DNA of 34,514 nt, taken from positions 136,845 to 171,358 of the forward strand of contig JAAHFP010000014.1 of the NCBI GenBank assembly GCA_010672925.1, written 5' to 3'. Shown here one piece after another: positions 1 through 34,514 of the stretch (positions are counted from its first letter, which is position 1; each line of letters begins with the position of its first letter). The DNA comes from Symploca sp. SIO1C2 (GTDB lineage Bacteria > Cyanobacteriota > Cyanobacteriia > Cyanobacteriales > Coleofasciculaceae). The notes beneath the pieces were generated by a model that saw only the letters and a program-made list of their open reading frames with translations, was not told where the DNA came from and did not search any database. A program made the position numbers and the translations under genes.

Positions 1-737
1 CTATGAAAGCTAATAATACCAATTCTGCCTCCTGGTTTGAGCCAATGGGGTGCTTGATTGAGGAAATTTTCTAGAGACTCCATCTCCTGATTAACCACTA
101 TTCGTAGAGCCTGAAAAACACGGGTGGCTGGGTGAATCCTACCATAGCGGTACTTACGAGGAACACAAGAAGCGATCGCGTCTGCTAGTTCTTTGGTAGT
201 TTGTAAAGGACGTTGCTCTACAATCCGCCGTGCAATCCGCCGCGATAATCGTTCTTCTCCATACTGGTAAAAAGCATCCGCTAGTTGTGCTTCATCCCAG
301 TGATTGACGACATCTGCTGCGGTGAGAGACTGGCGCTGATCCATCCGCATGTCTAATTGAGCAGAGTGACGAAAACTAAAGCCTCTTTCTGGTAAGTCTA
401 GTTGAGCAGAACTCACCCCCAAATCAGCAATTATGCCATCAAATAAAATCTCCCCTGGCTGATATTGGGCAAAATTACCATGCCAGAATTGCACTGCATC
501 GCCATAGGGGGCTAATTTGGCTTTGGCAGCTGCGATGGCTTCTATATCCTGGTCAATAGCTGTAACTTGAACATCCGGTGCTGCGGCTAAGATTAACTGG
601 CTGTGTCCCCCTCCTCCCACCGTAGCATCCAGGTAATGTCCATCAGGACTGATATCTAAATATTCCACTAACTCCCGGCTTAACACCGGCACATGTACAA
701 ATGCCGATTTCTTGTCATCCTCAGCCTTAGTTTCCAT
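1..737 (-). CDS. rsmH: 16S rRNA (cytosine(1402)-N(4))-methyltransferase RsmH, 3' end cut by window edge
   Basis: Reading leftwards from an ATG at 737-735, an open frame of 245 codons runs off the left edge. It shows the RsmH/MraW signature: a SAM-binding loop with GGGG at residues 41-44 followed by HS, then the [10 protein letters not shown] motif, the FSFR stretch and, near the window edge, the [11 protein letters not shown] motif. The family methylates N4 of C1402 in the 16S rRNA decoding centre, in the cytoplasm. RsmH proteins are about 290-310 residues, so some 50-60 C-terminal residues lie outside. No obvious Shine-Dalgarno precedes the start. The amidotransferase gene lies upstream on the same strand, 117 bases away across a repeat-rich spacer, so co-transcription is possible but not shown. 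Confidence 0.93.
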
Positions 738-853
738 ATTATTTACCCTAGTACAGGAAGTTTGAATTTTGAATTTTGGAGAGCGTAGCATGGTGAGCAA
801 AGCGTTAGCGTAGCGGGACGGAGTCCGGCAAATTTTGAATTTTTACTTCTCCT
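738..853. repeat. Repeat-rich spacer upstream of rsmH
   Basis: The spacer between rsmH and the amidotransferase gene holds two runs of a TTTGAATTT-type repeat (about 761-779 and 831-845). They flank a GC-richer segment with GCGTAGC words. Such blocks are typical cyanobacterial intergenic repeats. No promoter can be supported here. Confidence 0.5.
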
Positions 854-1666
854 CTAAGGTTGGAAAGGTTGCATTACGACATGTTTTGCCTGTATAGTCA
901 GCGCCGTTGATTCTGGCACTTCCTCCCAATCATCGGTCAAAGCGGTCAAGGGTTCAGAAACTACAACACGAGCATTTTCAGACAACTGCTTACACCAAGG
1001 ATTCAATAACTGGCAACTACGCCAACTTTTACTGTAATAGAGGCTACGCGATCGCTGTATTGTGGAATAGCGAACAGCAATGATGTGCTCACCCTCAGTG
1101 ATACCAAGAGTCATCTGTACAGATGCACTCACCCCATTATCTCGGCTCACCTGTTCAATAAACCTAACCATTTGTTCTAGTGCTGGCACAGGCTCGTTAG
1201 TTAGCCCGAAAGTCAATGCTAGATAGAACATAATTTCCGAGTCAGTAGTACCTTGAATGGCTGGATAGAGCTCAGGAGCAATCCCCAGTACCAACTCTCG
1301 CTTAATGTGCTGGAAATTATCAATCACACCATTATGGACAAATAACCACTTACCATACCGAAAAGGATGGCAGTTGGATGGCTGCACTGCTGTCTCAGTC
1401 GCTGCTCGAACGTGAGCGAGAAACAACGGAGATGAGATTTGCGCAGCTAAGTCCCTCAAATTGCTATCGTTCCAAGCTGGTTGGATACTTCTATATACCC
1501 CAGGAGTAACTCGATTACCATACCATCCCACTCCAAACCCATCACCATTAGTCGTAGTCACAGAGGTACGGGCAGCTAAGCTTTGATCTATCAAGGAGTG
1601 TTCTGGCTTGTAAATTAAGTCTTCCAAATAAATTGGGTTACCCAAATAAGCAAGCCATCGACACAT
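854..1666 (-). CDS. Class II (Ntn-type) glutamine amidotransferase family protein, YafJ/EgtC-like
   Basis: This 270-residue protein begins MCRWLAYLG. Cys2 would become the N-terminal nucleophile after Met removal, which fixes the start at 1666. Other class II amidotransferase landmarks follow in order: NGDGFGVGWY near residue 40, FLAHVRAAT near 83, NCHPF and the FVHNGVIDNF oxyanion-hole segment near 98-118, and GTTDSE near 139. The family hydrolyses glutamine to glutamate and ammonia and usually passes the ammonia to a partner domain. None is fused here and none is adjacent, so the acceptor reaction is unknown. It could be an EgtC-type gamma-glutamyl hydrolase, but no ergothioneine genes are in the window. 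The length fits a stand-alone YafJ-like enzyme. Family assignment is secure and substrate is not. Confidence 0.88.
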   Translation of the reverse strand: MCRWLAYLGNPIYLEDLIYKPEHSLIDQSLAARTSVTTTNGDGFGVGWYGNRVTPGVYRSIQPAWNDSNLRDLAAQISSPLFLAHVRAATETAVQPSNCHPFRYGKWLFVHNGVIDNFQHIKRELVLGIAPELYPAIQGTTDSEIMFYLALTFGLTNEPVPALEQMVRFIEQVSRDNGVSASVQMTLGITEGEHIIAVRYSTIQRSRSLYYSKSWRSCQLLNPWCKQLSENARVVVSEPLTALTDDWEEVPESTALTIQAKHVVMQPFQP

Positions 1667-1798
1667 TAAACAGTTATCTCCACATCACTTACTGAAAAGT
1701 ATAATCAACTTATTATTTTCAAGAAATAAGGCAACAGGGAGGAAAGGAAGGAAGCTGACTTGTTTCTTATCTTTTTTTTCGACGTATAATTTTATCTT

Positions 1799-1833
1799 AA
1801 TTCTCAATTCTCAATTCTCAATTCTCAATTCTC
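1799..1833. repeat. Heptamer tandem repeat AATTCTC x5
   Basis: Five perfect head-to-tail copies of AATTCTC end seven bases before the stop codon of the hybrid kinase gene on the minus strand. This is a short tandemly repeated repetitive (STRR) sequence of the type common in cyanobacteria. Confidence 0.9.
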
Positions 1834-1839
1834 CATTCC

Positions 1840-3363
1840 CTATTGAGATTGCCTAATTGGTAATTCAATGATAAATTCTGCTCCTTGTTCTGGTGTTGAG
1901 AAACAAGTCAGTTTTCCTCCATGTTGCTCCACGATAATCTGATGACTAATTGATAAACCTAACCCTGTTCCTGATCCCACTTGCTTGGTTGTAAAAAACG
2001 GATCAAACATTAGCTGTTGAACTACTTCTGTAATGCCTGGACCATTATCAGCAATGGAAATTGCCACTCGTTGTTTGTCTAGTAGAGCTGTACGAATCTG
2101 AATAGTAGGGTGAGATTTACTGGATTTTATCTGCCTCATATCTTCTTCTAGAGCATCAATTGCGTTGCTCAAGATATTCATGAATACCTGATTGATCAAT
2201 CCTTTATAGCACTCAACTCGTGGTAAATTACCATATTCTTTGATCACCTCAATAGCTAGATCATTAAGTTGAGTTTCTACCCGATGTCGTAAAACAGTTA
2301 GAGTACTTTCGAGACCTTCATGGAGATCTACAGTTTTCAGTTGACCTTGATCCAGTTGGGTAAAATTCTGTAGCGACTTGACAATTTCGCTAATGCGTTT
2401 AGCTCCTACCTTCATCGAATTTAGGAGTTTTGGAAAGTCTGACTTGAGGAACTCCAAGTCAATAGACTCAATTTCCTCCTGGATGCGGGTAGTGGTATTA
2501 GGGTGAAGGAAATATGAGCTAGAATGTACATTCTCCCCATTCCCGCTGCCCCTGGTCTGGAGCGTCTGTGGCTCTTTGTTTCCCTCACTCCTTGTATTAG
2601 GTAAGGCTTTTTGGTAGAGTTCTACTAACCGCAAAAGATTTTGAGTATACTGGTTAGCATAGTAAAGATTGCCATCAATAACACTAATGGGGTTGTTAAT
2701 TTCATGGGCAACTCCTGCTAATAGTCGCCCCAAACTAGACATTTTTTCAAGATGAAACTGACTTTGAGAGGCTTGTATCTTTTGTAGAGCTTCAATGAGC
2801 TTTTGAGATTTTTCTCGCTCTCTGGCTTCAGAAATCTGTAATTTTTTTTGTAGCCGGACGTTGCGTAATTGGTTCTCAATTCGGACTAAAACTTCTTCCA
2901 CTTGAAATGGCTTCGTAATGTAATCTACACCACCAACTCGAAAAGCTTGGATTTTATCAAAAACATCGTCTAGGGCACTAATAAAAATTACTGGAATTTC
3001 ACAATTGTTGGGGTCTGCTTTCAGATATTGACAGACTTGATAGCCATTCATTTGCGGCATATTAACATCCAGCAAAAGTAGATCTGGTACAATCAATGAT
3101 ATCGACTTCAATGCCATATTACCACTAGTAACATTACGAACTTTATACCCCTGTTCACTTAAAATTTTAGTTAAAAGACGTAAACTATTTGGTTGGTCAT
3201 CGATAATTAATATATTTCCCTTGGAGACTGCAGTTTGATTACTATTGATTCCAGGCAGCTCCGAGGCAGTTGTTGTTAATTTATCTTTAATATCTAAAGA
3301 ACATCTCTCCAATCCCAAGTTTTTCCCGGCTCGGTTACTGATATTGAAATTAGTTCTATTCAT
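1840..3363 (-). CDS. Hybrid response regulator-sensor histidine kinase (REC-HisKA-HATPase)
   Basis: The 507-residue soluble protein starts with a ~48-residue disordered tail. A receiver domain follows (about 50-165): acidic pair D55/D56, phospho-acceptor D99 in LLLLDVNMP, S129 and K151 in YITKPF. A short coiled coil leads to a HisKA domain with H220 in GVAHEINNP. The C-terminal ATPase has an N-box (NILSNAIDAL), a G1 box (ADNGPGI) and a G2 box (GTGLGLSI). No membrane segment or sensor domain is present, so input probably arrives by phosphotransfer to the receiver. A ~50-residue Ser/Asn-rich insertion separates the HisKA helices (around residues 250-300). Its ATG overlaps the stop codon of the 75-residue ORF upstream (ATGA), implying translational coupling. 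The target regulator is unknown. Confidence 0.92.
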   Translation of the reverse strand: MNRTNFNISNRAGKNLGLERCSLDIKDKLTTTASELPGINSNQTAVSKGNILIIDDQPNSLRLLTKILSEQGYKVRNVTSGNMALKSISLIVPDLLLLDVNMPQMNGYQVCQYLKADPNNCEIPVIFISALDDVFDKIQAFRVGGVDYITKPFQVEEVLVRIENQLRNVRLQKKLQISEAREREKSQKLIEALQKIQASQSQFHLEKMSSLGRLLAGVAHEINNPISVIDGNLYYANQYTQNLLRLVELYQKALPNTRSEGNKEPQTLQTRGSGNGENVHSSSYFLHPNTTTRIQEEIESIDLEFLKSDFPKLLNSMKVGAKRISEIVKSLQNFTQLDQGQLKTVDLHEGLESTLTVLRHRVETQLNDLAIEVIKEYGNLPRVECYKGLINQVFMNILSNAIDALEEDMRQIKSSKSHPTIQIRTALLDKQRVAISIADNGPGITEVVQQLMFDPFFTTKQVGSGTGLGLSISHQIIVEQHGGKLTCFSTPEQGAEFIIELPIRQSQ

Positions 3364-3587
3364 ACGATTATTGCCTCGGTATAGTCAAAAATTACTGACT
3401 CCTCGAAGTACTTGCCAACGACGTCATCTGAGCCAGTAGCGAAAACAATCGCGTGCTCCTCCTCATTCAGAGGTAAACCCAACAAGAGCACAGCCAAAGC
3501 AAGCGGCATTTGGTAGAAGCTATTCACCAAATGCCGAAGTTGTATTTTTTTTGCTTGTTGTTGCTGCAAGGTTAGAGATTGATTCAT
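3360..3587 (-). CDS. Small hypothetical protein coupled to the hybrid kinase
   Basis: This 75-residue ORF starts with a Gln-rich segment (LTLQQQQAKK). It continues with a moderately hydrophobic helix-like stretch (MPLALAVLLLGLPL, about residues 27-40) and an acidic C-terminal half. Its TGA stop overlaps the ATG of the kinase gene by four bases (ATGA). That junction is the main reason to believe it is real. No family is recognised. It may be a small partner or regulator of the kinase, or may merely help re-initiate ribosomes on it. Confidence 0.55.
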   Translation of the reverse strand: MNQSLTLQQQQAKKIQLRHLVNSFYQMPLALAVLLLGLPLNEEEHAIVFATGSDDVVGKYFEESVIFDYTEAIIV

Positions 3588-4002
3588 GCAGACTTGTTAC
3601 TGTGCCACAAAATAATATTTAAGCTAAGTTCTATGAAAAACTCATGAAAAATGATAAACCTTTCACAAAAAAATATTTAAAAACAAAGTTGAAGTCAGAG
3701 ACAACATTTATAGAAGTTGATTTTCCTAGTAGAAGCCGGGAGAAGCTTACAGGAAATAATCAAGTGCTAAATAACCTATAGTAACTTAATTTGTTATAAC
3801 ACCATTACCTAAAACCAAAAACCTCTCTTGACTTAACCTGGATAATTAGGTAAAGAAAATTTCTTTAACAGTTAACACCTTACATAGCAAGCGTCCTAGC
3901 TAAACTTGCTTCGACAAATTTAGAGCCCTTTTTTTACGCCTACCTACCTTATGCGCTAACTTAGCTACAGATAACTTCACTATTTTTGTTCGAGGCTCCG
4001 CC
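3588..4002. other. 415-base non-coding spacer between divergent genes
   Basis: No convincing ORF or RNA gene is seen. The spacer separates the leftward kinase unit from the rightward TPR gene and so should hold both promoters. One visible item is an 8-base inverted repeat, TTACCTAA (3805-3812) and TTAGGTAA (3846-3853). It straddles a TTGACT word at 3829-3834 that could be a -35 element with TAAAGA 17 bases on. This is suggestive only. Confidence 0.35.
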
Positions 4003-4845
4003 GTGTTCCAGCGTATTCCTTTAGTTTCCCTTCTTGTTCTCCTCGGTTTACTAGCCGTACCAGCACCAGTTTCTGGACAGGCACTCCTACCCTATACTCT
4101 ACAGCTAGATTCAAAGGAACTAGAGCAGCAAGGCTTGAATCTGGCTCAGGATGCGGTTCAATTAGTGCGATTTCAGCAATATGACCTAGCCTTACCTAGG
4201 GCAGAATTAGCAACACAATTGGCTCCTAATCGCTATCAAACTTGGTTTATTTTAGGTACTTTGTACATACAAAACCAAGAATTAGATAAAGGTCTTACTG
4301 CTTTAAAGCGAGCGCTCTCCCTAGAATCCAATCAATCAGGCATTTTCTTTAGTTTGGGTTCAGCTTATTTCCAGAAAGGTGAGTATGCCAAAGCCGTCAG
4401 GGAACTCGAAACTGGGTTAAAGCTCAAACCGGATGTTCCAGAAGCCTTGTTTGACTTGGGTAATGCCCATTACCAGCTTCAACAATATCCCAAAGCTGTT
4501 GCTGCTTACGAAAAAGCTGTGGCTAAAGAAAAGAACTTCTGGCCTGCGATTAACAACATTGGGTTGGTAAAGTATGAACAGGGTGATGTGAGTGGGGCTA
4601 TTGAAAAATGGCAAACAGCGATCGCTATTGATGAACAGGCAGCGGAACCTCAGCTAGCGGTAGCAGTGGCATTGTATGCTAGAGGAGAAAGGGAAAAGGG
4701 GATAGCTATGGGAGCAGCAGCACTTCGCCTAGACAGTCGCTATGCTGATTTAGATTTTCTTAAGGAAAATCTTTGGGGTGAACGTTTACTAGCTGAAACT
4801 CGAAAGTTTCTAGCAATCCCTAGGATTGAAGCCGTAATTCCCTAA
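4003..4845 (+). CDS. Exported tetratricopeptide repeat protein
   Basis: The 280-residue protein starts at a GTG (4003). The first ~26 residues form a classical signal peptide: Arg4, then a Leu/Val-rich core, ending near VSGQA. No lipobox Cys is present, so a periplasmic or thylakoid-lumen location is likely. From about residue 40 to 240 there are five or so TPR units with the usual A-x-x-x-G/A-x-Y spacing, for example LFDLGNAHYQLQQYPKAVAAYEKA. TPR proteins scaffold protein-protein contacts, and cyanobacterial members of this kind often act in photosystem or envelope assembly. The partner cannot be deduced. The downstream neighbour is convergent, so the gene is probably monocistronic. Confidence 0.85.
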   Translation: MFQRIPLVSLLVLLGLLAVPAPVSGQALLPYTLQLDSKELEQQGLNLAQDAVQLVRFQQYDLALPRAELATQLAPNRYQTWFILGTLYIQNQELDKGLTALKRALSLESNQSGIFFSLGSAYFQKGEYAKAVRELETGLKLKPDVPEALFDLGNAHYQLQQYPKAVAAYEKAVAKEKNFWPAINNIGLVKYEQGDVSGAIEKWQTAIAIDEQAAEPQLAVAVALYARGEREKGIAMGAAALRLDSRYADLDFLKENLWGERLLAETRKFLAIPRIEAVIP

Positions 4846-5225
4846 ACCTTGTTGTCCAAGCAAAGATTTCACCGTAGTGCTCATTCGATGGGATTGCTAA
4901 AATTGGCTTTTTTGAGTACATATGTATTTATCAATGAAATCCATAGGGAGAAATCTCCATAGATTTTTCAATAAACAAGGCTTCGAGGCAGTCCCAATGA
5001 AAAAAATTGTTTTCATCACCAGGTTATGAAAGTAAATTCTTCGGGAGTTGCCTGTTGCCTGTTCCCACTTAGGAGTTAGGAGACTCCGAGGGAAGAAAGC
5101 GAGGATCGCTTTTTTCACGCTTTGAGTCATTTCCGCCTTGTTGCACTAGAATCCCTCGGCTTCTAGTTGCGGGGATTGTTAAACTACTACCGAAAAGTGA
5201 TAAATATCTTCTTGAGAAAGAGATC
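4846..5225. other. 380-base spacer between convergent genes
   Basis: The spacer lies between the TPR gene and the response regulator gene. It contains a compact palindrome GGAGAAATCTCC (about 4948-4959), a short TTGCCTGTTGCC repeat and no convincing gene. A 77-codon leftward frame here has no recognisable features and was not called. Confidence 0.4.
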
Positions 5226-5627
5226 TCATGTATCTTTTGGTAGTAGAGCCATAATCTGATCTACAAACAACTGATGGTCAACAACTGGTTTAGAGATGTA
5301 GCCATCAGCACCACTTTGCTTGAGAAACTTTTCGCGATCACCCTCCATTGCGTGAGCCGTGACTAGAATAATTGGCAGATTGGAAGTTTGAGTATCAGCT
5401 TTAAGCATCTGTGTAATTTTGATACCGTCTACTGATTTACCCTGGTAAACACTGTGAGCCAGAGAAACATCCATCAAGACGATGTCAGCTTCCCCAGCTT
5501 GAGCTATTTCCATAACTTCTTCCACATCTTCAGTATGTTTGACATTTAAGCCCCCCCGCTTGGTGAGAATCTTGGAAAAAACGCGAGCATTAATGGGATC
5601 GTCTTCTACAATCAAAACGGTTTTCAT
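5226..5627 (-). CDS. CheY-like single-domain response regulator
   Basis: This is a 133-residue stand-alone receiver. It has the acidic pair D9/D10 (IVEDDP), phospho-acceptor D53 (LMDVSL), T90 after the ILVT strand and K113 in ISKPV. It lacks any output domain, so it should work by protein contact or as a phosphorelay intermediate. After D53 there is an extended loop (SLAHSVYQGKSVDGI) about 8 residues longer than in CheY, seen in Che-like receivers of cyanobacteria and alphaproteobacteria (DivK/CpdR-like). It is divergent from the topoisomerase gene, with 133 bases between the starts. Cognate kinase unknown, although three hybrid kinases are in the window. Confidence 0.9.
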   Translation of the reverse strand: MKTVLIVEDDPINARVFSKILTKRGGLNVKHTEDVEEVMEIAQAGEADIVLMDVSLAHSVYQGKSVDGIKITQMLKADTQTSNLPIILVTAHAMEGDREKFLKQSGADGYISKPVVDHQLFVDQIMALLPKDT

Positions 5628-5760
5628 GGGCGTTGTCTCAAGAAATTCGTCCTTTTTATTAGTGCGATTTGATATTAAGTCTGACAGGGACTTGGTAATA
5701 TTGCCATCCGTATCTCAATACTTCATCAAAATTTTGGTCAGAAATAGGGAACTTTAACTC

Positions 5761-8310
5761 ATGGCAGAACAGCTAAACTTGCTAGAGACCGGTCAAGTGA
5801 TCCCCACAGCCCTGCATTTGGAAATGCAAAGGTCTTATCTGGAATACGCCATGAGTGTGATTGTCGGGCGGGCTTTACCCGATGTTCGAGATGGACTCAA
5901 GCCTGTCCACCGGCGTATTTTGTATGCCATGTACGAATTAGGTCTTACACCGGATCGACCTTACCGTAAATGTGCTCGTGTAGTAGGGGATGTTTTAGGT
6001 AAATATCACCCTCATGGTGACCAAGCAGTTTACGATGCTCTGGTTCGACTAGTACAGGACTTTTCGACCCGCTATCCCCTTCTGGCTGGTCATGGCAACT
6101 TTGGTTCGGTGGATAATGACCCACCGGCGGCCATGCGTTACACGGAGACGCGACTGGCTCCCATTGGTGCCCAAGCCCTACTTTCAGAAATTGGTGAGGC
6201 CACTGTTGATTTTATCAACAACTTTGATAGTTCCCAGCAAGAGCCAGTAGTGTTACCAGCCCAGCTACCTGTATTATTACTCAATGGTTGTTCTGGCATT
6301 GCAGTGGGAATGGCTACTAATATCCCTCCTCACAACCTGTCAGAGGTGGTGGATGGTTTAATTGCCCTAATTGACCGTCCTAATTTATCAGATGAGAAAT
6401 TATGCCAACTCATTCCAGGGCCAGATTTTCCCACGGGAGGGGAAATTGTTGATACTTCCGGTATTCGGGAAGCTTACCTGAGTGGTCGTGGCAGTATCCC
6501 GTTGCGGGGAATTGCCAAAGTGGAAGAAATTCGAGGAAGTCGAGGACGTCGCCGTCGCACAGCGATTATCATTAACGAGTTGCCTTATCAGGTCAATAAG
6601 GCAGGCTGGATTGAAAAGCTAGCAGCTTTGGTTAACCAGGGAAGAATCGAAGGTATTGCTGACATTCGGGATGAAAGCGATCGCTCTGGAATGCGAGTGG
6701 TGGTAGAACTCAAACGAGAAACTAAAGTTCAAGATGTTCTAGAACAGCTGTACAGGCAAACAGCTCTTCAAACGAACTTTGGGGCAATTATGTTAGCTTT
6801 AGTGAATGGACAGCCCCGTCAGCTCAGTCTGAGGCAATTATTGGAAGAGTTCCTGCAATTTCGAGAGCAGACTCTCACCCGGCAATATACCTATGAACTG
6901 GAACAAAAACAGCGACGCCTACACCTGGTTGAAGGTTTACTGGCTTCCTTAGCCCAACTAGATACTCTAATTGATATTCTCAGAAATGCTCCGGATGGTA
7001 CAACAGCTAAACTAGCTCTACAGGAACAATTAAACCTGAGTGAGACTCAAGCAGATGCGATTCTAGCAATGCCCCTACGACGCATCACTGGTCTAGAAAG
7101 GCAAAAACTACAGACAGAGTGTGATGAGTTAAGGGAACGCCTTGAAGAGTTGCAGCAATTACTTGGAAATCGGCAAGAGTTGCTCAAAGCTTTGAAGAAA
7201 GATTTGCGATCGCTCAAACGCAAGTACACTGATTCCCGTCGTACCAAAATTCGGTCTCTGTCCCCGAGGAAAGGCAATAACAAGCAGATTAAGCAAGGCA
7301 ATCCACAAAAGAAACAGGAAAAAAGTTCTTCTTTGCCTCTTTCTCCATCAGCAACTGACTCATCTCCCAACCTTCCGGAAGAAGAAGAGACTGTACTCGA
7401 ATTTACATACCAAGGGCACGTACAGCGACAGCGCCCCAACAAAGAGACAAAGTCTGGGCGCAATGGAGCCCGCGCGACTACAACACCCAAGAATGGTGAA
7501 GACTTTGTTGTTCAAACTCAGTTAGCACTGACTCACCAAGAATTAGTCGTAATTACCAGCAGTGGCAAAGCTTACCCAGTTAAAGTAGGGGATATTCCTC
7601 CTGCTGCAGGACGTAGAGAAGGAACTGCTTTGGTGAAGTTGCTTCCTAAAACAGTACACTCAGAAGTAGTTGTGGCTCATTTCATGCTGACTGATGAAGT
7701 AGAGAACCTCAATCTAATTTTGCTGACCCAGCAGGGACGGATTAAGCGTTTAGAGGTTTCTGAGTTGACACATCTGACAACCCGTGGTCTGACTTTGCTC
7801 AAATTGAAGGATGATGACCAATTAAAATATGTTCGTCTGGCTCAGCCAAGGGAGCAAGTAGTTTTGGCAACTAGCAATGGGCGACTATTGCGCTTCGAGA
7901 TTAATGACCAACAGTTACCGTTGATGGGACGTACTGCTCAAGGTAATCAAGCCTCTAGATTGCGGCGTCGAGAGCAGTTGGTTGGTTGTGTGACCACTCC
8001 ACCGGATGGCAATCTCCTCTTGGTTTCTGAACAGGGTTATGGCAAGCGCTTACCAGTAAACGCAGTTAGACTCGTAAACCGGGGAGAAATTGGTACTCAA
8101 GCGCTACAGTTTAAAACTGCAAAGGATATGTTGGTGGGAATTGTGCCCGCATCATTAGCTTCAGAAGTTGCTTTGGTGACCAATAGTGAACGGATGATAC
8201 CTTTGCGGGTAGATAAGGTTCAGTTGTTGGGGAAAGATGGAAGTGGGGATCTTGTCGCCAAACTCAAGCCAGAGGAGAGTATTGTTAGTGCTTTTTTAAG
8301 TAATAAGTAA
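5761..8310 (+). CDS. gyrA/parC: Type IIA DNA topoisomerase subunit A (GyrA/ParC paralogue)
   Basis: The 849-residue protein has the GyrA/ParC architecture. The N-terminal breakage-reunion domain carries the catalytic Tyr127 in [10 protein letters not shown] preceded by Arg126. The coiled-coil gate follows (about 380-500), then a beta-pinwheel C-terminal domain (about 575-849). The enzyme would cut and pass duplex DNA with a GyrB/ParE ATPase partner, which is not encoded here. Two oddities stand out. A ~80-residue Lys/Ser/Pro-rich linker (about 490-570) separates gate and pinwheel, and the canonical gyrase box QRRGGKG is not seen; the nearest equivalent reads GRREGTA. Gln88 occupies the position of E. 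coli GyrA Ser83. I infer the second, ParC-like A subunit of cyanobacteria rather than the main gyrase. The last codons and stop come from a tandem repeat. Confidence 0.9.
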
Positions 8311-8334
8311 TGAGTAATAAGTAATGAGTAATAA
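8300..8334. repeat. Heptamer tandem repeat, alternating GTAATAA/GTAATGA, x5
   Basis: There are five perfect heptamers. The first and second encode the end of the topoisomerase protein (SNK and stop). The same family of heptamers recurs at 9306-9347 and, inverted, at 21249-21276. Confidence 0.92.
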
Positions 8335-8367
8335 GCAGTAGTAGGACTTCAGTCCAAAAAGAAGCCA

Positions 8368-8417
8368 GAAACTAATCATATCAAAGGATTCGGTTATCGC
8401 TTTTCATTTTTAGTTTC
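8368..8417. repeat. Stem-loop repeat, copy A
   Basis: A 50-base element is bounded by GAAACTAA and its complement TTAGTTTC (8410-8417). Its interior, TCATATCAAAGGATTC, is shared exactly with copy B at 8499-8553. See the finding on compensatory base changes. Confidence 0.75.
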
Positions 8418-8444
8418 AGCAAGAGTAATAAGCGCCTAACGGCG

Positions 8445-8472
8445 AATTCAAAATTCAAAATTCAAAATTCAA
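8445..8472. repeat. Heptamer tandem repeat AATTCAA x4
   Basis: Four perfect copies of AATTCAA lie between the two stem-loop copies. Typical cyanobacterial STRR. The 8311-8619 spacer contains nothing else that looks coding. Confidence 0.88.
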
Positions 8473-8498
8473 AATTGATGCATCGCCAAAAAAGAATT

Positions 8499-8553
8499 GA
8501 GAAACTAGTCATATCAAAGGATTCAGCCATCCTGTTGTCATTCCTAGTTTCTC
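8499..8553. repeat. Stem-loop repeat, copy B
   Basis: A 55-base element is bounded by GAGAAACTAG and CTAGTTTCTC (8544-8553), a perfect 10-bp stem. It is a direct repeat of copy A. Its interior can also form GGAT/ATCC around TCAGCC. Confidence 0.78.
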
Positions 8554-8619
8554 GATAGTAATGAGTTAAAGGTCTATGATTGGCTCAGATAAATTCTTCT
8601 GACCAATGACCAATGACCA

Positions 8620-9234
8620 TTATTTAAGCAAAAATGCTGTACGTGAAATTGTGCTACATAAAATACCTAAAATTTTATTCACATAACTAATATGATAGGC
8701 AGTTAAATCAATATAAACAGTTTGAGAAACTAGCTTCATAAATCTCCAAAGAGTTCCATTCGTTACTACTCCATAAATTGTTTTAATCTCATTGTTTTCT
8801 AAATCATTAAACAATTGAGATGCCAACATTTGTGCAATACACTGACCCAAAGATAGATTTAGATTTTCTGATTTTGATTGTACAATATTAATCAAAGGAT
8901 GGCTAATAAGCTTTTCAGCAGAAAGACTGACTAAAAAGTCACAAGTTCCACTTAAACCCATTTCCGAGTCTACATTAAAATTTACTTCAGAAAATAAAGT
9001 TGTCTGGAATTTTGATCGATTTTTGGCTTCCATTAACACCGAATAAGTGATTACTTTATGATTTGGTTCGTGGGTATTAATCCCTTTCACAAAAGTGATA
9101 TATTCTTTGATATTGTACTTCAGGTACTCGCTAGACTCTAATTCTTCAAAGGCAGCAAATAAACCATTAGTTTGATTAATTGTTAAGTTAAAAGTTTTGA
9201 CAAGTTCGCTGAGGGTAAAATCACGGTAAGCCAT
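8620..9234 (-). CDS. Hypothetical protein with PD-(D/E)XK nuclease-like core
   Basis: The 204-residue protein is not matched to a named family. Its middle resembles the restriction-endonuclease-like fold of cyanobacterial orphan proteins related to type I restriction R subunits. Asp99 lies in GTCDFLV. About 20 residues on comes NIVQSKSENLNLSLGQCIAQML, which here I split as IVQSK plus a Gly-Gln-Cys-Ile-Ala helix. In active relatives the K motif normally reads E-x-K; here it is Q-x-K, so catalysis may be altered or lost. A neighbouring C-terminal strand, TIYGVVTNGTLWRFMKL, is also typical of the group. No methylase or specificity subunit is nearby. It may be a decayed or moonlighting nuclease domain. 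Confidence 0.6.
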   Translation of the reverse strand: MAYRDFTLSELVKTFNLTINQTNGLFAAFEELESSEYLKYNIKEYITFVKGINTHEPNHKVITYSVLMEAKNRSKFQTTLFSEVNFNVDSEMGLSGTCDFLVSLSAEKLISHPLINIVQSKSENLNLSLGQCIAQMLASQLFNDLENNEIKTIYGVVTNGTLWRFMKLVSQTVYIDLTAYHISYVNKILGILCSTISRTAFLLK

Positions 9235-9305
9235 ATTTTAGTAGATAATTCCCGATAAGCTAAGTAGGGTTTGCTGCAATTTGTCAAATGGGAGCACTTG
9301 AGGAA

Positions 9306-9347
9306 GGAATAAGTAATAAGTAATAAGTAATAAGTAATAAGTAATAA
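9306..9347. repeat. Heptamer tandem repeat GTAATAA x5 plus one imperfect
   Basis: Five perfect GTAATAA heptamers are preceded by one imperfect copy (GGAATAA). They lie in the spacer between the hypothetical nuclease-like gene and the ABC permease gene. Confidence 0.9.
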
Positions 9348-9455
9348 GTTAATCTCAACTATATTACAAAAAAAATAGGTCAGACCCTTACCAATGACAA
9401 ATGACAGTCCTCACTAGCTAACTATAATTATCCCAACCTACTTAATGCATTGTCT

Positions 9456-10346
9456 TTAACCTTTAACTGAACCAGCTAAAATACCTCGCACAAAATAACG
9501 CTGCAAGGAAAAAAAGACAATCAGCGGCACAATCATAGTAATAAACGCACCGGCAGTAAGAATGTGCCAATCTTGCCCACGAGAACCAACCATATTGGTT
9601 AAGCGTATGGTGAGAGGCGCAACCTCTAGTGTACCTCCCAAGTAAACTAAGGCAACTAGTAAATCATTCCAAACCCACAAAAATTGGAAGACAGCAAAAG
9701 AAGCGATCGCTGGTAGAGAAAGAGGTACAATTAATCGAGTAAATATTTGGAGGTGGGATGCACCGTCCACTGCTGCTGCCTCAATTAAATCTTGGGGCAA
9801 TCCACCAACATAGTTACGCAACAGATAGATACCTAAAGGCATACCGTAACCTGTGTGTGCCAACCAGATACCGAGAAATGTTCCGGAAAGTCCTAAGAGC
9901 CTGTAGGCTTGCAACACAGGAATCAGCGTCATCTGTAAGGGTATCACTAGCAAACCTACTACCACAATAAACAACAGCTGGCGACCAGTAAACTTCATCC
10001 AGGCAAAGGCATAGGCAGCAAATGTCGCCATGGTGAGGGGAATAATTGTTGCGGGAATGGAAATAGCAAGGCTGTTGAAAAAGGCTTCTCCCATACCTTG
10101 AGCTGTGATTACATCAATATAGTTGCCTAGCTGGTATTGAGTAAAATCGAAGGGATGTTGAAAGACAGTCCACCAGCCACTGCTGAAGATATCATCCCGG
10201 TAGCGCAGGGAGCTGATTAATAAGCCAACAATTGGTAAAGTCCAAATTAGGGAAATAGTTATGATGGCAAGATGAACAGGGGTTTTTTTGAGGAAAGAGG
10301 AAATACAGAGAATCAAGGATGACTTGTGTTCTTGTCGTTTAGGCAT
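9456..10346 (-). CDS. Sugar ABC transporter permease, MalG/GgtD family
   Basis: The 296-residue inner-membrane protein has about six hydrophobic helices. It carries the permease EAA loop EAAAVDGASHLQIFTRLIVP (around 189-208), which docks onto the ATPase subunit. The FSSGWWTVFQHPF segment after the first helix is characteristic of alpha-glucoside-type permeases (AglG) and of the cyanobacterial osmolyte transporter GgtD. Substrate is therefore probably a glucosylglycerol-, sucrose- or trehalose-like sugar, by inference. A functional importer also needs a second permease (MalF/GgtC type), a binding protein and an ATPase. None is in the window, so the gene is either separated from its partners or serves a shared ATPase. 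It is divergent from the hybrid kinase gene across 177 bases. Confidence 0.88.
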   Translation of the reverse strand: MPKRQEHKSSLILCISSFLKKTPVHLAIITISLIWTLPIVGLLISSLRYRDDIFSSGWWTVFQHPFDFTQYQLGNYIDVITAQGMGEAFFNSLAISIPATIIPLTMATFAAYAFAWMKFTGRQLLFIVVVGLLVIPLQMTLIPVLQAYRLLGLSGTFLGIWLAHTGYGMPLGIYLLRNYVGGLPQDLIEAAAVDGASHLQIFTRLIVPLSLPAIASFAVFQFLWVWNDLLVALVYLGGTLEVAPLTIRLTNMVGSRGQDWHILTAGAFITMIVPLIVFFSLQRYFVRGILAGSVKG

Positions 10347-10523
10347 AGTTCCATTTCAAATAGTCAAATATACTTGGGGACTGACTGCTGAAAGCAAAGG
10401 AGGGTTGCTGGTTAAGTGACTAAAAGAATACTATGGGGGTAATAGACTTTCTAACTGCCTAGTCAGAAGGCATATGTGCCGCTACACTAACGCATCATAA
10501 CCTGATTACAACTAGATCTATAA

Positions 10524-13500
10524 ATGCTTTGGAAAGCTCTGACTAGTGATATTACTAAGGCATCTCAAACAATGCCACTGCGCCTAATTGTGGTGATGCC
10601 CTTTGTGTTACAAATCTTTACAGCAGTGGGGTTGACAGGATGGCTTTCATTACGTAACGGACAAAAAGCAGTCAATGATGTTGCTACTCAATTGCGTTGC
10701 GAAATTACAGCTAGGATTGAGGAGCACCTCAAAATGCAGGTAAAAGCTCCTCACTTAGTCAATCAAATCAATGCCAATGCCATTAAATTTGGTCAGGTTA
10801 ACCCTGATGAGCCTCAAACTTTGGAGCACCATATCTGGGGACAATTGCGTTCCTTTCCGTACTTAACTAGTTCTTATTTTGGGACTGTGGATGGGTATAT
10901 GATTTCAGGTAGACGGATGCCAGACCTTTCTCTAACTGTTGCTACAGAGCATCCCTCTACTGGTGGTAAATTCCTGCGTTACTATACTAATAACCAAGGG
11001 GAGCGAGGGGAATTATTAGAAGTTTTGCCTGACTATAACCCACGAGTCCGTCCTTGGTACAAAGCAGCTATAGTAGCAGGTGAACCAACCTGGAGTCCCA
11101 TTTATCCTGAATTTGTCACCAAACGTTTGGGCATTACTGCTGCTCAACCTTTATATGATGAGCAGGGAAATCTTCTAGGAGTGTTGGGTAGTGACTTGTT
11201 CTTTGATCGCTCCAATCAATTTCTCCGTGATTTGCAAATTGGTATGTCAGGAAAGACTTTTATTATAGAACGATCAGGAAATTTGGTGATGACATCTACC
11301 TTAGCATCGGTGTCAATTACTGAGGGTGAGGAAACAAGGCGTATTAAGGCAGTAGATAGCCAAAATCCTTTAATCGGCCTAAGTGCTAAGTATTTAGAGG
11401 AAAAGGTTGGCAATTTTAGCCAGATCAACGAAACTCAGCAGCATGAGTTTAACATCGACGGAGCAAGACAATTTCTCCAAGTTACCCCCTTGCGTGATGG
11501 TCGGGGTTTAGACTGGCTGATTGTGGTAGTAGTTCCAGAAGCTGACTTCATGGAGCAAATCCATGCCAATACCCGCATCACTATTGCTCTTTGTCTGACT
11601 GCGTTGGTAGTAGCTACGGTGCTGGGAATCTTTACCTCTGGCTGGATTACTAAACCTATTCTCCGTTTAAGTCAAGCTTCCCAAGCTATTGCCAGCGGTA
11701 AACTAAGCCAACAAGTTAAAGTGAAAGGTATTGATGAACTAATGACTCTATCTGAATCTTTTAACAAAATGGCACAACAGTTGCAGGAGTCCTTCGAGCA
11801 ACTAGAAATTAGAGTAGAGGAACGCACCGCTGAACTTAAGCAAGCCAAAGAAGCAGCAGAAGTAGCTAACACTGCCAAGAGTGAATTCCTTGCTAATATG
11901 AGTCATGAATTGCGCACTCCCCTCAATTCCATCCTCGGCTTCACTCAACTGATGCTCCAGCAGCAATCAAACACGCAAGAACAGCAAGACAACCTGGCAA
12001 TTATTAGTCGCGCTGGTGAACATTTGTTGGAATTAATTAATGATGTATTAGATCTTTCTAAAATTGAGGCAGGCAGAACCACTCTCAATCCCATCAGCTT
12101 TGACCTGCATTACCTGCTTGATAGTCTAGAAGATATGTTTCAACTTCAAGCCGAGTCAAAAGGGCTAAAACTCGCCTTTGACCGCTCAACCGATGTCCCT
12201 CAATATATCCAAACGGACCAGAAGAAATTGCGCCAGGTGTTGATAAACCTCCTCAGCAACGCCATCAAATTTACCGAATTTGGCAGGGTTAGTTTATGCA
12301 CGAAGTTAAAGCAGAAGGATTGTCAGGCAATTTTGACTAAGATAGTACAGGAGCAAGCTTCCTCTGAAACACAAATAGATTGTCTGTGCTTTGAAATAGA
12401 AGACACAGGCTTTGGCATTGCTGCTGATGAGATGGACAATTTGTTTGAAGCTTTTTCTCAAACTGAAACTGGTAGAAAATCTCTTTCCGGTACTGGTTTG
12501 GGTTTACCCATAAGCCGACAATTTGTACGGTTGATGGGAGGAGACATTGCCGTTAGTAGTCAGCTGGGTAAGGGAACTATTTTTAAATTTGATATTCAGG
12601 TAGTGAGAACCAAGAAAACTGATAGCCAAGTTAGTCAGCTAAGTAAACAAAAGGTTATTGCCCTGGCCCCCAACCAACCGGAGTATCGTATACTGATAGT
12701 CGATGATAGTTTAACAAATCGCCAGTTATTACTCAGGTTACTTGCTCCCCTAGGTTTCCTGGTACAAGAAGCATCAAATGGCCAAGAAGCAGTGAATCTG
12801 TGGCAGAGTTGGCAACCACACTTGATTTGGCTGGATATACGGATGCCAGTGATGGATGGCTATGAGGCTAGTAAATTTATTAAAGCTAGAGAAAGGGAGA
12901 TGGGGAGTTGGGGAGTTTGGGAAGACAAGGGGGACAAGGGGGACAAGGAAGACAAGGGAGACAAGGGGGACAAGGAAGACAAGGAAGACAAGGGAGACAA
13001 GGAAGACAAGGAAGACAAGGAAGACAAGGAAGACAAGGAAGACAAGGAAGACAAGGAGAAATTAAGTACACCAATCCCCAATTCCCAATTCCCAATTCCC
13101 AAACAACCAACAACCATAATCATTGCCCTAACTGCCAGTACCTTTGAGGAGGAACGGGCGGTGGTACTCTCAGCTGGTTGTGATGATTTTGTGCGTAAAC
13201 CATTCCGACAAGAGGAAATCTTAGAAAAAATGGCTCAATATTTGGGGGTATGCTATATCTATGAGATAAATGATGAAGTGAGAAGGATGAAGGATGAACA
13301 GACTACTTCGGACTTTGTTCTGAAAACTTCACATTTGAGTGCTATGCCTACTGAGTGCGTAAGTCAGCTATATGAAGCAGCTACTGCACTTGATGCTAAA
13401 CTTATTTCCCAAGCTATAGAACAAATTCCTGCTGAATATGATTACCTAGCTAAAGCGATCGCTAATTTGGCGAATAACTTTCGCTATGACGTTATCATAC

Positions 13501-13526
13501 GTTTAACTGAAAAAGTTTTGGAGTAA
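10524..13526 (+). CDS. Membrane hybrid sensor histidine kinase (dCache-HAMP-HisKA-HATPase-REC)
   Basis: The 1000-residue inner-membrane sensor has TM1 at about 20-42, a double-Cache-like extracytoplasmic domain (about 45-345, with RVRPWYKAA and DLFFD segments typical of dCache), TM2 at about 350-375, HAMP, a coiled coil, and HisKA with H461 in [10 protein letters not shown]. The ATPase has [15 protein letters not shown] and [11 protein letters not shown]-terminal receiver has phospho-acceptor D771 and the late Lys near 892. Inside the receiver, between helix 3 and strand 4, lies a 45-residue (E/G)DK tract (800-844) plus a Pro/Asn-rich stretch, both encoded by intergenic-type tandem repeats. 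The tail after the receiver (about 930-1000) is a helical segment common in cyanobacterial hybrids. The stop overlaps the next kinase start by one base. The ligand is unknown, but dCache domains usually bind small molecules. Confidence 0.92.
12921..13055 (+). repeat. 9-bp minisatellite (GAAGACAAG-type), 15 copies, inside a coding region
   Basis: Fifteen in-frame 9-mers of the form (GAA/GGA/GGG)GACAAG encode residues 800-844 of the hybrid kinase. The last six are identical, which implies recent expansion. The unit length is a multiple of three, so copy-number change keeps the frame. Confidence 0.95.
13071..13101 (+). repeat. CCAATTCC-type tandem repeat inside a coding region
   Basis: A run of CCCAATT heptamers directly follows the minisatellite and encodes the [11 protein letters not shown] stretch of the hybrid kinase. 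It is the reverse complement of the GGGAATT run at 25200-25236, which lies outside genes. Confidence 0.85.
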
Positions 13527-14659
13527 TGAATAGTGAGCAAGTTAATCTACCCAAGCAAAACATTCTAATTATTGATGATACACCAGAAAACTTGCACTTT
13601 TTATCCAATGGACTAGCTCGTAAGGGATATGAAGTCAAGTGTGCTATCTCAGGCTCAATTGCTCTACTTAGAGTTTTTGCTGAACTTCCTGATTTGATTT
13701 TGCTGGATATTAAAATGCCAGAAATGAATGGCTATGAAGTTTGTGAATATCTCAAAGCTAATGAAAAAACTCGTGAGATTCCAGTAATTTTCTTAAGTGC
13801 CTTACATGAAGTGTCTGATAAGGTAAAAGCTTTTGCTAGTGGTGGAGTAGACTATATTACCAAACCATTTCAGTTTGAAGAAGTTTTAGCTCGTGTCGAA
13901 AATCAACTTACTATTGCTCGTTTGCAAAAACAGTTACAGCAGCAAAATTTACGCTTGCAAGAGTTGAACGAGGAGCTATTAAAATCTAACCAAGAACTGG
14001 AGGAATTTACCTATATAGTTTCCCATGATTTGCAAGAACCACTGCGAGCTGTAAGTTCATTCACTCAGTTGCTAGCAGAAAATCATCAGAGCTATCTTAA
14101 TTCTGAGGCTAATGAGTATATTGCCTTCATTGTAGATGGAACAACTCGGATGAGTCAACTCATCAAGGACTTGCTAGCCTACTCTCGCGTAGGTAAACAA
14201 GTTAGAGAGTTTGAACTAACTGACTGCAAGATGGTGCTCGCAGATGTGCTGGCGGATTTACAAATTACGATAGCAGAGACTAGTGCCAAAATTACCTATG
14301 ATTCCCTACCAACAGTAATGGGAGATTCAGTACAATTAGCGCAGTTATTCCAAAATCTGATTAGCAATGCCATAAAGTTTCATCGTCCTGAGATTGCACC
14401 TCTGATTAAGATTTCAGTGGAACTAAAAAACAATGAGTGGCTTTTTGGTGTTCATGACAATGGGATTGGTATCAAAACAAGGCATTTTGAGCGCATCTTT
14501 CAAATTTTCAAACGACTACACACCTTTGGCCATTACCCTGGTACTGGTATTGGTCTGGCCATCTGTAAGAAAATTGTTGAGCATCATGAAGGGCGCATCT
14601 GGGTAGAATCTGAGTTAGGAGTGGGGACAACTTTTTATTTTACGATTCCTCAACGTTGA
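13526..14659 (+). CDS. Hybrid response regulator-histidine kinase (REC-HisKA-HATPase, phytochrome-type HisKA)
   Basis: The 377-residue soluble protein has an N-terminal receiver with IIDDTPEN, phospho-acceptor D61 in LLDIKMPEMNGYE and Lys in YITKPFQ. A coiled coil follows (about 130-155), then HisKA with H167 in SHDLQEPLR, the variant common in phytochrome-linked kinases. The ATPase has LISNAIKF, HDNGIGI and GTGIGLAIC. Its ATG overlaps the stop of the upstream kinase (TAATG), so the two are translationally coupled. The simplest reading is a phosphorelay in which the membrane hybrid feeds this protein's receiver. It resembles the minus-strand hybrid at 1840-3363 in domain order and in the receiver end (GGVDYITKPFQ), suggesting paralogy. 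No membrane segment or separate DNA-binding regulator is adjacent. Confidence 0.92.
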   Translation: MNSEQVNLPKQNILIIDDTPENLHFLSNGLARKGYEVKCAISGSIALLRVFAELPDLILLDIKMPEMNGYEVCEYLKANEKTREIPVIFLSALHEVSDKVKAFASGGVDYITKPFQFEEVLARVENQLTIARLQKQLQQQNLRLQELNEELLKSNQELEEFTYIVSHDLQEPLRAVSSFTQLLAENHQSYLNSEANEYIAFIVDGTTRMSQLIKDLLAYSRVGKQVREFELTDCKMVLADVLADLQITIAETSAKITYDSLPTVMGDSVQLAQLFQNLISNAIKFHRPEIAPLIKISVELKNNEWLFGVHDNGIGIKTRHFERIFQIFKRLHTFGHYPGTGIGLAICKKIVEHHEGRIWVESELGVGTTFYFTIPQR

Positions 14660-14759
14660 ATAACCCCTATCAAGACCTTTGGCAATTGCTCCTGAGAAAC
14701 TGTAAAGCTTTAACTATACACTGAATACTGAAACAGTGCGATCACATATCTTTAGTTTA

Positions 14760-15001
14760 GGGCGCACATCGGTCATTGGTGTCAACTTAAGCCTAGACAT
14801 AACTGACTAGTTGGATTTGATAACTCACCTTGGATTCAAATCCAAGGCTAATAGCTTAAGTCCATTAAAATGGACTAAATTCTTCGGTTTTACCTCAAGT
14901 TTAGTCATCTAAAGATGACTTGAGCTATTAGCCTGTCGTTTAAACGACAGGTGGGATAAGGGTTTCACCTTAAGTTGACACAAATGCACATCGGTGCGCC
15001 C
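14760..15001. repeat. Composite palindromic element with nested inverted repeats and four hairpins
   Basis: The outer ends are GGGCGCAC (14760-14767) and GTGCGCCC (14994-15001). Inside lie GTGTCAACTTAAG (14779-14791) and its exact complement (14969-14981). The core has a closing stem GGCTAATAGCT (14846-14856) with AGCTATTAGCC (14923-14933). This encloses two hairpins (14859-14876 and 14903-14920) and is flanked by two more (14828-14847 and 14932-14951). All listed stems are perfect. It fills most of the 14660-15024 spacer, which has no gene. Confidence 0.85.
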
Positions 15002-15024
15002 CTACTCTAAATTTAATCTATAGT

Positions 15025-16296
15025 ATGACCATCCCACCCCATCCCTCTGGAGATCATTCCCACAAAACTACAGAAGACATCTCTGAAAATGGTCAATTTC
15101 CAGCATTGTCTGCCAAGAAACAAGCGGAGCAACACCTATCTACCTTACCACTACCTAGGTTGACAAATGCACAAAATTATGAAACACCTAAAACTTCTAA
15201 GCAGTCAGCTTCCCTAATTATTCTCACCGCGATCACGATTCTGATTTTAGGATTAACTATTGATAACTTTTGGCTAGGAATATCGGGAGCTTTGGTGGCG
15301 CTGCTGGTTTCGTTCCAGGAAATTTGGCCAACTCTGCGCCGATGGCTAAACGACTTTTTGTCATCCTCCCAGCGATCGCAAGTAATTGCCTTCTTTGGTA
15401 TCATTATCGCGATCGCAAGCTTGCTCAAATTTGTTGGTTTTTACCGAAGTATCAGTAATTGGTTGGCTCAGGCTAAATGGGATGAGTTTGGTTCCTGGGC
15501 AGAATGGATAGGAGCAGTAGGGCAAATTATGATTGCCATTGTTACAGCTTACATTGCTTGGCGGCAGTACGTAATTTCCAAAGACCTGACGATTCAACAA
15601 AACCTGATTACCCAACAGCAAACCATTGATGCTTACTTTCAAGGCATTTCTGAACTAGCATTAGATGACGAAGGATTGCTAGAAGACTGGCCTCAAGAAA
15701 GGGTATTTTGCGAAGGTAGAACAGCGGCAATTCTCAGTAGTGTAGACGCTAATGGCAAAGCCAAGGTCTTAAGATTTTTGTCTCAGTCCCGTTTACTGAC
15801 TCCCCTGAGAAGGGATAATCATCTGGGAAGACCGATGCTAGATGGTCAAGGAGGTTATCAAGAAGACCGAGATAGTGGAGTACGGGTAATTGACTTGAAC
15901 GTGATGCTGGCAGGAGTAAACCTTAGTGGTACGGATCTCCGGTGGACAGAATTAAGCAGTGCCAATATGGTTAGAACCAATCTAAGCTACTGTGACCTAG
16001 CTCATGCTAATCTGACTTGCTCTATTTTGTACGAAGCTAACCTTGTGGGAGCTGATATGAAAGGAGCTAAACTGTTTTATGGTTCTGTAGAAACTGCTAG
16101 TCCCCTTAGCCGCACCCACCCCCCTGACTATCGCACTGGCGCTTACACTGGTGCAGTGGTGGAGGGTATTAACTTTACTGGTGTCCTCCGGCTCAGTGAA
16201 CAACAACGCTATTACTGTTGTGCTTGGTGTGGAGAGGAGTCCCGTAACACAATTCCCGGCGGTTGCGAAGGAATTCCCAATCAATTGGGTCGATAA
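15025..16296 (+). CDS. Membrane-anchored pentapeptide-repeat protein
   Basis: The 423-residue protein begins with a polar ~60-residue tail. Hydrophobic helices follow at about 62-95 (probably two), 116-138 and 158-180. A short coiled-coil-like Gln-rich helix (IQQNLITQQQTID) comes next. A cytoplasmic-looking domain precedes a block of pentapeptide repeats with the A(D/N)LxX pattern (about 285-350, such as ANLSYCDLAHANL), which form a right-handed beta-helix. The C-terminal tail has a CCAWCGEE cysteine cluster plus one more Cys, which could bind metal. Its start has no clear Shine-Dalgarno. Pentapeptide proteins are abundant in cyanobacteria and mostly of unknown function. Start and family are reasonably secure, role is not known. 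Confidence 0.82.
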   Translation: MTIPPHPSGDHSHKTTEDISENGQFPALSAKKQAEQHLSTLPLPRLTNAQNYETPKTSKQSASLIILTAITILILGLTIDNFWLGISGALVALLVSFQEIWPTLRRWLNDFLSSSQRSQVIAFFGIIIAIASLLKFVGFYRSISNWLAQAKWDEFGSWAEWIGAVGQIMIAIVTAYIAWRQYVISKDLTIQQNLITQQQTIDAYFQGISELALDDEGLLEDWPQERVFCEGRTAAILSSVDANGKAKVLRFLSQSRLLTPLRRDNHLGRPMLDGQGGYQEDRDSGVRVIDLNVMLAGVNLSGTDLRWTELSSANMVRTNLSYCDLAHANLTCSILYEANLVGADMKGAKLFYGSVETASPLSRTHPPDYRTGAYTGAVVEGINFTGVLRLSEQQRYYCCAWCGEESRNTIPGGCEGIPNQLGR

Positions 16297-16298
16297 TT

Positions 16299-16347
16299 TG
16301 TTATTAGTTGTTGGTTGTTGGTTATTGGTTGTTGGTTATTAGTTGTT
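16299..16347. repeat. Heptamer-type tandem repeat TTGTTGG/TTATTGG
   Basis: A run of closely related heptamers (TTGTTGG, TTATTGG, TTATTAG) starts two bases after the stop codon of the pentapeptide-repeat gene. Confidence 0.85.
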
Positions 16348-16396
16348 GGTAAATACCCAACAATAGCTGAGTTTGCTGTTGCGCAAACAATAAATG

Positions 16397-16502
16397 ATAC
16401 CAAATCTGGTTGAGAAAAAGCGTGTTACTTCGCCCCCTAAATCCCCCAATTCTGGGGGACTTTGAATTATTTTTAACCTACTCTGAGAACCGGATTGGGT
16501 AT
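16397..16502. mobile_element. MITE-like element, copy 1 (terminal repeats ATACCAAATCTGGTT)
   Basis: A 106-base element has imperfect terminal inverted repeats: ATACCAAATCTGGTT at the left and AACCGGATTGGGTAT at the right. It has an internal hairpin (CCCCC-AATTCT-GGGGG). Its left ~78 bases are almost identical to the inverted copy at 32407-32513. It encodes nothing, so mobility would need a transposase in trans. Confidence 0.72.
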
Positions 16503-16563
16503 GACAAATGACAAATGACAAATGACAAACAACAAACAACAAACAACAAATAACAAACAACCA
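16501..16563. repeat. Heptamer tandem repeats ATGACAA and ACAACAA before a glycosyltransferase start
   Basis: Four ATGACAA heptamers pass into a run of ACAACAA/ACAAATA heptamers that abuts the chosen ATG at 16564. The frame stays open through it from 16522, which would add 14 low-complexity residues if translation began there. Confidence 0.88.
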
Positions 16564-17526
16564 ATGAATCCGAAATACTCCCTAGTCGTTCCAGTTTATA
16601 ACGAAGAAACAACCATCCTGGAACTTTACCGTCGGATGAAGGCGGTAATGGATGAGCTAGGGGAAGTAGAATTAATCTTGGTAAATGATGGTAGCCGCGA
16701 TCGCACTCTGTGGTTATTACGAGAACTGCATCAAAAAGATTCACGAGTTTGCTACCTCAGCCTCTCCCGTAACTTTGGTCATCAAATTGCAGTTACTGCT
16801 GGTCTCAATTTTGTGCGTGGTCAAGTAATTGTGATTTTGGATGCTGATCTACAAGACCCACCAGAATTAATCCCCCCAATGGTAGAAAAATGGCAACAGG
16901 GTTACCAAATTGTTTATGCTCAGCGTACCCAAAGGCGTCAAGAGGGGTGGTTCAAGCGTCTGTTTGCCTATGTCTTTTATCGCCTTCTACGAAATCTGGC
17001 AGATGTGGATATTCCTTTGGATACAGGAGACTTTTGTTTAATGGACCGGCGGGTAGTAGATATCCTCAATACTATGCCAGAACGCAACCGCTACATTAGA
17101 GGATTACGTTCCTGGGTAGGTTTCTCTCAAACGGCCATTCAGTATGAACGAGACCCGCGTTTTGCCGGGGAAGTGAAGTACACTTTTCACAAGTCTCTGT
17201 CCTTAGCTGCCAATGGTTTAGTTTCCTTTTCCAGGATACCTCTGCGACTTTCTACCTATATTGGCTTACTAGCAGCATTGGTAGCAGTATTGATGGCAAT
17301 GCTTGTCCTCTACTGGCGTATCGTTGCTCCCTCATCTCCCTTAACCGGCTTTGCTACAATTATGATCGCAATTTTCTTCCTCGGTGCAGTACAACTAGTG
17401 AGCATTGGCATTTTGGGAGAATATGTGGGACGTATTTATGAAGAGATTAAGGGTAGACCTCTATATGTATTATCGGAGGTGGGAGGGTTAAATAATGAGG
17501 GTTCTGCTAAAAAGACTATTCATTAA
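16564..17526 (+). CDS. GT2 family polyprenyl-phosphate glycosyltransferase, GtrB/DPM1-like
   Basis: The 320-residue protein starts at the ATG preceding [14 protein letters not shown]. The earlier in-frame ATG at 16522 lies in a tandem repeat and would add an Asn/Gln/Thr tail foreign to the family. The GT-A domain has VNDGSRDRT near residue 41 and the metal-binding DADLQDPPE near 91. Two C-terminal transmembrane helices (about 232-255 and 268-290) and [15 protein letters not shown] complete the GtrB-type pattern. Such enzymes move a sugar from a nucleotide donor to undecaprenyl- or dolichyl-phosphate at the cytoplasmic membrane face, supplying glycans for envelope modification. Donor sugar unknown. 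Neighbours give no pathway. There is no Shine-Dalgarno, as is common in cyanobacteria. Confidence 0.88.
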
Positions 17527-17776
17527 TGGATAATGGTGGAGTTTAGGGGGAAAGCGATCGCATTTTATAGCAACGAGCGCTCGTGTGTTTACAGATTGAC
17601 CGTCGTTAATAATCACCAAACCTTTATTTAACAGTACTTTCCACCTCCCTAATACCTAACACCTGCGCGAAGCGCTATACCTTCGTGTACTTTGTGCCTT
17701 TGTGGTAAAAATGACCTCTGGAAGGATGCCTCAATGATTTAGATTTGCACCGTAATCTGTGTTTGTATCCTAACAC

Positions 17777-18022
17777 CTAACTTTGAGGTGCTCCGCCAAT
17801 ATTATCCTGTTGTTCAGAGGCTATCTTGTTTGCTCTATAGTTATTCATGGCATTTTGACTAAGTTCTTCTAAACTTGCCTCAGACCAAAGATTTCTTTGC
17901 CAAAGAGTGTAATCAAATGGTTCTCGCAAGATGAGACTGATAAACTTCTCGGCTTGTACTTTGCCTAAGGCATTAATTAGCGCTTCCATGCCCTTGATTT
18001 TGATTTCTGTATCAGTTAACAT
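17777..18022 (-). CDS. Putative antitoxin partner of the PIN toxin
   Basis: The 81-residue protein starts with an ATG inside the toxin gene, overlapping it by 11 bases. It has a short helical N-terminus (TDTEIKIKGMEALINALG), a central segment (AEKFISLILREPFDYTLW) and a polar C-terminal tail. The pattern recurs beside PIN proteins in cyanobacteria to my recollection. It has no recognisable DNA-binding motif. The role as antitoxin is inferred from size, overlap and pairing. The order is toxin first, antitoxin second. Confidence 0.65.
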   Translation of the reverse strand: MLTDTEIKIKGMEALINALGKVQAEKFISLILREPFDYTLWQRNLWSEASLEELSQNAMNNYRANKIASEQQDNIGGAPQS

Positions 18023-18455
18023 ATCCGTTAATCAATTCTATTATGTCTAGTGGATTTATAACTTGGACCGCTGTAAAATCAGACAGTTTTTTAATCAGTC
18101 TATCATCTGTTGTTACAAAGTAATCTGCACAGCCTTCTATCGCTGATGCTACATGCAAGGCATCCTTTGCCTTAACGCCTTTGCTGAGCAGACTTTTCGC
18201 AATCTTCAACACAGAAGCGTTTTCTTCGATCTCAACAACAGCTAAAGAGTGCCATTCCCTTATTGCTGCTTGCCTTTCTAAAAAAGGGTTTGCCTCATTC
18301 TCAAATTCTAAAATATAAGACCAGATTAGTTCAAGCGTTCCTTGTCTAATTTTGTCCTGAAGATAAAGTTTTGTTTCTGCTTCAAGTCTAATACGTATTT
18401 GCCCTTGATCATCAAATGGACGGTTAAAAGCACAATTATCGAGGTAGATTCTCAC
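18012..18455 (-). CDS. PIN-domain ribonuclease toxin (VapC-like)
   Basis: The 147-residue protein shows the acidic PIN constellation: D6 in MRIYLDNCAFNRP, E50 or E52 in the second helix region, D98 in KAKDALHVASA and D117/D118 in FVTTDDRL. PIN toxins are Mg-dependent endoribonucleases that cut tRNA, rRNA or mRNA until neutralised by a bound antitoxin. The LDNCAFNRPFDD opening is typical of a cyanobacterial subgroup rather than canonical VapC. It is followed by a small gene overlapping its end, the probable antitoxin. Confidence 0.85.
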   Translation of the reverse strand: MRIYLDNCAFNRPFDDQGQIRIRLEAETKLYLQDKIRQGTLELIWSYILEFENEANPFLERQAAIREWHSLAVVEIEENASVLKIAKSLLSKGVKAKDALHVASAIEGCADYFVTTDDRLIKKLSDFTAVQVINPLDIIELINGYVN

Positions 18456-18535
18456 TAAAACTGTATTTGTATGGCGATATCAGGATTATAAGCGATATTG
18501 CCTTATTCCATGAGAAAGGCTATCCTATATTCTTG

Positions 18536-18677
18536 TATCAAGTTTGGCTAATCACTTATAGTTTCCTTTTTCCTTGCAACTTTCTGCTCTTCTGCCTAGC
18601 CTGGGGCAACAGCTTTGCCAAACTGCCCTAGACCTTGTTGCAACCAAAATGTAAGTATTCAACTGAACTAGATATTA
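18536..18677. repeat. Dispersed repeat, copy 1 of a ~140-160-base element
   Basis: The left end AATCACTTATAGTTTCC, an internal CTTCTGCCTAGCCTG word and the right end CCTTGTTGCAACCAAAATG match a second copy at 25809-25968 in the same orientation. TTGCAAC near the left and GTTGCAA near the right make an imperfect inverted repeat. Confidence 0.72.
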
Positions 18678-18713
18678 CTGCTATGTTTGTTAACCTTGTT
18701 TCAGGAAAACCCT

Positions 18714-21062
18714 ATGACCACAAATTCGCAGAATACAGAAAGAGCAATTACTAATGTTGCTCGGATTTTAGGAATTGCTATCCCAATCATATTCATATTG
18801 TTATTATTTCATCAATATATTTATTACTTGCGCGTACCGATTTTAGGCAGTTTATTTTTAGTCTTACTCCCTTTAATTTCTAGCTCACCTATTCTAAGAA
18901 ATTTATTTATCTTTCGCTACAAATGGCAATTAGCTCTAGTAATTGCTACAGCACTAATCGCTGGCTTGGCAATAACGAATACTTTTGAGACTATTATATC
19001 TGATGGACCGACTCGCTTCAACTTTGACTCTACTAAACCGCTAGGATGGGAGTTTTCACAAAAACTTTTCTCCCTGAAAATACAATTATTTCCAGCGAAT
19101 AAATGGCTACCGATTCAGATTGAACCTTTTAAAGATGTATTCGCACTTTTGTTAGGCTCCTTAATCGGCATTACTGCCTTCAGTCGCTCTAAAAAAGATA
19201 GCGAACTTAGCAGATATGTCAACAACGATTATAATCAAACCAAGAGTAATCCTAGCGTGTGGCTCTGGTCAGGGTTATCAATAGGATTATTGCTAGGGAG
19301 CGTTTTCATTTTTGTGGCGGACATATCCACTAGCCTACTTAATCATTTTCTCGAAGATGATAAATTTTCTCCCATAGAAACCCAGACCATAAAAATTATT
19401 AAGCTTCTAAAAGATGGGGCAATAGGCTATCTGAAAGATGGCAAACTTACTGCCTCTCATCTTAGCAATATAGGATTTGTGCTAGTAATACTGTTCTTAT
19501 ATATAGGTAGTTACTATATAAGCAAATACATATGGAAGCGGTCTAAAAGTGGTCAAACAAGAAGAGAAGAAGAACCATTTTATATCCCTGCCCTTTTTTA
19601 CTTAATGCTGATCACAACAGGGATCATTCTCTTGTTTGGATTTTTAACCTTTTTGCTTGACTACTATTTGATTCCAGTCCTGTTTGCTGTCCTAGTTTTC
19701 TCTGCCTTGATGTATTGGATATGGAAAGTAGATCATTATTACGAACTTAAAAAACTTGATTCTCCGAGAAAATCCCAGATACCGAGTAATAAAGAGGAAG
19801 TGATCCAGGATTTCAAGCAAGCACTGAAAAATAGACTAGAACATCAGGGAGAAAACCGTACTTTAGTAGTAGTATGTGCTAGTGGCGGAGGGATCCAAGC
19901 AGCAGGATGGACGGTACAAGTGCTGACTGGTTTGCAACAAGAGCTTGGTGTTGATTTTGTCCAAGCGATTGGTTTGATCAGTTCTGTATCCGGGGGCTCA
20001 GTGGGCTCGATGTATTATCTTGATGGCTTCAACCAAGAGTATGGTTACCCGGAAGAAGAAGGGTTTAAGAAGATTTTTAATAGTGCAACGGCTAATGGCT
20101 TAGAGAGTACCGGTTGGGGACTAGCTTACCAGGATCTGTGGCGCTTTATCGGATTGCCTTGGATCTCAAAAATCTGGGGACGAGAGGATCGTGGCACAGC
20201 TATAGAAGGCTTATGGCAAAGGAACCTCAAAAATCCAAAGCTTGGTTTGAATACGTGGCGTGATCAAGCTTTGGCAGGTAAAATTCCTATTCCCGTGTTC
20301 AATGCTACCTTGGTTAATAATGGCTATCGTTTTCTACTAAGTCCCATGACGTTTGTTAAGGCAAGCCATCAAGCTAAAAAATATCGAGATTTTAACAGCC
20401 TCTATGGTAAGTATAATTATGATATCCATGTTGAAACTGCAGCTCGACTCTCAGCGACATTTCCTTACGTAACCCCTATTGCTCGTAATTATCCTCCTGT
20501 TGATCAAGAGCGAAACAACAACTATCACGTAGCTGATGGAGGCTACTTCGATAATTTTGGTGTGTATACTGCTGTAGAATGGCTAGACCAAGTTGTACTA
20601 ACCAATCACAAGGATCTTAACCTACAAAAGGTGGTTATTCTGCAAATTAATGCTTTTCGTTCATCAGAGCCAGAAAATGATAATTCAAGTACCAAGCAAG
20701 GTTGGTTGATGTCTTTAGCTGGACCATTGCTAGCTGTATTCAAAGTTCGTAACTCGACGCAAACTGATCGCAATGATCTGGAAATACAAGCTCTTCAGGA
20801 AAAATGGGAACAAAAGGAAAACGCTAAGATCAAGATCGAAAACGTCAAGATTGAGCCTTCTGCAACAAATAATATTGATTTTAGCGGGAAGAAAGAGTCA
20901 GAATCTATGCAGAAGTATTGGCAGTTATTTATTAATAAACAAGGTGAATATGCACCACCCCTATCCTGGAAACTTTCCCAGTTTGAAAAAGAGGTGATTA
21001 AATTTATGTGGAACGACATAAAAGACGGAGTTGTTAAGAAGCTTGAAAACTGGAACAAATAA
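18714..21062 (+). CDS. Multi-pass membrane patatin-like phospholipase
   Basis: The ATG at 18714 is preceded by an AGGAAA motif nine bases upstream, preferred over a TTG at 18687. The 782-residue protein has about eight hydrophobic helices in its first ~350 residues, then a patatin/cPLA2-like hydrolase. The oxyanion loop is GGG at 391-393 (ASGGGIQAAG). The likely nucleophile is S426 in SSVSGGSVG. The catalytic Asp is D608 in VADGGYFDNFG. Patatins hydrolyse acyl esters of membrane lipids with a Ser-Asp dyad. The membrane-anchored form is uncommon, and together with a charged Lys/Glu-rich C-terminal tail (about 695-740) suggests a lipid-remodelling role at the membrane. Codon use looks AT-richer than neighbours and HIP1 is absent. 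The substrate is unknown. Confidence 0.85.
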   Translation: MTTNSQNTERAITNVARILGIAIPIIFILLLFHQYIYYLRVPILGSLFLVLLPLISSSPILRNLFIFRYKWQLALVIATALIAGLAITNTFETIISDGPTRFNFDSTKPLGWEFSQKLFSLKIQLFPANKWLPIQIEPFKDVFALLLGSLIGITAFSRSKKDSELSRYVNNDYNQTKSNPSVWLWSGLSIGLLLGSVFIFVADISTSLLNHFLEDDKFSPIETQTIKIIKLLKDGAIGYLKDGKLTASHLSNIGFVLVILFLYIGSYYISKYIWKRSKSGQTRREEEPFYIPALFYLMLITTGIILLFGFLTFLLDYYLIPVLFAVLVFSALMYWIWKVDHYYELKKLDSPRKSQIPSNKEEVIQDFKQALKNRLEHQGENRTLVVVCASGGGIQAAGWTVQVLTGLQQELGVDFVQAIGLISSVSGGSVGSMYYLDGFNQEYGYPEEEGFKKIFNSATANGLESTGWGLAYQDLWRFIGLPWISKIWGREDRGTAIEGLWQRNLKNPKLGLNTWRDQALAGKIPIPVFNATLVNNGYRFLLSPMTFVKASHQAKKYRDFNSLYGKYNYDIHVETAARLSATFPYVTPIARNYPPVDQERNNNYHVADGGYFDNFGVYTAVEWLDQVVLTNHKDLNLQKVVILQINAFRSSEPENDNSSTKQGWLMSLAGPLLAVFKVRNSTQTDRNDLEIQALQEKWEQKENAKIKIENVKIEPSATNNIDFSGKKESESMQKYWQLFINKQGEYAPPLSWKLSQFEKEVIKFMWNDIKDGVVKKLENWNK

Positions 21063-21453
21063 AACTCATGTACTGGTGTTAAGCTTATCCGACGACTAAA
21101 GATCGTCTATCCGAAAAGAGAACGATAAACAGACGCACCAGATTCAGCTCCATCCTCTCATACGGGTGAACGAAATTTACAGTGGCTCTCTCAGAGACTT
21201 CGAGTCAGGAGTCTCCCTTGTGAAGATATTTGACAAAAGTTTCGACCCTCATTACTCATTACTCATTACTCATTACTCAAAAAAGCTCTCCCACACCTTT
21301 TGAGAGTTCACCCCTCTCATAATAAATCCTGGTCAACTACCCCCATGATAAATCACTTGAAGTTTTTTCACCCCTAATCCCTTGCCCTGTTGAGAGCAAG
21401 GGGGTAACTAACCTAGTTTGGTATCAAATTCTCTTAAAAACGGTCATCAAGCC
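21063..21453. other. 391-base spacer between convergent genes
   Basis: The spacer holds a weak hairpin GACGA/TCGTC soon after the patatin stop (about 21091-21107), a TCATTAC tandem repeat (21249-21276) and C-rich stretches. No gene or RNA is supported. Confidence 0.4.
21249..21276. repeat. Heptamer tandem repeat TCATTAC x4
   Basis: Four perfect TCATTAC copies are the reverse complement of the GTAATGA unit seen at the topoisomerase 3' end. Confidence 0.9.
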
Positions 21454-21765
21454 TTAACTTGTCACCAACACTTGACGATTGTCATACAAGCTGAACTTAT
21501 TATCCATGAGGCTCAACTGACTGCTGAGAATTTGCTGAATCATCTGCTGCAAAACCCCTTGTGTATGACATTGAAGCGTTTCAAGGGATATCAGTAAGCC
21601 TTCTCTATCAGCCAGAGGTAAATCTTGCATCAGTTCTTCAGCTTCCTGTAACATTCGTTCTTGTGCTTCTGGCATCAGCTTTCTCCAATTAGCAAGCAAT
21701 AGGTTGCGCTCTACGATGGTCAACTTCCATTGATATTCGGACATACTGCTGCTGTTGTGTAACAT
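21454..21765 (-). CDS. Small hypothetical helical protein
   Basis: The 103-residue protein is rich in Leu, Gln and Glu and should be largely helical. It has an amphipathic acidic centre (MLQEAEELMQDLPLADREG) and a second Gln-rich helix. No signal peptide, membrane segment or known motif is seen. GAGTGAAAG lies just before the ATG at 21765 and is a passable ribosome binding site. An alternative start is the ATG seven codons in (MSEYQW). The function is not recognised. Confidence 0.55.
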   Translation of the reverse strand: MLHNSSSMSEYQWKLTIVERNLLLANWRKLMPEAQERMLQEAEELMQDLPLADREGLLISLETLQCHTQGVLQQMIQQILSSQLSLMDNKFSLYDNRQVLVTS

Positions 21766-21920
21766 ATTACTTTCACTCTTTCGATACTTGCTTAGTGGAA
21801 TCCGGATAATTTAGCCAGTTATTTGGCTATCCAACCACCAAAATGCAGTCAAAGGTTGTACTTCTTATGGTAGAGCAAAAATTTAGTATTCTCTCTAAAG
21901 TAAGGACAAAACCGTGAGTT

Positions 21921-22038
21921 ATACCAAATCCGGGTTAAACACCCCCGTTTTCAGTAAACCCCGAAACCCTGTAGAGACGCGCCATGGCGCGTCTCTACAA
22001 TGTGGAGATAATGGGTTTATTTGTACCGGATTTGGTAT
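21921..22038. mobile_element. MITE-like element, copy 2, with internal 30-bp perfect palindrome
   Basis: A 118-base element runs from ATACCAAATCCGG to CCGGATTTGGTAT, perfect 13-bp terminal inverted repeats. Inside, 21970-21999 is a perfect 30-bp palindrome centred on GCGCCATGGCGC. The ends match the other two elements of this family, while the interior differs. It lies in the 21766-22263 spacer, which contains no gene I can support. Confidence 0.78.
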
Positions 22039-22263
22039 TACTCGTGTCTGATGATATGCTTTGTCTTCTAGAGAGTGAGTCTAGTATTCAGAGAAATCAG
22101 GTGTTTTGTGACAACCATAAGGAAATATCAGTATTTTCCCCGAAGAAACCCGGTTTCTGAACCGACACTCTAGACGAAAGTAACGATGCTGATGAAATAT
22201 AAGTTAACAGTAAGTTATAGTCCTTAATTTTAAGTCTGTTTGTTTTGTATTAATCATTACCGT

Positions 22264-22590
22264 TCACTCGGTGGTTGTCGTGGTTGTCAAAATCATCAAC
22301 TCTTGAGCCGAGTTGGTATTTATCTCTTCTACTGCGGTGGAAAGTTGTGGGCTGCCCTTGATAGTGATGGCTCCCAATAGGGCGACTGATGCTAAAGCCA
22401 TACCAAGGACTATCTTATTTATGGTAGAGTGCTCTTTGGTTTTGACGGGCTCTTGAGTGGTGGCTAAACATTCTTGCTTGATGGTAACGCTCCAATTACT
22501 ACCACCGAACCAATACATACTCAGCAAATTAGGGTCACATACAGACTCATAGTTTGCCTCTTCACTATTGCTCACTTTATCTTCTAACAT
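22264..22590 (-). CDS. Small single-pass membrane protein of unknown function
   Basis: The start is set by an AGGAGG ribosome binding site (22599-22604 on the minus strand) eight bases before the ATG at 22590, giving 108 residues. A polar, acidic N-terminal ~55 residues is followed by a transmembrane helix (INKIVLGMALASVALLGAI, about 59-77) and a ~30-residue tail ending in six consecutive threonines and a Glu. A consensus Shine-Dalgarno is unusual in this window and suggests strong translation. Positive charges precede the helix (KTKEH), so the N-terminus is probably cytoplasmic. No family is recognised. It does not contain the TTxxxxEE core. Confidence 0.65.
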   Translation of the reverse strand: MLEDKVSNSEEANYESVCDPNLLSMYWFGGSNWSVTIKQECLATTQEPVKTKEHSTINKIVLGMALASVALLGAITIKGSPQLSTAVEEINTNSAQELMILTTTTTTE

Positions 22591-23174
22591 CGAAAAAACC
22601 TCCTGTAACACTATCTACTAACTTGCTTAGTGCTGACTCTATTTCGTCAACCACACTTTCCTAATCATGAAATATGCTCTGGAATAAACTGGTGATGGAG
22701 TGGCTTCTTGAGTTTGAATTTACTCACTATCAAGCATCGTACTTGATCACCTTGGTAGCTAATGCAGTACTTGTTGAGTTGTGATTGGGCTATTTTAATA
22801 TTGGTGCTCTAGATCACTTTCTTTCCTTAAATTTTTAACGAAGCTCATGACATCTGCAATTTTTTTGTGTAGATTGGATTATATTCGTTGTCAATAAGTG
22901 AGATACAGACGAGTTCAGGGTGCTGTGTGCCAGGGAAAAATCAGCATCATACCAAGTCAAGGCAACAGGAAATAAGCAACTTACGACAGCGTATAGTGAA
23001 GAGCTTTACTAAGGCTTACTGAATCAAGCCTTAAATAGAGTAATTTGGCTCAAAATTTCAGCAATTTTGAGCCAAGCTTTGCTTGCTCATTATGAATAAT
23101 CAGGCGAGAGAAAATTTCCCTAAGACCTAACACCTACTACAGATCAATACAATTTTTTGTGTGAGGATTTATTT
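22591..23174. other. 584-base spacer between divergent genes
   Basis: Apart from the hairpin at 23045-23075 and the AGGAGG site of the leftward gene, no ORF, RNA gene or tandem repeat is seen. It must carry the promoters of both the leftward membrane-protein gene and the porin gene. Confidence 0.4.
23045..23075. promoter_or_regulatory. Perfect 13-bp stem-loop upstream of the porin gene
   Basis: TTGGCTCAAAATT and its exact complement AATTTTGAGCCAA surround a 5-base loop (TCAGC). It lies 100 bases before the porin start. There is no T-run after it on either strand, so a simple terminator is unlikely. It may be a 5' UTR structure or an operator. Confidence 0.6.
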
Positions 23175-25193
23175 GTGAACAAATATCGACTGTCTTCTGG
23201 CAGTGGAGTAAGTTTTCTCTGCCTACTTGCCGGTTACTTATCTCTAGGAGTAGCACCTGCTACAGCTGAAGTTACTGAGCAATCTAATCTGAAAATAGAC
23301 ACGGGGATGCGGAGATACGAGGACGCGGGGATACGAGGACGCGGGGACGCGGAGAGATTAAATTTTATCGATAGTGATGAGAAAAATTTTTCCATCGAGA
23401 CTGCCTTGAAAATGGACGCGGGGACACGGGGACGCGGGGACGCGGAGAGAGAAGAACTTTTTTTCTCATCTTCAGTATCTCATCCCCAATCTCCAACCTT
23501 TATCTCTCTACAGTCAGATTCAGATACTGCTGTTAGTGAGCCTTCTGCATCCCAACTGCTGACTCAAATCAAGACCCAATCCCGTCCGATGAGACAAGTA
23601 ACCAGTGTCTCAGAACTTTCCGACGTACAACCATCGGATTGGGCTTTTGAAGCACTACGCTCTTTAGTAGAACGTTATGGTGTAATATCTGGTTATCCTG
23701 ATGGTACATTCCGAGGTAATCGTCCTCTCTCCCGTTATGAATTTGCAGCTGGTTTAAATGCAGCTCTTGATCGGGTTAGCGAACTTATTGCTACTGGTGA
23801 TTTTATTACTAGAGAAGATCTAGTTACTTTAGAGAGGTTACAGGCAGAATTTGCTGAAGAGTTATTTGTTCTTCAGGGTAGAGTAGATAATCTCGAAGAG
23901 CGTACTGTTACCTTGGAAAATCAGCAGTTTTCTACTACTACTAAACTTAGTGGAGAAGTAATTTTCAGCCTTGCTGGTGCTACAGGGGGAGCTCCCGGTG
24001 CTTCTGATTCTACTGAAGTTGTGTTTAATGACCGGGTACGGTTAAATCTCAATACCAGCTTTACTGGTAAGGACTTGCTGATTACTGGTTTGCAAGCTCA
24101 TAACTTTGGGGGTGGTATTGGCAACACTACCGGCAGCATTCCTGGTGCTTTAGGTTACGGAGACCCCCTTTTTAATACTGCTAGTAACGCCAGTCTCGGC
24201 TTTGCACCCCAATTTGGTTTCACTAATCCTCAGACTCTGACTAATACTAGTTCCAATGATCTGAATCTTTACAAACTGCTCTATATCTTCCCGGTAGCTA
24301 ATAAGTTGACTCTGTTTGCCGGTACGAATGCAGAAGTATCTGATGCTTTTCCCGCTATCACTCCTTTTGCTGGAGAAGGTCAAGAGGCAGTTTCTCGATT
24401 TGCAGGACTTAATCCAGTTACTCGTGTATCTGGAGGCACTTCCCAAACCGGCTTGGCGTCTGCGGTAGGGGCAATCTGGAGCATTTCTGACCAGGTAGAC
24501 TTGCGAGCTTTATACGGTAGTGTTAATGCTTCAATTCCCAATGACCAAGGTTTAGCTGGTGGCACGCCTCTGGGAGCAGGTTTCTTTGATGGTAGCAACG
24601 TTATCGCCGCTCAACTAACTGTCAAGCCTACTGATAGTGTGGATATTGGTCTCAATTATGCCCACAGCCGTCACGATATCAACATCTTGGGTACGGGTTT
24701 AAGTAGTTCTGATGTTGGCTCTGTTTTGTTTACTCCTAATGCTGCCCAATTAGCTGCGGTAGGGGGTAGTAATTTACTCGCAGTTGCCAATGAGCCGATT
24801 CGGATGAACTCTTTTGGTGGAACTCTCACCTGGCGAATTACACCGAAAGTGGCTTTCTCTTCTTTTGGTTCCGTAATCTTGGCGGATTTAGAAAATGTCG
24901 ATGCTTCTACTGACTTTACCAGTTGGATGGTCGGTTTGCATGTCAAAGATATTCTGAAGGCAGGTAACACCGCAGGACTGTTGTTTGGTCAACCTCTAAC
25001 CCGTAGTTCTGTTGGCGGCAGTGCTCTTGAGCCAGAAGATGCAACTCCTTACCATTTAGAGGGTTACTTTAAGTTTAAAGTCTCTGACAATATCAGCATT
25101 ACTCCCGGTGTATACTTTATTTTCAATCCTGAAGGTTTTAGTCAGAATGATACGGCAACTGTAGGGGTAATACGGACGACTTTTACCTTCTAA
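23175..25193 (+). CDS. SLH-domain outer-membrane porin (cyanobacterial iron-uptake/OprB-like porin)
   Basis: The GTG at 23175 is chosen because GAGG sits eight bases upstream and a signal peptide follows at once (MNKYRLSSGSG, hydrophobic core, ATAE). The 672-residue protein then has a repeat-derived low-complexity stretch (about 38-95) and an SLH domain (about 145-200, SDWAFEALRSLVERYGVISGYPDGTF). A coiled coil (about 210-250) leads to a beta-barrel ending in VIRTTFTF, with the terminal Phe expected of BAM substrates. The family spans the outer membrane, with the SLH domain gripping peptidoglycan-linked polymer. It passes small solutes or inorganic ions, and some members take up iron. The specific cargo is not readable from sequence. 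Confidence 0.9.
   Translation: MNKYRLSSGSGVSFLCLLAGYLSLGVAPATAEVTEQSNLKIDTGMRRYEDAGIRGRGDAERLNFIDSDEKNFSIETALKMDAGTRGRGDAEREELFFSSSVSHPQSPTFISLQSDSDTAVSEPSASQLLTQIKTQSRPMRQVTSVSELSDVQPSDWAFEALRSLVERYGVISGYPDGTFRGNRPLSRYEFAAGLNAALDRVSELIATGDFITREDLVTLERLQAEFAEELFVLQGRVDNLEERTVTLENQQFSTTTKLSGEVIFSLAGATGGAPGASDSTEVVFNDRVRLNLNTSFTGKDLLITGLQAHNFGGGIGNTTGSIPGALGYGDPLFNTASNASLGFAPQFGFTNPQTLTNTSSNDLNLYKLLYIFPVANKLTLFAGTNAEVSDAFPAITPFAGEGQEAVSRFAGLNPVTRVSGGTSQTGLASAVGAIWSISDQVDLRALYGSVNASIPNDQGLAGGTPLGAGFFDGSNVIAAQLTVKPTDSVDIGLNYAHSRHDINILGTGLSSSDVGSVLFTPNAAQLAAVGGSNLLAVANEPIRMNSFGGTLTWRITPKVAFSSFGSVILADLENVDASTDFTSWMVGLHVKDILKAGNTAGLLFGQPLTRSSVGGSALEPEDATPYHLEGYFKFKVSDNISITPGVYFIFNPEGFSQNDTATVGVIRTTFTF
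23300..23450 (+). repeat. ACGCGGG-type tandem repeats in the porin coding sequence
   Basis: Two blocks of GGGGACGCGGAGA-like repeats (about 23300-23362 and 23414-23450) encode the RGRGDAER segments that lie between signal peptide and SLH domain. Similar units are common in cyanobacterial spacers. They look inserted and still in frame. Confidence 0.8.
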
Positions 25194-25199
25194 GGTTTA

Positions 25200-25236
25200 G
25201 GGGAATTGGGGAATTGGGAATTGGGAATTGGGAGTG
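25200..25236. repeat. GGGAATT tandem repeat
   Basis: A run of GGGAATT/GGGGAATT units follows the porin stop codon at once. It is the reverse complement of the CCCAATT run inside the hybrid kinase gene. Confidence 0.85.
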
Positions 25237-25312
25237 GAAAAAGTTTACTACACAAGCTTTCTTCTCTCCTGCCTCCTGCCTTCGGAGCAATGCTTAGGGG
25301 GAATGGAATGCT

Positions 25313-25756
25313 TTAGTCGTTATTGTTAGTTGTAGATGAAATCAAGGTCAAGGCTTGATTGATAATCGCCTCTCGGTTGACCTTTTTTTCCAAAGTAGCT
25401 GTATCATACATTCCTTCTGCCACTTCTAGAGAAGCACCATCAATCGCCATGGGATAGGCAACTTCTAGAATTTGGTATAACTCTTCTGGCGTTAGGTAAT
25501 AGCCTCCGGCTTTACGACGTTTGTTTTTTTCCTGAATTTCTCTGGTGCTGTTGCGGATGGAGACATCCCAAGAACGAGTCGTGCGGTTTTCTGCTTGTTG
25601 TTTGATTAAATGGAGGAGTAATATCTTGGCGTAACTGCGAATATTATTGATTTTGTCATCACGGCTCATTTCTTCGAGTTCTTCTACAATGACTAAGGCT
25701 CCGGAGATATCACCTTTTAATAATAAGCTTCTGAGTTCGAGGAGTTCTTCCATCAC
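25313..25756 (-). CDS. DUF29-like protein
   Basis: The 147-residue soluble protein has the helical signature I associate with cyanobacterial DUF29 relatives: ELEEMSRDDKINNIRSYAKI, then LLLHLIKQQAENRTTRSW and SIRNSTREIQ. A basic KNKRRKAGGYYLT linker and a C-terminal helical segment follow. The function of this family is unknown. Members are very numerous in cyanobacterial genomes. It faces the porin gene convergently, with 119 bases between stops. A tandem-repeat tract fills part of that gap. Confidence 0.7.
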   Translation of the reverse strand: MMEELLELRSLLLKGDISGALVIVEELEEMSRDDKINNIRSYAKILLLHLIKQQAENRTTRSWDVSIRNSTREIQEKNKRRKAGGYYLTPEELYQILEVAYPMAIDGASLEVAEGMYDTATLEKKVNREAIINQALTLISSTTNNND

Positions 25757-25808
25757 TTAGACCTCAGATTAGGTACTGCTCTATCTTAAGCGATCGCGGT
25801 CTATGTTA

Positions 25809-25968
25809 TATCAAGGAAAGGATAATCACTTATAATTCCCTTCTCCCTTGCAACCATCTTTCTTCCCTTCTGCCTAGCCTGCGGTTTCTGCTTGCTGTAC
25901 CGCCCTCTGCCCTCTGCCCTCTGCCTTGTTGCAACCAAAGTGTAAGTATTCAACCGAATTTGATGTTA
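25809..25968. repeat. Dispersed repeat, copy 2 of a ~140-160-base element
   Basis: This is the counterpart of 18536-18677 in the same orientation. Ends are conserved (AATCACTTATAATTCCC at left, CCTTGTTGCAACCAAAGTG at right). The middle has gained CCCTCTG repeats. It abuts the stop codon of the PH-domain gene. Confidence 0.72.
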
Positions 25969-26544
25969 GTCAGCATTTTGAGCTAACTGCTTTAAGAGCT
26001 TTTCCACCTCTTGGGAGTTACGAACTCCCAAAAAACCGATTTCCTCACTCCTTTGATTTCCCTTACGGTCTTCCCATTGCCGAATAGCGATAATTACGTC
26101 CCCTGAACCATCTGCTTTTTCTTTACGATAAACATCTTTTAGTTGCTCTGGCGAGTAGCTTCTGATAGTGGTAGACCATCCACCTTTAATGATGATAGCT
26201 CTTTGAGCTGTAATTAAGTAGATTGTTTGTTTTGCTGCGTACCATACCCAGAAAGGACTAGACAGCATCCCTAAACCAATAAACACAAAAGGAAGACCAA
26301 AAAGAGCAAATATATGCTGAAATTGTATACCTTCTTTAAAATTAGGTAATTCTTGCCCTAATGCTCCCCAAATCCAAAATAGGGCAAAACTTGTCCAAGG
26401 AATGGCAAACAAAAAGCTTACAATAGAGGAACTAGTCAAAAAACGAGGTATAGGCTGTTCAACCCATCTTATATATTCTCCAGGTTGTAGCTCTTGATCT
26501 ACTTTTTTGCGGAGTTCCTTGGGAATATTTAAGTTGCTTTGCAT
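25966..26544 (-). CDS. Bacterial PH-domain membrane protein
   Basis: The 192-residue protein opens with a polar segment containing LQPGEYIRWVEQP, typical before membrane-linked bacterial PH domains. Two transmembrane helices follow (about 38-63 and 78-105). The PH-like domain (about 108-185) begins with YLITAQRAIIIKGG and contains the acidic-basic strand pair SYSPEQLKDVYRKEK. Such proteins sit in the cytoplasmic membrane and probably bind lipids or partner proteins. No specific pathway is known. Its stop codon lies inside the end of a dispersed repeat. It is divergent from the RiPP operon, sharing a 371-base spacer. Confidence 0.82.
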   Translation of the reverse strand: MQSNLNIPKELRKKVDQELQPGEYIRWVEQPIPRFLTSSSIVSFLFAIPWTSFALFWIWGALGQELPNFKEGIQFQHIFALFGLPFVFIGLGMLSSPFWVWYAAKQTIYLITAQRAIIIKGGWSTTIRSYSPEQLKDVYRKEKADGSGDVIIAIRQWEDRKGNQRSEEIGFLGVRNSQEVEKLLKQLAQNAD

Positions 26545-26915
26545 AATAAGTATCTTGGCTTACGAAAAGTCTTTGTAACGTAAGTATATTCGCTGGCTAT
26601 TTAGCCTAATTATAGATTAAGCCTGTAATAAAGCTGTTATATTACATCATTCGGCGGCAACTGTAGGGGCGTATTGCATACGCCCAATGTTATATATTTC
26701 CCTTGCCAAAGTATCAATTCAGTAATCATCAAATTTTACAGATAGTAGATTGGGTTACGCCATGCTTCACCCAACTCCCAAAACTTGGCATGATGTTGGG
26801 TGACCAATATTGTCAAAATTACCAAAAATACTATAACCTGGTTTTGGTTTAGGCTCAGATAGCCACAATTTGATAAATTTCCGATACCAGTAACTTAATA
26901 ATCGGCAATAATTCC
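26545..26915. other. 371-base spacer upstream of the graspetide operon
   Basis: Two palindromic words are visible: GGGCGTAT-TGC-ATACGCCC at 26667-26685, and TTGGGT...ACCCAA around 26752-26776. Both belong to repeat types common in cyanobacterial spacers. No convincing -35/-10 pair or Shine-Dalgarno precedes the ATG at 26916. Confidence 0.45.
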
Positions 26916-27809
26916 ATGAAAGTTTTCCGCGTTTTACAAGTTTCTGTGATTCAGGTGAGCAAATCTCCCCTGGTGTTAAGTATTCGAGCAGAAGGACTCG
27001 CAGCAACTTCCGGTTGGACAAATCCTCGGTTAGACAATTCAGCAGATCCCAATCCGGATGATTCTGTCCTAGAATTCAGTTTCGATGCTGACAAACCATC
27101 CGGTATTAGTCTGCCACAATTGACGCCAATCATGGCTTGTATTGACTTTGAACCAACTAATGGTGCTGATGCAGTAATTGTTTCTGCCCGAATAAATTCG
27201 ATTACTGTTCATGCTGCTGAGTTTATCAAGCCTGGGGAGCAAAGTTCTCAGCCAACGACAATGGCATTGGGAGAGGAAAGTCCTCAACAACCAACAACCA
27301 TGGCATATGGAGAGGAAGAACCTCAAGCAACAACCATGGCGTTAGGGGAGGAAGAACCTCGATTTACAACCCAGGCATTAGGGGAGGAAGAACCTCAACA
27401 ACCGACAACCATGGCGTTAGGAGAGGAAAGTCCTCAACAACCGACAACCATGGCATATGGAGAGGAAGAACCTCGATTTACAACCCAAGCATTGGGAGAA
27501 GAAGAACCTCAAGCGACGACAATGGCATTAGGAGAGGAAGAACCTCAACAACCAACGACAATGGCATTGGGAGAGGAAAGTCCTCAACCGACAACAAGGG
27601 CATATGGAGAAGAAGAACCTCAAGCGACAACCATGGCATTAGGAGAGGAAAGTCCCCAACAACCAACAACCATGGCATTGGGAGAGGAAAGTCCTCAACA
27701 AACTACCTATGCAATAGGAGAAGAAGAGCCAACGACAAAGGCATTGGGAGAGGAAGGTCCTACTACTATGGCTATTGGTGAAGAGGGTAGTCCATTTGGT
27801 CGATACTAA
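26916..27809 (+). CDS. Multi-core graspetide (omega-ester RiPP) precursor with 15 TTxAxGEE cores
   Basis: The 297-residue protein has two parts. Residues 1-113 form a beta-rich, folded-looking leader with a GWTNPRLD motif and no signal peptide. Residues 114-297 are 15 tandem units of 10-15 residues. Each begins with TT and reads TTxAxGEE, the variable positions being M/Q/R/Y/K and L/Y/I; linkers are mostly EPQA, EPRF or SPQQP. TTxxxxEE is the core consensus of plesiocin-type (group 2) graspetides, whose Thr side chains are joined to Glu side chains by an ATP-grasp ligase. Plesiocin has four cores. All 15 units keep both Thr and both Glu, strong evidence of selection. The stop overlaps the ligase start by one base. 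Function of the product is unknown; plesiocin is a protease inhibitor. Confidence 0.87.
   Translation: MKVFRVLQVSVIQVSKSPLVLSIRAEGLAATSGWTNPRLDNSADPNPDDSVLEFSFDADKPSGISLPQLTPIMACIDFEPTNGADAVIVSARINSITVHAAEFIKPGEQSSQPTTMALGEESPQQPTTMAYGEEEPQATTMALGEEEPRFTTQALGEEEPQQPTTMALGEESPQQPTTMAYGEEEPRFTTQALGEEEPQATTMALGEEEPQQPTTMALGEESPQPTTRAYGEEEPQATTMALGEESPQQPTTMALGEESPQQTTYAIGEEEPTTKALGEEGPTTMAIGEEGSPFGRY
27255..27806 (+). repeat. Tandem core-peptide repeats (15 units) in the graspetide precursor
   Basis: Units start at residues 114, 127, 139, 151, 164, 177, 189, 201, 214, 226, 238, 251, 263, 273 and 283. Unit length is mostly 36-39 bases. Units 2-5 and 6-9 share a similar order of variants (MAY, MAL/QAL, ending with an ESP unit), indicating block duplication. 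Synonymous differences among units show they are not all recent. Confidence 0.92.
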
Positions 27810-28702
27810 TGGTTAACTTAGCAGATGGTGGATGTTTGCTGGTTGCAGGTGGGGAGTTAGATCCGAATTTAACTCGGTTGATAGAAATTGCTCAACGGCA
27901 ACAAGTTTCTGTTTGTGATTTACGCTATGGGCAAGAAGTAAGTCCCAGATTTTCCTGGCATCTTACTCAAGAGCAACCCAGAGTTGGATCTCAAAATCTG
28001 TCGGCAACCGGAGCATTTATTCGGTATGACGTTTTTGGTAATCTGAAGACTAAAGCTGGGGCATCAAAACGTGCCCTGGGTTGGTATCAAACTCTGTATG
28101 GTTGGTTGCTCTCCCAGAGTCAGATCCGCTTGTTTAATCGTCACCAGCTACCTGCAGTTGGCAATAAGCCAGCCATGCTGATGTTAGCCCAAAAATTGGG
28201 TTTAGTTATTCCTGATACTTGGATTACCAATGAAGCAGAGGAGTTGGGGAAATATCCTGCTGGTAGTGCCATCGCTAAACCAGTGGCAGGGGGGGATTTT
28301 TGTTACTCATTAGAACAACTCCACTCCTCTGTGGAGTTTCGCAATGGTTGTGCTGCGATGCCAGCCATTGTCCAAAATCGATTAGTAGCGCCAGAGGTGC
28401 GGATTTATGTTGTGGGTGATCATGCTTTTGCTTTTGAAATCCGTAGCCAGCATCTCGATTATCGGGTTAAGCATGATGCACAAGTGATTCCTCTGGCAAC
28501 AATTCCGGCAGAAGTAGAGTTACTGCGCAAGTTAATGGCAACTCTAGGTATGGATTTTGGCGCTGCTGACTTCAAGACGGATCCAGATACTGAGCAACTG
28601 GTATTTTTGGAGTTGAATAGTTCCCCCATGTTTGTCAGGTTTGATCAAGTTTTAGATGGAGCATTATGTGAGGCGATGATTCAGACATTATTAACGGTTT
28701 AA
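27809..28702 (+). CDS. ATP-grasp ester ligase of the graspetide operon (MvdD/PsnB-like)
   Basis: The 297-residue protein is an ATP-grasp enzyme of the RiPP macrocyclase type. It shows FIRYDVFGNLKTKAGASKRA (about 70-89), the nucleotide-binding K157 with AGG at 160-162, and E196/R198 in APEVRIYVVG. The LDYRVKHD motif (216-223), typical of graspetide ligases, follows, then the metal-binding residues D254, E268 and N270 (FLELNSSPM). It would phosphorylate core Glu carboxylates and have core Thr hydroxyls attack them. It follows the precursor with a TAATG overlap, so synthesis is coupled. Glutathione-synthetase-like or lysine-linking relatives are the alternative, made unlikely by the neighbouring precursor. 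No second (amide-forming) ligase, acetyltransferase or exporter accompanies it. Confidence 0.88.
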   Translation: MVNLADGGCLLVAGGELDPNLTRLIEIAQRQQVSVCDLRYGQEVSPRFSWHLTQEQPRVGSQNLSATGAFIRYDVFGNLKTKAGASKRALGWYQTLYGWLLSQSQIRLFNRHQLPAVGNKPAMLMLAQKLGLVIPDTWITNEAEELGKYPAGSAIAKPVAGGDFCYSLEQLHSSVEFRNGCAAMPAIVQNRLVAPEVRIYVVGDHAFAFEIRSQHLDYRVKHDAQVIPLATIPAEVELLRKLMATLGMDFGAADFKTDPDTEQLVFLELNSSPMFVRFDQVLDGALCEAMIQTLLTV

Positions 28703-28776
28703 CAGGAATCCTAAGTCTTTATAACTTGATTATTGTATATTTGAGGTGAGGCGATCGCACATACAGGAGAACTAAC

Positions 28777-29022
28777 ATGGATGTGGTTATCCCCAAAGAC
28801 ATTGTTACAGCTACAAAGATGTCGGAAACACAAATAAAACTAGAAATTGCTATTATGCTCTATAAGCAGGAGAAAATTAGTAGCGGTAGAGCTTGTCAGT
28901 GGTTAGGAATGAATTTGATTGAGTTTCGCAGGGAACTGGGTCAACGAGGACTGACAATCAATTATGATGTTGAAGATTTTGAATCTGATCTCCAAACTCT
29001 AAGATCACTGGGCAGATTATGA
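28777..29022 (+). CDS. UPF0175 family antitoxin
   Basis: The 81-residue protein is preceded by an AGGAG site about nine bases before its ATG. It has the UPF0175 pattern: a polar beta-strand start, EIAIMLYKQEKISSGRACQWLGM (split here as a helix-turn-helix around residues 25-50), then EFRRELGQRGLTINYDVEDFE. The family binds DNA and neutralises the DUF3368 toxin encoded next. Its TGA overlaps the toxin ATG (ATGA). The unit most likely represses its own promoter, as usual in such modules. Confidence 0.88.
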   Translation: MDVVIPKDIVTATKMSETQIKLEIAIMLYKQEKISSGRACQWLGMNLIEFRRELGQRGLTINYDVEDFESDLQTLRSLGRL

Positions 29023-29504
29023 TTGTTGTAAGTGATACTTCACCCATCACCAGTCTGGCAGGCATAGGACGGTTGGAACTTTTGCAACAACTCTACAGCA
29101 TAGTTATTATTCCACAAGCTGTCTATGATGAAATGGTAAGAGTGGGGAAGGCTGTACCCGGAGCGCTTGAAGTTCAAACCTTTGCCTGGATAAAAACTCA
29201 GCAGGTTAGTGACTTTGATCGGGTTTCAGTACTTCAAGCAGATTTAGATCCAGGTGAGGCAGAAGCCATTATTTTGGCGATGGAACTCAATGCGGAGCTT
29301 TTACTCATGGATGAACGCTCTGGTAGAAATATCGCACTCAGCTATGGAATTAATGTTAGTGGTGTGTTGGGAGTCTTACTGGAGGCTAAGCGCAAGGGTT
29401 TGATTTCAGCAGTAAAGCCTCTGATGGATCAATTGATTAATGATGTTGAGTTTAGAGTCAGTAGTCAGCTATACACTATCATCTTACAGTCTGCGGGTGA
29501 GTAG
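29019..29504 (+). CDS. DUF3368 family PIN-like toxin
   Basis: The 161-residue protein has the DUF3368 arrangement of the PIN fold: D6 in VVSDTSPI, E38 in AVYDEM, E80 in LDPGEAEAI and D98/E99 in LLMDERSGR, followed by GVLGVLLEAKRKGLI. These acidic residues should coordinate Mg for RNA cleavage. It is coupled to the UPF0175 antitoxin by a 4-base overlap. The pair sits directly downstream of the graspetide ligase, 75 bases on. Whether it is co-transcribed with it is unknown. Confidence 0.87.
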   Translation: MIVVSDTSPITSLAGIGRLELLQQLYSIVIIPQAVYDEMVRVGKAVPGALEVQTFAWIKTQQVSDFDRVSVLQADLDPGEAEAIILAMELNAELLLMDERSGRNIALSYGINVSGVLGVLLEAKRKGLISAVKPLMDQLINDVEFRVSSQLYTIILQSAGE

Positions 29505-29520
29505 TTTGTGTGGATATTGG

Positions 29521-31968
29521 GTGAAAGCTTCCTTCCTTCTGCCCTCTTCCTTCTGCCTGCTTGTAACCCCTCTCGCTGTAGCATCAGAAATATTACTAGC
29601 CCAGTCACCCCCAACTGAGCTTCAAGATAACCTGCAAACCCAAGCCGACAGGTTACTCCAACAAGGAATTGAACAATATAAAGCTAGTCAATTGACTACA
29701 GCTATTGAATCCTGGCAACAAGCTTTAAACCTCTATCAGCAACTCCAAGATCAACAAAAAGAAGCATTAGTAACAGACTTTCTTGGACTAGTTCACCAAA
29801 AACTCGGTAATTATCACCAAGCAATTACTTACTATCAACAACTCCTAACTCTGGCTCGTCAAATTAAGAATCGCGAGTATGAAGCCAATGCTTTAGGGAA
29901 TTTGGGTAATAGTTACAGGGTTTTAGGAAAATACTCTCAGTCTCTAGAGTATCATCAGCAATCCTTAGCTATTCGTATTGAACTGCAAGATCGTAAGGGG
30001 GAGGGACAGGTATTAGCTAATATTGGCAATGTCCAGGCAATTTTAGGTAATGACCAACAAGCGATTAAACTACACTTAGAAAGTTTAGCGATCGCTAAAT
30101 CAGTGGGCAATGTTCGAGGAGTAGCTATTTCCCTCAACAGCTTAGGTGTGCTCTATGCTAATCGGGAAGATTATCAGCAAGCTACTCAATATTATCAGCA
30201 ATACTTGGCCATTGTCAGGAGAATCAACAATCGAGCCTCAGAAGGCAAGGCTCTCAATAATCTGGGCTCTATCTATCATATCCAAGGGGAAGTGGAAACA
30301 GCCTTGAGTTATTACCAAGAAAGTTTAGCCCTGGCTCAAACTATGAATGATTCCAGATTAGCTGCTGCTGCTTTAGGAGGTTTGGGATTAGTCTCTGCTA
30401 ATCAGGGGAATTACCCCCAAGCCATTGACTATCAAGAACAAAGCTGGGCGATCGCGCGGGAGATTGGTGATGGTAGAATGGAAGGGATTACTCTGCAAAA
30501 CCTCGCATATACTTTCTGGCTATCCGGCAATCTCCCTCAAGCCGAGGAAAAATTAAGAGCAGCCCTGGAGATTGTGGAATCTCTACGGCTTAATCTAGAA
30601 GATGCCGATAAAGTATCGATTTTTGATAATCATTGGCAAGTTCTTAACTACAAATTGCTGCAACAAATTCTGATTGCTCAAAATCAGCCGGAAGCAGCTT
30701 TGGCAGTGGCGGAGAGGGGAAGGACTCGCGCTTTTGTGGAATTATTAGCTCAGGGGTTATCTTTAGAATCCTTAGCTAAGCTGCGTACTGAATCCCAGCA
30801 AGTGAATATTGCGCCACCAACGATCGCCCAAATTCGTCAGATAGCTCAAGTACAAAACGCCACTATAGTTCAATATACCATTATTCCTGATGAAGAGTTT
30901 ATTGCTCAAGGCAAGTTAAAAGGAGCAGATTTAGAACTATTTATTTGGGTAATCCAGCCTTCAGGAAATATTGCCTTTCGTCGAGTGGCTCTTAATTCCC
31001 TAGATAAGCCCCTCAAAGACTTAGTTAATGCTAGCCGTCAAGCCATCGGTGTTAGAAGCCGTGCGACGATTCAAACTCAATTAACCACTGAGGTTAATCA
31101 AACTGAACGATTACAGCAATTGCATCAACTACTGATTGAACCAATTGCTGACTTGTTGCCTAAAGATCCAGAATCTAGGGTAATTTTTGTACCTCACCAA
31201 GAACTATTCCTGGTTCCCTTCCCGGCACTACAAGATATCTCTGGCAAGTACCTAATTGAAAAACACACAATCGTAACTTCTCCAGCAATTCAGATACTGG
31301 ATTTAACCCGCCAACAACGGCAGAGGTTGGAGGCACAGTACAGTAAACCGATTCTAGGGGAGGGAGTTTTAGTAGTAGGTAATCCTACCATGCCCGTGCT
31401 CAGAAATGGAGAGCAGGTTGAGCAACTAGTACCATTACTCGGTGCAGAAAGGGAAGCTTTAGCAATCGCGACTCTATTTAATACTAAAGCCCTGATTGGT
31501 GATGAAGCAACCAAAGTAGAGATTGTTGCCCAAATGCCTCAAGCGCGACTGATTCATCTAGCCACCCACGGGTTACTCGATGATATTAAAGATTTAGGCA
31601 TACCAGGAGCGATCGCGCTAGCCCCTTCAGTAGAAGATGAAGGCTTTCTCACGGCGAGGGAAATCTTGGATTTAAAGCTGAAGGCAGAGTTAGTGGTTTT
31701 GAGTGCCTGTGATACGGGACGGGGTAATATTACCGGAGATGGGGTGATAGGCTTATCTCGTTCCCTGATTGCAGCGGGAGTGCCCAGTGTGATCGTTTCT
31801 TTATGGGCAGTACCTGATGCTCCTACTGCTCTCCTGATGACGGAATTTTATCGCAATTTACAACAAAATCCTGACAAAGCCCAAGCTTTGCGCCTTGCTA
31901 TGTTACAAACCATGGAACAACATCCAGATCCTAGGGCATGGGCAGCTTTTACCCTGATTGGAGATTGA
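29521..31968 (+). CDS. Exported TPR-CHAT domain protein (caspase-like protease family)
   Basis: The frame is open from 29440, but the GTG at 29521 lies beyond the toxin gene and gives an immediate signal peptide (MKASFLLPSSFCLLV, ending near AVASE). The 815-residue protein has about seven TPR units of the TPR_12 kind (about 35-360). A CHAT domain (about 520-815) follows, with catalytic-type H683 in HLATHG and C730 in LSACDTGRG, then the typical SLWAVPD. CHAT domains are caspase-clan peptidases often regulated by attached TPRs. Known bacterial examples cleave specific partner proteins. The signal peptide implies action outside the cytoplasm. The substrate is unknown. Part of the signal-peptide DNA is a CCTTCTGCC-type repeat. 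Confidence 0.87.
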   Translation: MKASFLLPSSFCLLVTPLAVASEILLAQSPPTELQDNLQTQADRLLQQGIEQYKASQLTTAIESWQQALNLYQQLQDQQKEALVTDFLGLVHQKLGNYHQAITYYQQLLTLARQIKNREYEANALGNLGNSYRVLGKYSQSLEYHQQSLAIRIELQDRKGEGQVLANIGNVQAILGNDQQAIKLHLESLAIAKSVGNVRGVAISLNSLGVLYANREDYQQATQYYQQYLAIVRRINNRASEGKALNNLGSIYHIQGEVETALSYYQESLALAQTMNDSRLAAAALGGLGLVSANQGNYPQAIDYQEQSWAIAREIGDGRMEGITLQNLAYTFWLSGNLPQAEEKLRAALEIVESLRLNLEDADKVSIFDNHWQVLNYKLLQQILIAQNQPEAALAVAERGRTRAFVELLAQGLSLESLAKLRTESQQVNIAPPTIAQIRQIAQVQNATIVQYTIIPDEEFIAQGKLKGADLELFIWVIQPSGNIAFRRVALNSLDKPLKDLVNASRQAIGVRSRATIQTQLTTEVNQTERLQQLHQLLIEPIADLLPKDPESRVIFVPHQELFLVPFPALQDISGKYLIEKHTIVTSPAIQILDLTRQQRQRLEAQYSKPILGEGVLVVGNPTMPVLRNGEQVEQLVPLLGAEREALAIATLFNTKALIGDEATKVEIVAQMPQARLIHLATHGLLDDIKDLGIPGAIALAPSVEDEGFLTAREILDLKLKAELVVLSACDTGRGNITGDGVIGLSRSLIAAGVPSVIVSLWAVPDAPTALLMTEFYRNLQQNPDKAQALRLAMLQTMEQHPDPRAWAAFTLIGD

Positions 31969-31996
31969 GGAATTTAGAATTTAGAATGGGGAATAG

Positions 31997-32045
31997 GATG
32001 AAATTACACGTCGAAAAATTAAGTGGGCAAACAAGTCAGCTTCCC
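31997..32045 (-). repeat. Inverted copy of the 1750-1797 dispersed repeat
   Basis: Read on the minus strand it contains GGAAGCTGACTTGTTT and TTTTTCGACGTGTAATTT, matching 1750-1797 (GGAAGCTGACTTGTTT and TTTTTCGACGTATAATTT). About 30 kb separates the two copies. Confidence 0.7.
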
Positions 32046-32050
32046 TTGGT

Positions 32051-32134
32051 TCCTTCTGCCTCCTGACTCCTGACTCCTGCCTTCTGCCTTCTGCCTCCTG
32101 CCTCCTGCCTTCTGCCTTCTGCCTTCTGCCTTCT
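32051..32134. repeat. CCTTCTG/CCTCCTG tandem repeat tract
   Basis: An ~84-base pyrimidine-rich run of heptamers (CCTTCTG, CCTCCTG, ACTCCTG). The last part is four consecutive CCTTCTG units. The same heptamer appears in the CHAT signal-peptide region and in the dispersed repeats. Confidence 0.88.
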
Positions 32135-32186
32135 CAATTTCATCAACCCTTTACGCAAACATCATCCATTCTTCATACAACAGTGG

Positions 32187-32214
32187 TTGCAATCCTTTCT
32201 GAATAGGGGATAAT
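32187..32214 (+). promoter_or_regulatory. Candidate sigma-70 type promoter for a small RNA
   Basis: TTGCAA at 32187-32192 and GATAAT at 32209-32214 are separated by 16 bases, close to the TTGACA-17-TATAAT consensus. A start would fall near 32221, just before the small-RNA hairpin. Seen by eye only. Confidence 0.5.
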
Positions 32215-32220
32215 TAAATT

Positions 32221-32322
32221 AAAGAAAGAGAGACATACTCTCGCCAGAAACCCCCCTAATTCTATAACTAACTACTATATTTACCAATAACCCGTCTGTA
32301 CAACTCAGGCGGGTTATTTAAT
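32221..32322 (+). ncRNA. Candidate ~100-nt small RNA
   Basis: A promoter-like pair lies directly upstream. The predicted transcript has a 5' hairpin GAGAG-ACATA-CTCTC (32228-32242) and an unpaired C-rich stretch (CCAGAAACCCCCCTAA, 32244-32259) suited to pairing with purine-rich ribosome binding sites. An A/U-rich linker leads to a strong 3' hairpin, AATAACCCG (32286-32294) with CGGGTTATT (32310-32318). No ORF is present. The layout is that of a trans-acting cyanobacterial small RNA. I cannot tell whether it belongs to a known family. Confidence 0.5.
32286..32318 (+). terminator. Terminator-like hairpin
   Basis: A perfect 9-bp stem (AATAACCCG/CGGGTTATT) is extended inward by CTG/CAG after a mismatch. 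The T-run is weak (TTATTTAAT). It may end the small-RNA transcript. Confidence 0.6.
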
Positions 32323-32406
32323 GGTTGATATAGCAAAAGGCAGAGGGCAGAGGGCAGTTCGGCAAAGCCGTTGCCGCAGGCTAGGCAGAAGGTAAGGAAA
32401 AAGGTT

Positions 32407-32513
32407 ATACAAAATCCACTTCTTTTGAGTACGTGAAAAATAATTCAAAGTCCCCCAGAATTGGGGGATTTAGGGGGCTAAGTAACACGTTTTTTCTCAA
32501 CCAGATTTGGTAT
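32407..32513. mobile_element. MITE-like element, copy 3, inverted relative to copy 1
   Basis: The right end is AACCAGATTTGGTAT and the left end is the decayed ATACAAAATCCAC. The ~78 bases from the right end match copy 1 (16397 on) at nearly every position in inverted orientation, including the CCCCC/GGGGG hairpin. Confidence 0.72.
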
Positions 32514-32549
32514 TATCAGCCTATTACATAGCACTATGTTGCTACAATC

Positions 32550-33926
32550 TCAAATTTCCGATGCTGCTTGCACTCCAGAAAGAAAAGCACCGTGAACTGT
32601 TCCTGGATAGTTGCTAGAAGTTGCTTCTCCTGCAAAAAAGAGGAGATTGTCTACAGGCTGAGCAAGGATTTCTCGTTCGGTACTGGTGACTCCTACAGGT
32701 AAGCTAGCAGAATAAGAACCGTAAGCAAAAGGATCTGTCGCCCATTGTGTCCTTAGTACAGCTTGGGGATTGGGAATAGTTTTACCGTAAATTTGACGTA
32801 AATCTCCCATAATTGCTGCTACTAATTCTGATTCAGATAAACTTTCTATAAGGCGGGCATAACTACCTCCAGTGAAGGCGATTAAAACCGGCTTATCTTG
32901 ATAGTGAGCATAGTTGAGAAAGTAGTGGAAATTAGTCGGGTTTTGACTAATGGAGCCAATAATCTCTTGCTGGTCCCAAAACTGTTGAGGAAATAGTAGC
33001 ACCACTTTGTTTAACAGTCCTACAGCGAGACGCTTAATTGCTTGTTGTTTAGCTGGGGGAAGGGGTGGATTAAACTTAACATTATTCGACTTGAGCACTC
33101 CTAATGGTAAAGTTATAATTGCCGCAGCACCCGAAAAGCTGTTGTTTTCCGTGGTTACTACTACCTCCTGGTTACCATATTTAATCTCAACGACTTTTTC
33201 TTCTAGGCGCAGATCCAAATCAGCTGCTAAATTTTCAATGATTTGGTCATAACCATTAGGAAATAGGTAGTCATCTCCAGAAAACTCTTTGCCCTCTTGC
33301 CATTCGTGCAAGGATAGTTGATCAAGGTCTAAAGCTAAGTCACCGACAACTTCAGAATCAAGCCACCATTGTATCACTTGCTGTTCTTGGGCAGAAAATT
33401 GCTTTTTGGCCAAAATCTCTTGTATACCAGCATCAAGGGAAACATCTTCGTCTTGTTGATATCCCCAAGATGTAGCAGCGCTGAGTATATTTTCGGTAAG
33501 TTTTCGACCCTTTTTAACTGTATCTGGAGCTAACACACGACCGTCTAAAAACAGCTTCAAGGATTCATAGTCAGTGGGCAGAGTGGTCAGTTGAAAATCT
33601 CGTGCTAACTTAGCAATGGGATTTCTCCTTACCCCATGAATCCAAGAAGCACCTAAATCTATCGGTAAACCCAAAGAGCGGTTAGTAACGATTCTACCTC
33701 CCAAGCGATCGCGTCCTTCCAAAACTGTAACTGTTTTACCTTGGGACTGTAATTTACGAGCCGCAGCTAGGCCAGCAATTCCTGCACCAATCACTAAAAC
33801 TTTCCCTGGGGAAGATTGTTGATTTGCTGGAGAACAAGCCCAAGCTAATCCTGTCGCGAACAAGCTCAGTTGTAAGAAACGACGACGGTGATAGAGATGA
33901 TTAAGCAACTGGATTGAGGGCAACAA
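32550..33926 (-). CDS. Tat-exported flavin amine oxidase (polyamine/monoamine oxidase family)
   Basis: The 458-residue protein starts at a TTG (33926), with GAG six bases upstream and no better start before the signal. A twin-arginine signal is visible (HRRRFLQLS at 13-21, hydrophobic core to about 30, Cys31). The FAD dinucleotide fold has GAGIAG at 47-52 with GRDRLGGRI downstream and LGASWIHG. The C-terminal FFAGEATSSNYPGTVHGAFLSG is the second flavin-contact motif of amine oxidases. Such enzymes oxidise amines to aldehydes, releasing ammonia or amine and peroxide. Polyamine is a likely substrate class, by inference. Tat export fits folding with FAD in the cytoplasm. WAC at 29-31 is an imperfect lipobox, so lipid anchoring is uncertain. 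Confidence 0.87.
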   Translation of the reverse strand: MLPSIQLLNHLYHRRRFLQLSLFATGLAWACSPANQQSSPGKVLVIGAGIAGLAAARKLQSQGKTVTVLEGRDRLGGRIVTNRSLGLPIDLGASWIHGVRRNPIAKLARDFQLTTLPTDYESLKLFLDGRVLAPDTVKKGRKLTENILSAATSWGYQQDEDVSLDAGIQEILAKKQFSAQEQQVIQWWLDSEVVGDLALDLDQLSLHEWQEGKEFSGDDYLFPNGYDQIIENLAADLDLRLEEKVVEIKYGNQEVVVTTENNSFSGAAAIITLPLGVLKSNNVKFNPPLPPAKQQAIKRLAVGLLNKVVLLFPQQFWDQQEIIGSISQNPTNFHYFLNYAHYQDKPVLIAFTGGSYARLIESLSESELVAAIMGDLRQIYGKTIPNPQAVLRTQWATDPFAYGSYSASLPVGVTSTEREILAQPVDNLLFFAGEATSSNYPGTVHGAFLSGVQAASEI

Positions 33927-34076
33927 AATCTCAGTGATTAGTAAATTCCTTGTAGGGGCGGGTTTAGCAAATTCATTTCCACTATAGATGATAACCTCTC
34001 AGTTCAAAACCCGCCCTCCGAATCTATCCCATTATCTGCATCGGCCTTGGCTTTCTTGGTAAGGTAAAAAAACGAA

Positions 34077-34310
34077 TTATTCTGCGTCCAACTCTTGTAT
34101 TAACTCATTTAGTGAGTAGTCAGCTTTGCCACTGGCTTCCCCTACGGTAAATGCTTGGCGTAATTCTGCCAACTTGAGCTCTTCTGCTTCCAATAGCCGC
34201 AATCCTGCGCAAATTGTTTCACTTACGGAACCATAACGCCCTTGCTCAACCTGCTGAGCAATAAAATGCTCAAAATGAGCACCTAAAGTGACACTGGTGT
34301 TTTTCTGCAT
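34077..34310 (-). CDS. parD: ParD-like antitoxin, apparently without a toxin
   Basis: The 77-residue protein has the ParD/CC2985 pattern. An N-terminal ribbon strand (NTSVTLGAHFEHFIAQQVEQ) is followed by GRYGSVSETICAGLRLLE, the helix-turn-helix part that binds the operator. The acidic C-terminal half wraps the toxin. GAGG lies shortly before the ATG. ParE should follow and overlap, but the 150 bases downstream to the amine oxidase gene have no frame for it. It could be a solitary regulator or an orphan that cross-neutralises a toxin elsewhere. Confidence 0.85.
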   Translation of the reverse strand: MQKNTSVTLGAHFEHFIAQQVEQGRYGSVSETICAGLRLLEAEELKLAELRQAFTVGEASGKADYSLNELIQELDAE

Positions 34311-34377
34311 TGGTTATGCCTCCTCTCAAGGGCCATACCATACAATATTATATAGTTGTTACGCTATCGAAGGGCGA

Positions 34378-34431
34378 AGCATTTGGATTGATATAATCGG
34401 GTTTATGTACTTAAATTTCCGCCCAAATGCT
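34378..34431. repeat. Inverted repeat AGCATTTGG / CCAAATGCT
   Basis: A perfect 9-bp inverted repeat with a 36-base loop lies in the last 200 bases, which are otherwise rich in GCGATCGC-like and GCTACGC words and hold no gene. Confidence 0.45.
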
Positions 34432-34514
34432 ATGCTGCTACGCACCATGCTGCGCAAACGCCCCTACACACTATGTTGCGCGAAGGCTCTGTGGGTTAAA
34501 ATAGCGATCGCTTA

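Follow-up and report, generated by a model that had tools for sequence, protein, structure and literature searches.

A graspetide lineage found in three phyla may be directed in nature by a C-terminal follower, with the N-termini of its precursors freed and its arrays grown to 15–23 or more beads, a reading that we rate at about an even chance. Its representative in the window (the whole 34,514-nucleotide stretch of DNA that was analysed, from the filamentous cyanobacterium Symploca sp. SIO1C2) is a two-gene operon with the following features, in window coordinates:

26916..27809, + strand: precursor gene, 297 amino acids plus stop, ATG start (from the open reading frame and orthologous precursors)
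26916..27224, + strand: N-terminal domain, 103 amino acids, predicted to be almost all beta (from AlphaFold and dN/dS)
27225..27254, + strand: linker IKPGEQSSQP ahead of core 1 (from the sequence)
27255..27785, + strand: core array, 15 TTxAxGEE units with short Pro-rich spacers between them
Starts of units 1–8, + strand: 27255, 27294, 27330, 27366, 27405, 27444, 27480, 27516
Starts of units 9–15, + strand: 27555, 27591, 27627, 27666, 27702, 27732, 27762
27789..27806, + strand: C-terminal tail SPFGRY, the proposed follower (recognition element), from conservation in relatives
27809..28702, + strand: ATP-grasp ligase, 297 amino acids, ATG start, a predicted graspetide synthetase (from profiles, the PsnB match and the structural model)

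An earlier note on this DNA had described a 15-core precursor overlapping its ligase by one base, and both details were borne out: the precursor (26916–27809) and the ligase (27809–28702) share the A of TAATG, and the exact count of TTxAxGEE units is 15, with both Thr and both Glu in 15/15. That description captured the array and the ligase, but neither the folded domain at the N-terminus nor the conservation of the C-terminal tail. Orthologous precursors adjoin nine close cyanobacterial ligase records (L013–L020 and L022). A predicted ATP-grasp peptide macrocyclase gene beside the precursor, together with core Thr/Ser and Glu/Asp residues conserved in 15/15 window units, corresponds to the features of the graspetide class.

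To describe the array at the DNA level, we searched the 8.67-Mb assembly with a degenerate pattern for TTxAxGEE, which gave 15 forward and 0 reverse matches, all 15 of them in the array; the reversed pattern, taken as a control, gave 1 forward and 0 reverse matches. The units were then compared by pairwise codon differences, with 105 pairs per core position. Core positions 1, 2, 4, 6, 7 and 8 yielded 255 synonymous differences (62, 59, 38, 38, 44 and 14, respectively) and 0 nonsynonymous ones, and core positions 3 and 5 yielded 27 synonymous and 115 nonsynonymous differences, the residues found being M, Q, R, Y and K at x3 and L, Y and I at x5. Because the silent sites have diverged while the fixed positions carry no nonsynonymous change, the core Thr, Ala, Gly and Glu are under selection. 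The same count of 255 to 0 rules out recent duplication alone as the source of unit constancy.

The earlier note had held that homologues with freely varying Thr and Glu positions would speak against its reading, and comparison of relatives went the other way. Among the GE[ED]-anchored units of 16 precursors, TT was present in 181/197 and two hydroxyl residues in 193/197, so these positions do not vary freely, within the limits of an anchor that itself selects for Glu and leaves out degenerate units such as FTTQAQ and ATQGLGEQ in some orthologues. The 16 non-TT units were ten ST, two TS and one each of MT, DI, AT and IT; unit counts were made on stop-to-stop frames, and the single DI unit, from L027, precedes the likely start codon and is probably not a true unit. 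L078, whose precursor is identical to that of L020, was left out of the counts. Arrays of about 15 units are usual in the lineage of the window: TTxxxxE[ED] units number 10–16 in the close cyanobacterial group, 15 in L079 and at least 23 in L088, with 8 in L027, 3 in L028, 1 in L024 and 4 in the shortened precursor of Crocosphaera. In the latter (Crocosphaera watsonii WH 8501, L021:4983–6001), the frame breaks off right after a transposase-like ORF, as judged by eye; cores and tail are still present despite the shortening. The array of L088 (2409–3413, − strand), in a genome from the Acidobacteriota sample, includes many TTTAVGEE units with a third Thr. The L088 ligase pairs with the cyanobacterial L079 ligase at 100/100 in the tree, which suggests horizontal transfer.

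Both sequence and predicted fold class the ligase as an ATP-grasp peptide maturase. It matched the TIGR04187 profile at E 5.7e-22 (78 bits; cutoff, 350) and the MvdD and MvdC models far below their cutoffs, all of its NCBIfam matches lying far under the curated thresholds. Six PDB sequences were matched at E<=0.01, each a peptide macrocyclase or a near relative of one; the best solved relative by sequence was PsnB (E 5.5e-13), followed by CdnC (4.2e-08). The AlphaFold model of the ligase (pLDDT 84.6) retrieved PsnB (7drm) as the top Foldseek match (E 8.4e-18, TM 0.72), with the microviridin ligases AMdnB (2.0e-17) and MdnC (6.1e-17) close behind. Among the ligase residues invariant in 15 relatives are K157-P-V, G161-G162, D254, E268 and N270, which align with PsnB in the ATP-grasp half. 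An enzyme that forms no esters and instead extends the GEE side chains with residues such as glutamates, in the manner of RimK, would agree with the presence of RimK and LysX in the fold list and with a weak match to the RimK profile (E 6.6e-07). We consider this highly improbable, however, as the six PDB matches are macrocyclases or kin and outrank RimK and LysX in the fold comparison, and the Thr pair, which glutamylation does not need, is conserved along with the Glu pair. Searches of plasmids returned 17 records for the ligase, all below 60% identity and 9 of them annotated tgmB, and no match for the precursor; among viral contigs, the ligase found one stretch matching a pattern and no relative.

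The consensus of group 2 graspetides, the plesiocin group, is a tandem series of TTxxxxEE cores, and the window precursor has such a series. The PsnA2 chain 7drm_E, from a fragment of a plesiocin precursor, ends GGPYTTLAIGEE, and its first core, TTLAIGEE, fits the TTxAxGEE pattern (alignment E 0.15). This core, combined with PsnB as the best solved match of the ligase, makes plesiocin-like chemistry the best reading. The ligase would phosphorylate the Glu side chains of the cores, and attack by the core Thr hydroxyls would then close two nested omega-esters per TTxAxGEE unit, a number that we adopt by analogy with plesiocin, which has two esters per repeat (PMC12291112). With 15 units, the product could be a flexible chain of hairpin beads that holds as many as 30 esters, for a mass change of about −540 Da. 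On this analogy, the window cores very probably become ester cross-linked, and their connectivity is probably that of plesiocin-like hairpins. Neither the type of core nor the fold of the enzyme is new.

In the proposed product, the free positions x3 and x5 of each bead would set target specificity, which makes a polyvalent serine-protease inhibitor the most likely product; that it inhibits proteases at all is, by analogy, an evenly balanced proposition. Plesiocin inhibits serine proteases, with potency rising with motif number, and group 2 clusters often include an NHLM or C39 peptidase-transporter (PMC13097080). No such peptidase-transporter was found among the 24 window ORFs scanned with Pfam, which, like the length and regularity of the array and its folded end domain, would suit a structural or surface polymer in place of an inhibitor. 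We regard the polymer as a less likely outcome, given the activity of plesiocin and given that what varies is the pair of free loop positions in each bead.

The earlier note had called the operon plesiocin-type, and this description holds for the core pattern and the PsnB-like ligase. Membership of the group in the strict sense does not follow: the ligase belongs to a lineage separate from that of PsnB (whose own placement is unsure), and the window precursor has no short GG-type leader, a 103-residue beta-domain standing in its place. Plesiocin (PsnA2, PsnB) resembles the window operon in its tandem TTxAxGEE-type cores and single ATP-grasp ligase and differs from it in having four units rather than 15, a ligase of another lineage (with the PsnB row partial) and a GG leader, as well as in the peptidase-transporter that was not found within the window. 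Microviridin features were likewise absent, as the precursor lacks the PFFARFL leader motif and the ligase is not of MvdC/MvdD type, lying on a separate branch.

We found two kinds of cyanobacterial TTxAxGEE system, clade I and clade II, the window operon belonging to clade II. Relatives of the window operon occur in six other cyanobacterial genera, in Acidobacteriota and in Aquabacterium. Clade II orthologues of the ligase are 79–92% identical to it in Symploca, Moorena, Okeania, Oscillatoria and Trichodesmium, 60% in Crocosphaera and 46–53% in two Acidobacteriota and three Aquabacterium records, whereas clade I ligases are 26–35% identical. Clade II forms one side of a 100/100 branch in the tree without PsnB and of a 100/99 branch in the tree with PsnB, in which the bootstrap had not settled; in the latter, PsnB groups with clade I at 94/83, its row being partial and long-branched and its placement therefore unsure. 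A 99/95 branch sets clades I and II, as one group, apart from microviridin and TgmB-like ligases, which makes a common origin of TTxxxxEE ligases, followed by deep divergence, plausible. Clade II is sparse: it was present in 5/20 genomes of the window family, in 7/243 of the order, in 2/297 genomes sampled from the phylum to which L024 belongs (the L024 genome among them) and in 1/250 of a sample at family level around L027 (the L027 genome), and in a class sample of 388 genomes a ligase match better than E 1e-24 occurred in the window genome only. In 17 clade II neighbourhoods, no ORF cluster besides the precursor and ligase frames was present in more than 6/17.

Clade I systems (for example L033, L043 and L065) share with the window operon the TTxAxGEE core and an adjacent ATP-grasp ligase, but have an HPF-type leader, often with GG, TTxAxGEE-GG spacing, 1–11 cores and no FGx[FYW] tail. 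Across the 35 clade I loci examined, 25 contained 26 TTxxxxEE ORFs and 10 contained none; an HPF-type motif was present in the N-termini of 23/26 of these ORFs and an FGx[FYW] tail in 0/26. Three clade I loci, L029, L030 and L032, have long N-termini or spread cores, with 7–11 units in frames of 322–396 amino acids, where the other loci have short leaders.

Outside the cores, the last residues are the only element that we found common to all clade II precursors. Among the 16 precursors with a complete 3′ end, which amount to only about seven independent lineages, G-x-[YF] is conserved in 16/16, F-G in 15/16 and P-F-G-x-[YF] in 14/16. The tail reads PFGRY or PFGWY in cyanobacteria, PFGAY in L024, AFGSF in L027, PFGQF in L079, PFGGF in L088 and ALGSF, without the P and F of the motif, in L028. 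Since the earlier choice of precursors had been partly tail-based, the tail was recounted over all TTxxxxE[ED] ORFs at 19 loci with no tail filter; the only tail-less precursor was that of L025, a broken locus, and at L023 and L026 no precursor was seen in the locus DNA. Members of the close cyanobacterial group all spell P-F-G with the same codons (CCA TTT GGT), which overlap the region of the ligase start; within this group alone, a constraint on the protein is therefore inseparable from one on translation. Over the wider range, the P, F and G codons differ in L021, L024, L027, L079 and L088 and the precursor–ligase gap extends from −1 (window) to 150 bases (L079), indicating that the constraint acts on the protein. 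The 150-base gap of L079 and the other codons used in other phyla also rule out that the tail is kept merely by abutting the ligase start.

L079 and L088 were found after the idea of a follower had formed, and both of these divergent loci (2/2) fit the tail motif. Their ligases are far more divergent than the rest (E 5.5e-89 and 6.5e-87, compared with about 1e-165), and only MSKSM in L079 and MAEKKSKPPA in L088 precede the first core-like unit, leaving no room for a usual leader. A C-terminal element that is conserved while N-termini turn over is the pattern of follower RiPPs. We therefore propose, from this pattern of conservation, that the P-F-G-x-aromatic tail may act as a follower that recruits the ligase instead of an N-terminal leader, which would leave the N-terminus free and, in the window, bearing a folded beta-domain. 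In about half of graspetide precursors, the leader motif consists of a Pro, two hydrophobics and a nearby aromatic (Makarova et al., PMC8939145), and in the ThfB synthetase system RPFG is the key recognition segment, the leader still working at about half the rate when relocated to the C-terminus (Johnson et al., PMC13003496). The TgmA proteins compared carry RPWALR or RPWGLR. By this analogy, the P-F-G-x-aromatic C-terminus would most simply be a recognition element relocated in nature. We lean slightly towards recognition of the tail by the ligase, and place ester cross-linking and follower direction, taken together, at the midpoint between likely and unlikely.

The same esters could arise if the ligase read the cores directly and needed neither end of the precursor, with the tail serving translational coupling, export or a stable C-terminus. 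Such a scheme accords with the near absence of residues ahead of the first core in L079 and L088 and with window tail codons that abut the ligase start codon; yet the tail persists in L079, where the ligase follows about 150 bases on, and is written in other codons elsewhere, and it resembles the leader motifs of other graspetides. We consider direct core recognition doubtful.

The follower reading also has to accommodate the N-terminal domain. AlphaFold modelled it with a pLDDT of 79.2 and a pTM of 0.71 (112 residues modelled), and it is under purifying selection, with dN of 0.020–0.131 against dS of 0.277–0.755 for seven orthologues. It gave no Pfam match and no Foldseek match at E<=0.001, and the best hit of its profile against PDB sequences had an E of 0.2. 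Our guess is that this beta-domain may anchor, carry or protect the chain, as an anchor, carrier or cap. A second route to the same esters would make the folded domain the leader that recruits the ligase and assign the tail to export, processing or protection. In the close group the domain is conserved at 83–99 of 103 residues, on par with the ligase, its invariant Pro, in SPLVLS, is a loose match to the Pro-hydrophobic leader motif described in print, and folded leaders are known from other RiPP classes (PMC13003496). Across clade II, however, N-termini range from a folded beta-domain through a short stub to hardly any residues at all, and the domain is missing from the precursors of L024, L027, L028, L079 and L088, the ligases of which fall in the same clade. 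Furthermore, nine relatives of the domain lie in other cyanobacterial loci (about 3.2 kb), in core-less frames with no TTxxxxE[ED] frame in the locus, and the ligase search of the same class sample of 388 genomes gave no match in three of the genomes concerned (G088, G317 and G034). We thus judge a leader role of the domain to be unlikely. The short N-terminus of L024 includes TPFAEQ, which, with the invariant Pro of the beta-domain, leaves room for an N-terminal recognition signal; the Aquabacterium leaders, AEHVAGA or AEQVTGA, resemble the end of a GG leader without the PF part. At L097, L098 and L101, frames of 204–220 amino acids contain a relative of the beta-domain and no cores, and L101 sits in a genome (G403) that also bears a clade II operon.

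The follower proposed here has counterparts in an engineered and in an unrelated natural system. In fuscimiditide (ThfA, ThfB), RPFG acts from the C-terminus after an engineered move of the leader, although that arrangement is artificial and involves another core type and another ligase (PMC13003496); in bottromycin, a C-terminal follower replaces the leader in nature, with unrelated chemistry and enzymes (PMC10885120). Multicore microviridin AMdnA/AMdnC likewise combines one ATP-grasp ligase with several cores per chain, but has three cores, of microviridin type, and is leader-guided (PMC5934393). Graspetide groups 34 and 35, which we compared by description only, have long repetitive precursors, and group 35 consists of synthetase and precursor alone, as the window operon does (PMC13097080); with such precursors in print, the 15-unit array alone is a modest extension. 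The available text of PMC10885120 names no natural graspetide follower. We found neither a natural C-terminal recognition element nor a leader-replacing folded domain for graspetides in the literature searched, where the strings TTxAxGEE, TTLALGEE, TTMALGEE, TTLAIGEE, TTxxxxEE and TTxxxxxEE had no mention either; an earlier listing of these precursors elsewhere is possible. If the follower reading is correct, the move from leader to follower described in 2026 for an engineered system already exists in nature, and a short C-terminal tag could direct the macrocyclization of very long arrays with the N-terminus free for any domain, which would be useful for polyvalent inhibitors and ester-stapled materials. 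Substrate recognition by graspetide synthetases, with one enzyme acting on 15 or more sites per chain, would become testable.

Downstream of the operon, at 28777–29504 of the window, lie two small overlapping ORFs that match UPF0175 (E 6.2e-23) and DUF3368/PIN-like (E 1.2e-15) and that resemble an antitoxin–toxin pair, probably unrelated to the operon. They are followed at 29440–31968 by an ORF with TPR repeats and a CHAT (caspase-like) domain (E 6.3e-70), the start of which lies inside the PIN-like gene.
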